A DNA stretch of 64,000 nt, from NCBI RefSeq assembly GCF_030295955.1, contig NZ_AP027363.1:496001-560000 (forward strand). Direction: 5' to 3'. A model generated the notes under the pieces. That model was not told the origin of the DNA, did no database searches, and saw only the letters and a list, made by a program, of their open reading frames with translations. Position numbers and translations under genes: made by a program. Positions 1-64,000 of this stretch are shown in pieces (within the stretch, counting starts at the first letter, position 1; every line of letters starts with the position of its first letter). This DNA is from Thalassotalea agarivorans (GTDB taxonomy: Bacteria > Pseudomonadota > Gammaproteobacteria > Enterobacterales > Alteromonadaceae).

Positions 1-967
1 AGGTGTATACGAGCATATGTTAGTAGCAGCCACTGATGGCACCTTTGCTACTGATATACGCCCACTTGTGCGTTTAAACTGCTCTGTTTTAGTTGAACAT
101 AACGGCAAACGAGAGCGCGGCACTGGTGGTGGCGGTGGCCGCACAGACTATGCCTATTTTTTCGAACTGGATGGCTCACTACCTCGCTATAAAAATTATG
201 CAGCAGAAGCCGTTAGACAGGCTCTTGTTAACTTGGAAGCTATAGAAGCACCTGCGGGCACCTTACCCGTTGTATTAGGCAATGGTTGGCCAGCGGTACT
301 ATTGCATGAAGCTGTTGGACATGGATTAGAAGGTGACTTTAACCGTAAAGGGTCTTCGGCTTTTTCTGGCCGTGTCGGCGAACAAGTTGCATCAGAGTTA
401 TGCACTATTGTTGATGACGGTACCCTTGCCAATCGCCGCGGCTCTATTAGCGTTGACGATGAAGGGGTACCTGGCCAATACAATGTGTTGATCGAAAATG
501 GTATTTTGAAAGGGTATATGCAGGATAAACATAATGCTGGCTTGATGGGTGTAAAGCCTACCGGGAATGGCCGCAGAGAATCATATGCTCATCTTCCTAT
601 GCCTCGCATGACCAATACTTATATGTTGCCAGGAGAGCACAACCCGAAGGATATTATCTCGTCCGTTAAAAAAGGTATTTATGCGCCTCATTTTGCCGGC
701 GGACAGGTCGATATCACGTCAGGAAAGTTTGTTTTTACCTCTTCTGAAGCCTACTTGATAGAGAACGGCGAAATAACACAACCCATTAAAGGCGCAACGT
801 TAATCGGCAGTGGACCTGAGGCGATGCAAAAGGTGTCTATGGTAGGTAATGATTTATCTCTAGACCTTGGTGTTGGTGTTTGTGGTAAAGACGGGCAAAG
901 CATTCCTGTTGGTGTTGGTCAGCCAACATTAAAGGTAGATGAAATGACGGTAGGTGGCACAAACTAG
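1..967 (+). CDS. tldD: Metalloprotease TldD (C-terminal part, cut by window edge)
   Basis: This is the C-terminal two thirds of TldD. The reading frame is open from base 2 without a start, so the gene begins outside the window. TldD pairs with TldE/PmbA to form a cytoplasmic zinc protease that degrades unfolded or leader peptides (family knowledge). The sequence shows the zinc motif HEAVGH in [14 protein letters not shown] and the family's C-terminal stretch with Cys in [19 protein letters not shown]. The partner pmbA lies at 4120, separated by five accessory genes and yjgA. The first internal ATG at base 17 is not the start: the codons before it still encode family sequence (VYEH). Confidence 0.95.
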
Positions 968-999
968 CTTGTAACCCATAACAATAATAATAAGTATCT

Positions 1000-2109
1000 A
1001 TGCCATTAATTATTAGTAAACATGCTATTTATTTGTTTCTATTAATTGCCATCTTTGTTGCGATTAAACACAATAATAAGAGTGATCACGCCCATTTACC
1101 TGCTGAAATTCGGCTAGATTTGGACGTGATTGCTATTGATACCTCGCTACGCAATCGCGATTATGACTTGGCATTTTCACTGATAGAACAAGCATTACGC
1201 GCGCAGCCACAAGACAATTTAAACGACGTAAGAACAGTCTGGTTGCTCAAGCATCAGGCGGATATATATAAGCGTCGCTATCATTTTCATCTTGCAATTA
1301 AATCGCTTGAATCAGTACAAAAAATTTCTCCAAGCAACACCATCGCGCTAAGAATTAGAGATTTACAAAGTTTAATCGATCGCAATCAATCAGAACGTCA
1401 TAAACGCACAACCTACATTGCAGGTAAAGACGCTGGGCTGTCAAAAACACTAACGGGCACCGTAAACTTAGCTTACGTATATATTAATGATGGTTTAAAT
1501 CCGCAATGGACAGGCAAGCGGCGTTTAATGAATCAGTCTTACGTGGAAAGGATTGTTGCCTTTTATCAAAGAGAAGCAAAAAAATACAATCAAACACCGC
1601 CAACGATTAATGTGCGATATTTTTACATTAGTAGCCCAAAGGGGATTGCCAATAAACTGCTAAGAAAAAATACGACGTTACCTTATTTACTCGAACTACT
1701 TGTCAAACAGTCTGCATTTTCATCTGCACAAGCCTTTGTTGACGAGATACGTGGTGACGATGAAAGCAACGAAGTAGCACTTGTGTTCCATTCAAATTTT
1801 GAAGGTCGTTCTCACGCATATAGGTGCAGTAATAAATACAGCTACTGCCCAACTGAGTATGCCATGTTGACGGAAAATATATCCCGTAAAAAATATGGTT
1901 GGGTGATCGAACAAGTGCAAGCACACGAGATCTTGCATGTATTTGGCGCGGATGACTTGTATCACATCAGCAAAGCGAAAAACTTTGCCGTTACCGACAT
2001 TATGAATTATTACAGTAGCGACATAAATTACGCTACGATTGATCCTATTACAGCTTGGGCGATAGGTTGGCGAGGCCTTCCTATCGTACCGTTTAACGTG
2101 GAGAATTAG
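1000..2109 (+). CDS. Membrane-anchored or secreted metzincin-like metalloprotease
   Basis: A 369-residue protein with a hydrophobic N-terminus (about residues 3-22), either a signal peptide or a membrane anchor. Residues 35-130 look helical and TPR-like. The C-terminal half carries a zinc site: H309-E310-x-x-H313-x-x-G316-x-x-D319, the HExxHxxGxxD form in which Asp is the third ligand, as known for snapalysin-type metzincins. A Met-turn candidate follows (DIMNYY, M335). Four Cys lie outside the motif. No clear Shine-Dalgarno precedes the ATG, 32 nt after tldD. A DUF350 gene follows after 1 nt, so the two are probably co-transcribed. The substrate is unknown; the protease class is inferred from motifs only. 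Confidence 0.75.
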   Translation: MPLIISKHAIYLFLLIAIFVAIKHNNKSDHAHLPAEIRLDLDVIAIDTSLRNRDYDLAFSLIEQALRAQPQDNLNDVRTVWLLKHQADIYKRRYHFHLAIKSLESVQKISPSNTIALRIRDLQSLIDRNQSERHKRTTYIAGKDAGLSKTLTGTVNLAYVYINDGLNPQWTGKRRLMNQSYVERIVAFYQREAKKYNQTPPTINVRYFYISSPKGIANKLLRKNTTLPYLLELLVKQSAFSSAQAFVDEIRGDDESNEVALVFHSNFEGRSHAYRCSNKYSYCPTEYAMLTENISRKKYGWVIEQVQAHEILHVFGADDLYHISKAKNFAVTDIMNYYSSDINYATIDPITAWAIGWRGLPIVPFNVEN

Positions 2110-2110
2110 T

Positions 2111-2338
2111 ATGGAAGTGTCTACTTTAGAACATAGCATTAGCTTGATGTTAGTTAATTTGAGTTATGCCGTGTTGAGTTTGTTTATCGGGGTAATAGCG
2201 CTTGTCATAATCGACAAGTTTATATTTAAAGATGTAGATTTCATGCAAGAAATCAAAAAAGGTAATTTGGCGGTCGCGATATTCCAATCGGTTATTTTGC
2301 TCTTTATTGGTATAGTGGTTTCTTCTGCTATGGCTTAA
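2111..2338 (+). CDS. DUF350 family inner-membrane protein
   Basis: A 75-residue protein with two predicted membrane helices (about residues 12-35 and 53-74). Between them is the family-typical segment DFMQEIKKGNLAVAIF, where the E-I-x-x-G-N-x-A-x-A pattern is the DUF350 hallmark. It starts one base after the protease gene stop, implying translational coupling. DUF350 proteins are often single-gene neighbours of envelope stress or spermidine-like operons, but their biochemical role is not established. The call to the family is fairly firm; the function is not. Confidence 0.75.
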   Translation: MEVSTLEHSISLMLVNLSYAVLSLFIGVIALVIIDKFIFKDVDFMQEIKKGNLAVAIFQSVILLFIGIVVSSAMA

Positions 2339-2363
2339 GGTCTATAGTAAGAGAGAAAGTTTT

Positions 2364-2435
2364 GTGCAACGCAGCGTTTTAGTATTAGCTACAACGCTTC
2401 TAGTGATTGCCGGATATTTTAAGGAGCAGCGATGA
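2364..2435 (+). CDS. Possible 23-residue hydrophobic peptide
   Basis: A short frame beginning with GTG encodes VQRSVLVLATTLLVIAGYF plus a charged tail (KEQR). Its TGA overlaps the ATG of the next gene in an ATGA junction, typical of coupled genes. A purine stretch (gagagaaag) lies before the GTG. The hydrophobic core fits a single membrane segment. It could equally be chance sequence that merely carries the Shine-Dalgarno (aaggag) of the following gene, so this is a tentative call. Confidence 0.3.
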   Translation: MQRSVLVLATTLLVIAGYFKEQR

Positions 2436-2632
2436 AAACTGTTTTTACACTATCAGCTATTTTTCTTGTATTAGGTCTTGCCCTAATAGCCTTACTACCT
2501 GTTTTAGGGGCGGTTACTTTAGAACAAGCGATGGGCATTGGCATAAAATTCACCATGACTGTTTTCATACTTGCTATTGCAGCGGCGCTTATTGCCTTGC
2601 TGACGAAAGAGCGAACTAACACAGAATCATAA
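2432..2632 (+). CDS. Small two-helix membrane protein
   Basis: A 66-residue protein with two strongly hydrophobic segments (about residues 5-28 and 39-58) and a short charged tail (KERTNTES). A good ribosome binding site, AAGGAG, lies 6 nt before the ATG. I do not recognise a named family. It follows the protease and DUF350 genes on the same strand, with no terminator in between, so it probably belongs to the same envelope-related transcript. Confidence 0.6.
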   Translation: MKTVFTLSAIFLVLGLALIALLPVLGAVTLEQAMGIGIKFTMTVFILAIAAALIALLTKERTNTES

Positions 2633-2663
2633 TTTCTCAGGCGTTAACAGGTCCTATACTTTT

Positions 2664-3536
2664 ATGAAAACAATAATGCTGACCTGTTTGGCTCTTCTCG
2701 CTTTTGCTGCAAACTCTGTTTTTTGCCGATTAGCGCTCGCTGAAGGCGAAATTGATGCAGCAAGTTTTACTGTGATCAGGTTAGTATCAGGTGCCTTTGT
2801 ATTAGCACTCATATTAGCCGCTAGTAAATCAAGCAAAAGCCGTTCAAAAGGCAGTTGGCTCGCCGCCATATCATTGTTTGCCTACGCAGCAGCGTTTACT
2901 TATGCTTACCTATCTTTAGATACCGCCACCGGCGCAGTCATTTTGTTTGCCACCGTACAAATCACCATGATTGTAATCAGCGTGATACAAGGGGTGCGAC
3001 CGTCGATAAGTCAGTGGCTAGGTATTTCGATCGCCTTGATTGGTTTTGTTTATTTGATGCTACCGGGAGTTTCCGTGCCATCATATCTAGGCTTTAGTTT
3101 GATGGCATTGTCAGGAGTTTCGTGGGCGCTTTATACCGTGTTAGGTAAAGGTAGCAAACATCCATTAAGCGATACGTGTTTTAATTTTGTACGCACATTA
3201 CCAATTGCCTGCTTACTGTTGATAGTTGCTTTAAACAATGGTTACGTGTCCTTATCAGGCGTGATGTACGCTATTGCTTCAGGCGCTTTGGCATCAGGTG
3301 TAGGTTATACCATTTGGTATATTGCCATCAAAGGGTTGTCGTCGATTCAAGCTGCCGTCGTTCAGTTGCTTGTACCGGTATTGGCGGGTGCTGGCGGCAT
3401 CATGTTTGCTGATGAACAGTTAACCTATCGATTAGCTATTTCATCAGCATTGATACTGTTCGGCATTTTACTGGTTACCCTTGGCGCTAACATAAAGCGC
3501 CAAAGCGGACAGGGCCAGGTAGAAAGCGCTAGCTGA
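2664..3536 (+). CDS. EamA/DMT family transporter
   Basis: A 290-residue polytopic protein with about ten hydrophobic segments arranged as two EamA repeats, the usual length for a drug/metabolite transporter (RhaT/YdcZ-like). Family markers include an early FxANSVFCRLAL helix and a second-half SxVSWALYTVLGKGS signature. It sits in the inner membrane. The substrate cannot be read from sequence. Its stop overlaps the end of the convergent yjgA gene by 8 bases, so transcription from the two sides collides here; I see no terminator between them. Confidence 0.85.
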   Translation: MKTIMLTCLALLAFAANSVFCRLALAEGEIDAASFTVIRLVSGAFVLALILAASKSSKSRSKGSWLAAISLFAYAAAFTYAYLSLDTATGAVILFATVQITMIVISVIQGVRPSISQWLGISIALIGFVYLMLPGVSVPSYLGFSLMALSGVSWALYTVLGKGSKHPLSDTCFNFVRTLPIACLLLIVALNNGYVSLSGVMYAIASGALASGVGYTIWYIAIKGLSSIQAAVVQLLVPVLAGAGGIMFADEQLTYRLAISSALILFGILLVTLGANIKRQSGQGQVESAS

Positions 3537-4041
3537 TGTGCTCTTTTAAGTAAGCAAGTAGCGCTTTACACTGTTTGCCAGGTTTTTCAGCCTTCATTTC
3601 TTTACCGGCCATACGTACTAGCTGACGTAATTTTTGACGCTCCAGTCCATCATGCTCCGATAGCGTTTGTTCTAATAAGCTATTGTCACTAATTAACTGA
3701 TCGCGTAGTTGCTCCAATTTACTTTGTTGTGCGCTTGCTTGCTGGTGTTTGTTCCCCATAAAATCAAGCGTCGCTTGAATCTCTTCGGTGCCGGTTTCTT
3801 GCAACAGTTTCGCGACAAAGCGAACGTGACGTCGAAGTGCCTCTGGTTTGTTGATAATTTTATCAGCCAAAACCATAGCGTCTTTCAATTCGTCATCTAG
3901 GGGAAGTTTACTACGCTGCGACTTCGGCAACTTAATAATCTTGTATGCGAAGTCTTGTAGCTGATGCATTTCTTTTTTTACATCAGTCTTACTTTTATAT
4001 TCTTCATCGAATTCATCGTATTCGTGTTCAGAGTCGTGCAT
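3529..4041 (-). CDS. yjgA: Ribosome-associated protein YjgA (DarP)
   Basis: A 170-residue, highly charged, helical protein of the DUF615/YjgA family. The members bind pre-50S ribosomal particles and aid late large-subunit assembly (DarP in E. coli). Visible family features are an acidic start (HEYDEFDEEY), SKTDVKKEMHQLQD, LPLDDEL and the Arg/Lys-rich C-terminal part (ERQKLRQLVRMAGKE). Placement divergent from pmbA is the standard gammaproteobacterial arrangement and supports the call. Confidence 0.93.
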   Translation of the reverse strand: MHDSEHEYDEFDEEYKSKTDVKKEMHQLQDFAYKIIKLPKSQRSKLPLDDELKDAMVLADKIINKPEALRRHVRFVAKLLQETGTEEIQATLDFMGNKHQQASAQQSKLEQLRDQLISDNSLLEQTLSEHDGLERQKLRQLVRMAGKEMKAEKPGKQCKALLAYLKEHIS

Positions 4042-4119
4042 AATACTTGGTCTTAATTCAATAATTAGCGCAAGTATACATCATCTGCTTAAAACACAGA
4101 AAGATGAAATAAGGAAAGT

Positions 4120-5463
4120 ATGTCTGAAAAACAGGCCATTGAGCAGCAAATATCGCAAGTTAAGCAACGAGTAGAGGCATCGATTGCACTGGCAAAGACC
4201 CTTGGGGCGGACGGTGCTGAAGTGTCAATGAGTCGTCAACAGGGCCTTAACGTAACTACACGATTGGGCGAGGTTGAAACTGTTGAATTTACTAACGATG
4301 GTGCTCTTGGCATTACTGTATACAAAGGGGGCCGTAAAGGTAGTGCTTCAACAGCAGATTTGTCTGAGCAAGCCTTACAGCAGGCTGTGCAAGCCGCGGT
4401 AAATATTGCGGACTTTACCTCTGTCGATGAATTTTCCGGTTTGGCAGATAAAGAATTACTTGCATTTGATGCGCCGGATTTAGATCTTTATCATCCGCAA
4501 ACAATCAATACTGAAGAAGCCATTTCTATGGCGTCAGAATGTGAACAACATGCATTGTCATTTAATGACAAAATAACAAATTCTGATGGCGCAACATTCG
4601 CTTCTTTTGAAGGTTTCAAAGTGTATGGGAATACTCATGGGTTGCTTGTTGCCTCACCGAGTACACGTCATAGTTTAAGTTGTGTGGTTTTGGCGAGCGA
4701 TGGTCAGGATATGCAACGAGACTATGCGTACTCTGTCAACCGTGACTTTAGCTTGCTAGATCCGGCAAAAGCGATTGGTGAGAAAGCTGCAAGAGAGACA
4801 ATCTCTCGCTTAAACAGCCAAAAACTAAGTACTAGAAAAGTACCCGTAATGTTTCGAGCTGACATCGCCAATACACTTTGGGGACATTTTATCGCGGCGA
4901 TTAGTGGTGGAAACTTGTATCGTAAATCGTCGTTTTTACTTGATGCCTTAGGTCAAGAGATTTTCCCTGATTTCATTACTATTGAAGAAAGGCCACATTT
5001 AAAGCGTGCTCTCGCTTCTAGCGCCTTTGATAGTGAAGGTGTCGCGACAATCGATAGAAACATAGTCACCAATGGCCAATTGGATACTTATCTGTTAACC
5101 AGCTACTCTGCACGCAAGTTAGGTCGTACAACAACCGGACATGCTGGTGGCATCCACAACTGGCTTGTGCAGCCTAACGGCGGCGACTTTGAACAGATGC
5201 TGGCGCAACTTGGTACAGGTTTACTAGTCACTGAATTGATGGGGCAGGGTGTTAACGTCGTAAATGGCGATTACTCTCGTGGCGCTGCTGGTTTTTGGGT
5301 TGAAAACGGCGAAATTAAGTATCCCGTATCGGAAATCACTATTGCAGGCAACTTGAAAGAGATGTTTGCCAATATCGTTGCTGTGGGCAGTGACATTGAT
5401 ATGCACGGCAGCATTCGCACGGGCTCTATTTTAGTAGAGCAAATGCAAATAGCCGGCAGTTAA
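4120..5463 (+). CDS. pmbA: Metalloprotease subunit PmbA/TldE
   Basis: A 447-residue member of the TldD/PmbA family. It lacks the HExxxH zinc motif of TldD, as expected for the non-catalytic partner, but keeps the family frame (GAEVSMSRQQGLNVTTRLGE near the N-terminus; the SGGNLYRKSSFLLD segment; the TTGHAGGIHNW and GAAGFWVENGEIKYPVSEI segments). TldD and TldE together form a cytoplasmic protease that matures peptides such as microcins and clears unfolded helices. It is divergent from yjgA with a 78-bp gap. A hairpin terminator lies 60 bp downstream, beyond a palindromic repeat. Confidence 0.96.
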   Translation: MSEKQAIEQQISQVKQRVEASIALAKTLGADGAEVSMSRQQGLNVTTRLGEVETVEFTNDGALGITVYKGGRKGSASTADLSEQALQQAVQAAVNIADFTSVDEFSGLADKELLAFDAPDLDLYHPQTINTEEAISMASECEQHALSFNDKITNSDGATFASFEGFKVYGNTHGLLVASPSTRHSLSCVVLASDGQDMQRDYAYSVNRDFSLLDPAKAIGEKAARETISRLNSQKLSTRKVPVMFRADIANTLWGHFIAAISGGNLYRKSSFLLDALGQEIFPDFITIEERPHLKRALASSAFDSEGVATIDRNIVTNGQLDTYLLTSYSARKLGRTTTGHAGGIHNWLVQPNGGDFEQMLAQLGTGLLVTELMGQGVNVVNGDYSRGAAGFWVENGEIKYPVSEITIAGNLKEMFANIVAVGSDIDMHGSIRTGSILVEQMQIAGS

Positions 5464-5470
5464 TTTTTTT

Positions 5471-5508
5471 AACATTTGGGGTCAGAACATGTTCTGACCC
5501 CAAATGTT
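5471..5508. repeat. Interspersed palindrome, copy 1 (38-bp perfect dyad)
   Basis: A perfect 38-base inverted repeat with half-site AACATTTGGGGTCAGAACA, starting 8 bases after the pmbA stop. The same core (TGGGGTCAGAACA and its complement) recurs at 5667 and 13375. The full hairpin would be very stable, but no T-run follows directly. Its recurrence in intergenic DNA only suggests a REP-like or mobile palindromic element. Confidence 0.9.
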
Positions 5509-5522
5509 TTGAGCAAATAAAA

Positions 5523-5546
5523 AGGAGCCAAATGGCTCCTTTTTTT
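5523..5546 (+). terminator. Intrinsic terminator downstream of pmbA
   Basis: Stem AGGAGCCA / TGGCTCCT around a tiny AA loop, followed by a seven-T run and preceded by an A-run, so it can work in both directions. It probably ends pmbA. A near-identical stem sits at 5713, also just after a copy of the palindromic repeat. Confidence 0.85.
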
Positions 5547-5666
5547 GTCTATAGCTTCCTAGTAAAAATCTACCCATAAATAAGTAAGAGCCAGAATTTT
5601 ATAGGGATGAGGGCCAAATATAATATTTGTAATGCAAATAGGAGTTAATTAGCCGTATACAAAAAA

Positions 5667-5692
5667 TGGGGTCAGAACATGTTCTGACCCCA
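5667..5692. repeat. Interspersed palindrome, copy 2 (26-bp core)
   Basis: The core TGGGGTCAGAACA and its complement form a perfect 26-base dyad. The right flank (CCCCAAATGTTTT) matches copy 1, but the left arm has been replaced by an A-run, so this copy looks eroded. It lies between pmbA and the end of the pullulanase gene. The 115 bp between copies 1/terminator and copy 2 show no other feature. Confidence 0.88.
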
Positions 5693-5704
5693 AATGTTTT
5701 AGGC

Positions 5705-5737
5705 AAAAAAAAGGGGCCAAATGGCCCCCTTTTTTTT
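5705..5737 (-). terminator. Intrinsic terminator of the pullulanase operon
   Basis: GC-rich stem GGGGCCA / TGGCCCC flanked by an A-run on the left and a T-run on the right, so it is usable on both strands. It lies 9 bases past the pullulanase stop on the minus strand. It is a sequence relative of the terminator at 5523. Confidence 0.85.
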
Positions 5738-5745
5738 GTTTGCGA

Positions 5746-8700
5746 TTAGTTCGCTTTTGTTACTGCTAGTGTCAGGTTCAGTGGATCTGGACCTGTAACA
5801 GTAAAGACGTAATCACCTGCTTCTTCGATCGTCATCGTGAAGTTGGTTTGAGAGTCTTGTACTAAAGCTTCTTCAACATCGACAACCACTTCAGCATCTT
5901 CTGCAGAGGTTGCACCTAAGTTGAATGTTGACCAGTCGCCTGATGCTACTTTGAACTCATAGCTTTGAGCGTCTAATGCAATCGTTACACTGTATTGGCT
6001 CGCACCATGGTAAGTTAGTGCATCAACTTCACCCCAACCATTCATACCGCCGCGGATAAATACAGTTGTTGCGCCAAACATTTCAGCGTTGTAAACCGTT
6101 AAGATAGGCTCTTCAATGTTTGAAGCGTCTAAAATAAAGGTGTACTCACCGTCATCGAAGTTCATGTAGAAGTTGTCATTAGAACCTGCAACCACTAGTT
6201 GCTCTTCACCAGGCAAGACTTCTTTATCGTCTGCTGGTGCACCTAAGTTTACAGTAGACCAATCAGCAGAGGCTAACTTGAAGTTTTTCTCACCAGCTTC
6301 AATCGTTGTTGTTACACTGAAACGACCTTCACCTAAGTAAGTCATTGCATCTGATTCACCCCAACCATTCATATCGCCGCGCAGTAGCACAGTGTTACCG
6401 AAGAATGGATTTTCGTTGCGGACATTCAGCACAGGACTTTCTGTATTTGATGCGTCTAACGAGAAAATGTACGTCGCGTCAGCTGCAATCGTAATGCTTA
6501 AGTTGTCGTTACTACCAGGTAATAGCGTAAAGTCTTCACCTTCAACAACCATATTGTCGGCTGCAGATGGTGCACCTAAGTTAATGGTAGACCAATCTTC
6601 AGAAGCAACTTTAAAGCTATATGAACCAGCAGAAAGCGTTAATGCAACTTCATAGATGCCTGAACCTTTATAAGTCATCTGATCTACGTCTGCCCAACCG
6701 TTCATTTCGCCTTTAACAAATGGGAAAGTATCACCGTAAGGCACTACGTCTGGCGCACCAGAAGTTGCAGTGGCTAGTAAACCTGTACCTTGAGCTTCGC
6801 CTTGTGGCAACACAAAGACAGCTGTTGTAAACGCAGGAACGGTAAATGTACCTTCGCCTTCACCGTCAGTGAAACTTGCGCTTGCTACGCTACTGTCAAC
6901 TGAGGCTTGTTGCACAGGATGTAGACTAAAGCCTGCTGCTGTAGCAACAGTGTGGCTTAATTCATTCGCACTACCATTCACAACAACCACGATTGCATCA
7001 ACAGTAGGGTCTAAGTCTTCAAGGCCCGTACCATCATCAATACTCATCACAATTAGACCTTGCGTTTGACGTTTGCCAATGTTGTGGAAACCAACACGGT
7101 CAATGACGTCTTGCGCTGTCGCTAAACGGAAAAGCTTACTTGTAGTTCTGATTTGTAAGAACTCGTTGAATACATTGCTTGCAAACTCGATCTCGTTGAA
7201 TCCAGCCTGTGCAGAAGGGTTAGAAAGTGTCGCCACTAACGTATCTTCGTCAATCTTTTCACCACTAAATGGCGCAGTTTCTGGACGCTCTAACGGTAAG
7301 CCGATATTGAAGTTGTTGCTTTGATACGTGAAATCTACTTTGTTGAACCAATCACCTGCATCGTAAGTATTGCGATCTAATGACTTAGAACGCAGCATGT
7401 CACCACCTAATTGGAAAAATGGTACACCTTGCGAAAGTAAAATGATTGATTGCGACAAGTTTTGGATACGTACACGGTTCTCTAACGAAATGTCGTAAGG
7501 TAGTTTAAGTTGTAGCTGATCCCATAACGTTTCGTTGTCATGCTTAGAAATGTAGTTCACTACATCAGCAGGGTCTTTTGCGTACATGCTTTGGTTGTAT
7601 GCACTACCTAACGTAGGTGTGCCTTTAAAGCTTGTTAGTACGTAATCTGCTAAAGAGCCAGCTAAACCAAACTTAATGATGTCTTGTTTAATAAATGGAC
7701 CATCTTCAAAGTCGATGCCCGAGAACAATTCACCTGTTCTAATGCCGTCACGAAGGCGGTCATTAAACGTCGATATTTCAGTACCAGCCATGTTGAATTG
7801 GTCAGCATGTTCAAATCCACGATTCGCACGACCCCAACCTTCACCATAGAAGTAGTTGTCTGCATCTACCGCCTGAACTGCATCACGCGCTGCCAACATT
7901 TGTTCTTTTGAACCATGGCTCATGATATCAAAGCGGAAACCATCAAACTTGTATTGCTCTGTCCAAAGTACTAAAGAGTCCACCATGAACTTGTCCATCA
8001 TGCGATGTTCAAGTGCTGTATCGTTACAACAGGTATCTTGAATCACGGCACCAGAAACAACGTCACGACTGTGGTAATAACCAGGAACAACTTTATCAAA
8101 TACTGAATTATCCCAAAGGCCTGCAGAGTTTGTGTGGTTGTACACAACGTCTAATACAACGCGTAAACCAACTTCATGCAATGCTTGCACCATGGCTCGC
8201 ATTTCTACAATTCTTGCAACACCATCCGCGTCACTTGCATAGCTACCATCAGGTACATTGAAGTGTTTAGGATCATAACCCCAGTTGAAGCTATCATAGC
8301 CGCGCAATGCATCTACTAATTTAGCCGCATCGTCTGTGTAAGTAGAGTAACCTTCAAGTACAGAAAGAATTGTCGCGTTGTCATCTTCTACACCACAAAC
8401 TGGTGCATCCGCTTTAACCGCACATAGATCTGCTACAGTATCGTGTAAATCTACTTTATCTTCATCACTTTCGTTGACAGAGGCTAGATCGTTAGCTGGT
8501 AACATATGGAAATGCGTTAAACCACTATCTGCAAGCTTTTGTAAATGCTGTACAGGCGCGCTATCCATTTCTGTAAACGCTAAATATTTACCACGATTTG
8601 CTTCGCTTGTGCTCTCATCTAATACACTGAAGTCACGAATATGACCTTCATAAATAACAGCGTCTTCTGGTGCACTACCTGCTGGAACAGTATGGTCTAC

Positions 8701-10095
8701 CCATCCGTCTGGTTGTAAGTCTGCGTCGCTTAAATTAACGAACTGAGAATACATACCGTTAGTCGACAAACTGACTGAATAAGGGTCAGTAACCGTCACC
8801 GTTTCAATTTGTGCATTTTGTGGATGGAACAATACAATTTCATACTGATAGAACATACGGTCCATGCTGACATCTGCCGCATAAGACCAAATACCCGTGT
8901 CGCTACTTTCAGTCATTGCATGACTTGCAACTTCAGCTTTACTCGCATCGAATACTTTTAATGTAACGCTTTGCGCTGTTGGTGCCCAAAGAGCTACATC
9001 AATCATATTGTTGTTATAGCTAACGCCTAGTGTGGCTTCGTCAGCATCGGCTTCACCCGCTGTGTATAGTGCGTCTAATACTAGGTCAGCTTGTACCGCA
9101 CTTGCTGCGATAGTTTCGCCATCAGCGTTTGCACCAACTACAACGAGTTGAGATTTTAATAGTGATTTAGCTTGCTCAGCAGACACATCAAGTTGGTAAG
9201 CCGGCCAATCGCTAACTTTCGGTGCAGCTGCTTTTTGTTCATCGGTCAATTCAGCTGGAACAAGAGCAATCTTACTGCCATTGAAGACATCATTTTCGTC
9301 TGCTTCAATGCCCGCTGTCATAGAGTGATGTAGTGCAACATCAGTTACTGTGTCAGCAAGTGGATTATCGATAAACCAAACGAATGTATTTGCGTCAATC
9401 CAGTGAGCAGCAGCATCTTTTACTGATACTGGTTGCTTGCCTAAGCTTACCACTGGGTATTCAAATACTGATGGCACGCCATCAAAAGTAAAGTTCATAC
9501 GCGCATAATCAGGATCGTCTTGTTGTAGAGGCATTTGGAAATCACCACTACCTAACGCTTTACCTGCATCGTCTGTACCAATATGGATAATAAAGTTACC
9601 ACACTCGCCATAACCGTCTTTCAGGTTAAGGATCCAGTAAGCACCATAAGTTGGATCAACACCGTCATGTACGTGGCCATTTGCCCAATCAGTAGTGTCG
9701 TGTGGCGCAGCATATGCGTCACAAAAATCACTGTTCCAGGTGTGCAGGCGATAGCCTTCATAAGAAGGATCGTCACTTTCGTTTGTAGCGCCTAGTGCCG
9801 CACGATTGTAGTAAACTACCGCTTCGTTTTCCGCTGGAAAATAAATTGGCAATGGTGCATTAGGATCAACACCAACTACACAGTTTTCATTTAATGCATC
9901 CGGGACTGTCGGCGCAGGACATTGGATAGGTTCTGGTTCGACACATGTTGTGCCTGTTGCGTCAGGTACCATAGGTACATCACAGGTCAGCAATACTTCA
10001 CCCGCATCTAAATCACTTTCGCCGCCACAAGCAGTTAAGAAAAGTGAAAATAGTGCGACAAAAAGCATTCTTGCTAAATAAGTTGTCGTTTTCAT
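5746..10095 (-). CDS. pulA: Lipoprotein pullulanase (GH13) with CBM41 and three C-terminal modules
   Basis: A debranching enzyme that cleaves alpha-1,6 bonds in pullulan, starch or glycogen. The ATG at 10095 is preferred over an upstream in-frame GTG because AAGGA precedes it. It starts with a lipoprotein signal (LFLTAC, Cys23). Next comes a CBM41-like region (about 75-220, with VVYYNRAA and YRLHTWNSDFCDAY), then a CBM48-like segment (EATLGVSYNNNMIDVALWAPTAQS area) and the GH13 barrel. Catalytic residues fit D723 (GFRFDIM), E752 (FYGEGW) and D853 (KHDNETLWD). Three repeats of about 108 residues, each with G-x-MNGW and DWST-x-NLGA, fill residues 1124-1449 and resemble starch-binding X25/SusE-like modules. 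It lies 39 bp after the TonB receptor gene in one operon. It is likely cell-surface or periplasmic. Confidence 0.92.
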   Translation of the reverse strand: MKTTTYLARMLFVALFSLFLTACGGESDLDAGEVLLTCDVPMVPDATGTTCVEPEPIQCPAPTVPDALNENCVVGVDPNAPLPIYFPAENEAVVYYNRAALGATNESDDPSYEGYRLHTWNSDFCDAYAAPHDTTDWANGHVHDGVDPTYGAYWILNLKDGYGECGNFIIHIGTDDAGKALGSGDFQMPLQQDDPDYARMNFTFDGVPSVFEYPVVSLGKQPVSVKDAAAHWIDANTFVWFIDNPLADTVTDVALHHSMTAGIEADENDVFNGSKIALVPAELTDEQKAAAPKVSDWPAYQLDVSAEQAKSLLKSQLVVVGANADGETIAASAVQADLVLDALYTAGEADADEATLGVSYNNNMIDVALWAPTAQSVTLKVFDASKAEVASHAMTESSDTGIWSYAADVSMDRMFYQYEIVLFHPQNAQIETVTVTDPYSVSLSTNGMYSQFVNLSDADLQPDGWVDHTVPAGSAPEDAVIYEGHIRDFSVLDESTSEANRGKYLAFTEMDSAPVQHLQKLADSGLTHFHMLPANDLASVNESDEDKVDLHDTVADLCAVKADAPVCGVEDDNATILSVLEGYSTYTDDAAKLVDALRGYDSFNWGYDPKHFNVPDGSYASDADGVARIVEMRAMVQALHEVGLRVVLDVVYNHTNSAGLWDNSVFDKVVPGYYHSRDVVSGAVIQDTCCNDTALEHRMMDKFMVDSLVLWTEQYKFDGFRFDIMSHGSKEQMLAARDAVQAVDADNYFYGEGWGRANRGFEHADQFNMAGTEISTFNDRLRDGIRTGELFSGIDFEDGPFIKQDIIKFGLAGSLADYVLTSFKGTPTLGSAYNQSMYAKDPADVVNYISKHDNETLWDQLQLKLPYDISLENRVRIQNLSQSIILLSQGVPFFQLGGDMLRSKSLDRNTYDAGDWFNKVDFTYQSNNFNIGLPLERPETAPFSGEKIDEDTLVATLSNPSAQAGFNEIEFASNVFNEFLQIRTTSKLFRLATAQDVIDRVGFHNIGKRQTQGLIVMSIDDGTGLEDLDPTVDAIVVVVNGSANELSHTVATAAGFSLHPVQQASVDSSVASASFTDGEGEGTFTVPAFTTAVFVLPQGEAQGTGLLATATSGAPDVVPYGDTFPFVKGEMNGWADVDQMTYKGSGIYEVALTLSAGSYSFKVASEDWSTINLGAPSAADNMVVEGEDFTLLPGSNDNLSITIAADATYIFSLDASNTESPVLNVRNENPFFGNTVLLRGDMNGWGESDAMTYLGEGRFSVTTTIEAGEKNFKLASADWSTVNLGAPADDKEVLPGEEQLVVAGSNDNFYMNFDDGEYTFILDASNIEEPILTVYNAEMFGATTVFIRGGMNGWGEVDALTYHGASQYSVTIALDAQSYEFKVASGDWSTFNLGATSAEDAEVVVDVEEALVQDSQTNFTMTIEEAGDYVFTVTGPDPLNLTLAVTKAN

Positions 10096-10134
10096 TATTT
10101 TTTCCTTATTTTTATTACTTAAGTGCACTCATTC

Positions 10135-13041
10135 TTAGAACGAGTACGTCGCACCGAAGTAAAATTGGCGACCAAAGAATTGGGTTGTACCTGAAAATTC
10201 AGGTGTACCAAAGTAACTTTGGGTAGGTTCATCAGTTAAGTTATTCACCTGGAACAATAAACCAAGGTTGTCTGTTACGTTGTAAGACGCTTGGTAATCA
10301 ACGATTAGTTCATCGTCAAAACGCAGACGTTGTTCATCGATGCCCCATTGTCTAGAAACAAAGCTGTCGCGGTAGCGGAAACTCAAACGCGTTTCAAAAT
10401 CGCTATATTCATAAAACAGTGTCGCGGTTGCTAAGTTTTCAGAAAGACCTTCTAGAGGCTGATCTATAGTTGTACCTAACAAATCAGTTTCAAAGGCTAC
10501 GTTACTTTGTGTGTATGAATAACTTACATAGATACCAAGGCCAGACCATAAATCAGGTAAGAAGGTAAACACTTGCGTTAGTGCAACTTCAGCACCTGTA
10601 ATGTGGCCGCCATTTTCATTATTGAACGCCGTATAATAAGTACCTACAGGGTCAACTTCTGTTTCTACACCAGTAGTTTCATTAACGATTTTCTCCGGCA
10701 CGTAAAATCCTGCCGCTTCAAAGTCGTAATTAAATAAGGTTTGATCCTGTAAAAATGATTCTACGTCTTTGTGGAATACAGCAAATACAAAGGCACCTTC
10801 TGTTTCAACAAAGTACTGCTCATAAGACAAATCATATTGATTTGCATAGAACGGACGAATAAATGGGTTATTGTTACTATTACCCGTTACTTCACCTTCG
10901 TCAGAAATCTGAATACTACGGTTAGACGCTAAACGGTTAATGTCAGGGCGTGACATGACTTTACCCGCTGCAAATCTAATTTGTGAGTTGTCAGTGATAT
11001 GGAAGTTTAAGTTAAGAGACGGTAGGTAGTCTGTGTACTCAATACCTTCAACAGTATATTTGAAATTAGAATTTACTAATCCAACTTCATCCATAATGTT
11101 TTGAGCGCCAGCTTCAACTAATCCGCCTACATTCTCGTATGCAGTTGAAGATTGTTTTGTTTTTACCGCACGAACACCGATGTTACCAGTAATCGGTAAA
11201 TCGAATAGTTCCATGTCTAGGTTAGCCATGATGTAAGCAGAAGCAACTTCTTCATAAACTTCACCACTTTGCAAAACTGACCAAGATGTCGAGTCGTCGA
11301 TTTCGCCGTCTCTGTTTGCACCCCATGTTTGCACTGGCTGAGGAATATCATTACCAAACCAGGCATTAAGTGCTTTGTCTAAGTCAATCGCTAAGTAACT
11401 TGGGAAATAAGAAAACTCACCTTCCCAATCGACTACTTGTACCATGTCATCAGTTAGCTTGAGCGGTGGCTCTGAGCTAGAAAAGTTATTGTCTGCACCA
11501 TATTGGTAGACAGAGCGGTCATTGCTGTACTCACGATCTGAGTAACGCATACCAAAAGCAACAGAAGATACGAATTCGTTATCTAATTCATATTCTAAAT
11601 CTAAGCGAACAGCGCTTAATCTATCTGAATTTTCAAACGGGTAGATACCATACTTACTGACCATCACGCGATTGATATCAGTAAATGCATCAGCTTGACT
11701 AAAACCAATGTCAGGTAGGTCTGAACCATTTAATAAGTATGAAATAGAGACATTTGGATCAAGTACAGGTACATCTGCATTTGCATCTTCAGCGACTAAA
11801 GCCCAAAGTAAGCCGTTTCTAAAGTCACTTTCTGCAGAAGAATAGGTAAAATCTAAATTCGCATTTAAACGATCTGTTATTTGCCAATCTAAATTCAAGC
11901 CGTAGCTTTCAACGCTATCAAAATCTTGGTTGTCATCGTTGACGATTTCTACGCGAGTGTTGTTACCGGTACTCTTACGATTAATGGTACCGCCGATCAT
12001 TGAATTACCAAGAATGGTAGGGTTAGCTATCGCGGCAGTTTCACCATCAAACTTAACACGGAAGCCACGAGCAAAAGATTCTGAATCAAATTTAGATACA
12101 AAGGCATCGGCACGCACAGTAAAGGTATCGTTTGGCTGCCACTCTAGTGCACCTACGTAACCATTGCGTGTTTCAACACCACCTAAATGTTGTAGTTCGA
12201 AACCTTCACTAATGTATTCTTCATTTGGCGCGTCAGCTGGACCATTAGTGTCATCTGGAAGCATGTCGACATCTGCTTGCGCGTTATAGGCAAAGCCGAT
12301 GAATTGTGTTGCAACACTTGGTTGATACAAACGTGCGTAACCAACAGATACACCTAATGTATCTTCAAAGAATTTTCCTTGGTAAGAAAAGCTTAAACGA
12401 TGGCCAAACTCTTCCGCATCAGCAACCTCACTTGCACGGTCGTTGTACATGCCACGCGCATTTAGATTAAAGGTGTGTTGCTTATCATTGTTAAGCGCAC
12501 TTGCCGTTGTTAATTCAACAGTACCGGCTACGCCACCTTCGATAAGTGATGCTTTGGTTGATTTGTAAACGGCTGCTTGTGAAATAAGCTCAGAAGGGTA
12601 TTGGTCGAATTCGATTGAACGGCTACCTGAAGTAGATACCTGCTCACGGCCATTCAAGGTTGATGATACAAAGCCACCACCTAAACCACGAATATTGATT
12701 TCTGCTGCTTGACCACCGGTTCTTACTGCCGCAACACCCGGTAAACGGGTAAGTGCGTCAGCCATAGACACATCTGGCAGACCACCAAGGTCATCTGCAG
12801 AAATTTGTTCTGAAACCGTGTCAGCAAAACGTTTTTGATTAAGTGACTTGATTAACGAGCTTTTAAAACCCGTGACTTCAATGACTTCTACTTCGTCATT
12901 AGCTGAATCACGGCTTTCTACTACGCTATCCTCATTGCTCGATGCTGGTGGCGTTTGTTCTTCTTGTGCAAAACTTGCAGTTGAGCACATCAAACAGCCG
13001 CTAGCGACTAAAGCGAGCGTAACTTTGTTTAACGAAAACAT
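10135..13041 (-). CDS. TonB-dependent receptor, MalA-like (maltodextrin uptake)
   Basis: A 968-residue outer-membrane receptor. I chose the ATG at 13041 because it opens a clean signal peptide (MFSLNKVTLALVASGCLMCS, cut after SFA) and follows a GGGGA; an earlier in-frame TTG lacks both. The plug carries the TonB-box region (EVEVIEVTGFKSSLIKSL) and the LGGLPDVSMADALTRLPGVA signature typical of Caulobacter-type receptors. The C-terminus ends in the barrel signal FYFGATYSF. Because it is co-directional with and just upstream of pulA, it probably imports maltodextrins released by that enzyme. Two LacI-type operator candidates lie upstream. Confidence 0.88.
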   Translation of the reverse strand: MFSLNKVTLALVASGCLMCSTASFAQEEQTPPASSNEDSVVESRDSANDEVEVIEVTGFKSSLIKSLNQKRFADTVSEQISADDLGGLPDVSMADALTRLPGVAAVRTGGQAAEINIRGLGGGFVSSTLNGREQVSTSGSRSIEFDQYPSELISQAAVYKSTKASLIEGGVAGTVELTTASALNNDKQHTFNLNARGMYNDRASEVADAEEFGHRLSFSYQGKFFEDTLGVSVGYARLYQPSVATQFIGFAYNAQADVDMLPDDTNGPADAPNEEYISEGFELQHLGGVETRNGYVGALEWQPNDTFTVRADAFVSKFDSESFARGFRVKFDGETAAIANPTILGNSMIGGTINRKSTGNNTRVEIVNDDNQDFDSVESYGLNLDWQITDRLNANLDFTYSSAESDFRNGLLWALVAEDANADVPVLDPNVSISYLLNGSDLPDIGFSQADAFTDINRVMVSKYGIYPFENSDRLSAVRLDLEYELDNEFVSSVAFGMRYSDREYSNDRSVYQYGADNNFSSSEPPLKLTDDMVQVVDWEGEFSYFPSYLAIDLDKALNAWFGNDIPQPVQTWGANRDGEIDDSTSWSVLQSGEVYEEVASAYIMANLDMELFDLPITGNIGVRAVKTKQSSTAYENVGGLVEAGAQNIMDEVGLVNSNFKYTVEGIEYTDYLPSLNLNFHITDNSQIRFAAGKVMSRPDINRLASNRSIQISDEGEVTGNSNNNPFIRPFYANQYDLSYEQYFVETEGAFVFAVFHKDVESFLQDQTLFNYDFEAAGFYVPEKIVNETTGVETEVDPVGTYYTAFNNENGGHITGAEVALTQVFTFLPDLWSGLGIYVSYSYTQSNVAFETDLLGTTIDQPLEGLSENLATATLFYEYSDFETRLSFRYRDSFVSRQWGIDEQRLRFDDELIVDYQASYNVTDNLGLLFQVNNLTDEPTQSYFGTPEFSGTTQFFGRQFYFGATYSF

Positions 13042-13167
13042 AAAGTTATCCCCAGATTTCTCGTGAAAGAAATTCTTATTATTAAAATGCTTTGTTGTTG
13101 TTTTTGTTGCTGGCTTAGATTGCCGCAATCACTACTATAAAAATTGCATACTTGTTCAACCATTGTT

Positions 13168-13181
13168 TGCATACGTATTCA
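13168..13181. promoter_or_regulatory. LacI-type operator candidate 1
   Basis: TGCATACGTATTCA: a 14-base dyad with perfect core ATACGTAT and one mismatch, centred on CG as in LacI-family operators. It lies about 130 bp upstream of the TonB receptor start. The same sequence occurs inverted at 13358. It probably binds a maltodextrin-responsive LacI-family regulator encoded elsewhere. Confidence 0.6.
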
Positions 13182-13357
13182 TTAATTGTGCAAAACCGTG
13201 ATTTCGATGAATAAATCGAAGTAAGAGAAGAGAAAAAGCGCATGGTAATTATTCTAATCTAGTAACTTAAGCCCGTTGCAGCGGTGCTTAAACGATAGCT
13301 GTTTCAAAAAATACAACACTCGAAAGAACAGATATTTATGCAGGTTTATGCAAGTTA

Positions 13358-13371
13358 TGAATACGTATGCA
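13358..13371. promoter_or_regulatory. LacI-type operator candidate 2
   Basis: TGAATACGTATGCA is the exact reverse complement of the site at 13168, 190 bp away. The spacing is suitable for DNA looping by a tetrameric repressor. It abuts the palindromic repeat at 13375. Function is inferred from symmetry and position. Confidence 0.55.
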
Positions 13372-13374
13372 TAT

Positions 13375-13406
13375 ATTTGGGGTCAGAACATGTTCTGACC
13401 CCAAAT
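13375..13406. repeat. Interspersed palindrome, copy 3 (32-bp perfect dyad)
   Basis: Core TGGGGTCAGAACA with its complement extends to a 32-base perfect dyad. It is the third copy of the element at 5471 and 5667 and lies on the far side of the receptor-pullulanase operon, so copies bracket the whole starch locus. Confidence 0.9.
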
Positions 13407-13454
13407 GGTAGAAATTTTACTAATTGGTGGTGATGAATGGCGGAGTTTAGGCAT

Positions 13455-13477
13455 AAAAAAAGCACCTTTTAGGTGCT
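13455..13477 (-). terminator. Intrinsic terminator of slyD
   Basis: Stem AGCACCT / AGGTGCT with a TTT loop. The six-A run on its left reads as a U-run on the minus strand, 20 bases after the slyD stop. Confidence 0.85.
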
Positions 13478-13497
13478 TTTTCATAGGGTTAAGTATG

Positions 13498-14007
13498 CTA
13501 GTCGCAACAACTTTCTTCGCTATTGCTATCACAACAGCTTTTCTTGCTATGCACGTGACCATGTTCCAACTCTTCTTTTGTTGCATCACGGACTTCGAGA
13601 ATTTCAACGTCAAATTGCAGGTCGATACCGGCTAGAGGGTGGTTACCGTCAACGGTAATAGAGTCTTCTGAAACATCAACAACGATTACGGTTTGCTCAC
13701 CTTCTTCAGTTGTTGCTCTTAATTGCGTGCCAACTTGTAGATCGTCAATGTCAGCAAACATTTCCTTCGGTACTGTTTGAACAAAACCATCGTGGCGCTC
13801 ACCGTATGCTTCGTCTGCCTTAACTGCAACTTCAAAGGTATCGCCTGTTTGTTTGTCAACTAAAGCATTTTCTAGCCCTGGAATTAAAAAGCCAATGCCG
13901 TGAATAATTGACAATGGCTGATGATCGTAAGAGCTATCGATCAAGGTGCCTTCGCTGTCGGATACTGAGTAGTGCATTACGACGACTTTGTTTGGTGCTA
14001 TTTTCAT
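13498..14007 (-). CDS. slyD: FKBP-type peptidyl-prolyl isomerase SlyD
   Basis: A 169-residue SlyD-type prolyl isomerase and chaperone acting in the cytoplasm. It has the FKBP half-domains around an inserted IF flap: VVVMHYSVSDSEGTLIDSS at the start, GIGFLIPGLENAL, then AYGERHDGFVQTVPKEMF in the flap, and DGNHPLAGIDLQFDVEI closing the fold. The C-terminal tail is rich in His and Cys (HGHVHSKKSCCDSNS and CCD), able to bind nickel as in other SlyD proteins, but is shorter than in E. coli. It runs ahead of its own terminator and is the gene after ygfZ on the minus strand, 12 bp away. Confidence 0.94.
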   Translation of the reverse strand: MKIAPNKVVVMHYSVSDSEGTLIDSSYDHQPLSIIHGIGFLIPGLENALVDKQTGDTFEVAVKADEAYGERHDGFVQTVPKEMFADIDDLQVGTQLRATTEEGEQTVIVVDVSEDSITVDGNHPLAGIDLQFDVEILEVRDATKEELEHGHVHSKKSCCDSNSEESCCD

Positions 14008-14019
14008 AAAATAATTGTC

Positions 14020-14988
14020 CTAATCTTCAAGGGAATAAGGTAAAGGATTAACTTCAACCGCGGCGTCTTTATCCTTTTCAAGACCGAGCACCGTTTGCTC
14101 ATTGGTATCGTTAGCTAATACTGCTTGTATGTAAACATCGCCGTTGTCCGCTTGGTAAAGGTTAATGATATCACCAGCGCCACGCCAATTTTCGCCTACT
14201 TTTTTGATCAGTTTGTCGTCTATATCAACCAGTTGATCACTCTGTGTCGCCAAGGTATACATGGCTTTTTTGTTTCTACCTAAGTACTTCATGCGAGCGA
14301 CTGTTTCTTGCCCTAGGTAACAGCCTTTCGTAAAGCTAATACCACCAATGGCTTGTACATTAAGCATTTGAGGCACGTATTTACTAATTGCGGGTTCGCT
14401 CATTACAGGCACGCCATCTAATATTTCGAGCATGTGCCAAACACTTTGACCATACAACGGAATGTCTGCATTTTCGAATAATTTTTGTAACTTATCTTTT
14501 CTACCAACGAGCACAAATCTTGGTATTGCGCCTTTGACGTAAACAATATTGAAATCGTCAAAGGTAATATTTTGATTTTGTGGGTTAGGTATATCGCCAA
14601 AAGCGGCCGTTAACCAATTGGCGGCATGCTCACCTGCAAGTGCAAAAATACCTAGCTCTTGCTCCAAGGTAATGTCAGTTTTTGCAAAAACACCAAATTT
14701 CTGTAGCTCTTTAAGTGACGCCCCGGCGACCGCAGAAGGCATTAATAACAAGTGTTTGTCTTTGTAATTGAACAATCTGAATAGACTAAACATTTTGCCT
14801 TTGGCATCACAATGGGCGCCAAAACTCACGCCATTTTCGGCCATGGCATCTACATCGCAGGTCACTTGGCCCTGCAGATATTTAGTTTTTTCTTCACCAC
14901 TTAAGGTAATCGCATTTGTGCCAGATAAAGCGATTGCGAATACCTGCGGTAAGTCAGGTAACGACGGATTTTTTTGAGATAGCGTCAT
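14020..14988 (-). CDS. ygfZ: Folate-binding Fe-S repair protein YgfZ
   Basis: A GcvT-like protein of about 322 residues that helps maintain certain Fe-S enzymes such as MiaB (family knowledge). The diagnostic motif KGCYLGQETVARMKYLGRNK is present, with its conserved Cys. The N-terminal EEKTKYLQGQVTCDV segment also fits. An upstream in-frame GTG (15015) would add nine residues; I prefer the ATG because the upstream residues do not match the family, but neither start has a strong Shine-Dalgarno. It is divergent from sdhE, the usual arrangement. Confidence 0.92.
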   Translation of the reverse strand: MTLSQKNPSLPDLPQVFAIALSGTNAITLSGEEKTKYLQGQVTCDVDAMAENGVSFGAHCDAKGKMFSLFRLFNYKDKHLLLMPSAVAGASLKELQKFGVFAKTDITLEQELGIFALAGEHAANWLTAAFGDIPNPQNQNITFDDFNIVYVKGAIPRFVLVGRKDKLQKLFENADIPLYGQSVWHMLEILDGVPVMSEPAISKYVPQMLNVQAIGGISFTKGCYLGQETVARMKYLGRNKKAMYTLATQSDQLVDIDDKLIKKVGENWRGAGDIINLYQADNGDVYIQAVLANDTNEQTVLGLEKDKDAAVEVNPLPYSLED

Positions 14989-15121
14989 AGTCTCTGGATA
15001 AGCAATTTGTATCACTTAACTTTATATGGTCAATGATCAAAAAAACAAGTACAAAAGCATTAAAAATATCTAGCGCTTCTTGCTACAATAATCAGCACTA
15101 TTTAGTTAAGGAGTCGTTAGC

Positions 15122-15373
15122 ATGTCGCTAGCAAATAACAAGGCGAGGCTGCGCTGGGCATGTCGCCGCGGTATGTTGGAACTTGATGTACTTTTTATGC
15201 CATTTGTCGATGAGGCATATGATGATTTAAGTGAGGCCGATAAACTGACCTTTGAGCGATTGTTATCCTGCCAAGATCCTGAACTTTTTGCCTGGTTTAT
15301 GGGACATGAGCAATGTGAGGATGCTGAACTTAATGCAATGGTTCAGTTTATCTTAGGTCGTGTCAAAGCATAA
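15122..15373 (+). CDS. sdhE: Succinate dehydrogenase flavinylation factor SdhE
   Basis: An 83-residue all-helical protein with the RRGMLELD motif (CRRGMLELDVLFMPF), the conserved surface used for covalent FAD attachment to SdhA and FrdA. The good ribosome binding site AAGGAG precedes the ATG. It overlaps the next gene, ygfX, by 14 bases. In E. coli the pair was once described as an antitoxin/toxin (CptB/CptA); the FAD assembly role is the better supported one. Confidence 0.95.
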   Translation: MSLANNKARLRWACRRGMLELDVLFMPFVDEAYDDLSEADKLTFERLLSCQDPELFAWFMGHEQCEDAELNAMVQFILGRVKA

Positions 15374-15773
15374 TCTAGCGTTTGCCAACCCGTTAAAAGC
15401 TGTGTTGTATGCGCAGCTTCCTTTTGTTGGCTTTGCGCTGCTACTGTTTGCCTTTTTCTCGAGGGATGGTTTGATGATTACGGTGGCAACATTAAGTGCA
15501 TTGCTGACTTCGTTGCTACTTAGCCTCTATTTGTATCAACACAGGTTATCCAATGTTTATGTCGATTTCACGATACCTTTGATAAGAGTGGAGGGTGTTG
15601 ATTACACCTTGTCCACACGCTCTAAGCAAAGTTTTTTAGGTTTACATCTTATTTTAAATAACAATGAAAATGGTCGTACTCGTCGATATTTCGTCGCCAA
15701 CAGCAGTAATAAGGGCCAACCCTACCGCACTTTAGCGCGCTTTATCGAGTTTACCAAAGAACAAGTAAATTAG
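15360..15773 (+). CDS. ygfX: YgfX-family inner-membrane protein
   Basis: A 137-residue protein beginning at a GTG inside the end of sdhE. Two adjacent membrane helices (about residues 12-60) are followed by a cytoplasmic beta-rich domain, the shape of YgfX/CptA. The gene always follows sdhE in related bacteria. Its role is not settled: a toxin that affects MreB/FtsZ has been claimed in E. coli. Sequence conservation is weak in this family, so the call rests on size, topology and position. Confidence 0.75.
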
Positions 15774-17374
15774 CTGTTAGCGCTGTACTTTTCTGGTTTT
15801 AATACTGTGGGTGATGTTGTTTCGAGCATGTTTGGATAATCCAAGGTGTAGTGTAAGCCTCGGCTTTCTTTACGTTGCATCGCACATCGAATAATAAGCT
15901 CAGCTACTTGTACTAGATTTCTTAGTTCCAATAAATTATTACTGACTCTGAAATTACGATAATACTCATCGATTTCTTTTTGTAGCAATTCAACGCGGTT
16001 CATCGCCCTTTGCAATCTATTGTTGGTTCTCACGATGCCAACGTAATCCCACATAAATAGTCGCAACTCATGCCAATTGTGCTGAATAACCACTTCTTCG
16101 TCTGAATTAGTTACACGCGATTCATCCCACGCAGGCAACTTTAAATAACGATGCTTGCTATCTAAGGTTTGCTCTATTTCTAGGGCCGCAGCGCGAGCAA
16201 ACACTAAGCATTCGAGTAATGAATTACTCGCCATGCGGTTAGCGCCATGGAGCCCGGTATAAGCGACTTCACCAATTGCGTATAGGTTTTTAGTGTCTGT
16301 TTGACTGTTCTTATCAACCATAACACCACCGCAGGTATAATGGGCTGCGGGTACGACCGGCATTGGGTTTTTGGTAATATCGATACCCAACTGTCGTGTT
16401 TTTTCATAAATGGTTGGAAAATGACTTTTAATAAATGCCGGCTCTTTATGACTAATATCTAGGTACATGCAATCTGCACCAAGTCGTTTCATTTCAAAGT
16501 CAATTGCACGAGCCACAATATCACGTGGCGCTAGTTCAGCACGCTCATCAAAATCGGGCATAAAGCGGCTACCATTAGGGCGGCGTAGAATAGCGCCTTC
16601 TCCTCGAAGCGCTTCCGTTAATAAAAACGTGCCGGCTTCAGGGTGATATAAACAAGTAGGGTGAAATTGATTAAACTCCATGTTGGCAACGCGACAACCA
16701 GCCCGCCAAGCCATCGCAATACCATCACCGCTTGCAACATCAGGATTTGACGTGTACTGGTAAACTTTACTCGCGCCGCCCGTTGCCAGCACAGTTTTTT
16801 GCGCATAAATACTTTCAACTTTTTCGGTATTGCGGTTCCATATGTAGGCGCCGATACAAGGTTTATCGCCGTCTGTTGCACGAATAAGGTCAACTGCATT
16901 GTAGCGCTCGAAAATACGAATGCGGCTATGACGCTTTACGCGCTCTACTAAGGTCGTTTGAATTTCTTGCCCAGTTGCATCAGCTGCGTGCAATATGCGC
17001 CTATGGCTATGGCCGCCTTCTCGAGTTAAATGGTATTTGTCGTTGCCGTTCTCGTCTTTTTCTTTATCAAAATCGACGCCTTGACCAATGAGCCAATTGA
17101 GGCACTCTTTAGCATTTTCAGCTGTATAGCGCACTGCGTCTTCTTCACAAAGTCCGGCACCTGCTATTAATGTGTCTTGTACATGAGAATCAACGGTGTC
17201 GTTTTCGTCAAATACCGCTGCGATACCGCCTTGCGCATAATAGGTTGAACCAGCATTAATACGACTTTTACTTAAAATAACGACGTCGGCATGCTGAGCT
17301 AAGTGCAAAGCCAAACTAAGTCCGGCGGCGCCACTACCAATAATCAGCACGTCGCAATTATGTTGAAGATTCAT
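15770..17374 (-). CDS. nadB: L-aspartate oxidase
   Basis: A cytoplasmic FAD enzyme that oxidises L-aspartate to iminoaspartate, the first step of NAD synthesis. The N-terminal FAD motif [14 protein letters not shown], the [15 protein letters not shown] segment, the active-site region around FHPTCLYH and [19 protein letters not shown] are present. I place the start at ATG 17374 ([15 protein letters not shown]), which aligns with the usual N-terminus and gives 534 residues. An in-frame GTG at 17440 would add 22 unconserved residues. The gene is divergent from rpoE, as in many gammaproteobacteria, and ends 4 bases inside ygfX. Confidence 0.95.
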
Positions 17375-17496
17375 AAACGGGTTATTTTCATGTACTCTAT
17401 GGATATTTCTGGTATCAATTCTATCCTTAATTACTGACACGATACAGCTTTATTGGTGGGCGAAAGCTTTTTTTTAAATTTTTAACACCACGATGC

Positions 17497-17523
17497 GAAC
17501 TTTTTTCGGTTAGCAAAGTCCTA
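17497..17523 (+). promoter_or_regulatory. Sigma-E type promoter of rpoE
   Basis: GAACTT, 15 bases, then GTCCTA resembles the sigma-E consensus (GGAACTT, about 15-16 bases, GTCAAA). It lies about 100 bp before the rpoE start and would provide the autoregulation known for this operon. Confidence 0.55.
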
Positions 17524-17620
17524 CTTATGCGCAATAAATTTAACAGCGCAAAATGTTTGCGATAGAGCCGGTTTTGGTTAATTGACGATACCATGTAGTT
17601 TGTAAGGAGATAAGGCTCGA

Positions 17621-18199
17621 ATGAGCGAACAAAACATCGACCAACAGTTGGTTGAGCGAGTACAGCAGGGCGACAAAGCTGCCTTTAATTTATTGGTAAC
17701 CAAGTATCAAAGCAAAGTTGCTAATTTAGTGTCTCGTTATGTTAAGAATCAAGCCGATGTGGCAGATATAGTGCAGGAAGCCTTTATAAAAGCCTATCGA
17801 GCGTTGGCTAATTTTAGGGGCGAAAGCGCTTTCTATACTTGGCTATATCGCATTGCTGTGAATACAGCAAAGAATCACTTAGTTGCTAGTGGTCGGAAAC
17901 CTCCAGGAAGCGACATAGAGATTGAAGATGCGGAAATTTATGATAGCGGAGAAGCATTAAGAGAAAATGCCTCTCCAGAGCAATTGATGTTAACGCAAGA
18001 GATTAAACAGGTGGTTTTTAACACCATTGAGCAACTGCCTGAGGATCTGCGAACCGCAATTAATTTGCGAGAACTTGAAGGACTAAGCTACGAAGAGATT
18101 GCCACCATCATGGAATGTCCAGTTGGGACGGTAAGATCGCGTATATTTAGAGCGCGTGAAGCAATAGATAAAAAACTGAAACCATTACTTCAGCGCTAA
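17621..18199 (+). CDS. rpoE: RNA polymerase sigma-E factor
   Basis: A 192-residue ECF sigma factor for envelope stress. Region 2 (YQSKVANLVSRYVKNQADVADIVQEAFIKAYRAL with FYTWLYRIAVNTAKN) and region 4 (LRTAINLRELEGLSYEEIATIMECPVGTVRSRIFRARE) are complete. The length equals that of E. coli RpoE. It has a strong AGGAG site, and the next gene is its anti-sigma factor rseA, so the activity is controlled by inner-membrane sequestration and DegS-type proteolysis. Confidence 0.97.
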   Translation: MSEQNIDQQLVERVQQGDKAAFNLLVTKYQSKVANLVSRYVKNQADVADIVQEAFIKAYRALANFRGESAFYTWLYRIAVNTAKNHLVASGRKPPGSDIEIEDAEIYDSGEALRENASPEQLMLTQEIKQVVFNTIEQLPEDLRTAINLRELEGLSYEEIATIMECPVGTVRSRIFRAREAIDKKLKPLLQR

Positions 18200-18213
18200 T
18201 TTTAAGGTGTATT

Positions 18214-18795
18214 ATGACTGATAATAATTTGCAGACCCTATCTGCTGCCATTGATAACGAAGCTGACAAGCGTGTTATCAAACAAATTGCTAAAGACGAG
18301 GATATGTCTCAGGCATGGAGTAGATACCATCTGATTGGAGATGTGATGCGTGACGAAGTTCCCGCCTCGTTTGACCCATCCATTGCCGATGCAATAGCAC
18401 AGCAAATCGATCAGGAACCAACGGTATTAGCACCAAAACCTCGCTCACAAGTGGTTGAGACGATAAAAGCTAATGTGGTGAAGTTTGTCAAACCTGCAGG
18501 TCAAATGGCAATTGCAGCATCGGCTGCTGCGATGATGGTGATTACGGTGCAAAATACAGGTCAGCAAGATCCTGTTACGCCAAGTCCTGTGGTTCAAACT
18601 AATGGAGCGTTAGGTTTTGCCGCGCCAGTGAGTTTGAATACAGTATCACCAACAAGAACAACAACACAGCAAGAGTTAATTCAACATCAGCGTCGTTTCC
18701 ACGCATTGTTAGCTGATCACCAGCAACAAACTAAGTTGTACAATCCTCAAGCTGAAAAAGTTAACAAAACGTCGCAAGAAGACAATAATCAATGA
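18214..18795 (+). CDS. rseA: Anti-sigma-E factor RseA
   Basis: A 193-residue inner-membrane regulator. The cytoplasmic N-terminus (LSAAIDNEADKRVIKQIAKD and AWSRYHLIGDVMRDEVP) matches the sigma-E-binding domain. A single membrane helix lies near residues 90-110 (MAIAASAAAMMVITV), and the periplasmic tail is rich in Gln. Its stop overlaps the rseB start in an ATGA junction. It holds RpoE inactive until cleaved in response to misfolded outer-membrane proteins. Confidence 0.93.
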   Translation: MTDNNLQTLSAAIDNEADKRVIKQIAKDEDMSQAWSRYHLIGDVMRDEVPASFDPSIADAIAQQIDQEPTVLAPKPRSQVVETIKANVVKFVKPAGQMAIAASAAAMMVITVQNTGQQDPVTPSPVVQTNGALGFAAPVSLNTVSPTRTTTQQELIQHQRRFHALLADHQQQTKLYNPQAEKVNKTSQEDNNQ

Positions 18796-19739
18796 TAAAA
18801 AGATTTTTCATGTGTTTGCTGGTCATTTCACTACCAGCTACCGCAACGGAAGCACCTAAAAGTGCGGAACAATTGCTTTCTCAACTAGCAAACACATTAA
18901 AAAATACTAACTTCACTACGTCATTTGTAGTTGTTAAAAACAATCACGCTGATCCGTACCATTGGTTTCATGGAGTAGGCGAAAACGGCGACCAATTATC
19001 CATTGTATCTTTGCTTAATGGCCCAAGGCGCGATATTTTAAGACGCGGCGATACCGTAAGTTACGTTGAGCCAGAATTTGCTCCATATTCGATCGAGGCC
19101 AAGCACATCAGTAGCCCGATTCCGAGTATATTGTCAGGCGATATTTTAAGCTTAAATGATAGCTATAACTTTGTTTTAGTAGGTAAAAATCGAGTGTTGG
19201 GTAGACCTGCACAGTTGATTCGACTGGTTTCAAAAGACCCGCACAAATATGGCCACTGGTTGTGGCTAGATCAGCAAACATCCTTTCCTTTAAAAATAGC
19301 CATTGCCAATAAGAAGGGGCAATTGTTAGAACAAATTCAATTTACGCACTTGGACGTATCTTCGAATCTTTCTGAGCAGTTACTACAATTGTCACAAGCC
19401 GAACTACCACCAGTGGTAGAGTCTCCAGCTGAAAACGACAATGTGCAGCTAAAATGGCGCCTAAGCTGGTTACCGGTGGGCTTTGAATCTATTGCCACCA
19501 ACCGCCATCGAATGTCGATGACCAAGCAACCTGTTGAGTATCGTTTGTTTAGCGATGGCCTTGTCGACTTTTCTGTCTATGTTGGCCCGTCTAATGACAG
19601 TGCGAGGGAACAATCGTATGTGTTAGATGGTGCTACTGTGGTATTGAATCAGGTAGTCAACGGTATAGAAGTGAGTCTAGTGGGCAAAGTGCCGGTAGAA
19701 ACGGCTAAAGCCATAGTGGCTGGCGTTGTTGTCGACTAA
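18792..19739 (+). CDS. rseB: Sigma-E regulatory protein RseB (MucB)
   Basis: A 315-residue periplasmic protein with a signal peptide (cut after about residue 18, SLPATA). The N-terminal lipid-binding LolA-like domain (SAEQLLSQLANTL through YGHWLWLDQQTSFPLKI) and the C-terminal domain (LSWLPVGFESI, EYRLFSDGLVDFSVYV) are both present. It binds RseA and protects it from cleavage, and senses lipopolysaccharide. It overlaps the rseA stop by 4 bases. Confidence 0.93.
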   Translation: MIKRFFMCLLVISLPATATEAPKSAEQLLSQLANTLKNTNFTTSFVVVKNNHADPYHWFHGVGENGDQLSIVSLLNGPRRDILRRGDTVSYVEPEFAPYSIEAKHISSPIPSILSGDILSLNDSYNFVLVGKNRVLGRPAQLIRLVSKDPHKYGHWLWLDQQTSFPLKIAIANKKGQLLEQIQFTHLDVSSNLSEQLLQLSQAELPPVVESPAENDNVQLKWRLSWLPVGFESIATNRHRMSMTKQPVEYRLFSDGLVDFSVYVGPSNDSAREQSYVLDGATVVLNQVVNGIEVSLVGKVPVETAKAIVAGVVVD

Positions 19740-19779
19740 ACTTAAGCTATCGTCATTCAACTTTTAATTACACTGAACT

Positions 19780-20265
19780 ATGAGTGAAACTTTTGTCGAA
19801 GAAGTCGCAACTGTTGTGTCTGTACAAGGTAAACAGGTCACAGTCACTAGCGAAGTTAAATCTACATGTAGTAGCTGCCAACACAACGAAAGTTGTGGCA
19901 GCGGTATAGTGGCTAAAGCGATTCCTCACAAGCAATTATCTGCTACCATCGACAGCAATTTGTCGCTTGAATTAGGCGATAAAGTGGTTATCGCGATACC
20001 GGCAACATGCCTGTTGCAAAGTGCATGGGTAACTTATTTTTTCCCACTCATAGGGATTATGCTGTTCGGCGTTATGGCACAAAGTGCGCTAGAAAAAGGC
20101 GTTTTTGAACAAGAGATAGTTGCCATTGTATTGTCAATATTTGGCGGATACTTAGGCTTTGTACTTGCCAAAATATGGCACGCAAAAAGCGCAACATCAC
20201 AAATCCTCACACCAAAAATTCTCAGAAAAGTACCAGAAAACATAATCGTGACAAAAATTGATTAG
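19780..20265 (+). CDS. rseC: RseC/SoxR-reducing system protein
   Basis: A 161-residue membrane protein. The cytoplasmic N-terminal part has a cysteine cluster (CSSCQHNESC) after an oligonucleotide-fold-like start; two membrane helices follow (residues about 71-90 and 102-125). This is the RseC layout, known to support reduction of SoxR and to influence sigma-E. It sits in its normal place after rseB. The Cys motif suggests a bound metal or redox centre, not proven here. Confidence 0.92.
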   Translation: MSETFVEEVATVVSVQGKQVTVTSEVKSTCSSCQHNESCGSGIVAKAIPHKQLSATIDSNLSLELGDKVVIAIPATCLLQSAWVTYFFPLIGIMLFGVMAQSALEKGVFEQEIVAIVLSIFGGYLGFVLAKIWHAKSATSQILTPKILRKVPENIIVTKID

Positions 20266-20355
20266 GTTGAAACACGGTAATGCTAGCTCAATTGCTTGAA
20301 ATTCGATAAAATCCGCCCATTATTTTCGTTGTTTCTTTAATGTAAGTTTTCTTTT

Positions 20356-22146
20356 ATGAAAAATATTCGCAATTTCTCGATCATTGCCCATATAGACCAC
20401 GGTAAATCTACCTTGTCGGATCGACTCATCCAATTTTGTGGCGGCTTAAGCGATCGCGAAATGGAAGCGCAAGTTTTAGACAATATGGATCTAGAGCGCG
20501 AGCGTGGTATTACCATTAAGGCACAAAGTGTGACCTTAGACTACAAAGCTAAAGACGGCGAAACATATCAGTTAAACTTTATCGATACACCGGGTCACGT
20601 AGATTTTTCATATGAGGTTTCTCGCTCTTTGGCTTCGTGCGAAGGCGCATTGCTTGTCGTTGATGCTGGCCAAGGCGTAGAGGCACAAACCGTAGCGAAC
20701 TGTTACACCGCGATTGAAATGGACTTGGAAGTTCTACCTATTCTAAACAAGATTGATTTGCCGCAGGCTGATCCTGATCGCGTCAGTGAAGAAATTGAAG
20801 ATATCATTGGTATCGATGCAACGGGCGCAGTTGCGTGTTCTGCGAAAACAGGCATTGGTATTGAAGATGTACTTGAAACAATCGTAGAAAATATTCCGGC
20901 ACCAGAAGGTGATCCAGACGCTAACTTACAAGCGCTAATCATTGACTCGTGGTTTGATAACTATCAAGGGGTTGTATCACTTGTTCGTGTGATGAATGGT
21001 GAAGTTAAAGCGGGCGATAAGATGGTTGTTATGTCGACAGGACAAACGCACATCATTGATAAAGTCGGTATATTTACGCCAAAACAGACAGAAACCGGTA
21101 TTTTGAGAACCGGTGAGGTTGGTTTTGTTATCGCAGGTATCAAAGAAATTCATGGTGCTCCGGTAGGTGATACATTAACCATTGCTAAGAAAGAAGCGGC
21201 CGCGCCATTACCGGGCTTTAAGAAAGTTCAACCGCAAGTCTATGCAGGTATTTTCCCAATTTCTTCAGACGACTATGAGAACTTCCGTGACGCGCTAAAT
21301 AAACTTAGCTTGAATGATGCGTCATTATTCTTTGAACCTGAAAATTCTTCTGCACTTGGATTCGGTTTCCGTGTTGGCTTCTTAGGAATGCTGCACATGG
21401 AGATTATTCAAGAGCGTTTAGCACGTGAATATGACCTTGATTTAATTACCACAGCACCAACGGTAAATTATGAAGTTGTTACTACTGCAAATGATGTGTT
21501 ATCGATTGATAATCCAACGGATTTACCGCCTGTAAATGAAATTGCCGAGATTCGCGAACCTATCGTCGAAGCAAATATTTTAGTTCCTCAGGAACATTTA
21601 GGTAATGTTATTACTCTATGTATAGAGAAGCGTGGCGTACAAAAAGATTTGGTGTACCACGGTAATCAAGTGGCACTGAAGTACGAACTACCGATGGCGG
21701 AAGTGGTAATGGACTTCTTTGATAAGTTGAAATCGACTAGTCGTGGTTATGCTTCGTTGGATTATAGCTTTGTACGCTTCGAACCTTCAGATATGGTACG
21801 AGTAGATGTGATGATTAATGGCGACCGCGTTGATGCGCTTGCGATGATTACGCATAGAAGTAACTCAGTGCCGCGCGGCCGTGATTTGGTTGATAAGTTA
21901 AGAGAACTAATTCACCGTCAAATGTTTGATATTGCAATACAAGCGGCAATTGGCAACAGCATTATTGCTCGTTCTACGGTTAAACAACTGCGTAAGAACG
22001 TAACAGCGAAATGTTACGGTGGTGACGTTAGTCGTAAGAAGAAACTATTGCAGAAGCAAAAAGAAGGTAAAAAACGTATGAAGCAACTAGGTAATGTTGA
22101 AGTACCTCAAGAAGCGTTTTTAGCCGTGCTTAAATTGGAGAAATAG
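20356..22146 (+). CDS. lepA: Elongation factor 4 (LepA)
   Basis: A 596-residue translational GTPase that acts on stalled or early elongating ribosomes. G1 (AHIDHGKST), G3 (DTPGH), G4 (NKID) and domains up to the unique C-terminal region ([20 protein letters not shown], ending [25 protein letters not shown]) are all intact. It heads the lepA-lepB-rnc-era-recO-pdxJ-acpS series. Confidence 0.98.
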
Positions 22147-22153
22147 CAATAAA

Positions 22154-23050
22154 ATGGCGGTTTATTTTTCAATATTTTTAGTGGTAACCAGTATTGTAAC
22201 CGGTATTGTTTGGTTAGCAGACAAGTTCTATTGGGCACCACAAAGGCAATTAAAGCTTGAAGCAGCACAGGCACAGTGTGCAACGGATTTGTCAGATGAA
22301 GTAACGGAGAAAATTGTTACGCCTAATGCATTTGTTGATAATGCCGTTCAGATATTTCCGATCATTGCGTTAATCACCGTACTGCGTTCATTCTTGTATG
22401 AACCATTTCAAATCCCTTCGGGCTCAATGATGCCAACGCTACTTGATGGCGACTTTATCTTGGTGAACAAGTACAACTATGGTTTAAAAGATCCTATAGC
22501 ACGTAATAAATTTGTCGATATCGGACTACCTGAGCGTGGTGATATTGTTGTGTTTAAGTTTCCTGAAGAGCCAAACGTTGACTATATTAAAAGAGTGTTA
22601 GGTGAGCCTGGCGACAAATTAGTGTACCGCAACAAGTCGTTTTGGGTTAAGCCAGCGTGTGATAGTACACAAACATCGTGCCCTGGCTATGAGCAACTAA
22701 CGCAAGACTATGTCGGCGTTAGTGAATATGACGATGGTAGTGGACAATTGCGCGAATATACCGTCAATTGGGGCGATAAAACGACAAGCTTGTTAATCGA
22801 CCATTCTCAGCTTCAACGTGTCGATGGTAATTTTGAATATGCTGTACCTGCAGGCCACTATTTAATGGTGGGTGACAACCGTGATAATAGTTATGACGGT
22901 CGCTTTTGGGGCTATGTGCCAGAGCAACTAATTGTTGGAGAAGCAGTGGCTATTTGGATGAGCTTTGAATTTGAGCGAACAGAAGATAGTTGGCTTCCAA
23001 CGTGGATACCGACAGGTATTCGCTTTGATCGAATAGGCGGAATCGAATAA
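22154..23050 (+). CDS. lepB: Signal peptidase I
   Basis: A 298-residue inner-membrane protease that removes signal peptides on the periplasmic side. Two N-terminal membrane helices precede the catalytic serine in QIPSGSMMPTLLDGDFI and the catalytic lysine in DYIKRVLGEPGD; the final boxes (GDNRDNSYDGRFWG) are present. It follows lepA after 7 bases, as usual, and is directly followed by rnc. Confidence 0.97.
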   Translation: MAVYFSIFLVVTSIVTGIVWLADKFYWAPQRQLKLEAAQAQCATDLSDEVTEKIVTPNAFVDNAVQIFPIIALITVLRSFLYEPFQIPSGSMMPTLLDGDFILVNKYNYGLKDPIARNKFVDIGLPERGDIVVFKFPEEPNVDYIKRVLGEPGDKLVYRNKSFWVKPACDSTQTSCPGYEQLTQDYVGVSEYDDGSGQLREYTVNWGDKTTSLLIDHSQLQRVDGNFEYAVPAGHYLMVGDNRDNSYDGRFWGYVPEQLIVGEAVAIWMSFEFERTEDSWLPTWIPTGIRFDRIGGIE

Positions 23051-23743
23051 TTGAATAAGTCACAACACGATTTATCAACATTATACAAAAAGCTTGGCTA
23101 CGAGTTTCGTAACCAAGCTTTATTGATTCAGGCACTGACACATCGCAGCGCCAAAGGTAATCATAACGAGCGCTTGGAATTTTTGGGTGATTCTATTCTA
23201 GGATTTGCAATCGCTAAACAACTGTATGCGCAGTTCCCTAAAGTTGCTGAAGGTGACTTAACTCGCATGCGTTCGACATTAGTGCGTGGTGTAACGCTCG
23301 CTGAATTAGGCAAAGCATGGGGGCTAGGTGAGTATCTTATTCTAGGGCCTGGCGAATTAAAAAGTGGTGGTCGCAGGCGTGAATCAACCCTTGAAGATGC
23401 AGTAGAAGCTATTGTTGGCGCCATTTTTTTGGACAGTGACAGTATCGAAACCACAACTGAAATCGTGTTAACTTGGTTTGAACAACGACTTGCCAATATA
23501 AAGCCAGGACAAAGCCAAAAAGATCCAAAGACACAACTTCAGGAATACCTACAAGGTCGAAAAATCGCGTTGCCATGCTATGAAGTAATCAAGGTGACGG
23601 GACAAGCTCACAACCAAGAGTTTACGATCAAAGGGACGACCGAAGTGCTTGACGAAGAAGTCATTACCAAAGGGTCTAGCCGCAGAAAAGCTGAACAGGC
23701 GGCTGCAAAGATTATTTTAGAGCGTATTACCCATGACAAATAA
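23051..23743 (+). CDS. rnc: Ribonuclease III
   Basis: A 230-residue dsRNA endonuclease that processes rRNA and regulates mRNAs. The signature [19 protein letters not shown] and catalytic acidic residues ([16 protein letters not shown]) are present, followed by a dsRNA-binding domain ([22 protein letters not shown]). The start is a TTG immediately after the lepB stop, with AGGCGGA upstream. The end overlaps era by 11 bases. Confidence 0.97.
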
Positions 23744-24644
23744 CACAACACGCTGTGGCCTAATTGCCATAGTGGGCAGACCTAATGTCGGCAAATCAAC
23801 CTTGTTAAATGCTTTGCTTGGGCAAAAGGTGAGTATTACCTCACGTAAGCCACAAACCACTCGTCATCGTATTTTAGGCATATTAACCGAAGAGTCCAAT
23901 CAAGCGATTTTAGTTGATACTCCAGGCTTACATACGGAAGAAAAACGCGCTATCAATCGCCTTATGAATCGCGCAGCATCAAGCTCGATAGCAGAAGTTG
24001 AACTGATAGTGTTTCTTGTTGAAGGTACACATTGGACACAAGACGATGAACTGGTGCTACAAAAAGTTAAGCAAAGCGGCGCTCCTTGTATTTTGGTGGT
24101 CAATAAAGTCGATAATGTTGAAGACAAAGAAGCCTTGTTGCCTCATCTACAAAAACTAGGAGAGATGCATAGCTTTGAAACTATAGTGCCGGTATCAGCT
24201 CTTAAAGGTGATAACGTCGACACCATAAAACAGATGTGCTTTGACGCTTTGCCTGAAGGCGATTTTTGGTTTCCAGAAGACTACATTACTGATCGCTCTA
24301 GCCGTTTTATGGCCTCTGAAATCATGCGTGAAAAACTCATGCGTTTTACCGGTGACGAATTACCTTACTCTACCACCGTAGAAATTGAGCAGTTTAAACA
24401 AGATGAATATGGCACTTTGCATATAAACGCACTTGTTTTAGTTGAACGCAATAGTCAAAAGCGAATGATCATTGGTAACAAAGGTGAAAAGCTAAAAACA
24501 ATAGGTCAAGAAGCACGTCGTGACATGCAAAATCTGTTTGGTCAGAAAGTCTTTTTAGAAACTTGGGTTAAAGTAAAATCTGGATGGGCAGACGATGAAA
24601 GAGCGCTGCGCAGCCTAGGTTATGGCGACGACTATTCAGGTTAA
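23733..24644 (+). CDS. era: GTPase Era
   Basis: A 303-residue GTPase that aids 16S rRNA maturation and 30S assembly. The G domain has [15 protein letters not shown] and NKVD; the C-terminal KH domain includes the [20 protein letters not shown] segment that binds the 3' end of 16S rRNA. It overlaps both rnc and recO, so translation is coupled. Confidence 0.98.
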
Positions 24645-25345
24645 TGACGATGGCGGTGTTAGCTCCTCAACTTGCTTATGTGCTTCATAGCCGCCCTTAT
24701 AAAGAGAATCAGTACCTATTAACCTTGCTCACTGCCAATGACGGCAAAGTAGGTGCCGTTATTTCTATAGGTACCAGCAAAACTTCAGCGTACAAAAAAG
24801 CCTTAATTCAACCTTTCACGCAAATAAACGTTACCTTGAAAGGAGGCCATGGTCTGCAACGTGTTACACACATTGAAGGCCAAGTATCATCAAAGCTACT
24901 GCGTGGTAACTTTTTGTATAGCGGCTTTTATATCAACGAACTACTAACAAAATTGATGCCAGAGTTCGTGCCTTGTGAGTTATTGTTTGAGCGTTATGTA
25001 ACAGCCATCGAAAACCTAGACCAACAAGCACCATTAGAACCTAACTTACGACAGTTCGAATTGCTGCTATTTGCCGAACTAGGGCAAGGATTAGATTTTA
25101 CCTTTGCCTTATCGAACCCTGAGCTAAATTATTCCTTTGACCTAGAAAAAGGCTTTCGAGCCAGTGAATCAGGTAAGGAACACCTAATTATTCCAGGATA
25201 TATACTTGCCGAAATAGCGCAGCAAACGGTATTATCTGCGCAGGCATTAAATGCGTTAAAAAACATTAATCGAACGGTTATCAATGACTTGTTACATGGT
25301 AAGCCATTAAACAGTCGTAAATTATTTTCCCAAGCGAGAAGTTAG
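24644..25345 (+). CDS. recO: DNA repair protein RecO
   Basis: A 233-residue mediator that helps load RecA onto SSB-coated DNA in the RecFOR pathway. The N-terminal OB-fold ([20 protein letters not shown] and [11 protein letters not shown]) and the helical C-terminal part ([27 protein letters not shown]) fit. No zinc-finger cysteines of the Gram-positive type are seen. ATG overlaps the era stop in TAATG. Confidence 0.95.
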
Positions 25346-25347
25346 GC

Positions 25348-26079
25348 ATGAATGATATTTTACTAGGTGTAAATGTTGATCATATTGCAACATTACGACA
25401 AGCCAGAGGCGTCAATTACCCTGATCCAGCACATGCAGCTGCGGTAGCTGAACATGCTGGCGCCGATGGTATCACGATCCATTTAAGAGAAGACAGACGT
25501 CATATCCAAGACCGCGATGTTTACGTTATGAAGGAAACGTTGCAAACGCGCATGAATTTGGAAATGGCGGTTACCGAAGAAATGTTAAATATAGCGTTAG
25601 AGGTAGAACCTGTTTTCGTTTGTTTAGTGCCAGAAAAGCGTGAAGAATTAACGACAGAAGGTGGCTTAGATGTTGCCGGACAACTTGATAAAATTACCGA
25701 TGCCGTAGCGCGCCTTTCACAAAAACATATCCAAACAAGTTTATTTATTGACGCTGATCCTGCTCAAATCGATGCGGCAGTTGCTTCGGGCGCGCCCTAC
25801 ATCGAGATTCATACCGGGCATTATGCCGACGCAGAAAGCGAAGAAGAGCAGCTAAAAGAATTAGCGCGTATCGAAAAGGGTATTAAATATGCCCATCAAA
25901 AAGGGCTGAAAGTGAACGCGGGTCACGGATTAACCTACCATAATGTTAAACCGATCGCTGCCATCCCAGAGCTTATAGAGCTCAACATTGGCCACGCCAT
26001 TATTGCACGCGCTGCCATTGATGGATTAGAGAAAGCCGTCAGAGATATGAAACGTTTAATGCTAGAGGCGAGGGCTTAA
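25348..26079 (+). CDS. pdxJ: Pyridoxine 5'-phosphate synthase
   Basis: A 243-residue TIM-barrel enzyme that joins 3-amino-2-oxopropyl phosphate and deoxyxylulose 5-phosphate in vitamin B6 synthesis. Features: [58 protein letters not shown]. It acts one step after PdxA, which is also encoded in this window (61678). Confidence 0.98.
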
Positions 26080-26080
26080 C

Positions 26081-26461
26081 TTGTCTGTTGTTGGCATTGG
26101 CGTAGACATAGTCGACGTTGATCGCATTAGAGCTATGTCTAATGCGGTTAAAACAAAATTGGCAAAACGCGTATTAGTTGAAAGCGAGCTTGTGCGATAT
26201 GAGCAACACAAATTTCCCGACGCGTTTTTGGCTAAACGCTGGGCTGCAAAAGAGGCCGCAGCTAAAGCGTTAGGTACAGGGATTGCAAAAAATGTGTCGT
26301 TCCAGCACTTTGAAATTCTTGCCAATGACAATAATCAGCCAATACTAACTATGTCGGGCGAAGCTAAGGCTGTGATGCAAAGTAAAGGCGGGGAACAGTG
26401 CTTCTTATCGCTTTCTGACGAGGAAAAATACGCCATAGCTTACGTTGTATTGAGCAAGTAA
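26081..26461 (+). CDS. acpS: Holo-[acyl-carrier-protein] synthase
   Basis: A 126-residue phosphopantetheinyl transferase that activates acyl carrier protein. GIGVDIVDVDRI supplies the metal-binding Asp, and FLAKRWAAKEAAAKALGTGI the catalytic WAAKEA box. Its start is TTG one base after pdxJ's stop. It is the last gene of the lepA operon. Confidence 0.96.
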   Translation: MSVVGIGVDIVDVDRIRAMSNAVKTKLAKRVLVESELVRYEQHKFPDAFLAKRWAAKEAAAKALGTGIAKNVSFQHFEILANDNNQPILTMSGEAKAVMQSKGGEQCFLSLSDEEKYAIAYVVLSK

Positions 26462-26531
26462 CCTCTATTCAATCGCCCTAAATATTGCCTGTTTTTTAAT
26501 CTCTACTATACTTTGTTTACAGAGTTGCTCA

Positions 26532-26789
26532 GTGGCAGATGTTATGGCTGAAGATAACAATCCATTTATAGACCGCAGAACCAGTTCCCCTGATTCGGAT
26601 TACTGGTGGAGTCGCTTGTCTCTCGCTCAAAAGTTTTCTGCCAGTAACCTGGGTAAATTTGGTTATGAACTCGCCTTTATTAGAAACATGCAACAATCTA
26701 GTCAGGCAGTATTACTGTGTGCTGGTGGCATAGCCGTGGTGACAGACGAAGGCGAAATAGACACTTCGCCAAACATTCAATTACGCTGA
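26532..26789 (+). CDS. Small hypothetical protein
   Basis: An 85-residue soluble protein, unrecognised. It starts at GTG, or four codons later at ATG. The N-terminal part is polar (EDNNPFIDRRTSSPDSDYWW) and the middle is helical and aromatic (SRLSLAQKFSASNLGKFGYELAFIRN). It lies between acpS and the convergent barA. The protein-like composition and intergenic placement support a real gene; no function can be inferred. Confidence 0.5.
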   Translation: MADVMAEDNNPFIDRRTSSPDSDYWWSRLSLAQKFSASNLGKFGYELAFIRNMQQSSQAVLLCAGGIAVVTDEGEIDTSPNIQLR

Positions 26790-26798
26790 TAAGAAAAG

Positions 26799-29567
26799 CT
26801 AGGCAGACTGATATAGGTACTGCTTTGCGTCTTGTTCAACGCGTTCCATTTGTTCAAATATCTCGAAAAATTCAGGCTCTAAGTCGGTAATGTTAGTGTT
26901 GCGTTTTAGCTCTGTTTCGATTTGATAAGCAATTTTTGCTAGTAGCGGCACGCCGGTGTAACAGCATGCACCATTAAGTTTATGAATAATCGCTTTTGCA
27001 CTTTCCGCGTCTTTTGCCTCTAATGCTTGTTCAAGGCGCTGTTTGGTGTTGGGTAGCGACTTGATAAGCCCTTCGAGCATTTCTTGCGCCAGATCCGTTT
27101 TGTTTCCAACTTGCTTCAATGCTAGTTGCCAATCGACAGCTGACGATGATGGCGATTCAGTAACTTCACCATCGATAATCGTTCCTTCGCTAATGGCAAG
27201 CGATTTAAAATCTATATTATCCAGATCACAATGCTCATATATGGTATGTCGTAAGGTAGATTCATCAATCGGTTTGGTCATGTAATCAGCAAAACCTTTT
27301 TGCATTAATTTTTCACGTTCACCTGATAAAGCATGGGCTGTTACGGCCACAATAGGTGTTTCATCGTTAAAGGTTTCGGTTTTAATTTTGTGAAGCGCAG
27401 TGATACCGTCCATCTCTGGCATTTGAATATCCATATAAATGAGGGCAAACCTTTCTTGCTTGCATAACGATAAAGCCTCAATTCCATTGTTAGCGGTAGC
27501 CACTTCAAGCACTTGTTCTGACAAGAGGGCATGGATTAATTTAAGGTTTGCTTCGTTATCGTCTACGGCAAGGACTTTTATGGGGACTTTTTGTTTCGTT
27601 AAGCCTTCACTTTGCTGACTATCTAGATTAGGTGCAAAAGCTTTGGCCAGTTTCGGCGCAAAAATTGGTTTGCTTAGGCAGCTTTTTGCGCCTGCGGCAA
27701 TTAGCACTTCTTGGATATTCGGCGAGTTACTATTGATACCCACATGTATACTTGCAATTTGTTGTTTAACAGAAGCAATTAACTCTTTAAGCTCGTTGAG
27801 CTTGGTTGGTGTAACTGCATGACTAATCAGCGCGTAATCAAAGGACTCTTGTTGGTTCAATGCCTCAGTAAATCCTTCAATATTGGCCACGGGAGTTACT
27901 TGCATTTTCCATTGCGTCAGTAATTCGCTAGTTGCAATACGAGTATGGGTTAATGGTTCTAAATACAAGACCGTTGCGCCAGCTAAGGTTGGTATATCGA
28001 GACTATGGTCGGATACAATACTATTGATTTCACACTGACAAGAGAAGGTAAAGGTAGAACCGCGGCCTTGTTCACTGATAAAGCTGATGTCACCTTTCAT
28101 TTCTTGTGCTAAACGTTGAGATATTACAAGGCCAAGACCAGTACCACCATAAATACGGGTAATACTTTTATCTGCCTGATTAAATGCCTCAAATATTTTG
28201 TTTTGCTGTTCAGTTGTCATGCCAATACCGGTATCGGCAACAGCAAAACTTAATAGAATATTATTGTCGTCAGTTTGAGTTGCTTCCACGTCGATAGTGA
28301 CATTACCTTCTGAGGTAAACTTGATTGCATTCCCCGCTAAGTTGGTAAGTACTTGCTTAATACGCATCGCGTCGCCAATTAAGTTGTCTGATATTTGAGG
28401 AGCGATTCGTAGAGAAATCTCAATGTTCTTTTTATGCGCACTACTAGCAAGTAAAGTGACCGCATCTTCAATGGCATCACGTAAATTAAACGGGATGTGC
28501 TCTATCGTCATTTTGCCCGCATCAAGTTTAGAGAAATCTAAAATATCATTGATGATGGTAAGCAAATTATTTGCTGAACGTTCAATAGTTTGTAGATAAT
28601 CTCGTTGCGTTTCTGTCAGTGGCGTTTTTAACACTTGGCGGGTAAAGCCGATTACACCATTGAGCGGCGTTCTTAACTCATGTGACATGTTGGCAAGGAA
28701 TTCTGACTTTACGCGATTCGCCTCTTGCGCCTTGCGCTTGGCAATACCTAATTCAACGTTTTGAATTTCAAACTGCTCGAGACTTTCTCGCAGGTCAATT
28801 GTTGCTTGTTCAATGCTCCGCGTCATCTCATCTCGGTAGTTACCAAGTGACTGCGCCATAGCGTTGATACCACTTTTGAGGAAATTTAACTCGCCAATTA
28901 GCTGGCCAGAAATTCGACTCTCTAGCTTGCCTTCTCTGATTCTGTCTACAGCTTGTACCATAGACGAAACAGGCCGTGTCACTTGTTGAATTAACCTTAA
29001 TGAGAAAAAGCCACTGATGATGGTGCCGATAATCACAATAGCTATGGCAACGAATAACTCATTTTGCTGGAGAAACCATACTTGTTTTTTGTCAAAGGCG
29101 ATGGCGACATAGCCAATGATTTGATTGTCTTGCGCTGCGTCTCTGTCGGCGCCAACCTTGATGATAGGGGAACGAATGATAATACCACTATCTTTTTCCT
29201 CGGCTTGAGTAAACGTAGGTATTTGACGGTTATTTACCACCCTGAGTGAAGACACAGAACCGTGATAGATACTGGTCGCAAGTAACTGGTTGTCTCGAGA
29301 GAAGATAGCGATACTTGAAATAATGTCGGAATGGTTGCGGTGGATAAAGTCTATTTTTGTACGCAACTGTTCTCTGTTTTTATCCTCCACCGCTCTAACG
29401 GCAGTAATGGCAATTGGCTCTATAATACTTTTACCGTGTGAGGTAAGCATTTCATTGAGCTCTATATGTCGGTTGTATGCAAAGAACGCAGTAATGCCGG
29501 CACCAATGAGTATGGTCGGCAAAATGGTCAATAAAATCACCCAATCTTTTAGGCTTAGCTTATTCAT
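26799..29567 (-). CDS. barA: Hybrid sensor histidine kinase BarA (GacS)
   Basis: A 922-residue tripartite kinase of the BarA/UvrY (GacS/GacA) system that controls Csr/Rsm small RNAs. Order: membrane helix (about 10-30), periplasmic sensor region, second membrane helix (about 168-190), HAMP, dimerisation domain with H296 (MSHELRTPLNG), ATPase (N, G1, G2 boxes around NAIKFT, DTGIGM and GTGLGLVISQRL), a degenerate receiver, a receiver with D713 (MDIQMPEMDG), and an Hpt domain with H862 (IIHKLNG). It is divergent from relA, the standard arrangement, but with no rlmD gene between them. Confidence 0.96.
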   Translation of the reverse strand: MNKLSLKDWVILLTILPTILIGAGITAFFAYNRHIELNEMLTSHGKSIIEPIAITAVRAVEDKNREQLRTKIDFIHRNHSDIISSIAIFSRDNQLLATSIYHGSVSSLRVVNNRQIPTFTQAEEKDSGIIIRSPIIKVGADRDAAQDNQIIGYVAIAFDKKQVWFLQQNELFVAIAIVIIGTIISGFFSLRLIQQVTRPVSSMVQAVDRIREGKLESRISGQLIGELNFLKSGINAMAQSLGNYRDEMTRSIEQATIDLRESLEQFEIQNVELGIAKRKAQEANRVKSEFLANMSHELRTPLNGVIGFTRQVLKTPLTETQRDYLQTIERSANNLLTIINDILDFSKLDAGKMTIEHIPFNLRDAIEDAVTLLASSAHKKNIEISLRIAPQISDNLIGDAMRIKQVLTNLAGNAIKFTSEGNVTIDVEATQTDDNNILLSFAVADTGIGMTTEQQNKIFEAFNQADKSITRIYGGTGLGLVISQRLAQEMKGDISFISEQGRGSTFTFSCQCEINSIVSDHSLDIPTLAGATVLYLEPLTHTRIATSELLTQWKMQVTPVANIEGFTEALNQQESFDYALISHAVTPTKLNELKELIASVKQQIASIHVGINSNSPNIQEVLIAAGAKSCLSKPIFAPKLAKAFAPNLDSQQSEGLTKQKVPIKVLAVDDNEANLKLIHALLSEQVLEVATANNGIEALSLCKQERFALIYMDIQMPEMDGITALHKIKTETFNDETPIVAVTAHALSGEREKLMQKGFADYMTKPIDESTLRHTIYEHCDLDNIDFKSLAISEGTIIDGEVTESPSSSAVDWQLALKQVGNKTDLAQEMLEGLIKSLPNTKQRLEQALEAKDAESAKAIIHKLNGACCYTGVPLLAKIAYQIETELKRNTNITDLEPEFFEIFEQMERVEQDAKQYLYQSA

Positions 29568-29764
29568 TGCGTTTCTTGTTATCCCGTTATTCGGCTAATC
29601 ATGGCATAAACCAAGTTAAAATTATAGTTTAATAGGCGATTTTAATCAGCCGCAAAAACCCGTTACAAAGTTGTTTTAATTTGAGTTTAATGCTTAAAAG
29701 GCGGGAACTAGATGTGGTACTCTAGTGTCTTTAATTTTACCCCCTTTATGTAAGCGAAAAGATC

Positions 29765-31960
29765 ATGGTAGCTGTACGTAAGTCTCATCAAATGACACAA
29801 GCAAATTTTGCTCAATGGTTAGAGACTTTGGAAATTAACCAATCAAAAAGTGATGCATTGCAATCTACCTGGCATGCATTAAAGCCATTGTTTGAGCAAG
29901 AACCACAGTGCCAACTAAAAGCACTGGAAATGGTTGAAATTCTGGCTGCCTTGAATCTAGATAAAGAATCGTTAATAGCGGCAATGTTGTCGCCTTTAGT
30001 TGAATATCAATTGATCTCGCGAGATCAAGTGGTAGAAGACTATCCAAAAAGTATTCATACACTTGTTGCCAGCGTTATCCAAATGGATGCGATTAAGTCG
30101 TTGCAACAAGGTTCTAATAGCCAAGTCGCGGTTAATCAGATAGACAACATTCGTAAAATGTTGCTTGCCATGGTGGAAGATGTTCGCGCCGTGGTTATCA
30201 AACTGGCAGAACGTTTGTGTCACCTGCGCATGGTTAAAGATAGCGATGAAGAAACGCGTGTGCTTGCCGCAAAAGAAACGACAAACATTTATGCACCACT
30301 GGCTAATCGATTAGGTATTGGTCAACTTAAATGGGAGCTTGAAGATATTGCGTTTCGCTATCTGCATCCAGATACCTATAAAACAATCGCCAAATTGCTA
30401 GATGAAAAACGTTTAGACAGAGAACGCTATATGACCGACTTTGTCGCTAATTTACAGCAGCAATTGGACGATACTGGCGTAACAGGGGAAGTCTATGGTC
30501 GTCCCAAGCATATCTATAGTATCTGGAAGAAAATGCAGAAGAAATCGCTCGATTTTGATCAGCTATACGATGTTCGTGCGGTGCGTGTTATCGTTGATAA
30601 ACTGCAAGATTGCTACAGCGCATTAGGAATCGTACATACCAGTTGGAACCACCTGCCTAATGAATTTGACGATTATGTGGCGACACCAAAAGCGAACGGA
30701 TACCAATCTATTCATACTGTGGTGCTAGGTCCTGAAGGTAAATCTGTTGAAGTACAAATTCGAACAGATCAAATGCATCAAGATGCGGAGCTCGGTGTCG
30801 CTGCCCATTGGCGTTACAAAGAGGGCATGGCTTCAGGAAAAAGCAGTTCAGGTTTTGATGAAAAAATTAACTGGTTGCGCAAAATCCTGCAATGGCAGGA
30901 AGACGTGAGTGAAAGCGGTGAACTTATCGATGAACTGCGCAGCCAAGTATTTGAAGATAGGATATATGTATTCACCCCAAGTGGCGATGTGATTGATTTA
31001 CCACAAGGGGCGACGCCGTTAGATTTTGCCTATTATATCCACTCAAATGTTGGGCATTGCTGTATCGGAGCAAAGGTTTTTGGTCGCATTGTGCCATTTA
31101 CGCACAAGCTAGAAACAGGTGACCAAGTGGAAGTGCTAACGAGTAAAACACCAAACCCGAGCAGAGACTGGTTAAACCCAAATCTAAACTACATACATAC
31201 GGCTCGTGCTCGAGCAAAAGTGCAGCATTTCTTCAAGTTGCTAGATCGAGACAAACATATTGCATTAGGCAAAGAGCAACTAGAGCAAGAATTATCCCGC
31301 TTGGACTTGTCCGGTAGTGATTTAACGCCCGCGATTGGACGTTTTAATGTGAAAACACTTGATGACCTGTATGCGGCTATTGGTTCGGGCAATGCTAGGC
31401 TTCAGCAAGTCGCAAATTTCTTGTTGCAACTCAAAGAAAAGTCGCAGCCAAAACAAGATATCGATCCAAGCGATCTTGTGCGTCAACAAAGTGCGCAACG
31501 CTTAAAGTCAGATGCAAATGGTGTCACAGTGTCTGGTGTCGGTAATTTGATGACTCATATGGCTAAATGTTGCCAACCCGTGCCAGGTGATGCGATTCAA
31601 GGCTTTATAACTCAAGGCAGAGGTATCTCTGTGCATCGTGCGGATTGCGATCAATTGGCTAACTCGCTTAAGCAACAACCAGAACGTAGCGTTGATGTTC
31701 AATGGGGCTTGCAAGAACGTCAAAACTATCAGGCGCGCATCCAAATGCTAGGCACTGATAGACAGGGTTTGCTAAGAGATATATCTACTATCATCGCCAA
31801 TGAACGAGTCAGTATTGTAGGTATTGAAAGTAGCACCAATCCACAAAATCAAAGTATGAAAATGATTATTAATGTCGAAGTGTCCAATAGTGAAGCATTG
31901 GACAGACTGCGTTCAAAGCTCATGCAACTAGATGATGTTGCAGAGGTAAAAAGGCTATAG
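29765..31960 (+). CDS. relA: (p)ppGpp synthetase I RelA
   Basis: A 731-residue ribosome-bound stringent-response enzyme. The pseudo-HD domain lacks the HD pair (AAMLSPLVEY), so it cannot hydrolyse ppGpp. The synthetase domain (YGRPKHIYSIWKKM, YDVRAVRVIVD), TGS domain (VFTPSGDVIDLPQGATPLDFAY), zinc-finger region (AKCCQPVPGDAIQG) and ACT domain (C-terminal 75 residues) are present. It is co-directional with mazG, 2 bp away; MazG is known to cleave nucleotides in the same stress programme in E. coli. Confidence 0.97.
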   Translation: MVAVRKSHQMTQANFAQWLETLEINQSKSDALQSTWHALKPLFEQEPQCQLKALEMVEILAALNLDKESLIAAMLSPLVEYQLISRDQVVEDYPKSIHTLVASVIQMDAIKSLQQGSNSQVAVNQIDNIRKMLLAMVEDVRAVVIKLAERLCHLRMVKDSDEETRVLAAKETTNIYAPLANRLGIGQLKWELEDIAFRYLHPDTYKTIAKLLDEKRLDRERYMTDFVANLQQQLDDTGVTGEVYGRPKHIYSIWKKMQKKSLDFDQLYDVRAVRVIVDKLQDCYSALGIVHTSWNHLPNEFDDYVATPKANGYQSIHTVVLGPEGKSVEVQIRTDQMHQDAELGVAAHWRYKEGMASGKSSSGFDEKINWLRKILQWQEDVSESGELIDELRSQVFEDRIYVFTPSGDVIDLPQGATPLDFAYYIHSNVGHCCIGAKVFGRIVPFTHKLETGDQVEVLTSKTPNPSRDWLNPNLNYIHTARARAKVQHFFKLLDRDKHIALGKEQLEQELSRLDLSGSDLTPAIGRFNVKTLDDLYAAIGSGNARLQQVANFLLQLKEKSQPKQDIDPSDLVRQQSAQRLKSDANGVTVSGVGNLMTHMAKCCQPVPGDAIQGFITQGRGISVHRADCDQLANSLKQQPERSVDVQWGLQERQNYQARIQMLGTDRQGLLRDISTIIANERVSIVGIESSTNPQNQSMKMIINVEVSNSEALDRLRSKLMQLDDVAEVKRL

Positions 31961-31962
31961 CT

Positions 31963-32760
31963 ATGTTAAATGCACCCGCTTCTATAGAAAAATTAACGTG
32001 GATAATGTCGAAGTTGCGAGATCCTGTGAACGGTTGTCCATGGGATATCAAGCAAAGTTTTGACACCATTGTGCCTCATACCATCGAAGAAGCCTATGAA
32101 GTGGCAGAAGCTATAGCGGAAAAAGATTTTGAAGAGCTTGAAAAAGAGTTGGGCGATTTACTCTTTCAAGTGATTTTCTATGCACAATTGGGCAAGGAAG
32201 ATGAACGTTTTGATTTTGATTCCATTGTAGCTACTGTGTGTGAAAAGCTGATTAGACGACATCCTCATGTATTTGCCAATGAGCAGTTGCAAACCGATCA
32301 AGAAATAAAAGCCAATTGGGAAAATGAAAAAGCAAAGGAGCGCGCCCAAAAAGCAGGGTCTGAAGATATCAGTGTGTTAGCAGATATTCCAAAGGCGTTA
32401 CCCGCGCTGTCACAAGCGGCAAAAATACAAAAACGTTGTGCTAATGTTGGTTTTGATTGGGACAACATCAATGATGTATTGGCAAAAGTGAAAGAAGAAG
32501 TACAAGAAGTTGAAGAAGAATTAGATACGCCCGGCGATGCTTTAAATGAAGAGCTTGGCGACTTACTTTTTGCGGTTGTTAACCTGTGCCGCCATGCAAA
32601 ACAAGACCCTGAATATCTATTAAAACAAGCCAATCGAAAGTTTACTAGTCGATTTAAAACCGTCGAGCAATTGGCGCAAGATAAACAACAATCGCTTGAC
32701 GCGATGTCTTTGCAACAACTCGATCAATTGTGGGATATTGCAAAAAAAACTAATAGCTGA
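31963..32760 (+). CDS. mazG: Nucleoside triphosphate pyrophosphohydrolase MazG
   Basis: A 265-residue enzyme with two MazG repeats, each with an EExxE and an ExxD metal site (IEEAYEVAEAI and ELEKELGDLLFQ; VKEEVQEVEEEL and ELGDLLFAV). It hydrolyses NTPs to NMP plus pyrophosphate, acting as a housecleaning enzyme. It is 2 bp after relA and presumably co-transcribed. The N-terminal DPVNGCPWDIKQSF signature is present. Length matches E. coli MazG. Confidence 0.97.
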   Translation: MLNAPASIEKLTWIMSKLRDPVNGCPWDIKQSFDTIVPHTIEEAYEVAEAIAEKDFEELEKELGDLLFQVIFYAQLGKEDERFDFDSIVATVCEKLIRRHPHVFANEQLQTDQEIKANWENEKAKERAQKAGSEDISVLADIPKALPALSQAAKIQKRCANVGFDWDNINDVLAKVKEEVQEVEEELDTPGDALNEELGDLLFAVVNLCRHAKQDPEYLLKQANRKFTSRFKTVEQLAQDKQQSLDAMSLQQLDQLWDIAKKTNS

Positions 32761-32806
32761 ACACTATGCACCTAATGGTGCAGTAGCTATTGCTAGTGGC
32801 TCGTCT

Positions 32807-34099
32807 TTATTGTTTAACAACAACGCCAGACTTCATTACAAAGTTTACTTGCATTACAGCGTCAATTTGCTCAAGTGGATTAGCTGATACAGCAATGATA
32901 TCTGCCTTTAAACCCTCTTGAATTTGACCCCTGTCATCAACGCCTAGCAATTCTGCGCCATTAATGGTTGCCGCTTGTATCGCGTTAAGTGGAGTCATAC
33001 CTCTATCAACAAGCGCGACGATTTCGGCGGCATTTTTACCATGAGGTATGATGGGGGAGTCACTACCGACGGCAATTTTTACATCAGCGTCAATTGCTTG
33101 CTTTAATCGTTGCTTGGCAAGTGGCAGTACATATTCTGCTTTGCGTTTCATGGTAGGATCCATTTTACTGAGTAAAGGCTGAATGTACTCAATAAGTCCA
33201 GTGGTAGGCACTAAATAAACGCCTCTGTCGATCATCAATTCAATGGCACGTTTATCTATTAAAGAGCCGTGTTCAATTGAATCTACACCAGCTCGTATAG
33301 CCGCAATGATGCCTTCAGTGCCATGAGCATGTGCGCCAACTTTTATATGATGCCTATGCGCTTCCTCAACTGCGGCACGCATTTCCTCGTCGCTTAGTTG
33401 TTGCGCGCCAACCGATTTTTCAAGTGAAAGAACGCCAGCAGTAGCATGTATTTTGATGACTTTTGCGCCGTGTTTAATCTGATATCGTACCGCTTCCACA
33501 ACATCGTCAGGACTATTTACAACACCATGCTTTGCGCCTACCTCAATTAATCCCTCGCTATATGCCATGGTAATATCACCGTGGCCACCATTTATTGTCA
33601 CCATGTGACCTGCAGCAAAAATATCTGGCGTGTTTACCCAACCTTCTTCTTTAGCTTCCTCCAAGGCAACGTTAATGAGTTCTTGTGTAATATGTCCTTG
33701 TCCCATGTTGCGCACGGTAGTAAAGCCCGCATTAAGCGTGAGCTCGGCATTGCGCAGTGCTCTAAGGGCACCCTTAGACGCGTTTTCTTTGGTAAAAATA
33801 GTGTCCCAGGTGCCGTCGAAGTCTAAATCTAGGTGGGTATGCATATCCATAAACCCAGGCAAAAGAATTTGATCATTTAGGTCAATGACGGTTGCTTCAC
33901 TTGGCATCGGGGTTGGATTAATCGCTTTGATCTTGCCTTGTTCGATTTGGATAACCGCTGGCGAAACGACTTTGCCAGTGACCACGTCAAGGTATCCTTT
34001 TGCCTTTATTATCGTACTTTGCTGTTCAGCATTGCTAGGCAGGGCGATAATTGTGAGTACACAAATTAGTGTAACAACATAAGATTTAAACATGATCAT
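32807..34099 (-). CDS. Secreted amidohydrolase (imidazolonepropionase-like, metal-dependent)
   Basis: A 430-residue exported hydrolase; N-terminal signal (SYVVTLICVLTIIALPSNA). The metal ligands expected in this superfamily are visible: HTH in MDMHTHLDLDF, lysine-like KVIKIHATAGVL, HAHG and SIEHGS, and VGSDSPI. Similar proteins are annotated as prolidase-like or Xaa-Pro dipeptidase homologues and organophosphate or dipeptide hydrolases. The exact substrate is not deducible. It is convergent with mazG, and there is no operon partner. Confidence 0.82.
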   Translation of the reverse strand: MIMFKSYVVTLICVLTIIALPSNAEQQSTIIKAKGYLDVVTGKVVSPAVIQIEQGKIKAINPTPMPSEATVIDLNDQILLPGFMDMHTHLDLDFDGTWDTIFTKENASKGALRALRNAELTLNAGFTTVRNMGQGHITQELINVALEEAKEEGWVNTPDIFAAGHMVTINGGHGDITMAYSEGLIEVGAKHGVVNSPDDVVEAVRYQIKHGAKVIKIHATAGVLSLEKSVGAQQLSDEEMRAAVEEAHRHHIKVGAHAHGTEGIIAAIRAGVDSIEHGSLIDKRAIELMIDRGVYLVPTTGLIEYIQPLLSKMDPTMKRKAEYVLPLAKQRLKQAIDADVKIAVGSDSPIIPHGKNAAEIVALVDRGMTPLNAIQAATINGAELLGVDDRGQIQEGLKADIIAVSANPLEQIDAVMQVNFVMKSGVVVKQ

Positions 34100-34206
34100 G
34101 GTCTCTTTATCCTGATGGTGTTACTGTTTAGCGTATCAGAATTTGCGTTAAGTGCGATAAAATAACCGCCTTAAAATAATAAGTAGAGATTCATCGGTAG
34201 GACAAC

Positions 34207-34875
34207 GTGGTAAAGAAGTACGCATTCATCGGCATGGAAAGCCAAGGAATTTTTCTAAAGGGGAGCATCCCCGCACAACAAGCCCTAAATTTAACTGAAG
34301 AGCCGCTCCCTTTTCGTTATACAGATACAAGCAAAGCACGGGTCAATTGTGCCCTGTTGGTTGTTCAAATAGATGCACTTAAGACCTGGAATATTCCGTT
34401 GCTGAAATGGAGCTACCCAGAAGCAGTTTGGCTATTAGAACTCGATTATGGATATCTAGCTGTGGCTGCCCAAACTCCCTTAAAAATGGTGCCGGCGCTT
34501 AGCTTTATGGACAAATACAACACAAGTATCGGTCAAATTGAGATAGCAAATCATGACATCAATGCAGAAACGTCAGTACACACTAATAAAGCGAGATTTT
34601 CTGTGGTTAGTCATTCCCCTCAACCATCAGAAGCCAAGCTGATATCAACGCTTTGGACGCGCAGCAGTCGAGGAAAGTATTATCGAATTCCTTGGGGTGA
34701 CAATACCCCGCAGTCCACTTTTTTAGTCGACGTAGCGGTGAAAGAAAGTGCATTGGCTGAGCAAGTGTTTGGTTGCCAAGTCATGTGGCACAAACAAGGG
34801 ATTGCTTTTGAAAACAGGGTACATGAATGTGCTCCTGCATACAAAGATCATCCAATGAATGGAGTGGGGCAATAA
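34207..34875 (+). CDS. Hypothetical protein (222 residues)
   Basis: I do not recognise this protein. It starts at GTG after an AGGA spaced 5 nt. It has no signal peptide or clear membrane segment and a mixed alpha/beta composition, with several Trp and Tyr residues and two Cys (one in FGCQVMW, one in HECAPAY). It lies alone between an amidohydrolase and yebC-like gene, with a terminator immediately after it. Nothing supports a function. Confidence 0.6.
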   Translation: MVKKYAFIGMESQGIFLKGSIPAQQALNLTEEPLPFRYTDTSKARVNCALLVVQIDALKTWNIPLLKWSYPEAVWLLELDYGYLAVAAQTPLKMVPALSFMDKYNTSIGQIEIANHDINAETSVHTNKARFSVVSHSPQPSEAKLISTLWTRSSRGKYYRIPWGDNTPQSTFLVDVAVKESALAEQVFGCQVMWHKQGIAFENRVHECAPAYKDHPMNGVGQ

Positions 34876-34876
34876 A

Positions 34877-34903
34877 AAAGCCAGTTAGAGACTAACTGGC
34901 TTT
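34877..34903. terminator. Bidirectional terminator
   Basis: Nine-base-pair stem GCCAGTTAG / CTAACTGGC with loop AGA, A-run before and T-run after. It ends the upstream hypothetical gene and, in reverse, the YebC-family gene. Confidence 0.88.
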
Positions 34904-34940
34904 CATCGGCTTAACGCCTTCGATACTGAACAAACTTAAA

Positions 34941-35672
34941 TTAAGCTTCTTCTGGCAACTCTGCATTGTGATAGATGTTTTGAACGTCTTCACAGTCCTC
35001 AAGCATCATTAAGAATTTTTCAAAGTTTGCTAAGTCTTCTTCACCTGAAATCTGCGTGTAGACTTGAGGAACCCAAGTAATTTCTTCAACATCGATAGCA
35101 ACGTCTGGCATGTTATCCGCTAACGCTGTTTTAATCTTGAAAAACTCGGTATGCGGTGCATATACGGTAATAATGCCTTCTTCTAGTTCGACATCAGTCA
35201 CGTCAATATCTTCCATCATCAAGGTTTCTAGCACAGCTTCATCATCGTCACCTTTAAATGAAAATACCGCTTGATGATCAAACATGTGAGAAACGGTGCC
35301 GGTAGAACCGATTTTTGAATTTGTTTTGGTAAAACATTGACGCACATCTTTGATGGTACGGTTACCGTTATCTGTTAAACAGTCGATAATCACCATAGTG
35401 TTGCCTGGACCGTAGCCTTCGTAGCGAGCTTCTGCATAGTCTTCGCCACCGGTTCCTTTTGCTTTTTCAATCGCTTTTTCAATCACGTGCGCTGGCACTT
35501 GATCTTTCTTTGCTTTGTCTATCGTTCTGCGCAATGACAAGTTGCCGTCAGGGTCTACACCACCGTTCTTTGCAATAACGTAAATCTCTTTACCGTATTT
35601 TGAATACAGTTTAGTTTTATGCGCAGCTGTTTTCGCCATAGACAGCTTTCTGTTTTGGAACGCTCTTCCCAT
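34941..35672 (-). CDS. YebC/PmpR-family regulator (YeeN-like paralogue)
   Basis: A 243-residue member of the YebC/TACO1 family, whose members act in translation of proline-rich stretches or as DNA-binding regulators. Signature segments: [60 protein letters not shown]. The N-terminus ([19 protein letters not shown]) and [16 protein letters not shown] are closer to E. coli YeeN than to YebC. It stands alone, away from ruvC, so it is likely the paralogue, not the classical YebC. Confidence 0.88.
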
Positions 35673-35818
35673 CTTAATAGACCCTAAAAAAATAAAACGT
35701 CCTGATTTTATCAGGCTTATTGTGCTTTTTTCCAGCTTTGAAGGCGTTAAATCGAATGAAATTTGTTACAAGTATCGCAAAGAGGGGCGCAACGTGAAGA
35801 ATGTAGCATTAACGGAGC

Positions 35819-35864
35819 AAAAAAATTGGCCTTTCTAACAAAGCGAGCACTCAGTTGAAAGGCC
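35819..35864 (-). terminator. Terminator of the TPR protein gene
   Basis: Stem GGCCTTTC / GAAAGGCC (loop 21 bases) followed on the minus strand by AATTTTTTT. It lies 45 bp past the stop at 35910. Confidence 0.65.
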
Positions 35865-35909
35865 ATTGCAGAAACACGTGTTACTGCGATTATTTAGCTT
35901 TTGCCATGT

Positions 35910-36407
35910 TTAGTCATCGGCAACAAGCGTTGAGTCTTGCTCAACTGTTGCTTGAATGACTGACAAGTTGTGTTTTGTTACGTCATTTTCTTGAATATGC
36001 ATTGCATCAGTTAAATCATCAATAGCAGCGACTCTATCGTTGTTTAAGTAATGCAAAATAGCTCTATTACTGTAGGTAACGGCTTTAACATATTGATCTT
36101 TTCTACTACGACCACCGGTCGCTTCTGATAAGCTTACTGCTTGATCGCAGTGAGATTTTGCTTGCTCGAATTGATTGAGCTTGATGTTGGCAACGCAATT
36201 AGCCGTTGCGATAGCGATTTCATTGCTTTCGCTTGCATTGGATACTTCTTCGAGTCCTTTTTCATAGTTACCCGCCACTATTTTTTTAGTGCCTGGGTTA
36301 TCTGAAAAAACAGCAACCTTTAAATTGTCTGAATTTGCGCTAGCAGTATACGAACATAAGGCGAATACTAGGGCTATCGATTTACTAAGTGTAGATGTAC
36401 GGTTCAT
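35910..36407 (-). CDS. Exported TPR-repeat protein
   Basis: A 165-residue protein with a signal peptide (cut near SYTASA). After it come helical repeats of TPR type (NYEKGLEEV, NQFEQAKSHCDQAVSLSE, TYSNRAILHYLNNDRVAAIDDLTDAM). Such small exported TPR proteins are common and poorly studied; likely a protein-interaction module in the periplasm. It has a good AGGAG site before the start. No partner is evident. Confidence 0.72.
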   Translation of the reverse strand: MNRTSTLSKSIALVFALCSYTASANSDNLKVAVFSDNPGTKKIVAGNYEKGLEEVSNASESNEIAIATANCVANIKLNQFEQAKSHCDQAVSLSEATGGRSRKDQYVKAVTYSNRAILHYLNNDRVAAIDDLTDAMHIQENDVTKHNLSVIQATVEQDSTLVADD

Positions 36408-36474
36408 CTTTCGTCTCCTTTTAGTGTATGAACTATGTACACTTTAGAAGTGACGCCTAAAACTGACAAACGAT

Positions 36475-36510
36475 AAAAAAACACTTACGAGGTGAAAAAA
36501 ATTCACCTCG
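36475..36510 (-). terminator. Terminator of the LysR regulator gene
   Basis: Stem CGAGGTGAA / TTCACCTCG (five-base A loop) followed on the minus strand by TAAGTGTTTTTTT. It starts 15 bases after the LysR stop. Confidence 0.75.
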
Positions 36511-36524
36511 CTATCATTCGAGAA

Positions 36525-37403
36525 TTATTGCTGAAATTCTTGTTTTACCCATTCAGCAAATGTCTGCAATTCTGGCGCTGATTCAATGTTTTTATGCTGA
36601 ATCAAAAAGTAGCGATCTCGAGTAATGAGTTCTTCTTGAAATAGTTTGACTAACATTTCTTCTTTGAACCACGTTTTACTGATGGGCAAGGGCACAAGCG
36701 CAATCCCCATACCTTGTTGAGCCGCTTTGGCAACAGAATACATACTATCGAATTGAATGATTTGTTTCGGATCAAAATTAGGGATATCTAACTGATCGGC
36801 CCATTTATGCCATGACCAAGGTCTCGCTTGATGCAAAATGAGGGGGACTTGGCTAAGCGCGTCATAACCTTTTGCGGCCCACTTTTTGTAAATACTTTTG
36901 TTACACGCAGGCACATATCTGATTGGAAACAATTCATGCACTATGCTTGCATTTGGCTTACCGCTGGCAAGTACAATAGACAAGTAGGCATTTTTTACTG
37001 CCTGATTTCCTGACTTAACCGTTTCTAGTTGCAAATTGATGCTTGGATTTAGCTCTGCCCACTCACTGAGTTTGGGGACAAAAAGTTCGTTAGCAAAAAA
37101 TTCTGGTAGGCTAACCGTAATCGTCTTATTGACCTCGCTTTGAGTAAATTCAGCGATGGTATTTTCTAAATTTTCAACAATAGGTTGTACCGCATGATAA
37201 AACTTATCGCCTGCTGCGGTAAGCTCTATAGCACGGGTGTTCCTTTTAAATAAGCTAAAGCCCAGTTGTTCTTCAAGTTGCTTTATTTGATGACTGACCG
37301 CAGAAGGCGTGAGGAAAAGTTGTGATGCGGCATGTTTAAAACTTAAACATTTAGCGGCTATACAGAAAGAGCGAAGTCCGCGAATAGGAGTTTGAATTGG
37401 CAT
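36525..37403 (-). CDS. LysR-family transcriptional regulator (GcvA-like)
   Basis: A 292-residue LysR regulator. The N-terminal winged helix (GLRSFCIAAKCLSFKHAASQ, LTPSAVSHQIKQLEEQLG, FKRNTRAIELTAAG) is complete and resembles GcvA/AmpR-type members; the effector domain spans about 95-290. It lies downstream, on the same strand, of two putative sRNA genes. Their terminators separate it from them. It is a natural, unproven candidate to bind the paired dyads upstream of both. Confidence 0.9.
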   Translation of the reverse strand: MPIQTPIRGLRSFCIAAKCLSFKHAASQLFLTPSAVSHQIKQLEEQLGFSLFKRNTRAIELTAAGDKFYHAVQPIVENLENTIAEFTQSEVNKTITVSLPEFFANELFVPKLSEWAELNPSINLQLETVKSGNQAVKNAYLSIVLASGKPNASIVHELFPIRYVPACNKSIYKKWAAKGYDALSQVPLILHQARPWSWHKWADQLDIPNFDPKQIIQFDSMYSVAKAAQQGMGIALVPLPISKTWFKEEMLVKLFQEELITRDRYFLIQHKNIESAPELQTFAEWVKQEFQQ

Positions 37404-37524
37404 AATAGTGTCTTATAAAATAATCCGAATAAGAGAAAGCAAGTCACGTGCCATTTATCTCATAACGTTTTTACTGGGCTAGGGTAGCAAGTCATAGTAA
37501 CGCGCGCACCAATATGGTGCAGGC

Positions 37525-37600
37525 AAGAAAAACGGTGCCTTATTCAGGCACCTAATCAACAGTATGAGAAAGCAATGAAACCTCAAGGTTTCAGAGCGTC
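37525..37600 (-). ncRNA. Putative small RNA B of a tandem pair
   Basis: Predicted transcript of about 76 nt. It has a 5' hairpin (GAAACC / GGTTTC, loop TTGA), a linker TTGCTTTCTCATACTGTT, and an intrinsic terminator (GGTGCC / GGCACC then GTTTTTCTT). The hairpin loop region CCTTGAGG could pair with Shine-Dalgarno sequences. The layout and linker are repeated in module A at 37731. No open frame is present. The transcript ends are predicted, not measured. Confidence 0.6.
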
Positions 37601-37606
37601 TATCAC

Positions 37607-37633
37607 CTTATAGTTTAATTAAACTACCGACAA
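37607..37633 (-). promoter_or_regulatory. Promoter of small RNA B
   Basis: TTGTCG (37633 to 37628) and TATAAG (37612 to 37607) with a 15-base spacer; an alternative -10, TAAGGT, gives a 17-base spacer. Distances to the upstream dyad (10 nt) and to the hairpin (41 nt) equal those of module A. Confidence 0.5.
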
Positions 37634-37643
37634 ATGATTGATT

Positions 37644-37660
37644 TTCACCTGACATGTGAA
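37644..37660. promoter_or_regulatory. TTCA-N9-TGAA dyad upstream of small RNA B
   Basis: TTCA, nine bases, TGAA; arms extend to TTTTCAC / GTGAAAA if the spacer is reduced. It is exactly 10 bases upstream of the -35 box. Same motif and spacing as at 37854. Probable activator site. Confidence 0.5.
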
Positions 37661-37730
37661 AAATTCTCACGCGTTTTAGAACAACGGGCTCGTGTTTTGC
37701 GGGGTTGGGGTGGGTTAAATGGCTAGTGCA

Positions 37731-37808
37731 AAAAAAAAAGAGGCCTTCATTAGAAGGCCTTTACTAAAAACAGTATGAAAGCAAAGAAATCGGGGAGATT
37801 TCAAGCAT
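37731..37808 (-). ncRNA. Putative small RNA A of a tandem pair
   Basis: Predicted transcript of about 78 nt. It has a 5' hairpin (GAAATC / GATTTC) with a C-rich loop TCCCC, a linker TTTGCTTTCATACTGTT, and an intrinsic terminator (AGGCCTTC / GAAGGCCT then a long T-run of 10). The loop CTCCCC is complementary to Shine-Dalgarno GGGGAG, a common seed type. It shares layout and linker with module B. A well-formed promoter precedes it. Confidence 0.65.
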
Positions 37809-37814
37809 GAATAA

Positions 37815-37843
37815 AGCATAAAAAGTTTAGAGCTTTTGTACAA
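37815..37843 (-). promoter_or_regulatory. Promoter of small RNA A
   Basis: TTGTAC, a 17-base spacer, TATGCT (positions 37843-37838 and 37820-37815). It would start transcription near 37808. Confidence 0.6.
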
Positions 37844-37845
37844 AC

Positions 37846-37878
37846 GAAAGGAATTCATGCAATAGGTGAATTCCTTTC
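37846..37878. promoter_or_regulatory. Dyad upstream of small RNA A
   Basis: Perfect 12-base arms GAAAGGAATTCA and TGAATTCCTTTC around nine bases. The inner part is TTCA-N9-TGAA (37854-37870), lying 10 bases upstream of the -35 box and matching the site at 37644. Confidence 0.6.
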
Positions 37879-38079
37879 ATTTATCTTAATCTAAATAGAA
37901 AAGTGTCTGTTTTCTTTACACTTCTAGATACTACTATTTGTAATTTTTTATTATGCTATTGATTTATATATATAATTAACTAAAGGTGCGATTATTGCAT
38001 AGCATTACCTTTGGGGGTATTCCTCTTTTGACTTGTCGTCAAACTGTTTTTAATAAAAGAAAAACAAGAAGGTAGTATT

Positions 38080-38739
38080 ATGAAGTTTAAGTTCTTGAGC
38101 ATCGCTTTATTATTGTTTGTTAGTAATGTTAGCAACGCAGGATTAATCACACTCGATTTTGAAGGGGCGGGCAACTTTGCCAGTATCGACCAATTTTATA
38201 ATGGTGGTACTGATAGTCTAGGTAATGCCGGTGATAACCTCGGTGTCAACTTTTCACCTAACGCGCTTTCTTTGATAGACTTTGACGCAGGTGGTTCTGG
38301 GAATTTTAGTAATAATCCCTCAGGAGATACCATCCTGTTCTTTACCCAAGTACCTTCATATTTGAATTATGAGGCTGGCTTTACTACAGGCATGTCATTT
38401 TATTATGCGGCAGCGTCTGATGTGGTGATTAGCGTTTTTGATGGCCTTAATGGTTCAGGAAATCTATTAGCGAGCATTTCTTTTGGGGCCAACAATAATG
38501 GCTTTAATTGTGACATTGATGAAGGCTATTTCTGTCAGTGGGATCTTGTAGGGTTGCGATTTGACGGGCTTGCAAAGTCGGTAGACTTTAGCGGCGGATT
38601 AAATCAAGCGGGTTTTGATGACGTGACGCTTGGCGCGTTGGAACTTGTTTCTATAAGAGTACCAGAACCGTCTACTTTGATGATTTTATTGCTTACCATG
38701 GTAGGACTGGTTTCTCAGCGAATAGTAAAAGTTAAGTAA
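38080..38739 (+). CDS. PEP-CTERM exported protein
   Basis: A 219-residue secreted protein with a signal peptide (cut after SNA, residue about 21) and a C-terminal PEP-CTERM sorting tail: VPEPSTLMILLLTMVGLVSQ followed by a basic end (RIVKVK). The body is Gly/Asp/Asn-rich with aromatic residues, like small surface or exopolysaccharide-associated proteins. Sorting would need an exosortase (EpsH/XrtA), not in the window. AAGG site precedes the ATG. A terminator follows directly, so the gene is monocistronic. Confidence 0.85.
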   Translation: MKFKFLSIALLLFVSNVSNAGLITLDFEGAGNFASIDQFYNGGTDSLGNAGDNLGVNFSPNALSLIDFDAGGSGNFSNNPSGDTILFFTQVPSYLNYEAGFTTGMSFYYAAASDVVISVFDGLNGSGNLLASISFGANNNGFNCDIDEGYFCQWDLVGLRFDGLAKSVDFSGGLNQAGFDDVTLGALELVSIRVPEPSTLMILLLTMVGLVSQRIVKVK

Positions 38740-38758
38740 GATAATGCAAAAGAAAGAA

Positions 38759-38783
38759 GCTCGACAATGTCGGGCTTTTTTTT
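38759..38783 (+). terminator. Terminator of the PEP-CTERM gene
   Basis: Stem GCTCGAC / GTCGGGC (loop AAT) followed by an eight-T run. Confidence 0.85.
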
Positions 38784-38795
38784 GCCTGTTTGTAA

Positions 38796-38889
38796 TCGAA
38801 GACGAGGGAAAATAGCACATTCATTTAAGCCCCAACCGAAGTTGAGGCTTGAATGAATGGTGCCGACTCGATTCTGGCGTCCTGCTTCA
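38796..38889. repeat. 94-bp direct repeat, copy 1 (tRNA-Thr 3' relic)
   Basis: Nearly identical (about 86 of 94 bases) and same orientation as 40610-40703. On the minus strand it contains GTCGGCACCA, the 3' end of the tRNA-Thr gene at 40811, and then a hairpin (GCCTCAAC / GTTGGGGC) with T-run, as in the real tRNA terminator. No full tRNA can be folded. The two copies flank the secreted orphan gene at 39022. Confidence 0.85.
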
Positions 38890-39021
38890 CTGGTTTGAGT
38901 TAAAGCTAGTATTGTACTTGGTGCTTTTGTTAACTTACCACTAAAAGGAGAGTTATTTCATGCGTACTTTTTTGTTTGTCTACCAATAGTATAGAGCCTA
39001 AGGGGTTCAATAAAATGAACT

Positions 39022-40179
39022 TTATTTATCTTCTGGTTTATCAGGTTTAAAAAATCCGCAACTAGTGAGCATAGTAAATGTTGTATATGTGCACTTAACA
39101 CTTCCATTTGGGAGGGTAGAGCAGGTTTTCAATCGTCTAGGGACCTCACAGAATTTAATAGGATCTATGTTGGTATTTGCATCTGCGCCAGTGAATGGGT
39201 CATTAAATGATCCTGAACCACCTGCTGGTGGTAATTGGTCTTCTGGTACTTCTTCACTCTCTTCTTCTAAGAATTTGCGTAAACAGTTAGAGATACCTAC
39301 TCCGGCTAAATCTACGTCAGAACCAAACAACTCTGAATACTTTAAACCGTCAATCTTAGTAAACGTTTTATTTAAAGTAAGACTAAACACTGCTACATTG
39401 TTACTAGTAACGTCTCCCGCTATGTTCACATCAAATGCTAAGCGATTATTAAAGTCAGTCCCACGAGTAACTATTTGGTTTGCTTGAAAATATTGGAAGT
39501 TTACCGATACTGCAGCACCATTTGTTGCTAAATTTAATCCGCCTCCGGTAGGTAGTGGCTCTTGAGTGAATTCAACCGCTGTACTTCCGTTTATCGCAGC
39601 AGTTATTCGAGCAGCTAATTCCGATCTTATGGCTCTTTTTTCGTTTAAGCCTCGAAAATACTGTGTGGGGTGGTTCTTACATTCATTTCCAGCACTAGTA
39701 CCATTTTCTGGACTAAAGCTAGTTATGGTAAAATTTGGTTCGGGAAACATTTCAGACTCGTCTATACTAGCATTGCTAATTGCAGCCTGCATTTCTTCGT
39801 TAAAGTCAAAATACATATTCATTAAACTTGTTTGATCGGTTGTTAAAGGGAACCGAAACAAGTTCACTACTGGACGGTTTTGAGAGTCTATCGTAGTTGT
39901 TACGACAAATTTATAAACATATCTGGTGTTAGTAACTGGAATTAATATATCTTGTCTCACTGCTTCACAAAATGAAGCTGTGGAGCCATTCCTATATATA
40001 TCACAGTCGTTAACTGGAGCATTTTCTATAGCAATAGTTTCTGCTTCGGTAAGGGTACAATCTTTACAAGCAAAAGCTATATTTGGCTTTTGAGTTGATT
40101 CATCACCTCCTCCTATAGCATGGAGCTGTGCTGATATTGCAGCAAACGTTAGTAAACTTAATAGTGTTAGTTTTCTCAT
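39022..40179 (-). CDS. Secreted orphan protein with cysteine pairs
   Basis: A 385-residue exported protein of unknown family. Signal peptide MRKLTLLSLLTFAAISAQLHA; the mature part begins IGGGDES. About ten cysteines occur, including CKDC (residue about 38), CEAV, CKNH, CLRK and a C-terminal group (FCEVPRRLKTCS, VKCTY, TSCGFF). A low-complexity acidic/Pro stretch (EEESEEVPEDQLPPAGG) lies near 310-330. The AAGGA site is 6 nt before the ATG. It lies between two direct repeats next to tRNA genes. It was possibly acquired; function unknown. Confidence 0.75.
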   Translation of the reverse strand: MRKLTLLSLLTFAAISAQLHAIGGGDESTQKPNIAFACKDCTLTEAETIAIENAPVNDCDIYRNGSTASFCEAVRQDILIPVTNTRYVYKFVVTTTIDSQNRPVVNLFRFPLTTDQTSLMNMYFDFNEEMQAAISNASIDESEMFPEPNFTITSFSPENGTSAGNECKNHPTQYFRGLNEKRAIRSELAARITAAINGSTAVEFTQEPLPTGGGLNLATNGAAVSVNFQYFQANQIVTRGTDFNNRLAFDVNIAGDVTSNNVAVFSLTLNKTFTKIDGLKYSELFGSDVDLAGVGISNCLRKFLEEESEEVPEDQLPPAGGSGSFNDPFTGADANTNIDPIKFCEVPRRLKTCSTLPNGSVKCTYTTFTMLTSCGFFKPDKPEDK

Positions 40180-40609
40180 TTTTAATCCTTTAAATTTTTA
40201 AATCCATAAAAACAAAGTTTGTCCAATTTTTTATGCAACATCCTTGCTTTCTTGAACTTATGTTTATTTTATATTAAGTAGTTGTTTGTGTAATTTTTAA
40301 ACAACTGATTTAAAAGTTAATTCATAGTAATCTCTAATGCAATACTGTAAAAAAAAAACAGTTACTTAGGTCTGAAATGTAAAATTTGTTAAGTTACGTG
40401 TGAGTCAATAGTGATGTTATCTACACCTCGTTGTTATAAGTGCTAACCAAATACCCAGAGAGGATTATCAGCCAGAAACACTGATCTAAAATTTTTGCAT
40501 ATCTAAACCATTTTATAAAAGACAGCCGACAGCCGGACTAATATTTCAGGAAAATATTAGAGCACACTTGTGTGGCCCAACCGGTAAATTATAGGGAAGT
40601 AATTTATAT
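40180..40609. other. AT-rich noncoding stretch upstream of the orphan gene
   Basis: About 430 bp with no convincing frame. It includes a 9-bp stem hairpin CTAATATTT / AAATATTAG (40538-40560) and a short direct repeat GACAGCCGACAGCC just before it. The low complexity and lack of genes fit a mobile or decaying segment. The promoter of the orphan gene should lie in its first part, but no box stands out. Confidence 0.5.
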
Positions 40610-40703
40610 TCGAAGACGAGGATAAATGGCACATACAAAAAAGCCCCAACCGAAGTTGAGGCATGAATGAATGGTGCCGACTCGATTCTGGCGTCCTGCT
40701 TCA
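40610..40703. repeat. 94-bp direct repeat, copy 2 (tRNA-Thr 3' relic)
   Basis: Second copy of the repeat at 38796, with the tRNA-like GTCGGCACCA end (40672-40681 on the plus strand as TGGTGCCGAC) and hairpin at 40643-40662. Relative to tRNA-Thr, the T-arm region has a deletion of about 7 bases, so it cannot be a functional tRNA. Confidence 0.85.
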
Positions 40704-40774
40704 TTCTACCTCCTACATCCCTGTAGTCGTGCCGGAGCAGACTCTGTTGTCACTACCATTTATTTTGCACATAC

Positions 40775-40800
40775 AAAAAAGCCCCGCGATTGCGAGGCTT
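40775..40800 (-). terminator. Terminator of the tRNA-Phe/tRNA-Thr operon
   Basis: Stem GCCTCGC / GCGGGGC (loop AATC, one wobble) with a T-run on the minus strand, about 10 bp after the tRNA-Thr gene. Confidence 0.85.
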
Positions 40801-40810
40801 TGATGATAAA

Positions 40811-40886
<76 letters not shown>

Positions 40887-40972
40887 ACACTAAACTGTGT
40901 GCGATAAACAATGTTTACCTTGGCACCAAGTTACCGTTTACTATATTAGTTAACCATAACTTTATTAAGAAG

Positions 40973-41048
40973 TGGTGCCCAGAGGCGGAATCGAACCACC
41001 GACACGGGGATTTTCAATCCCCTGCTCTACCGACTGAGCTATCTGGGC
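40973..41048 (-). tRNA. tRNA-Phe (anticodon GAA)
   Basis: A 76-nt cloverleaf on the minus strand with encoded CCA: acceptor GCCCAGA/TCTGGGC, D-arm GCTCAGTCGGTAGAGC, anticodon loop TTGAAAA, T-arm GGTGG TTCGATT CCGCC. First gene of the small tRNA operon. Confidence 0.97.
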
Positions 41049-41108
41049 GATTTAAAGTTTCTCAACTATAGTTGTCTCGTTTGGGTGTGTCCCTTGAAGA
41101 CGGGCGCT

Positions 41109-41137
41109 ATTAAACTGTTTTTCTGGCTCAGCGTCAA
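41109..41137 (-). promoter_or_regulatory. tRNA operon promoter with GC-rich discriminator
   Basis: TTGACG, 17-base spacer, TTTAAT; the -10 is followed by AGCGCCCG, a GC-rich discriminator characteristic of ppGpp-controlled stable RNA promoters. Confidence 0.8.
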
Positions 41138-41251
41138 CACTTTTTTTCAAAAAAAATATCGTTTGATGAAAAAAAAACCGTTCTGTTCAAATTATCTATA
41201 GTTTAGCAACAAGCGTTACCCAACTGTAACTCAATTTGAATAAAATCTAAG

Positions 41252-41524
41252 CTATTTAGTTTCAGGCACATAGCCTTCAATTTCAGGCTCTTTTCCTTCA
41301 AAAAGAAATTCCACCATGGCTTTCTCTAAAAAAGCACGGTCGTCAGGGTTCATCATGTTCATTTTCTTTTCGTTGATCAGCATAGTTTGCTTCTTTTGCC
41401 AAAGCGTCCACGCTTCTTGGCTGATATTATCGAAGATACGTTTGCCTACATCACCTGGATAAAGTTGAAAACCTAACCCCGGCGCTTCTTTGTTTAAGTG
41501 CTGGCAAAATACTGTTCTGCTCAT
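41252..41524 (-). CDS. yggX: Fe(II) trafficking protein YggX
   Basis: A 90-residue cytoplasmic protein that protects Fe-S clusters from oxidation. [16 protein letters not shown] with the single conserved cysteine, [14 protein letters not shown] and [20 protein letters not shown] match the family over full length. It overlaps mutY by 4 bases, the common pairing. Confidence 0.97.
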
Positions 41525-42600
41525 GATGTTTCCTGTTGTTGAATCTGTTGGATCAATTTTACACTACTGGCTGCTAAGCCAACATTGTTAGGTTGCGCTA
41601 GATCATACCACCTTTGCTCGAAACTTTCGTTAATTTGATGTTCCTTTGTATGTTCAACATCCACTAAGATGGCTGTTATGTCTAAATGGAAATGGCTAAA
41701 CGTGTGCCTAAAACCCTCTAAGCTACGAGTCGCTTTTAATGAAAGCCCTAATTGCTTCATGGCACTTTTTACGTTGTCACTTGCTGTGAGCTCCTCAAAG
41801 CCCCACAAACCGCCCCATATGCCAGTAGGCGGACGCTTTTTCATAAGAATATGATTATTGTGTCTCGGTATGACATAGGTAACCGATTTAACCGGGATTT
41901 CTTTCTTAGGTTTTTTTTGAGGGTAGTTCGACTGATTGTCTGTTTGATAGGCTAAACATATGTCTTGCACAGGGCATTGCTCGCATAACGGCTTAGTTCG
42001 TGTACATATAGTCGCGCCTATATCCATCATTGCTTGATTATAGTGCTGCACACCTTTTACAGGTGTTAGCTGCTCGGCAACAGGCCAAAGTGCCTTTTCA
42101 TACTTAGCCTGACCATTATAGCCAGAAATTAAAAAAGCTCTGGATAGCACTCGTTTAACATTGCCGTCTAAAATGGCGTGATGTTGCTTTAATGAAAGAC
42201 TTAATATTGCACCTGCGGTAGAACGACCAATGCCTGGCAGGGCGATTACTTGCTCGATATCTGTTGGAAACTGCCCGTCAAAATCGGCGGCGATGATTTG
42301 AGCGGCTTTGTGTAGATTTCTCGCTCGTGCATAGTAGCCCAAACCTGTCCAATGGTGTAATACGTAGTCTTCCGTTGCATTTGCAAGCGCAGATATCGTT
42401 GGAAAGCTCTCCATGAACTTTTCATAGTATGGAATCACTGTTTTTACTTGTGTTTGTTGCAACATGATTTCAGATATCCAAACGCGATAAGGCGTTTTAT
42501 CTTGTTGCCATGGCAAATGTTTTCGCCCTTTAGCCTGAAACCAATCTAATATTTGTTGTTGAAAAAGTGTTTCGGTCTTTTTAGAAAGTGATGTGTTCAT
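41521..42600 (-). CDS. mutY: A/G-specific adenine glycosylase
   Basis: A 359-residue DNA repair enzyme that removes adenine opposite 8-oxoguanine. The helix-hairpin-helix ([15 protein letters not shown], catalytic Asp in [12 protein letters not shown]), the Fe-S ligands C-x6-C-x2-C-x5-C ([17 protein letters not shown]), and the NUDIX-like C-terminal domain ([11 protein letters not shown]) are present. yggX follows and overlaps it. Confidence 0.97.
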
Positions 42601-42826
42601 GGATTTACTGCATTGTAATTGTGGCTTAAGTGTATCAAAAAACTTTGTTGTGAATAGACTAATGCCAGTATTTAATAATCAATTTTAATAGGCATTAGAG
42701 CGCTTAACAGCGTTAAGGGAAAAATGAGATCTAATTTGCTACAGTAGACATATTGTATTTAGACGCAACTATGCGCATAATACGCCGCTTTTTTAACCCA
42801 AATATATCGATCAAATAGAGACAGGC

Positions 42827-43549
42827 ATGAGCGAAAGAACCCACAAATCTTTGGAACAGGCTAAACAAGAAGGTAAGTACATTCGTACTGTCCGCAGCTT
42901 TGTAAAACGCGAAGGCCGCCTTACTAAAGGACAAGCCGTTGCGCTTGAGAGTCATTGGCACGAAATGGGTCTAACCCATGAGCAAGGCTTAGTCGACTTC
43001 ACTCAGGTCTTTGGTAATGATAATCCCGTTGTACTTGAAATAGGCTTTGGCATGGGTAAATCCTTGGTAGAAATGGCAAAGCAGGCACCCGAGCTAAATT
43101 TTGTCGGTATAGAAGTTCATCGTCCAGGTGTTGGCGCATGTATTGCTTTTGCAAAAGAGCAGGGCGTTGAAAACCTGCGCGTTTATGAACACGATGCAAT
43201 TGAAATTTTGGCCGATTGTATTGCTGATGACTGTTTGCAAACCGTGCAATTATTTTTCCCCGATCCCTGGCACAAAAAGAAACATCACAAACGTAGGATC
43301 GTTCAACCAAGTTTTATTGAAGCAATTCGCAAAAAATTAAAACCTGGTGGGGTATTTCATATGGCAACGGATTGGGAAAACTATGCCGAGTGTATGGTTG
43401 AAGATATGCAGCAAGCCCCAGGGTTTGTTAATTTATCTGAAACTAATGATTATGTGCCTCGTCCCGACAATCGACCGCTAACTAAATTTGAACAGCGTGG
43501 CCAACGATTAGGGCACGGTGTATGGGATATACAGTACCAAAAACAATAA
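42827..43549 (+). CDS. trmB: tRNA (guanine-N7)-methyltransferase TrmB
   Basis: A 240-residue SAM enzyme that makes m7G46 in tRNA. SAM motif [28 protein letters not shown], and substrate motif [16 protein letters not shown] are present. It is divergent from mutY, the usual arrangement. Confidence 0.97.
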
Positions 43550-43551
43550 GT

Positions 43552-43581
43552 AAAAAAGCCGCTAACGTTAGCGGCTTTTTT
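43552..43581. terminator. Bidirectional terminator after trmB
   Basis: Perfect 18-base dyad GCCGCTAAC / GTTAGCGGC between an A-run and a T-run; it serves trmB and, in reverse, the GGDEF-EAL gene. Confidence 0.92.
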
Positions 43582-43599
43582 GTACCTAGAACCCTTGTG

Positions 43600-45489
43600 C
43601 TACATTTCTGCGCGTTTTCTAATAAAGGTTAAGAACTCATCATTTGGCAGTGGCTTCGCCCAAAGGTAACCTTGACCTTGGTCACACTGCAAACCAGCAA
43701 GTAGGTTTTTCGTGGTTTCGTGCTCAACACCCTCGGCAATTGTTTTCAGGTTCAAGCTAGAAGCCATTTGGATAATAGCCGTTACAATTGCTTGGTCTTG
43801 TGGATCTTGTTGAATCTTCTGAATGAATGATTGGTCAATTTTAAGCGTACCAACTTCAAGTTTCTTCAAGTAACCAAGGTTAGAATAACCTGTACCAAAA
43901 TCATCGATTGAAATTTTTACGCCCATATTAGTCAAATACTTAAGTGTGTTGTTTAACTCTTGCGTATCATCAACTAACAACGACTCAGTAATCTCAAGCT
44001 CCAATTGGTTTGCTTCCAAGCCGTGAATCTCTAATGCTTTTTGTACAACAGATTGAATATCAGAACGTCTAAATTGTTTCGGTGATATATTTACCGCAAC
44101 CGTTAAGTCAAACCCTTGAAGCTGCCAGTTTTTACAGTCACAAACCGCTCTATCTAGCGCCCAACGACCAATATCAATAATTAGTCCTGAGCTTTCAGCG
44201 TGAGGAATAAACAAGTTAGGAGGAATTAGTCCTTTTTCAGGATGAATCCAACGGATTAGCGCTTCAGCACCAATGACCGTACTTGTTGTTAAATCAATTT
44301 GTGGTTGGTAATACAATACGAATTCGTCATTTTTAAGTGCCTTACGAAGGTCACTTACAATTTGCATATGTTCTTGCACATTGCTGTTCATATGACGGTC
44401 AAAGAAATGGAAACAGTTTTTACCCATATCTTTTGCATGATACATAGCTGTATCAGCATGCTTCATAATTGTATTAAAGTCATAACCATCTTGCGGCGCA
44501 ATCGCGATACCGATTGAACATGAAGTAACTAAGTCTCTGTCACCGACGCGAATAGGCTTTATAACCGCTTGTCTTACACGCTCTGCTAATTCAGACATGT
44601 ATTGTTCATTGTTGTTAAAGTCAGCAATGATTAGAAACTCATCGCCACCTAAACGACAAACAGTATCTGAATTACGGACAACATCTTGTAAACGATTTGC
44701 CAATTCAATAAGCAAAGTATCGCCCACTTGATGACCCATAGCATCATTCACCGACTTAAAACCATCGAGATCAATAAACATAACGCACATAGATTGCTTA
44801 TTGCGATCTAGGTAGGTCATGCTTTGTTCGAAACGGGTTTTGGCAAGGATGCGATTAGGTAGGCCGGTGAGTGCGTCGTGATGCATCAATTTTTCAATTT
44901 CTGCTTTCGACTCTTTTACGCGAAGATACTCTCTCGAGAGTTGTCGTAATACTTTTCTAAAGTCTGCAGAAAGGCTCCAAACAGAAAAGCTGATTAACGC
45001 GATAATTAAGCTGACTAAGAGGGCAGCATTTTTATCGGCAACATTGACCTGATTTACGTAGATGCCGGTTTCATTTACGTAACCATTTGCGAAAACGACA
45101 ATGATAATAAATGTAAATAAACCAACGAAGAGTCTGCCACTACCTATCATAGCAGCAAGGATTAACACACTGGGGTAGGCCAGCATAATTTCGTCACGTA
45201 GGCCTTGGAAACTCCACATAAAGAATGTCAGCAAAACCGTGACGGTGGACAAAAGAATCGTGGAGGCGAACTTCAAGTGGCCTTTTTTAGCAACGAAATA
45301 ACATGAGGTTAAAAGTAACATCGCTACGAACAATGCGATGGCTTGCTCCCATGCTCCAATGGCAATTCGTTGTACTGCAATAACGCCAAGCGTGATTTCC
45401 ACGGCCCAAAACACCTGGAAAATTCGCTCAATCTTGAATTTTAATTCCGATAAGATCTCATTTGAAGGCGAGTCTGTTGAATTATTCAT
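43600..45489 (-). CDS. Membrane GGDEF-EAL cyclic-di-GMP protein
   Basis: A 629-residue regulator of cyclic-di-GMP. About six N-terminal membrane helices (residues 20-190; LGVIAVQRIAIGAW to LIIALISFSVWSL) form an uncharacterised sensor domain. The GGDEF domain has an intact active site (CRLGGDEFLIIADF). The EAL domain has the signature EALIRWIHPEKGL and, later, DDFGTGYSNLGYLKKL and EGVE; both activities may exist. The ATG gives no strong Shine-Dalgarno. It lies alone, convergent with trmB. Confidence 0.93.
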   Translation of the reverse strand: MNNSTDSPSNEILSELKFKIERIFQVFWAVEITLGVIAVQRIAIGAWEQAIALFVAMLLLTSCYFVAKKGHLKFASTILLSTVTVLLTFFMWSFQGLRDEIMLAYPSVLILAAMIGSGRLFVGLFTFIIIVVFANGYVNETGIYVNQVNVADKNAALLVSLIIALISFSVWSLSADFRKVLRQLSREYLRVKESKAEIEKLMHHDALTGLPNRILAKTRFEQSMTYLDRNKQSMCVMFIDLDGFKSVNDAMGHQVGDTLLIELANRLQDVVRNSDTVCRLGGDEFLIIADFNNNEQYMSELAERVRQAVIKPIRVGDRDLVTSCSIGIAIAPQDGYDFNTIMKHADTAMYHAKDMGKNCFHFFDRHMNSNVQEHMQIVSDLRKALKNDEFVLYYQPQIDLTTSTVIGAEALIRWIHPEKGLIPPNLFIPHAESSGLIIDIGRWALDRAVCDCKNWQLQGFDLTVAVNISPKQFRRSDIQSVVQKALEIHGLEANQLELEITESLLVDDTQELNNTLKYLTNMGVKISIDDFGTGYSNLGYLKKLEVGTLKIDQSFIQKIQQDPQDQAIVTAIIQMASSLNLKTIAEGVEHETTKNLLAGLQCDQGQGYLWAKPLPNDEFLTFIRKRAEM

Positions 45490-45629
45490 TATTTACCCTA
45501 CTACTAACTTCAAACTATCAAGGTATCACATAACTATGACACGATATTTTCGACATTGGTAGTAAAAAATTCGTATCAAAGCGGAGGTTGATTAATTTTT
45601 AAGTTATAAGTGATTGTAAGTAAATAATA

Positions 45630-45998
45630 TTATGCAAGCGCTTTAGAGGGTTTAGAGGTGTTTAGCTGTTGATTAAGATACTGCTTTTGAATGAAATACA
45701 GATGCTGACAAAAGCGCCATTTTCCGGCTTTTTGAAGACTTTCTTGATTTAAGATCTCGTAATGCAACGCAAGTTGTAACACTCTCACACTATAGGCAGA
45801 CCAGTACATTTTCGTTGCCTCTAAATGTGCATCGGTTTGTTGCTCTGGTGGTAAAGAGGATAGGTGTTTTTCTACAGCAAGTGGCGCTATTTCATTATTT
45901 AACCAGTCTTTAAATGCATTGAATCGACGTGCTCTAACAAGCTGATAAATCATAAAAATGACGACTAACAATGCCATACTGGCAACAACTTCCAACAT
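45630..45998 (-). CDS. Small single-span membrane protein
   Basis: A 122-residue protein, not recognised. One N-terminal membrane helix (VVASMALLVVIFMIYQLV) is followed by a basic and then helical cytoplasmic part (about 25-122, rich in Gln and His). It lies between the GGDEF-EAL gene and the divergent protease gene at 46111. The coding frame and the hydrophobic start support a gene; nothing indicates a function. Confidence 0.55.
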   Translation of the reverse strand: MLEVVASMALLVVIFMIYQLVRARRFNAFKDWLNNEIAPLAVEKHLSSLPPEQQTDAHLEATKMYWSAYSVRVLQLALHYEILNQESLQKAGKWRFCQHLYFIQKQYLNQQLNTSKPSKALA

Positions 45999-46110
45999 AA
46001 ACAGCTCGCTATTTATTAAATGGTAAAAAATAGGTTAAAAAGTAGTTAACTTTAATTCGCTATCAGGTAGACTGAAGACATATTCTTCACTCGCGCTTTC
46101 AGGGAATCTT

Positions 46111-47139
46111 ATGAAGCATCTTATCAGTTTAGTGTTGGCAATGTCATTGTGCGCTTGCGCCACGGCAAATGATTCAATTAAGCAATTGTTTAAGTCCGTT
46201 AATCCAAGTGTTGTTGAATTGCATGTCAAAGCTTTGTCATCTCCGCAACCAGGAGAGGTTAAATTCCATGCGGCTACGGCGAGTTCGCTCGGTTCGGGAG
46301 CGCTGGTAACAAGTTCTGGTCGCATACTTACGGCCTCTCACGTAGTTGATAGGGCAACAAGTATCGAGGTGATTTACAGCGACGGTACAAAATCTCGTGG
46401 TCATGTTGTTTGGGTCGATCCAATCGTTGATCTGGCTATGATTCACGCGGAAAACGTGCCTGAAGGTATATCTCCGTTACCGCTGGCAAAATCTGACAGT
46501 TACAGCATTGGCGAGCAAGTCGTCGTCATCGGCGCACCTTTGGGCGTTAGTCATAGTCTGTCAGTGGGTTACTTAAGCGGTATTCGTGATGGTCAGGAAA
46601 TTCCAGGTACCAATATAAAGCCACGCTTATTACAAACCGACGCTGCGATTAATAAAGGGAACAGTGGCGGCCCAATGTTTAACCTTAAAGGTGAAATCAT
46701 CGGTATAGTGTCTTATATCTTGTCGCAAAGTGGTGGTAGCGAAGGGCTAGGTTTCGTGGTTTCCGTGGATACCGTACACGATGTAATTAATAGTGACCCG
46801 ATGACATTTTTGGGCTTTATTCCTACCTTATTAAACCCAGAGCTTTCTCAAGCAATCAATAATCATGCAGGTTATGGCATTCTCATACAGCAAGTTATTC
46901 CAAATACGCTTGCAGATGTCCTTGGCTTCAAAGGCGGCACCATTAGTGTGTTGATCGGTAGAACCCCCATTTTATTAGGTGGCGATATTCTGCTTACCAT
47001 TAACGGTATAGAGCTCAAAGACTTGGAATCAGTAATTAAGGCGAAGCAAGCTTTTGTTAGTACGCCAATCGGTCAAGAAATTACTTTCACCTACTTAAGA
47101 AACGGTGAAGTAGAAGAGCTAGTTTGGGTCAAAGACTAA
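46111..47139 (+). CDS. HtrA-like serine protease with PDZ domain
   Basis: A 342-residue envelope protease. The signal (MKHLISLVLAMSLCACATAND) has a possible lipobox LCAC. The trypsin-like triad can be read: His in LTASHVVDR, Asp in DPIVDLAMIH, Ser in NKGNSGGPMF. The C-terminal third carries a PDZ-like domain (GILIQQVIPNTLADVLGF, GGDILLTINGIELKDLES). It is shorter than DegP (one PDZ domain), closer in size to DegS. AGGGA site precedes ATG. A terminator follows, so it is monocistronic; no sigma-E box found. Confidence 0.88.
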   Translation: MKHLISLVLAMSLCACATANDSIKQLFKSVNPSVVELHVKALSSPQPGEVKFHAATASSLGSGALVTSSGRILTASHVVDRATSIEVIYSDGTKSRGHVVWVDPIVDLAMIHAENVPEGISPLPLAKSDSYSIGEQVVVIGAPLGVSHSLSVGYLSGIRDGQEIPGTNIKPRLLQTDAAINKGNSGGPMFNLKGEIIGIVSYILSQSGGSEGLGFVVSVDTVHDVINSDPMTFLGFIPTLLNPELSQAINNHAGYGILIQQVIPNTLADVLGFKGGTISVLIGRTPILLGGDILLTINGIELKDLESVIKAKQAFVSTPIGQEITFTYLRNGEVEELVWVKD

Positions 47140-47162
47140 GCTAACACACGTAAATAAAATGT

Positions 47163-47192
47163 AAAAAAGCACCATATGATTGGTGCTTTTTT
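47163..47192 (+). terminator. Terminator of the HtrA-like protease gene
   Basis: Stem AGCACCA / TGGTGCT (loop TATGAT) with A-run before and six-T run after. Confidence 0.88.
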
Positions 47193-47557
47193 GATCGTTT
47201 AACTGCTCCGATCTCTCCCGATTTTACAATTGTTTTACAAACATTTGCTGTGGTAATAGCTAGAATGCACGCCATCTACGACTAAATATGTGAATTTGCT
47301 TGATTAATTAATTTGTAAATATTTAATCAATGGCTTTAAACGCTCGTTTAAATTTAATAGAGTAAATGAGGCTAAAAATTCAAGTTTATGAAAAAAAATA
47401 TACGCCTATTAAAAGATTAAATGGGGTTTTTTATAAATCCGTCAGTGTTTTTTAATATTAAATAAGTATTAATTTCTATCGGTCAATATAGTGGTTTCAT
47501 GAGCAACTAAAATATAACAGCTCATGATTTCTAAAGAAGTCCTATTTGGGGGAGCGT
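47193..47557. other. Long AT-rich leader of the TonB receptor gene
   Basis: 365 bp without a gene. Two inverted repeats stand out: TTGATTAA / TTAATCAA (47300-47330, 15-base gap) and CATGAGC / GCTCATG (47498-47526). Either may be an operator or leader hairpin. No clear Fur box or riboswitch is seen. The receptor start has GGGGGAG directly upstream. Confidence 0.45.
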
Positions 47558-50335
47558 ATGTCTCAATACATGCATCAGAATAAAAAATTTAACATCAAGA
47601 AAAGCTTGATTACAAAAGCAGTAGTTTCTGCTCTAACACTATCAAGTTTTGCGGCTACAGCTGAAGAAGAGCAATCTACAGAAGCAACCGCAGCAGAATT
47701 AGATATTATTACTGTAACCGCGCAAAAGCGTGTTCAAAATGTCATGGAAGTACCAATTACAGTAGGAGCTGTCAGCGCCGATACAATAGAAGAAACTGGA
47801 TCAATTACGTTAAGTGACATTGATAAGTTTATTCCAGGCTTTGAATTCGACGACGGAAATATGACGCAAGCAGGTATTACAATGCGTGGTATTTCAAGTC
47901 CAAACATTAGTGTTGGTGGCGATCCGTCATCTGCGTCATTCTATGATGATATATATATGCCTCGTGCTGCTCAAAACGTTATCTTTTCAGATATGGGACG
48001 CGTTGAGGTGCTAAAAGGACCTCAGGGTACGCTTTTCGGTCGAAATGCGGCGATGGGTGTGGTCAACATGGTACCAAACTCACCTACAGAAGATTTTGAA
48101 GGTTTTGTAAAGGGTACCTTTGGTACAGATGAGCTGCAACGATACGAAGGTATGGTAAACGTGCCATTGACGGATAGCTTTTACATGAGAGCTAATGCCC
48201 TTTGGAACATGCAAGGTGGTATCGTAGACAACGTTGCAGATCCTGCTTGGAACGACGAAGTTGATACATGGGATCTTGGCGAGAGAGATCACAAAGCAGG
48301 TCGTTTATCTTTCCTATGGGAAATGAGCTCTGCAACTGACTTCCAATTAAGTTATGACTTTGATGACCTGGCACAAGCTCCGCCTATGGCAATAGGTCTG
48401 AGTGAGTATGCATACAATGGCGGCCAAGACATCTTTGGTGACAAAGCTGCTAATGATGTTCGCAATGGTATTGAGTCGCGTGACATGCACGCAGTTACGT
48501 TCAAAATGAATCATGCATTCAGTGATGAATGGTCCATGAAGTACGTTGCAAGTTACCGAGCTTGGGAAACTGAAGCTAAGCAAGATGAAGACGGCACAGC
48601 AGATGCACGTCGCTATTTAGATACTAACAATATTGAAGATTCAAATATTTTCTACACTGAACTACAAGTAAACTATGTATCAGATCGCATCAATGCGGTA
48701 ACAGGTTTCTCTTACTCGAAAGAAGATGTGAGCCAAACAACTGAACTAAATGTAACAAGCGATACCATTGCAACATTAGTAACAGGCGAGCTTAACAGTG
48801 CGATTGATGGCGTTGTACAAGCAGGTGTTGCAGGTCAACTTGGTTTAGATATCAACACAGCGACACAAGAACAACTTGATGCTGCAGCGTCTGCAGCATT
48901 TGGTCCTGACGTGACTTTCCAATCTGCCGTTGCAGCAATTAAAGATATCCAAGGTATCGAAGAAATGGAGCATATGTGGAACCCAGACGAATGGTCTGGC
49001 ACTATCAATGCTCTTGACGCAGCAGCGCCAGAACTAGGTCTTGTAAACAGCTTATTAGGTTTGTTTGACCAACTTGGTATTCCACATGGTGGCGCTATTA
49101 CACCTGAACTAGTCGCGGCAACAGGTAACTTGACTTACGACGCGATCTCAACGCAAGTGCCTGCGCTTGTAGGTTCTCCAAACTACTACATGCCAGAAGT
49201 ATTTGGCCCAGGTTTTGGTGGTCTTTGGTACCAAGAAACCGTAAGCAATACGGGTGATTTTACTAACTGGGGTGTGTTTGCAGACGTAGACTTTGCAATT
49301 ACAGACAAGTGGAATGTTATCGGTGGTATTCGTTATTCTAACGACAACAAGAAGTTTACTTGGGATATCCCATTAAACTCTTTCGCAACGGTACCAGTAA
49401 ATAGCTTAATCGCTGCTCAAGGCTTACCGCCAATTCCAATTGAAAACCTTTTATTACCAGAGCAGTACTTTGCACTTAAACCATTTGGCGGTGTAATGGC
49501 TGCAGAAGATAGCTGGGACAAAATCACAGGTCGTTTAGTAACAAGCTATAAGCTTAATGACGATGAAATGATTTTTGCATCGTATTCAACTGGTTATAAG
49601 TCAGGTGGTTATGATTCACTTGATCCGCAGTTGGATGCTAATGGTGTGCCACAAGCATTCGATCCTGAAGATACAGCTAACTTTGAACTAGGTTATAAAG
49701 CGGTTCTTTGGGAGCAAGTTGTCGCGAATATCAGTGGTTATTACTTACAATTAAGCAACCAACAAGTATCAGTTAGCTCAAAAGAGCCGGGTGATACGGC
49801 TGCCGTACCGCGTATTATTAGTATTGACCGAGACCTAACAGGTTTTGAGTTTGATTTACGTTGGATGGCAACTGATAGCTTAACCCTTGGTGTGATTACA
49901 GAAATCCGTTCAACGGATTCGCATTTCCCAGAATACTACAACAGTACTGGCGATTTAATCGAAGCACAAACTACATCAAGTAATGCAGCGCTTAACTACA
50001 CGTTAACGTTAGACTTCATGCCTGACTTTGGTGTTGGAACAACAAATTTCCATATGGATTATGTATTCCAAGAAAACACCAATGCATCTAACCCTGGTTT
50101 AGAAGATTATTTACTAGCGATTCCAGAGTACTTTGTTGACCGTCAAGATCTAAACATGCGTCTTTCTTGGGCGAATGATGATGACAACATTGAAATCGGT
50201 CTATGGGGTAAAAACCTACTAGATAAAGATTACTTAACAGGCGGTGGCGGTTTAGCTGCGTCAGAGTTAGGTACCCCTGTAGGTCGCATAAACCGAGGCT
50301 TAGAAGCTGGTATTGATCTTAAATACTCATTCTAG
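47558..50335 (+). CDS. TonB-dependent receptor with a helical insertion
   Basis: A 925-residue outer-membrane receptor. I chose ATG 47558 because GGGGGAG precedes it; an earlier TTG lies within that site. Signal peptide ends near SSFAATA, then TonB box (DIITVTAQKR). The plug has GITMRGISSPNIS and VEVLKGPQGTLFGRNAAMG; the barrel ends LKYSF. Residues about 400-560 are unusual: an Ala/Leu-rich, helix-like insert (such as SAIDGVVQAGVAGQLGLDIN) inside the barrel, probably in an extracellular loop. It heads a cluster with an AraC regulator and c-type cytochromes. The ligand is unknown. Confidence 0.88.
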   Translation: MSQYMHQNKKFNIKKSLITKAVVSALTLSSFAATAEEEQSTEATAAELDIITVTAQKRVQNVMEVPITVGAVSADTIEETGSITLSDIDKFIPGFEFDDGNMTQAGITMRGISSPNISVGGDPSSASFYDDIYMPRAAQNVIFSDMGRVEVLKGPQGTLFGRNAAMGVVNMVPNSPTEDFEGFVKGTFGTDELQRYEGMVNVPLTDSFYMRANALWNMQGGIVDNVADPAWNDEVDTWDLGERDHKAGRLSFLWEMSSATDFQLSYDFDDLAQAPPMAIGLSEYAYNGGQDIFGDKAANDVRNGIESRDMHAVTFKMNHAFSDEWSMKYVASYRAWETEAKQDEDGTADARRYLDTNNIEDSNIFYTELQVNYVSDRINAVTGFSYSKEDVSQTTELNVTSDTIATLVTGELNSAIDGVVQAGVAGQLGLDINTATQEQLDAAASAAFGPDVTFQSAVAAIKDIQGIEEMEHMWNPDEWSGTINALDAAAPELGLVNSLLGLFDQLGIPHGGAITPELVAATGNLTYDAISTQVPALVGSPNYYMPEVFGPGFGGLWYQETVSNTGDFTNWGVFADVDFAITDKWNVIGGIRYSNDNKKFTWDIPLNSFATVPVNSLIAAQGLPPIPIENLLLPEQYFALKPFGGVMAAEDSWDKITGRLVTSYKLNDDEMIFASYSTGYKSGGYDSLDPQLDANGVPQAFDPEDTANFELGYKAVLWEQVVANISGYYLQLSNQQVSVSSKEPGDTAAVPRIISIDRDLTGFEFDLRWMATDSLTLGVITEIRSTDSHFPEYYNSTGDLIEAQTTSSNAALNYTLTLDFMPDFGVGTTNFHMDYVFQENTNASNPGLEDYLLAIPEYFVDRQDLNMRLSWANDDDNIEIGLWGKNLLDKDYLTGGGGLAASELGTPVGRINRGLEAGIDLKYSF

Positions 50336-50350
50336 TTACGTTGTACATAC

Positions 50351-50380
50351 AAAAAACCCGGCTATTTGCCGGGTTTTTTT
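50351..50380 (+). terminator. Terminator of the TonB receptor gene
   Basis: Stem ACCCGGC / GCCGGGT (loop TATTT) in an A-run/T-run frame, 20 bp after the stop. Confidence 0.9.
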
Positions 50381-50455
50381 ATGCCTTTTCTTGCTTTTTA
50401 ATCTGGTCGGTTTAACATGAGCGCTTTGTTTTCAATTGCTTAACGCCCAATTTTT

Positions 50456-51499
50456 ATGATTGATTTTACCCTGTTTTTAAATCAGATCTCTTTTGCGCAA
50501 GTGCTACTATGTGGCCTGTTGTTGCTTCCCTATTGGCGTCAAAAAACATCAATTGCGTTGTTTGCTTTACTTATGTTTTGTGGAGCAGGCTACTTAGTTG
50601 ATGACGTATACCCTTCGTCTAATTCTGCGGTAACCATTTTAGCGTTTCTAGCTGGCAATGCTTTACCTGGTGTATTTTGGTTAGCAGCGCTTAGTGTATT
50701 CGGTGAACAAACACAGCTTAAACTAAAGCATTATTTGTTTGCATCGTTAACACTTGTGGTGCCTACCATGGTGCGTGTTATTGAGTTTATCTTTGGCGTA
50801 AAAGTCGCTGATGACGAAACGCTGTATGGCGTAACAAAATATGGCATGTTGTTGTTTGAATTGTTGTTAGTTACCCATGCATTAGTAACGGCAGCCATTT
50901 TTTGGCGAGACGATTTAGTCGAAGAACGACGTTTAATCCGTGGTAGTGTAATTACCTTGTCGGCATTCTACATTTTACTGGTTATCGTATTTGAGCAATT
51001 GTTAAAGGTAGATTGGCCAATTTTAGGTTTAGTAAAAGCGTTAGCTTTGTTTGCATTGATGCTAACCATTACCTTGCTGCTGTTTAAGCTCAAAGAATCT
51101 AGCCTGTTTGAAACAGTTTCATTGGAAGACAAGACGAAAACTAATGTAGAAAAAACGCCGTCAAAGGAATTAGTTCGCATTGTCCATTCAATGGAAGAAG
51201 AAAAGCTGTACCGTCAAGAAGGTATCACTATCTCTTCATTGTCTAAGCACTTAGCTATCCACGAATACAAACTCAGAAATTTGATCAACGGTGAAATGAA
51301 TTACCGAAATTTCAATGACTTCTTGAATCATTACCGCATTGTTGAGATAACAGAAAATCTGGCCGACCCTAAATTGGCTAGCACGCCGGTATTAACGCTT
51401 GCATTGGAAGCCGGATTTCGAAGTTTAAGTTCATTTAACAAAGCATTTAAAGCAAAACATGGCATGACGCCAACTGAATACAGAAAGAATCTTCCTTAA
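50456..51499 (+). CDS. Membrane-embedded AraC-family regulator
   Basis: A 347-residue regulator whose N-terminal 215 residues contain about seven membrane helices (such as VLLCGLLLLPYW, ALFALMLFCGAGYLV, ALFALMLTITLLLF). The C-terminal AraC helix-turn-helix region includes ISSLSKHLAIHEYKLRNLING and VLTLALEAGFRSLSSFNKAFK. A signal must therefore be sensed in the membrane and passed to DNA. Its place between a TonB receptor and cytochrome genes suggests that it controls one or both. ATG has no strong ribosome site. Confidence 0.9.
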   Translation: MIDFTLFLNQISFAQVLLCGLLLLPYWRQKTSIALFALLMFCGAGYLVDDVYPSSNSAVTILAFLAGNALPGVFWLAALSVFGEQTQLKLKHYLFASLTLVVPTMVRVIEFIFGVKVADDETLYGVTKYGMLLFELLLVTHALVTAAIFWRDDLVEERRLIRGSVITLSAFYILLVIVFEQLLKVDWPILGLVKALALFALMLTITLLLFKLKESSLFETVSLEDKTKTNVEKTPSKELVRIVHSMEEEKLYRQEGITISSLSKHLAIHEYKLRNLINGEMNYRNFNDFLNHYRIVEITENLADPKLASTPVLTLALEAGFRSLSSFNKAFKAKHGMTPTEYRKNLP

Positions 51500-51515
51500 T
51501 ATTCAATAAGTTAAG

Positions 51516-51541
51516 GCTGACGTATTATTGCGTCAGCTATT
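51516..51541 (+). terminator. Terminator of the AraC regulator gene
   Basis: Stem GCTGACG / CGTCAGC (8-base loop) followed by TATTTTCT; the T-run is imperfect. Confidence 0.6.
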
Positions 51542-51572
51542 TTCTAGATTACGTAAGCTTTATTTACACTAT

Positions 51573-51649
51573 CCTTTTAGAATGCTAATACGTGTTGAGC
51601 TATAGTTTTCAATAAATGAAGCTAGCTCTAAACAACAAATTCTAAAAGG
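51573..51649 (+). promoter_or_regulatory. Long inverted repeat covering the cytochrome c4 ribosome site
   Basis: Arms CCTTTTAGAAT (51573-51583) and ATTCTAAAAGG (51639-51649) are perfect 11-base complements, 55 bases apart. The right arm contains AAAAGG, the only Shine-Dalgarno-like sequence before the ATG at 51660. If both arms are transcribed, pairing would hide the ribosome site. Confidence 0.45.
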
Positions 51650-51659
51650 TGCGTAAGCT

Positions 51660-52280
51660 ATGAACATTTCAAAAAATATTCTAATTACTATTAGCTTAGT
51701 AACGCTTTTTACCGTACTCGACTCGAAAGCGAATGAAGAGGCGAAAGCACTTTATCAACAATGTGTTGCTTGTCATGGTGAGAATGGCCAAGGTGTTGAA
51801 GCGTTAAAATCTCCACAAATTGCCGGGCAAGAAGACTGGTATATTGAGAGGCAACTATTAGCCTTTGCTAACGGTCATCGAGGCGCTGATGCAAAAGACA
51901 GCTATGGCGCTCAAATGGTCGCTATTGCTAAGACATTAACAAAAGAACAAGTAAAAACTTTGTCAGCTTACGTTGTTTCAATGCCGGCTACAGATATTGT
52001 TGAGTCGTTAGAGGGCGATCTGAAAAAGGGCTATAGCGCATATCAAGCAAAATGCGGTGTTTGCCACGGAGCAGCAGCCGAAGGCAACAAAGTACTAAAT
52101 GCGCCACGCCTAAACAATTTGACTAATGAATATTTAGTGCGCCAAATGCAAAACTTTTCAACCGGTGTGCGCGGTGTTCATAAAGATGACAAATATGGTC
52201 GCCAAATGGCGATGATGTCTAGGACGGTTTCTGAACAAGAAACAAAAGATATTCTTGCATTTATAGGCAGCCAAAAGTAA
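51660..52280 (+). CDS. Di-heme cytochrome c4-like protein
   Basis: A 206-residue periplasmic cytochrome with a signal peptide (ending DSKA) and two c-type heme sites: CVACHG (C35) and CGVCHG (C132), each followed by a class I fold and distal-side Met candidates (QMVAIAKTL; QMAMMSRTV). Cytochromes c4 donate electrons to oxidases or peroxidases. It overlaps the following peroxidase gene by TAATG, indicating a functional pair. Confidence 0.92.
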   Translation: MNISKNILITISLVTLFTVLDSKANEEAKALYQQCVACHGENGQGVEALKSPQIAGQEDWYIERQLLAFANGHRGADAKDSYGAQMVAIAKTLTKEQVKTLSAYVVSMPATDIVESLEGDLKKGYSAYQAKCGVCHGAAAEGNKVLNAPRLNNLTNEYLVRQMQNFSTGVRGVHKDDKYGRQMAMMSRTVSEQETKDILAFIGSQK

Positions 52281-53491
52281 TGCGTAGTTTTTTGGCTGTA
52301 TTAGTGACCCTAGCATTTTCATTGCCTTCGCAGGCAAATGAAGTTGATGCTGGAAAGGCATTTTCTTTAAATAGTCAATGCCCGGCGAGCTTTTCGCTAG
52401 AAAACGGTGTTTGTCGCTTAGTTAGCCAATATCAATTCTATGATTCAGTACAAGGGCGCGGTGTCGGTGGCACGCAAACGTCATTGCCGCCATACAGAGA
52501 CGGATTTTCACCAAAGCAAATCGATTTAGGTCGAATCTTGTTTTTTGACCCACTGCTATCAAAAGACGGTTCAATTTCTTGTGCTAGCTGCCACCAACCA
52601 GACAAAGGTTTTAGTGACGATTTAGATCGCAGTATTGGTGTGACTGGCGAAAAAGTTGCACGTAGCGCTCCAACGCTTTGGAACGTGGCTTTTTTAGATA
52701 AATTCTTTTGGGATGCACGCAGCAATACGCTAGAAGAACAGGCGATGGGGCCATTGTTTGACCCCAAAGAAATGGGCAATACGCCAGAAAAATTGCTTCA
52801 CGACTTAAATAGCAATGCTGTTTATAAATCATTATTTGCCGAAGCGTTTGAGCACGGCGGTGACATAGAACTAAACCAAATCTATAAGGCGTTAACGGCG
52901 TTTCAATCAAGTTTGATCTCACTAAATAGCCGTTATGACCAATATGCACATGGTTATCATCAAGCACTAACAAGCCAAGAAATCAAAGGCATGAACGTTT
53001 TTCGTTCTTTTGTTGCACGCTGTGCTGAATGTCATCAACCACCGCTATTTACGAACAACCAAGTAGCTGTGATTGGAGCGCCAGAGCCAGAAGGTCAACC
53101 GTTTGATATCGGCGCAGAAAAAACCTTTAACCATTTTAAAATGAAAGGTGGTTTTAAAGTACCGACATTACGAAACATCGTGAAAACTCCACCTTATATG
53201 CATTCAGGTCGTTATGACAATCTAAGAGAAGCCGTCGCTTTCTATAATGATGGCCGAGGTAATGCAGTGCCAGAAGATATGACACTTTACATCCATTGGC
53301 ATATCACTTCACCAGAACTGACGGAAGATGAAGTAGATGCAATAGTTGCATTTCTTGGTGCGCTAACAGATGAAAGTTTAACCCCACGAATCCCTGATAC
53401 ATTGCCGTCTGGTTTACCACCAGTCGATAGCAATTATCAGCAGTTAACAAACACTAATAACAATAATCTAAAGCTCAATAATGGGCATTAA
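52280..53491 (+). CDS. Di-heme cytochrome c peroxidase / MauG-like protein
   Basis: A 403-residue exported protein with signal peptide (SLPSQA) and two heme-binding sites, CASCH (C101) and CAECH (C248). The family segments GRILFFDPLLSKDGSISC, RSAPTLWNVAF, FFWDARSNTLEEQAMGPL and FKVPTLRNIVKTPPYMHSGRY are present. Canonical members reduce hydrogen peroxide with electrons from a small cytochrome; MauG-type members oxidise proteins. Coupled to cytochrome c4, its likely donor; the next gene is a cytochrome-bearing beta-helix protein, a possible partner. Confidence 0.93.
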   Translation: MRSFLAVLVTLAFSLPSQANEVDAGKAFSLNSQCPASFSLENGVCRLVSQYQFYDSVQGRGVGGTQTSLPPYRDGFSPKQIDLGRILFFDPLLSKDGSISCASCHQPDKGFSDDLDRSIGVTGEKVARSAPTLWNVAFLDKFFWDARSNTLEEQAMGPLFDPKEMGNTPEKLLHDLNSNAVYKSLFAEAFEHGGDIELNQIYKALTAFQSSLISLNSRYDQYAHGYHQALTSQEIKGMNVFRSFVARCAECHQPPLFTNNQVAVIGAPEPEGQPFDIGAEKTFNHFKMKGGFKVPTLRNIVKTPPYMHSGRYDNLREAVAFYNDGRGNAVPEDMTLYIHWHITSPELTEDEVDAIVAFLGALTDESLTPRIPDTLPSGLPPVDSNYQQLTNTNNNNLKLNNGH

Positions 53492-53516
53492 GTAGCTAGA
53501 ATAAGCGGAGAATATT

Positions 53517-55034
53517 ATGAGTTCAGGAAAGGTAATCACAGCTGTACTAATTGTCGCGGCATTTGCCGGCGGCATGTACTTCGGTGGTGGCAGTCAATCA
53601 CCTGTTATCACTAGTAGTGCAGGTGGCGCAAGCTACGGCGGCGGCTATGATCAAACCTCAGATGCTGATGCGAATGTAGAAAGTAGTACCGTTGTAAAAC
53701 GCAAAGATACAGGCACGGTTATCGTCGTGAATGATGGCGAGTCTATCATGGCTGCTGTACAAAAAGCTGTACCAGGTGACACCATTCAGGTTATGCCGGG
53801 TAAGTACCATGAAACAGTGTATATCGACAAAGATGACATTAAATTAGTTGGTGTTATCCAAGAAGGTAAGCGCGCTACATTAGACGGTGAGAAAAAGTTG
53901 AATGATGCCATTTTGTATTCGGGCAACAACTTTATCGTAGAAAACATGCAAATTACCAACTACAAAGGTAATGCAATCATGGGCCAAGCGGGTAACAACT
54001 TTGAAATTCGCGGCAACGTAATTGTTGATACAGGTGTTTACGGTATTTTCCCGCAATTGGGTAAAAATGGTATCGTTGAAGGTAACATTATTTCAGGCAT
54101 CGAAGACGCTGCAATTTATGTTGGTATGAGTGACAACATTCATGTTGCTCACAACGAGGTATTTGATAGCGTTGCTGGTATCGAAATTGAAAATACGCGC
54201 CATGCGATTGTTGAAAATAACTATGTTCACAACAATACCGGCGGTATCTTAGCGTTTATCACTCCGGGTCTGCCAATCAAAACAACCTACGATGTTATTA
54301 TCCGTAATAACTTTGTTGTTGATAACAACACTAAGAACTTTGGTGCGCCAGGTTCAACGGTAGGTGGTATCCCAGCAGGTACAGGTATTTTGATCATGGC
54401 GGCTGACGACGTTGTTGTTGAAGGTAACATCATTACCAATAACAAAACGGCGGGTATCATTATTACAGACCATCACAATGCGCCTAACACGACGATTGAC
54501 CCAGAGTCAGATCCAGCACCAGATCGCGTGATGATTCTAGACAACTTAATGATGAACAATGGTTACGATACTATTGACGAAGTTAAAGCCTTGATGCTGA
54601 CTGAATTTAAAACAAACGACAATGCAGATATCGTGCGTGTTGGTAAGAGTGAAGGTAGTTGTATCATCAACCGTCATCGCTATGTACATGTAGGTGTAAA
54701 AGGCTGGAAAGAGTGTGAATTTACTAATACGAAAAACGTAGATACATACTTACTTGACGAGCCTGTGCCACCACGTGTTATCGACCCTTCAGAGCGCGGT
54801 AAAGTTGTTTACTTAGGTATTTGTGCAGGTTGTCACACATACACAGGTCGCATGATTGGTCCTCCAGTGCAAATCATTCAAGCGCTTTATATGGATAATC
54901 CTCAAGGCCTAGCTGACTTTATTGCAGCGCCTACCAAAAAACGTGACGATTACCCAGAAATGCCTCCGCAAAACTATCTCGATCCAGAGACGCGTTTAGC
55001 AGTGGCTGAATACATGCTGTCTCGTAAAAACTAA
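53517..55034 (+). CDS. Beta-helix protein with C-terminal cytochrome c domain
   Basis: A 505-residue exported, probably N-terminally anchored protein (TAVLIVAAFAGGMYF, then a Gly-rich linker). Residues about 65-345 form a right-handed parallel beta-helix of NosD/carbohydrate-sulfatase type, with repeats such as GNNFEIRGNVIVDTGVYG, HNEVFDSVAGIEIENTRHA and NNYVHNNTGGI. The last 85 residues hold one c-type heme site, CAGCH (C436), and a Met-containing tail (DDYPEMPPQNY). Such a fusion is unusual: the helix suggests binding or cleaving a polysaccharide or long polymer, the heme an electron-transfer step. It is downstream of a peroxidase gene with a good GGAG site. Confidence 0.85.
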   Translation: MSSGKVITAVLIVAAFAGGMYFGGGSQSPVITSSAGGASYGGGYDQTSDADANVESSTVVKRKDTGTVIVVNDGESIMAAVQKAVPGDTIQVMPGKYHETVYIDKDDIKLVGVIQEGKRATLDGEKKLNDAILYSGNNFIVENMQITNYKGNAIMGQAGNNFEIRGNVIVDTGVYGIFPQLGKNGIVEGNIISGIEDAAIYVGMSDNIHVAHNEVFDSVAGIEIENTRHAIVENNYVHNNTGGILAFITPGLPIKTTYDVIIRNNFVVDNNTKNFGAPGSTVGGIPAGTGILIMAADDVVVEGNIITNNKTAGIIITDHHNAPNTTIDPESDPAPDRVMILDNLMMNNGYDTIDEVKALMLTEFKTNDNADIVRVGKSEGSCIINRHRYVHVGVKGWKECEFTNTKNVDTYLLDEPVPPRVIDPSERGKVVYLGICAGCHTYTGRMIGPPVQIIQALYMDNPQGLADFIAAPTKKRDDYPEMPPQNYLDPETRLAVAEYMLSRKN

Positions 55035-55054
55035 ATTGTTTTTATGTTAGAAAA

Positions 55055-55087
55055 AAGCTTCAATGGCAACATTGGAGCTTTTTTTTT
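55055..55087 (+). terminator. Terminator of the cytochrome cluster
   Basis: Stem AAGCTTCAATG / CATTGGAGCTT (loop GCAA, one wobble) with a nine-T run; it ends the c4-peroxidase-beta-helix transcript. Confidence 0.88.
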
Positions 55088-55152
55088 GCCAAAGATTGAG
55101 CTTAATATCAATAAAGGTATACTGTATGCAATGTTATGGTTAGAGAGAAATC

Positions 55153-56100
55153 ATGAAAACTATTGCTGCAGACGCGATTAATCGCGCCCTTTCTTTTCCT
55201 ATGTTAGTTGATGCGTTAGATCGCGCGTTTGCTAGTAATATTACCGTACCTCCCAGGCTTCACTATGACATAGAGAATCCTACAGCGAGTCGTGAAACAA
55301 CCTTGTTAATGATGCCCGCTTGGCAAGCAGGCGATGTCGCTGGTATTAAACTGGTTACAGTTGCGCCAGATAATGCAGAAAAAGGTCTAGCGTCTATTTT
55401 AGGCACGTATATTCTTTTGGACGTCGATACCGGACGAATGAAAGCGATGATGGATGCTCCGTCGTTAACCGCGAAACGCACTGCCGCTGCTTCTGCGTTA
55501 GCGTCTCGTTATTTATCTAGCAGTGACAGTAGTACGTTACTCATGGTAGGTACTGGCACGCTATCGCCAGAGCTTATTCGTGCTCATGTAAGCGTAAGAC
55601 CAATAAAGCGAGTATTAATATGGGGGCGAAGTGAAGAAAAGACTCAAGCGGTAATCAGTCAACTATCTGATTTACCTTTATCTTTTGAGATTGCGCCATC
55701 ACTTGAAAAGGCGGTTACTGAGGCAGATATCATTTCAGTTGCTACGTTAAGCCAAACCCCATTAATTAAAGGTGCTTGGTTAAGTCCCGGTCAACATCTA
55801 GATATGGTTGGTGCATATCGTCCAGATATGAGAGAAATGGACGACGACTGTTTACTTCGAGGCCGTATCTTTGTCGATAACGTGCCAGGTGCAACTAAGG
55901 AAACGGGTGATATTGTTATTCCATTAGCGCAAGGTGTGATCAGCGAAACAGATATTGAAGCAGATCTATTTGACCTTGCACAACAAAAATATATCGTCGA
56001 CAGAAAGCCAGCTGATATTACGGTATTTAAATCGGTTGGTCATGCGTTAGAAGATTTAGCAGCGGCTAAATTGGTGGCGTTGCAAGAAGGGATTGAATAG
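55153..56100 (+). CDS. Ornithine cyclodeaminase / mu-crystallin family protein
   Basis: A 315-residue NAD(P)-binding enzyme of the ornithine cyclodeaminase family (also ketimine reductase and alanine dehydrogenase members). Family blocks: VAGIKLVTVAPDNAEKGLASILGTYILLD, PSLTAKRTAAASALASRYLS, then Rossmann fold (LLMVGTGTLSPELIRAHV) and the GAYRPDMREMD block. It is probably cytoplasmic, and makes or breaks cyclic amino acids; exact activity not assigned. It has a separate promoter region after the cytochrome terminator. Confidence 0.88.
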   Translation: MKTIAADAINRALSFPMLVDALDRAFASNITVPPRLHYDIENPTASRETTLLMMPAWQAGDVAGIKLVTVAPDNAEKGLASILGTYILLDVDTGRMKAMMDAPSLTAKRTAAASALASRYLSSSDSSTLLMVGTGTLSPELIRAHVSVRPIKRVLIWGRSEEKTQAVISQLSDLPLSFEIAPSLEKAVTEADIISVATLSQTPLIKGAWLSPGQHLDMVGAYRPDMREMDDDCLLRGRIFVDNVPGATKETGDIVIPLAQGVISETDIEADLFDLAQQKYIVDRKPADITVFKSVGHALEDLAAAKLVALQEGIE

Positions 56101-56113
56101 CGAACTGCATTTT

Positions 56114-56147
56114 GCCGCGCTAATTGCGCCATTAGTGCGGCTTTTCT
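56114..56147 (+). terminator. Terminator of the cyclodeaminase-like gene
   Basis: Stem GCCGCGCTAAT / ATTAGTGCGGC (one wobble) then TTTTCTT. Confidence 0.75.
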
Positions 56148-56156
56148 TGTATCAGG

Positions 56157-56375
56157 TTATAAAGCTAAGTCTATAACCATTTCTTTAAGTTCGTCTTTTG
56201 AAATACTGTTGTCATGATTTTTGTCAAATTGATGAAAGATACTCTCACAGCGACGAATACCTTTTTCTTGTAACAACACATCGATTAACTCAACAAATTC
56301 ACTGCGGTTAATCACACCATCTTGATCCCGATCAAAGACTTCAAATAGCTCATCAACCCATTGGTTTAGATCCAC
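56157..56375 (-). CDS. Small EF-hand calcium-binding protein
   Basis: A 72-residue protein with two canonical EF-hand loops: DRDQDGVINRSE and DKNHDNSISKDE. I prefer the GTG at 56375, because AAGGAAG lies 5 nt upstream; a TTG at 56393 would add six residues. No signal peptide, so it is probably cytoplasmic and calmodulin-like. It is convergent with the cyclodeaminase-like gene and divergent from the Oar-like receptor. Confidence 0.85.
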   Translation of the reverse strand: MDLNQWVDELFEVFDRDQDGVINRSEFVELIDVLLQEKGIRRCESIFHQFDKNHDNSISKDELKEMVIDLAL

Positions 56376-56538
56376 TTTAACTTCCTTCGTCAATTATTTT
56401 GTTAACGTCACTTTAACGTTTATCACCTGAAATTTAAAGGCGTAAAAGGCGGATAGCGGTTTATTTTCTGCAACATTTTATTGCATTAGTGAAATTCAAG
56501 GAGTTGATTGTTATAAAAATGTACAATATACTCGGGTT

Positions 56539-56562
56539 ACATATATTGTATACAATATATGT
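56539..56562. promoter_or_regulatory. Perfect operator palindrome before the Oar-like receptor
   Basis: A 24-base perfect dyad with half-site ACATATATTGTA; the centre TTGTATACAA resembles GntR/FadR-type operators. A partial copy, TGTACAATATAC, lies about 20 bp upstream. It is 30 bp before the receptor start and likely overlaps its promoter. Confidence 0.65.
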
Positions 56563-56592
56563 TTATAACAAAAAATAACTAGGGAATTCACA

Positions 56593-59568
56593 ATGTCCAC
56601 AAAAATTAAAACGGGATTTACGCCTAAAAAAGCGTTAACGGCGATAGCGGTTAGTGCTGCGTTAACAATTGCTGCACCAGCGGCAATTGCTGCCGACGCA
56701 TTTAATGGTGTTGTAAAAGGTGTCATTGTTGACGGTCAAAATGAAGCGACAGCAGGCGCGACAATCACGTTGACACATAAAAGTAAAAACATCACGCGTA
56801 CTATCACAACAAATGAGAAAGGTGAGTACACGTTACGTAAGTTACCAGTTGGTGAATACAAAGTAACCATCGCTAAACCAGGTTATGACACAGTAGAAGA
56901 AGGTTCGCTGCAAGTGACACTAGGTAGTTCTATTGTATTTAATGGCCAGTTAATTGCTGAAGGCAGCGACGTAGAGCGTATTTCGGTTATTGGTTCTCAA
57001 ATAGCGCGTGTTGATATGGAGTCTTCTACAGGCGGCATCGTGGTAACAGCTGCTGACTTAGATCGTTTACCGGTAGAGTCAGGCTTTGATGCAATAGCAT
57101 TGCTTGCGCCAGGTGTAAATTCTAACTCTACATTCGGCACAGCCAGTATTGGTGGTGGCTCTTCTGCAGAAAATGCGTATTACTTAAACGGTATAAATAT
57201 TACCTATATTAAAACGGGTATTGGTTCAATAAACCTGCCATGGGAAGCGGTTGCACAAACTGAAGTCATGACCGGTGGTATCGCGCCAGAATTTGGCGGT
57301 GCTTTAGGCGGCATTGTTAACGCGGTCTCTAAATCTGGTTCAAATGAATTTGAATTTGGAGCATATGGTCGTATTGACCCTGAGGCAACGCGTTCTCACC
57401 ATGATAATTTATTAACCAATGAAGGCGAGTATTTCAGTAACAGTGAACAAGATGAAAATACCTTTACACGTCTTTCTATCTGGGCAAGCGGCGCAATCAT
57501 TGAAGACAAACTGTTCTTCTATGCTATGTATGCACCGCAAAAAAATAAATATGATGCTGCTGGCAGATACACCATTGATATTGGTGAAAACGTTTCTGAT
57601 CGCTATTTAGGTACGTTAGATTGGTACATTACCGACAATCACTCAATTACAGCGACGGCTATTGGTTTTACTAATAAAGGCGAAGGTAAAACCTACGACA
57701 ACGACTGGGAAACACAACAGGTTGGTGACGAGCTAAGTGAATTCAAATCTCGCACAGGTGGCGATATCTTTGGTTTAACTTATTCTGGGGTATTAACAGA
57801 TGATATCTCTATTGAAGTCGTTGCCGGTCGAACAACGGACAAGACCTATAATTCCGTCACAAGTTCGGATCCATTGGTATGGTCACAGATCTTAGGTAAT
57901 GGCTGGGAAAAAATATCCCAAGAAACAGCATCGTCAATTACCGAAAGTGAATTTATCCGTGATCAACTGCGTGCAGACTTAAGTTGGATGATTGGTGATC
58001 ACGATTTAAAAATCGGTTTTGATTACACCAATATCCAGGTTGATTATCAAAACAAACCCAACGGTGTAGGCGACAGAGCGGGTTGGTGGGATGTATGGAA
58101 TGGCTACGATGGCAGCCCAACAGGCAACAGCGATCCATTTATTCGCCAGCGAATTCGTACTGACTTTACAGACTCAGAAGTTAACTCTCTAGCATTCTAT
58201 GTTCAAGATACTTGGACCGTTACCGATCAATTGGTTCTTAACCTAGGTTTACGTTACTCGAACGTATACAACACAGTGTCTGATGGCCGCAAATATGTTG
58301 ACGTAAAAGGACAAATCGCACCGCGCGTTCAGGCTATTTATGATTTAACGGGCGACGGTACATCGAAAGTTTACGCGACTTACGGCCGCTATTTTCAGCC
58401 AGTTTCTGCCAATATGAACATCACGCAAGGTGGTGCTCGCCGTGATGTTAGACGTTACTATGAATTGGGGCAACTTGATGCTACCGGTCAAGTCGTTCTA
58501 GACGCAGATGGCGCGCCGAATACAGGAGCCTTCATTACTGAAGATGTTGTGCAAGAAGGTATCAGTGAGCCAAGCTTAATTGCTAGCCAAGACATGGAAT
58601 CTATGTACTCAGATGAATTTACCATTGGCTATCAAGCTGAATTTTTAGATGGTGAACTGGTTTATGGTATTCGTGGTATCTACCGTGACTTGAAACGCTC
58701 TATCGAAGATACAGATTACGCGCCAGTGATCAGAAAATACTTTGATGAAAATGGTATGACAGGTGCACCAAGCTACGCATACATACTAAACAATCCAGGT
58801 TCTGATCTAGATATTTCTTACGACTTTGATGGTGATGGCACCGTTGAACGAGTGTTTATACCAGCAGACTATATTCAACTGCCGCCGCCTGAGCGTAAAT
58901 ATGGTGCTATTGAAAATACGCTAGCAGGTAACGTCGGAGATACCTTCTACTACAGCGCTTCGTATACATGGTCGCATAGCTGGGGTAACACGGAAGGCTT
59001 AGTTCGAACAGATAATGGTCAAGCAGATCCAGGTTGGACAACGTCGTACGACTATGCTGAATTGATGGACAACTCAAATGGTAATCTACCAAATGACCGT
59101 CGCCATTCAATTAAGTTTAATGGTTCATACTACTTCACAGAAGCATTCAGTGTAGGTTTTAACGCACGCATTACCTCTGGTGCACCAATCAGTAAATTCG
59201 CTCGCCACCCTTATGGCGTAGACAGCTGTGCAGCTGGTTCTCCTTGGGAAGAATGTAATGGTGCTTACTATGATCACGTTTCATTTTATGATGCCTCAGG
59301 TAACCCAGCACCACGTGGCTATTTTGGCACCACAGATTGGATCAAAGATCTTGATTTAAGTGCGATGTATGAAACAGACCTAGCTGGCGGCAATTTAATG
59401 CTGAAAGCGACGGTATACAACGTGTTTAACTTTGACACGCAAACAACAGTTCAAAACACCCATGCACGTGACGGCGCAAACGGCATTGAAGTTAACCCTA
59501 ATTGGGGTATGACAACAGGTCGCTTAGGCGCTAGATATGTTAGTTTTGAAGCACGCTATAGTTTCTAA
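56593..59568 (+). CDS. Oar-like TonB-dependent receptor with carboxypeptidase-regulatory domain
   Basis: A 991-residue outer-membrane protein. A signal peptide (ending PAAIAA) is followed by a carboxypeptidase-regulatory-like domain (about 38-120: GVVKGVIVDGQNEATAGATITLTHK, NEKGEYTLRKLPVGEYKVTI) that is typical of Oar-type receptors. The plug contains RLPVESGFDAIALLAPGVN, and VMTGGIAPEFGGALGGIVN; the barrel ends FEARYSF. Oar proteins bind proteins or peptides in some bacteria. The ligand here is unknown. A perfect operator palindrome precedes it, so it is probably under specific repression. Confidence 0.92.
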   Translation: MSTKIKTGFTPKKALTAIAVSAALTIAAPAAIAADAFNGVVKGVIVDGQNEATAGATITLTHKSKNITRTITTNEKGEYTLRKLPVGEYKVTIAKPGYDTVEEGSLQVTLGSSIVFNGQLIAEGSDVERISVIGSQIARVDMESSTGGIVVTAADLDRLPVESGFDAIALLAPGVNSNSTFGTASIGGGSSAENAYYLNGINITYIKTGIGSINLPWEAVAQTEVMTGGIAPEFGGALGGIVNAVSKSGSNEFEFGAYGRIDPEATRSHHDNLLTNEGEYFSNSEQDENTFTRLSIWASGAIIEDKLFFYAMYAPQKNKYDAAGRYTIDIGENVSDRYLGTLDWYITDNHSITATAIGFTNKGEGKTYDNDWETQQVGDELSEFKSRTGGDIFGLTYSGVLTDDISIEVVAGRTTDKTYNSVTSSDPLVWSQILGNGWEKISQETASSITESEFIRDQLRADLSWMIGDHDLKIGFDYTNIQVDYQNKPNGVGDRAGWWDVWNGYDGSPTGNSDPFIRQRIRTDFTDSEVNSLAFYVQDTWTVTDQLVLNLGLRYSNVYNTVSDGRKYVDVKGQIAPRVQAIYDLTGDGTSKVYATYGRYFQPVSANMNITQGGARRDVRRYYELGQLDATGQVVLDADGAPNTGAFITEDVVQEGISEPSLIASQDMESMYSDEFTIGYQAEFLDGELVYGIRGIYRDLKRSIEDTDYAPVIRKYFDENGMTGAPSYAYILNNPGSDLDISYDFDGDGTVERVFIPADYIQLPPPERKYGAIENTLAGNVGDTFYYSASYTWSHSWGNTEGLVRTDNGQADPGWTTSYDYAELMDNSNGNLPNDRRHSIKFNGSYYFTEAFSVGFNARITSGAPISKFARHPYGVDSCAAGSPWEECNGAYYDHVSFYDASGNPAPRGYFGTTDWIKDLDLSAMYETDLAGGNLMLKATVYNVFNFDTQTTVQNTHARDGANGIEVNPNWGMTTGRLGARYVSFEARYSF

Positions 59569-59610
59569 CTATTCTCTGATGTAGTTTGAAGAGCATGTAA
59601 AACGAAGGTA

Positions 59611-59645
59611 AAAGGCCACCTTACTCCCGGGTGGCCTTTTTTTTT
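59611..59645. terminator. Terminator between Oar-like receptor and apaH
   Basis: Stem AAAGGCCACC / GGTGGCCTTT with a 9-base loop and a strong T-run on the plus strand; on the minus strand it may also end apaH. Confidence 0.85.
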
Positions 59646-59654
59646 ATTGTTAAA

Positions 59655-60464
59655 TTAACTATGTGCTGGTTCAATAAATACCGCTTTGTCATCCCACCGC
59701 AACAGGGTCATATGACCACCCCATACACAGCCAGTATCTAATGCATGTAAGTTAGAAGTATTGGTTTTCCCCATTAATGCTGCCCAATGCCCAATGACCC
59801 ATGATGTGTCTTTAAGCTCAGGTTGCATCGTATACCAGGGCTTAATGTTAGTTGGTGCCGATTGTGGGGAGGTTTTACAATTAAACTCAAGCCTGCCATC
59901 TAAATAACAATAGCGCATGCGAGTAAATGCATTGATGGTATAGCGAAATTTGTCTAACTTTGATGTGGCTTGATGCCAATCATCTGGTTTCTCGCCATAC
60001 ATGTCAGCAAGCCATTGCTGAACATTTGAGCTGGCTAATTTCTTTTCTGCTTTTCTTGCTGCTTTGACGGCTTGTTCAACAGACCACTGCGGCGATAAGC
60101 CGGCATGTGAAACATAAGCTTGCTGATCTCCAATCTGCCTTAGCAGAGGTTGCTCTGCGAGCCAGTTAGCATAACTGTCGACATGTTTGCTTGCGATAAG
60201 CTTGTCGAGTAAATCTGAGGTTTTGGCTTTTTTGATGCCTGCACATATCGCAAGGAAATGAAGATCATGATTCCCCAATACCATACGCACGTTATCTTTG
60301 ATGCTATAGAGAAATTTGAGGGTCTTTTTAGAATCTGGTCCGCGAGCTATCACATCACCCACTGGCCACAGTGTGTCTTTGTCTAATGAAAAGTCAACTT
60401 GCTTAAGTAGCGCCTTAAGTTCGCTATCACATCCCTGAATATCGCCAACAAGGTATATCGCCAT
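59655..60464 (-). CDS. apaH: Diadenosine tetraphosphatase ApaH
   Basis: A 269-residue symmetrical Ap4A hydrolase of the calcineurin-like phosphoesterase family. VGDIQGC, GDVIARGPDS and LGNHDLHF carry the metal ligands. It degrades the alarmone Ap4A and can decap NpnN-RNAs. Last gene of the surA-pdxA-rsmA-apaG-apaH order. Confidence 0.97.
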   Translation of the reverse strand: MAIYLVGDIQGCDSELKALLKQVDFSLDKDTLWPVGDVIARGPDSKKTLKFLYSIKDNVRMVLGNHDLHFLAICAGIKKAKTSDLLDKLIASKHVDSYANWLAEQPLLRQIGDQQAYVSHAGLSPQWSVEQAVKAARKAEKKLASSNVQQWLADMYGEKPDDWHQATSKLDKFRYTINAFTRMRYCYLDGRLEFNCKTSPQSAPTNIKPWYTMQPELKDTSWVIGHWAALMGKTNTSNLHALDTGCVWGGHMTLLRWDDKAVFIEPAHS

Positions 60465-60468
60465 ATGC

Positions 60469-60861
60469 TTAGTTTAATATGTTAGGTACAGCCAGCCTGA
60501 AGACGGGTATATCTACTTTCAGCATTTCGCCTGCTTCTGTTTTCATTTCGTAGAAGCCTTGCATCGTGCCAAGTGGCGTTTTTAAAATACAACCACTGGT
60601 GTAAGTAAACGGTTTTGAAATGGTTAAGTGAGGTTGTTCGCCAACTACACCTTCGCCTTGAACGGTACTTGTTTTACCATCGGCATCAGTAATTAACCAA
60701 CTTCTATTGATCAGCTGCACAACATCATCGCGATGGCTTTTGATGGTAATAGTGTAGCTATAGACGTAATGATTGTCTTCAACAACGCTTTGCCCAGCGA
60801 TAAAGTCACTGACAACACTGACTTCGATACCATGGCTTTGTTGACTACTTAGATTATTCAC
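60469..60861 (-). CDS. apaG: ApaG domain protein
   Basis: A 130-residue beta-sandwich protein (fibronectin III-like). [44 protein letters not shown] and GTMQGFYEM are the family core. Bacterial ApaG is linked to magnesium/cobalt tolerance; its exact role is unclear. Four bases separate it from apaH; it overlaps rsmA by 8 bases. Confidence 0.96.
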
Positions 60862-61669
60862 CGTCGATATCCTTCTTACTATCCAAAAAATTAGCTAAAT
60901 CAACGTATTGTTTAATCGTTACGTTTTCAGGGCGCAAGGTTGGATCAACACCACATTCAATGATTTCCTCTGCAGTTAATAGCTTTTTAAAACTATTGCG
61001 TAAGGTTTTGCGACGCTGATTAAATGCAGATAAACACACTTGATTCAACGTAGCTAAGTTTTTAGCAGGGTAAGGGATTTCTCCGTGTGGTATCAATCGT
61101 ACAATCGCCGAATCTACTTTCGGTGGTGGCGTAAATGCCTCTGGACCAATTTCCATAACTGGTATCACTTTACATTGATACTGCGTCATGATCGAAAGTC
61201 GACCATAAGCTTTGCTATTAGGTCCGGCGGCCATGCGCTCTACAACTTCTTTTTGCAACATAAAGTGCATATCTTGCACTTTGTCTTTAAAACTAAGCAA
61301 ATGAAAAATCAGCGGTGTTGAGATGTTATACGGCAAATTACCAAAAATGCGTAATGGCATTTCATCGGCTAGTGAAGCAAAATCGAATTTAAGCGCGTCG
61401 ATCTCGTGAATAGTCAAATGAGGCGCTAAAAACGGGTGATGGCGCAAACGATGGGCTAAATCTCTATCTAACTCTACAACGGAAATGTTGCCGGCGCGCT
61501 CTACAACTGGTTCGGTCAAAGCACCTAAACCTGGACCAATTTCTACTAGGTTTTCGCCAGGCTCTGGGTTAATCGCGTCCACGATTTGGCTAATAATAGC
61601 GTCATTATGCAGGAAGTTTTGACCAAAACGCTTTTTTGCTTGATGGCCTAAATGAGTTTTTTTATTCAT
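60854..61669 (-). CDS. rsmA: 16S rRNA dimethyladenosine transferase RsmA (KsgA)
   Basis: A 271-residue SAM enzyme that dimethylates A1518 and A1519 of 16S rRNA; loss gives kasugamycin resistance. [38 protein letters not shown] and [14 protein letters not shown] are all conserved. It is part of the surA-pdxA-rsmA-apaG-apaH series. Confidence 0.98.
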
Positions 61670-61677
61670 TCGTCTCT

Positions 61678-62661
61678 CTAAGACTGGTTATTCGCAAGTT
61701 CTATCGCGGTCGAGATAGCTTCGACAAAACTCCCTGTATCTGCTTCTCCAGTACCGGCCAGTTCAATAGCCGTGCCATGATCTACAGATGTTCTAATAAA
61801 AGGTAACCCCAAAGTGATATTCACAGAGTTGCCAAACCCTTTATATTTTAGCACGGGTAAACCTTGATCATGGTACATGGTTAAAATAGCATCTGCTTGT
61901 TGCAAATATTTTTCTTGGAATATGGTATCTGCCGGTAAAGGGCCGACGATATCTATGCCTTCATTGCGCAAGATATCAAACGCAGGTTCCATCACTTCGA
62001 TTTCTTCTCGTCCTAAATGGCCACCTTCACCTGCATGAGGATTGATACCACAAGCAAAAATACGAGGCTGCTCGATACCAAATTTTTGTTTAAGGTCGTC
62101 ATGAAGAATCCGACTTACTTTGAGCAAACGTTCTTCAGTAATAGCGCGAGAAACATAGGCAAGAGGAATATGTGTGGTCACAAGCGCTACGCGCAATCCT
62201 TCGGTGGCAAGCATCATCACGACATCACTTAGGTTTGCCTGCAACGCAAAAAACTCAGTGTGACCACTAAAGGCAATACCTGCTTGATTAATTAGACCTT
62301 TATGTACAGGACCTGTAACAACTGCGTCAAATTCACCAGACATATTCTTTTCACTAGCCACGCGCAGTGTTTCAACAACATAGTTACCATTATTCGGATT
62401 TAATTCACCGGCAACAACATCATCGTCTAATGGAATATCTAGCACTGTTATTTGGCCAGCTTGCTGTGGCGCAGGTGCTGCAGCTGCATCGTATTCTTCG
62501 ATGGTAATATCTATATTCAGCAGCTTGGCGCGTTCTGCCATCATCGTTTTTGACGCAACAATGATGAGCTGTTCACTCCAACTTTGTTGTGCGATAGCAA
62601 GGGCTAAATCGGGCCCTATGCCAGCCGGTTCACCTGGCGTTATAGCAATTTTTTTTGTCAT
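61678..62661 (-). CDS. pdxA: 4-hydroxythreonine-4-phosphate dehydrogenase PdxA
   Basis: A 327-residue metal-dependent NAD enzyme of vitamin B6 synthesis. [50 protein letters not shown] and [14 protein letters not shown] hold the metal-binding His/Asp/His set. Together with PdxJ (25348) it makes pyridoxine 5'-phosphate. Confidence 0.98.
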
Positions 62662-62671
62662 AACGGGTTAA

Positions 62672-63970
62672 TTATTCTTCCACATCATAAATTTCAATAT
62701 AAGCTTCATCACGCGTTTCTTTTAACCAGCGTGCGCTTTCAATACCAAACTTACGATTGAAAATCATTTGATAAGCGCGGTTAGTATTCATTTGCGTGGT
62801 AGCATCTATGTTGCGGCGGCCTGTAAGCTCTGCAATATGCCAACCAAATGAAGAACGAAACGGTTGTGATACTTCTCCAATTTGCAATTTTGCTAGGGCT
62901 TCAGAAAATGCTGGATCATAGTTGCTCGGCTCTGCCCAACCTAGCTCACCACCTTTAACGCCTGTCGGGCCTTCAGAGTGTTCTTTTGCCATTTCACCAA
63001 AGGTTGCTTCACCTGATACGATTTTTTCGCGTATATCGATCAACGTTTGTTCTGCTTTGGCTTCGCTGAGAATAATCGAAGGTTTAATTAAAATATGGCG
63101 AGAATCTACTTCTTCAATTTCCGTGATTTGACGACCCCGGATGTCTAAGATTTTGATAATGCTATAACCCAAACCTGTACGGATTGGTCCAATAATTTCA
63201 CCTTTGTCTTTACCTTCTATTACTTCTGAAAACAAAGACGGAAGTTCAGTGATTGCCTTCCAGCCCATATCACCACCGTTTAGGGCATTAGCGTCACTTG
63301 ATGCTGTGATTGCTATTTTTGCGAAATCACTACCTTTGTTAAGTAGCTCAATTGTCTTGTCAGCACGCACTTTGGCATTGTTCATATCTTCTTGCGTCGC
63401 TTTTGCTGGGAACTCAATCAAAATATGACCTAAACGATATTCTTCACTATTGGCGCTTTGCTCTTTCATCGCCTCAATCAAGTTATCTACTTCTTGTGGG
63501 CTAATATAAATGCGACGTCTTACACTTGCGCGGCGAACCTCACCGGCAATAAGCTCGGTGCGCACACTTTCTCGGTAAGTTTCGTAATTTGCGCCGCTGT
63601 CGTTGATTGATACTTGCATTTGCTCAAGTGTCATACCTGATTCTCTTGCCATGTTAGTCAAGGTTTCATCAAGCTGTGCATCACTCACTTTAACACCCAT
63701 ACGCTCGCCTAATTGAGTCATTAGACTATCGTTAATGAGTTTATCAACAACCTGTGTTCTAAGAACACGATCAGAAGGCAATGCTTGGTTGTCTTTTTGG
63801 GCTTGTAGTTTAATGTTGTTGACTAGATCTTGTACTTCAGATTCTAGTACTACGCCTGAATTTACTATAGCGGCAACACGATCAATTTCTTCTAATTTCG
63901 CTTGTGCTAGAGACAATAGCGACACATATAGGGTGGTCGCTAGGGTAATAAGCTTTAGTGACTTTTTCAT
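62672..63970 (-). CDS. surA: Periplasmic chaperone SurA
   Basis: A 432-residue outer-membrane protein chaperone and prolyl isomerase. Signal peptide (cut after AQA), N-terminal chaperone domain (LEEIDRVAAIVNSGVVLESEV), two parvulin domains (about 175-275 and 285-385; the second with SRHILIKPSIILSE, GGELGWAEPSNYDPAF and SSFGWHIAELTGRR), and a C-terminal helix. lptD is expected just upstream outside the window. Confidence 0.97.
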   Translation of the reverse strand: MKKSLKLITLATTLYVSLLSLAQAKLEEIDRVAAIVNSGVVLESEVQDLVNNIKLQAQKDNQALPSDRVLRTQVVDKLINDSLMTQLGERMGVKVSDAQLDETLTNMARESGMTLEQMQVSINDSGANYETYRESVRTELIAGEVRRASVRRRIYISPQEVDNLIEAMKEQSANSEEYRLGHILIEFPAKATQEDMNNAKVRADKTIELLNKGSDFAKIAITASSDANALNGGDMGWKAITELPSLFSEVIEGKDKGEIIGPIRTGLGYSIIKILDIRGRQITEIEEVDSRHILIKPSIILSEAKAEQTLIDIREKIVSGEATFGEMAKEHSEGPTGVKGGELGWAEPSNYDPAFSEALAKLQIGEVSQPFRSSFGWHIAELTGRRNIDATTQMNTNRAYQMIFNRKFGIESARWLKETRDEAYIEIYDVEE

Positions 63971-64000
63971 AATAAATACTGCTGTTAATTGTTGAGGAAG

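What the first reader, a model, noticed from the sequence alone, without database searches (positions are those of the whole stretch)
37525..37878. Two tandem paralogous small-RNA-like modules between a LysR gene and a PEP-CTERM gene
Seen directly: on the minus strand two 76-78 nt units repeat the same order of parts. Each has a TTCA-N9-TGAA dyad, exactly 10 nt, a -35 (TTGTAC or TTGTCG), exactly 41 nt to the GAAA of a 5' hairpin, a shared linker TTGCTTTC..ATACTGTT, and an intrinsic terminator. The hairpin and terminator bases differ but keep their pairing, which suggests RNA-level selection. Hfq-type sRNAs commonly have exposed linkers and a U-rich terminator (established). That these two are real sRNAs and arose by duplication is inference.
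Basis: partly seen in the sequence, partly recalled or inferred. Interest (0 to 1): 0.8.

Follow-up and report, generated by a model that had tools for sequence, protein, structure and literature searches.

The report
LysR-controlled tandem small RNA family
Two look-alike genes in a marine bacterium most likely make small regulatory RNAs that a neighbouring regulator switches on, probably when nitrogen runs short, and related bacteria carry one to several copies of the same unit.

Summary
Two minus-strand units (M1, M2) share promoter layout, 5' hairpin, linker and terminator. The genome has a third copy (M3). All 30 LysR loci fetched have a unit upstream, in 1-3 copies; named relatives have up to five. 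The hairpin stem covaries; 46 of 60 copies keep a UCCCC-type loop. No Rfam family reaches its cut-off.

The own genome has four good sites: M1, M2, M3 and that gene. The box occurs in 43 of 44 genomes with the LysR and 7 of 74 without, so LysR is the likely activator. LysR's own promoter carries sigma-54 and NtrC-like sites.

Best reading: nitrogen limitation -> NtrC/sigma-54 -> LysR -> sRNAs whose C-rich loop blocks G-rich ribosome-binding sites, for example of TonB receptors. Relatives without this sRNA keep two such sites, so targets are unproven. M2 has lost the loop. It works like AbcR-LsrB and NtrC-MmgR; membership is not supported.

The parts
37838..37879 (-). M1 LysR-type box ending in the -35 TTGTAC
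   Evidence: E 5.3e-9 with a model that includes it; E 4.7e-4 with own genome left out
37815..37820 (-). M1 -10 TATGCT, 17 nt from the -35
37731..37808 (-). M1 predicted sRNA, about 78 nt (start inferred from the -10)
   Evidence: start is inference
37786..37802 (-). M1 5' hairpin GAAATC-TCCCC-GATTTC with C-rich (anti-Shine-Dalgarno-like) loop
37730..37760 (-). M1 intrinsic terminator
37628..37669 (-). M2 LysR-type box ending in the -35 TTGTCG
   Evidence: E 4.8e-8 with a model that includes it; E 0.018 with own genome left out
37605..37610 (-). M2 -10 TAAGGT, 17 nt from the -35
37527..37599 (-). M2 predicted sRNA, about 73 nt (start inferred)
   Evidence: start is inference
37577..37592 (-). 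M2 5' hairpin GAAACC-TTGA-GGTTTC; the C-rich loop is lost
37525..37552 (-). M2 intrinsic terminator
37505..37521 (-). NtrC-like site TGCACC-N5-GGTGCG upstream of LysR
   Evidence: consensus recalled, agrees with TGC-N11-GCA in PMC10746234 (passages)
37439..37453 (-). sigma-54 -24/-12 promoter TGGCAC-N5-TTGC of the LysR gene
   Evidence: only perfect match in the window; consensus recalled
36525..37403 (-). LysR-type regulator, GcvA/DsdC-like, proposed activator of the box
36438..36505 (-). fourth box, with -35 TTGTCA and -10 TAAAGT, in front of the TPR-like gene
   Evidence: E 2.8e-11; E 1.2e-6 with own genome left out
35910..36407 (-). TPR-like protein (Pfam TPR_1 24.7 bits, below its 27.8 cut-off) with a signal-peptide-like start judged by eye; proposed protein member of the LysR regulon

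Best explanation
M1 and M2 (with M3 elsewhere) are paralogous trans-acting small RNAs of a family not matched in Rfam. Their sigma-70 promoters are activated by the LysR protein encoded next to them, which binds the 42-bp box. The LysR gene is transcribed by sigma-54 RNA polymerase, probably with NtrC, so the RNAs should appear in nitrogen limitation, together with a TPR-like, probably exported protein under the same box. The RNAs probably act by base pairing: the C-rich loop of the 5' hairpin binds G-rich ribosome-binding sites and blocks translation of envelope proteins such as TonB-dependent receptors, a lipoprotein lipase and a DUF1302 protein. M2 keeps promoter and linker but not the loop, so it should act differently or be decaying. 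Supported by conservation here: the units, the covariation, the box and its link to LysR, the sigma-54 and NtrC-like sites. Inferred: transcription, LysR binding, nitrogen as the signal, Hfq, targets.
For: Box and unit upstream of LysR in 30 of 30 fetched loci (the 30 best matches) and 33 of 36 named Colwellia-type and Psychrosphaera loci. Fixed spacing: T 100, A 99 and T 99% at the -10 in 73 distinct promoters. Stem covariation. Box in 43 of 44 LysR+ and 7 of 74 LysR- genomes, Fisher p 1e-23, phylogeny not corrected. Four sites in the own genome at E<=1e-5. In genera with no sRNA upstream of LysR, the box still lies downstream of LysR in 38 of 44 loci, before the TPR-like family in 28. Sigma-54 site at least 8/10 in 63 of 94 upstream regions against 5.9 in shuffles; NtrC-like at least 10/12 in 56 of 94 against 1.2. 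GGGGAGA-N3-10-ATG: 116 matches in 7 genomes against 55 for the reversed pattern; TonB receptors, a lipase and a DUF1302 protein each in 6 of 7; 8 of 19 ORFs of two genomes in these clusters against 0 of 20 with AAGGAGA starts, p 0.001.
Against: No transcript or binding data. GGGGAGA is kept at the DUF1302 (7 of 7) and lipase (8 of 8) starts of near relatives with no LysR ortholog at E<=1e-40 and no sRNA match below E 0.001, so it is not explained by this RNA alone. M2 lacks the loop, as do 13 others of 60 picked copies. M3's box is missed by the model without own-genome sequences. The box was found in 7 of 74 LysR- genomes. G001 has the sRNA, but none of its GGGGAGA genes fell into the conserved clusters. 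The box model was trained partly on the same genomes; of 22 LysR+ genomes that gave it no locus, 21 have the box, but some may be species of the named loci. A general sigma-70 scan did not list M1 or M2.
Confidence: 0.7

Rival explanations
1. The units are real sRNAs under the LysR, but the signal is not nitrogen: another enhancer-binding protein drives the sigma-54 promoter, or LysR senses its own ligand (for instance redox, as LsrB does).
For: The NtrC motif was recalled and tested only as a pattern. M3 lies beside a peroxiredoxin-like gene. LsrB senses the redox state (PMC8844928, passages).
Against: TGCACC-N5-GGTGCA at least 10/12 in 56 of 94 upstream regions against 1.2 in shuffles, in line with TGC-N11-GCA given for NtrC (PMC10746234, passages).
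Confidence: 0.2
2. The LysR is a bystander; another LysR-type or other regulator binds the box.
For: Box matches in 7 of 74 genomes without the ortholog; of those fetched, some precede membrane-protein-like genes.
Against: 43 of 44 co-occurrence; the box lies on both sides of this LysR gene and stays downstream in 38 of 44 loci without the upstream sRNA.
Confidence: 0.1
3. The units are transcribed but are leaders, attenuators or decoys, or encode tiny peptides, not base-pairing sRNAs.
For: M1 and M3 contain an ATG before the hairpin; M2 has no C-rich loop.
Against: Each unit has its own promoter and terminator, and the LysR gene has its own sigma-54 site downstream. That ATG is missing in most of the 60 copies listed. 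The loop core is kept in 46 of 60 while the stem changes.
Confidence: 0.08
4. Tandem copies are only the debris of a mobile repeat.
For: Dispersed and tandem copies, variable number.
Against: Promoter spacing, box and stem pairing are under constraint across genera; the main site is syntenic with LysR.
Confidence: 0.03

Closest known systems
AbcR1/AbcR2 with LsrB/VtlR (Alphaproteobacteria; the family label alpha-r15 is recalled)
   Same: Homologous sRNAs in tandem beside a LysR gene; the LysR activates AbcR1 through a box upstream of a sigma-70 promoter; CU-rich anti-Shine-Dalgarno motifs; Hfq-bound (PMC8844928 and PMC7143759, passages).
   Different: 114-121 nt with two motifs against ~75 nt with one loop; no Rfam family reached its cut-off here; AbcR2 depends on RpoH1; the LysR here is GcvA/DsdC-like and its gene has sigma-54/NtrC-like sites; orthology with LsrB was not tested.
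MmgR / SisA-D (alpha-r8, Rfam RF00519 suhB)
   Same: MmgR is 77 nt, has an anti-Shine-Dalgarno motif predicted in the first loop and is NtrC-induced; the family has several copies in some genera; TonB receptors are SisA targets in Caulobacter (PMC7143759 and PMC12559287, passages).
   Different: RF00519 is not among the window's matches. The match of Psychrosphaera copies (34.1 bits, cut-off 41) rests mainly on the terminator and lacks the CCUCCC motif.
GcvA-GcvB (Enterobacteria, recalled)
   Same: GcvA-like LysR beside the sRNA gene it activates.
   Different: LysR scores 197.8 bits against the 288 cut-off of the GcvA model; no GcvB match; same direction, not divergent.
Nac (LysR regulator under sigma-54/NtrC, recalled)
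   Same: Logic: NtrC/sigma-54 makes a LysR protein that activates sigma-70 promoters.
   Different: Nac is not among the 25 best of 53 NCBIfam matches shown; the predicted outputs here are mainly sRNAs.
NfeR1 (Sinorhizobium)
   Same: LysR (LsrB) activation and NtrC input at an sRNA (PMC10746234, passages).
   Different: There NtrC represses the sRNA directly; here the NtrC-like sites lie at the LysR gene.

Membership tests
AbcR (alpha-r15) | match to a known Rfam covariance model at its cut-off | tested here: not met
   only two tRNAs in the window at gathering; relaxed searches list only unrelated families far below their cut-offs
AbcR (alpha-r15) | tandem homologous sRNAs beside a LysR gene | tested here: met
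AbcR (alpha-r15) | LysR neighbour is LsrB/VtlR | not tested
   no LsrB sequence was compared
AbcR (alpha-r15) | Hfq binding | not testable with these tools
   needs co-immunoprecipitation
MmgR/suhB (RF00519) | match to RF00519 at its cut-off | tested here: not met
   not listed for the window; Psychrosphaera copies 34.1 bits, below 41
MmgR/suhB (RF00519) | C-rich anti-Shine-Dalgarno motif in the first loop | tested here: met
   M1 and M3, and a UCCCC-type core in 46 of 60 picked copies; not M2
GcvA-GcvB | LysR passes the GcvA model cut-off | tested here: not met
   197.8 bits, cut-off 288
GcvA-GcvB | sRNA matches Rfam GcvB | tested here: not met
LysR-activated sigma-70 sRNA (general kind) | conserved LysR-type box at fixed spacing upstream of -35/-10, co-occurring with the LysR gene | tested here: met
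LysR-activated sigma-70 sRNA (general kind) | the LysR binds and activates | not testable with these tools
   needs gel shift and deletion

The most novel reading that the evidence does not exclude
A LysR regulator whose direct output in a whole genome is almost only RNA: three sRNAs and one probably exported protein. Sigma-54/NtrC sets the regulator, tandem copying of the sRNA sets the dose (1-5 copies at the LysR locus, further arrays elsewhere). The promoter box is kept while the RNA below it can be exchanged: Psychrosphaera and an unnamed genus (g66) put different RNAs under the same box. The C-rich loop would then shut down nutrient uptake at the outer membrane in nitrogen limitation, a gammaproteobacterial parallel to the rhizobial AbcR and MmgR circuits.
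Probability: 0.35. Interest if true: 0.75.

Novelty: new variant of a known kind. Interest (0 to 1): 0.58.

Why it matters
It gives a marine bacterial group an sRNA family with a likely activator, a likely signal and testable targets. If the cascade is right, LysR-driven tandem anti-Shine-Dalgarno sRNAs tied to nitrogen exist in both Alpha- and Gammaproteobacteria, and the varying copy number offers a natural test of what sRNA gene dose does.

Tried and rejected
Rfam: no family at its cut-off for the window units; relaxed searches list only low matches, for instance Atu_L1 at 20.5 bits (cut-off 60) over the TPR promoter and ncS54 at 24.6 bits (cut-off 43) over M3. The suhB/mmgR match in Psychrosphaera was followed to its alignment and rejected, since it rests mainly on the terminator. 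DNA similarity of the whole region in 59 genomes found, beyond M3, one convincing relative (G029, E 6e-5). A tiny ORF in M1/M3 was dropped because most listed relatives lack the ATG. The test 'GGGGA at target starts tracks the sRNA' gave 30 of 30 (DUF1302) and 29 of 29 (lipase) in sRNA+ genomes, 5 of 5 and 5 of 5 in the g60/g76 group with odd hairpins, 10 of 10 and 9 of 10 in LysR+ genomes without this sRNA, and 13 of 30 and 15 of 22 in the rest; but the near relatives without LysR or sRNA keep it in 7 of 7 and 8 of 8, so it does not discriminate. In that grouping G031 counts as sRNA+ by R2 alone and G075 as g76 by genus; one near relative, G071, has a weak box match (E 7e-4). A search for a hidden copy in ten LysR- genomes gave no match below E 0.001 (best 0.00109; 7 of 10 had one at E<=1); five of these hits share a different promoter-like motif.

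Rows dropped: G014 (30% identity) from the LysR+ count. R2 was built on 47 of 60 picked copies; 12 with odd hairpins and one ordinary L090 copy were left out. R1 used 50 of the 80 boxes printed. Of the 116 pattern matches, 30 came as loci, 81 more were chosen and 80 of them fetched; four alternative ATGs of the same sites and M3 itself were not; M1 was fetched (L253) but gave no ORF of 40 residues. The AAGGAGA control used the 30 loci fetched of 122 matches, 20 of them with an ORF of 40 residues. No structure prediction was run.

Full report
Observation. The -35 to -10 spacer is 17 nt in both. Both RNAs fold better than shuffles (z -4.81 and -4.79). The layout occurs only these two times in the window.

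A third copy. A DNA search of the window's own genome (3,348,343 bases, one contig) found M3 at 2759748-2759789, minus strand, 98% identical over 42 bases of hairpin and linker. It has its own -35, a -10 after 17 nt, the same 41-nt distance to the hairpin and a different terminator, and lies divergent from a peroxiredoxin-like gene.

Relatives. A search of 118 genomes of the family with the LysR protein gave 45 with E<=1e-40; one (G014, 30% identity) was dropped, leaving 44 at 53-100%. All 30 fetched loci, the best matches, have the unit upstream of LysR: 24 with one, five with two, one with three copies. Among 80 named loci, the box lies upstream of LysR in 33 of 36 from Thalassotalea, Colwellia, Pseudocolwellia, Cognaticolwellia, Thalassomonas, Psychrosphaera and a few other labels (misses: L079, where only 125 bases upstream are held, L084, L085) and in 0 of 44 from Pseudoalteromonas, Rheinheimera, Alishewanella, Arsukibacterium and two unnamed Gammaproteobacteria. 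Of the 36, ten have more than one copy; five in L090 (Colwellia sp. C2M11) and L104 (Psychrosphaera), four in L094 (Colwellia polaris). Off-locus arrays lie upstream of the TPR-like gene in two genomes (L190, L191). The sRNA model R2 matched 94 of 395 family genomes at E<=0.001, 72 of them at E<=1e-6; weaker matches include the TPR promoter. Over the order, 11 of 295 genomes matched at E<=1e-4, seven of this family and four of one other. Both are with strict filters.

RNA. The 5' hairpin keeps its pairing while the stem changes: 89.2% of cells paired, 30 cells with both sides changed against 12.7 in shuffles (0 of 500), covariation score 0.355 against 0.237; slid versions are lower. Limits: the structure was my reading of the same alignment, relatedness is not corrected, and 12 odd hairpins of 60 picked copies were left out. 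A UCCCC or CCCCC core lies near the hairpin in 46 of 60 picked copies, CUCCCC in 36; it is absent in M2 and, among others, in Psychrosphaera. A leading CUUGUUUU is common in relatives but not in the window copies. The linker UUGCUUUC..AUACUGUU is shared by M1, M2 and M3 (UGCUUUC onward in M3) and was not seen in the other copies listed.

Control box. Across 73 distinct sRNA promoters the consensus is TgAAt.tAaTTcAcctaT.a..TGAaTTt.T.TCGTTTGtc, then TA...T; 79 distinct promoters downstream of LysR are nearly the same. In the own genome the 68-nt box model R1 finds four sites at E<=1e-5: the TPR-like gene, M1, M2 and M3; the next is E 0.04. All four were in the training set. Without own-genome sequences a model finds the first three at E 1.2e-6, 4.7e-4 and 0.018 and misses M3. 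In 118 genomes the box (E<=0.001) is present in 43 of 44 with the LysR ortholog and in 7 of 74 without. The one miss, G068, has a weaker box in its fetched locus (L203). Of 22 LysR+ genomes that gave R1 no locus, 21 have the box. Of 71 downstream-type boxes examined (69 in named loci plus L190 and L191), an ORF was found for 60, and 58 of these match the window's TPR-like protein. In the 44 loci without an upstream sRNA the box lies downstream of LysR in 38, before this protein family in 28. The LysR is thus the common element.

Regulation of LysR. In 94 distinct upstream regions, the best match to TGGCAC-N5-TTGC in the last 150 bases scores at least 8 of 10 in 63 against 5.9 from shuffles, often 50-60 bases before the start codon; TGCACC-N5-GGTGCA scores at least 10 of 12 in 56 against 1.2. 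Both patterns are recalled; the second agrees with TGC-N11-GCA given for NtrC in PMC10746234 (passages). In the window the sites are 37453-37439 and 37521-37505. LysR scores below the cut-offs of the GcvA and DsdC models.

Targets. GGGGAGA-N3-10-ATG, complementary to the loop, occurs 116 times in seven genomes against 55 for the reversed pattern. Of 65 ORFs of at least 40 residues, clusters present in 6 of 7 genomes are TonB-dependent receptors (13 genes), a lipase-like lipoprotein (6) and a DUF1302 protein (6); a further receptor-like cluster is in 5 (one member of each of the first three was checked with Pfam). In two genomes 8 of 19 such ORFs fall in these clusters against 0 of 20 ORFs with AAGGAGA starts (p 0.001); the clusters were defined on the same data. 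Against this, near relatives with no LysR ortholog and no sRNA match keep GGGGAGA in 7 of 7 and 8 of 8. The targets are candidates only.

Variation of the RNA under the box. In three genomes of an unnamed genus (g66, LysR 53% identical) a second box precedes a different terminator-ended stretch containing CCACCCUGUC (L197-L199). In Psychrosphaera the RNA has ACCCUGUUGAUUG. Whether these are homologous to the C-rich-loop RNA is open.

Literature. Passages of PMC8844928, PMC10746234, PMC7143759 and PMC12559287 were read; other papers were seen as search listings only. No paper on this family was noticed in the listings, which cover open-licence full texts only and show the top of long lists.

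Verdict. Conserved, very probably real sRNA family; activator very likely the neighbouring LysR; nitrogen control likely; targets plausible but unproven. A new variant of a known kind.

Noticed in passing
L190 and L191 (G069 contig 21, G107 contig 12): Off-locus tandem arrays of the sRNA directly upstream of a box-controlled TPR-like gene: sRNA and TPR-like gene have moved or been copied together.
   Followed up: partly
L197, L198, L199: In three genomes of an unnamed genus (g66) the box precedes a different short terminator-ended stretch with CCACCCUGUC.
   Followed up: partly
L196, L206, L489: In genomes without the LysR ortholog, box-like sites precede short membrane-protein-like genes; perhaps read by another LysR.
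   Followed up: no
L490, L491, L492, L493, L495 (around 1501): Five weak R2 hits in LysR-less relatives share another promoter-like motif, TTAGTTT.TCTAAT .. TTTGTC or TTGTC .. CTAGC, of unknown function.
   Followed up: no
L192, L193, L194 (G121): Several paralogous small proteins with a signal-peptide-like start, each behind the box, in a genome with only a weak sRNA-model match (E 7.9e-4).
   Followed up: partly
window 37846-37878: M1's dyad extends to a long inverted repeat that also looks like a plus-strand terminator.
   Followed up: no
window 40811-41048: tRNA-Thr and tRNA-Phe genes on the minus strand.
   Followed up: no
DUF1302 and lipase start regions, L348-L487: GGGGA at the ribosome-binding site is in all sRNA+ genomes examined, in 19 of 20 starts of LysR+ genomes without this sRNA, and in near relatives without LysR: a further constraint or another C-rich sRNA is possible.
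   Followed up: partly
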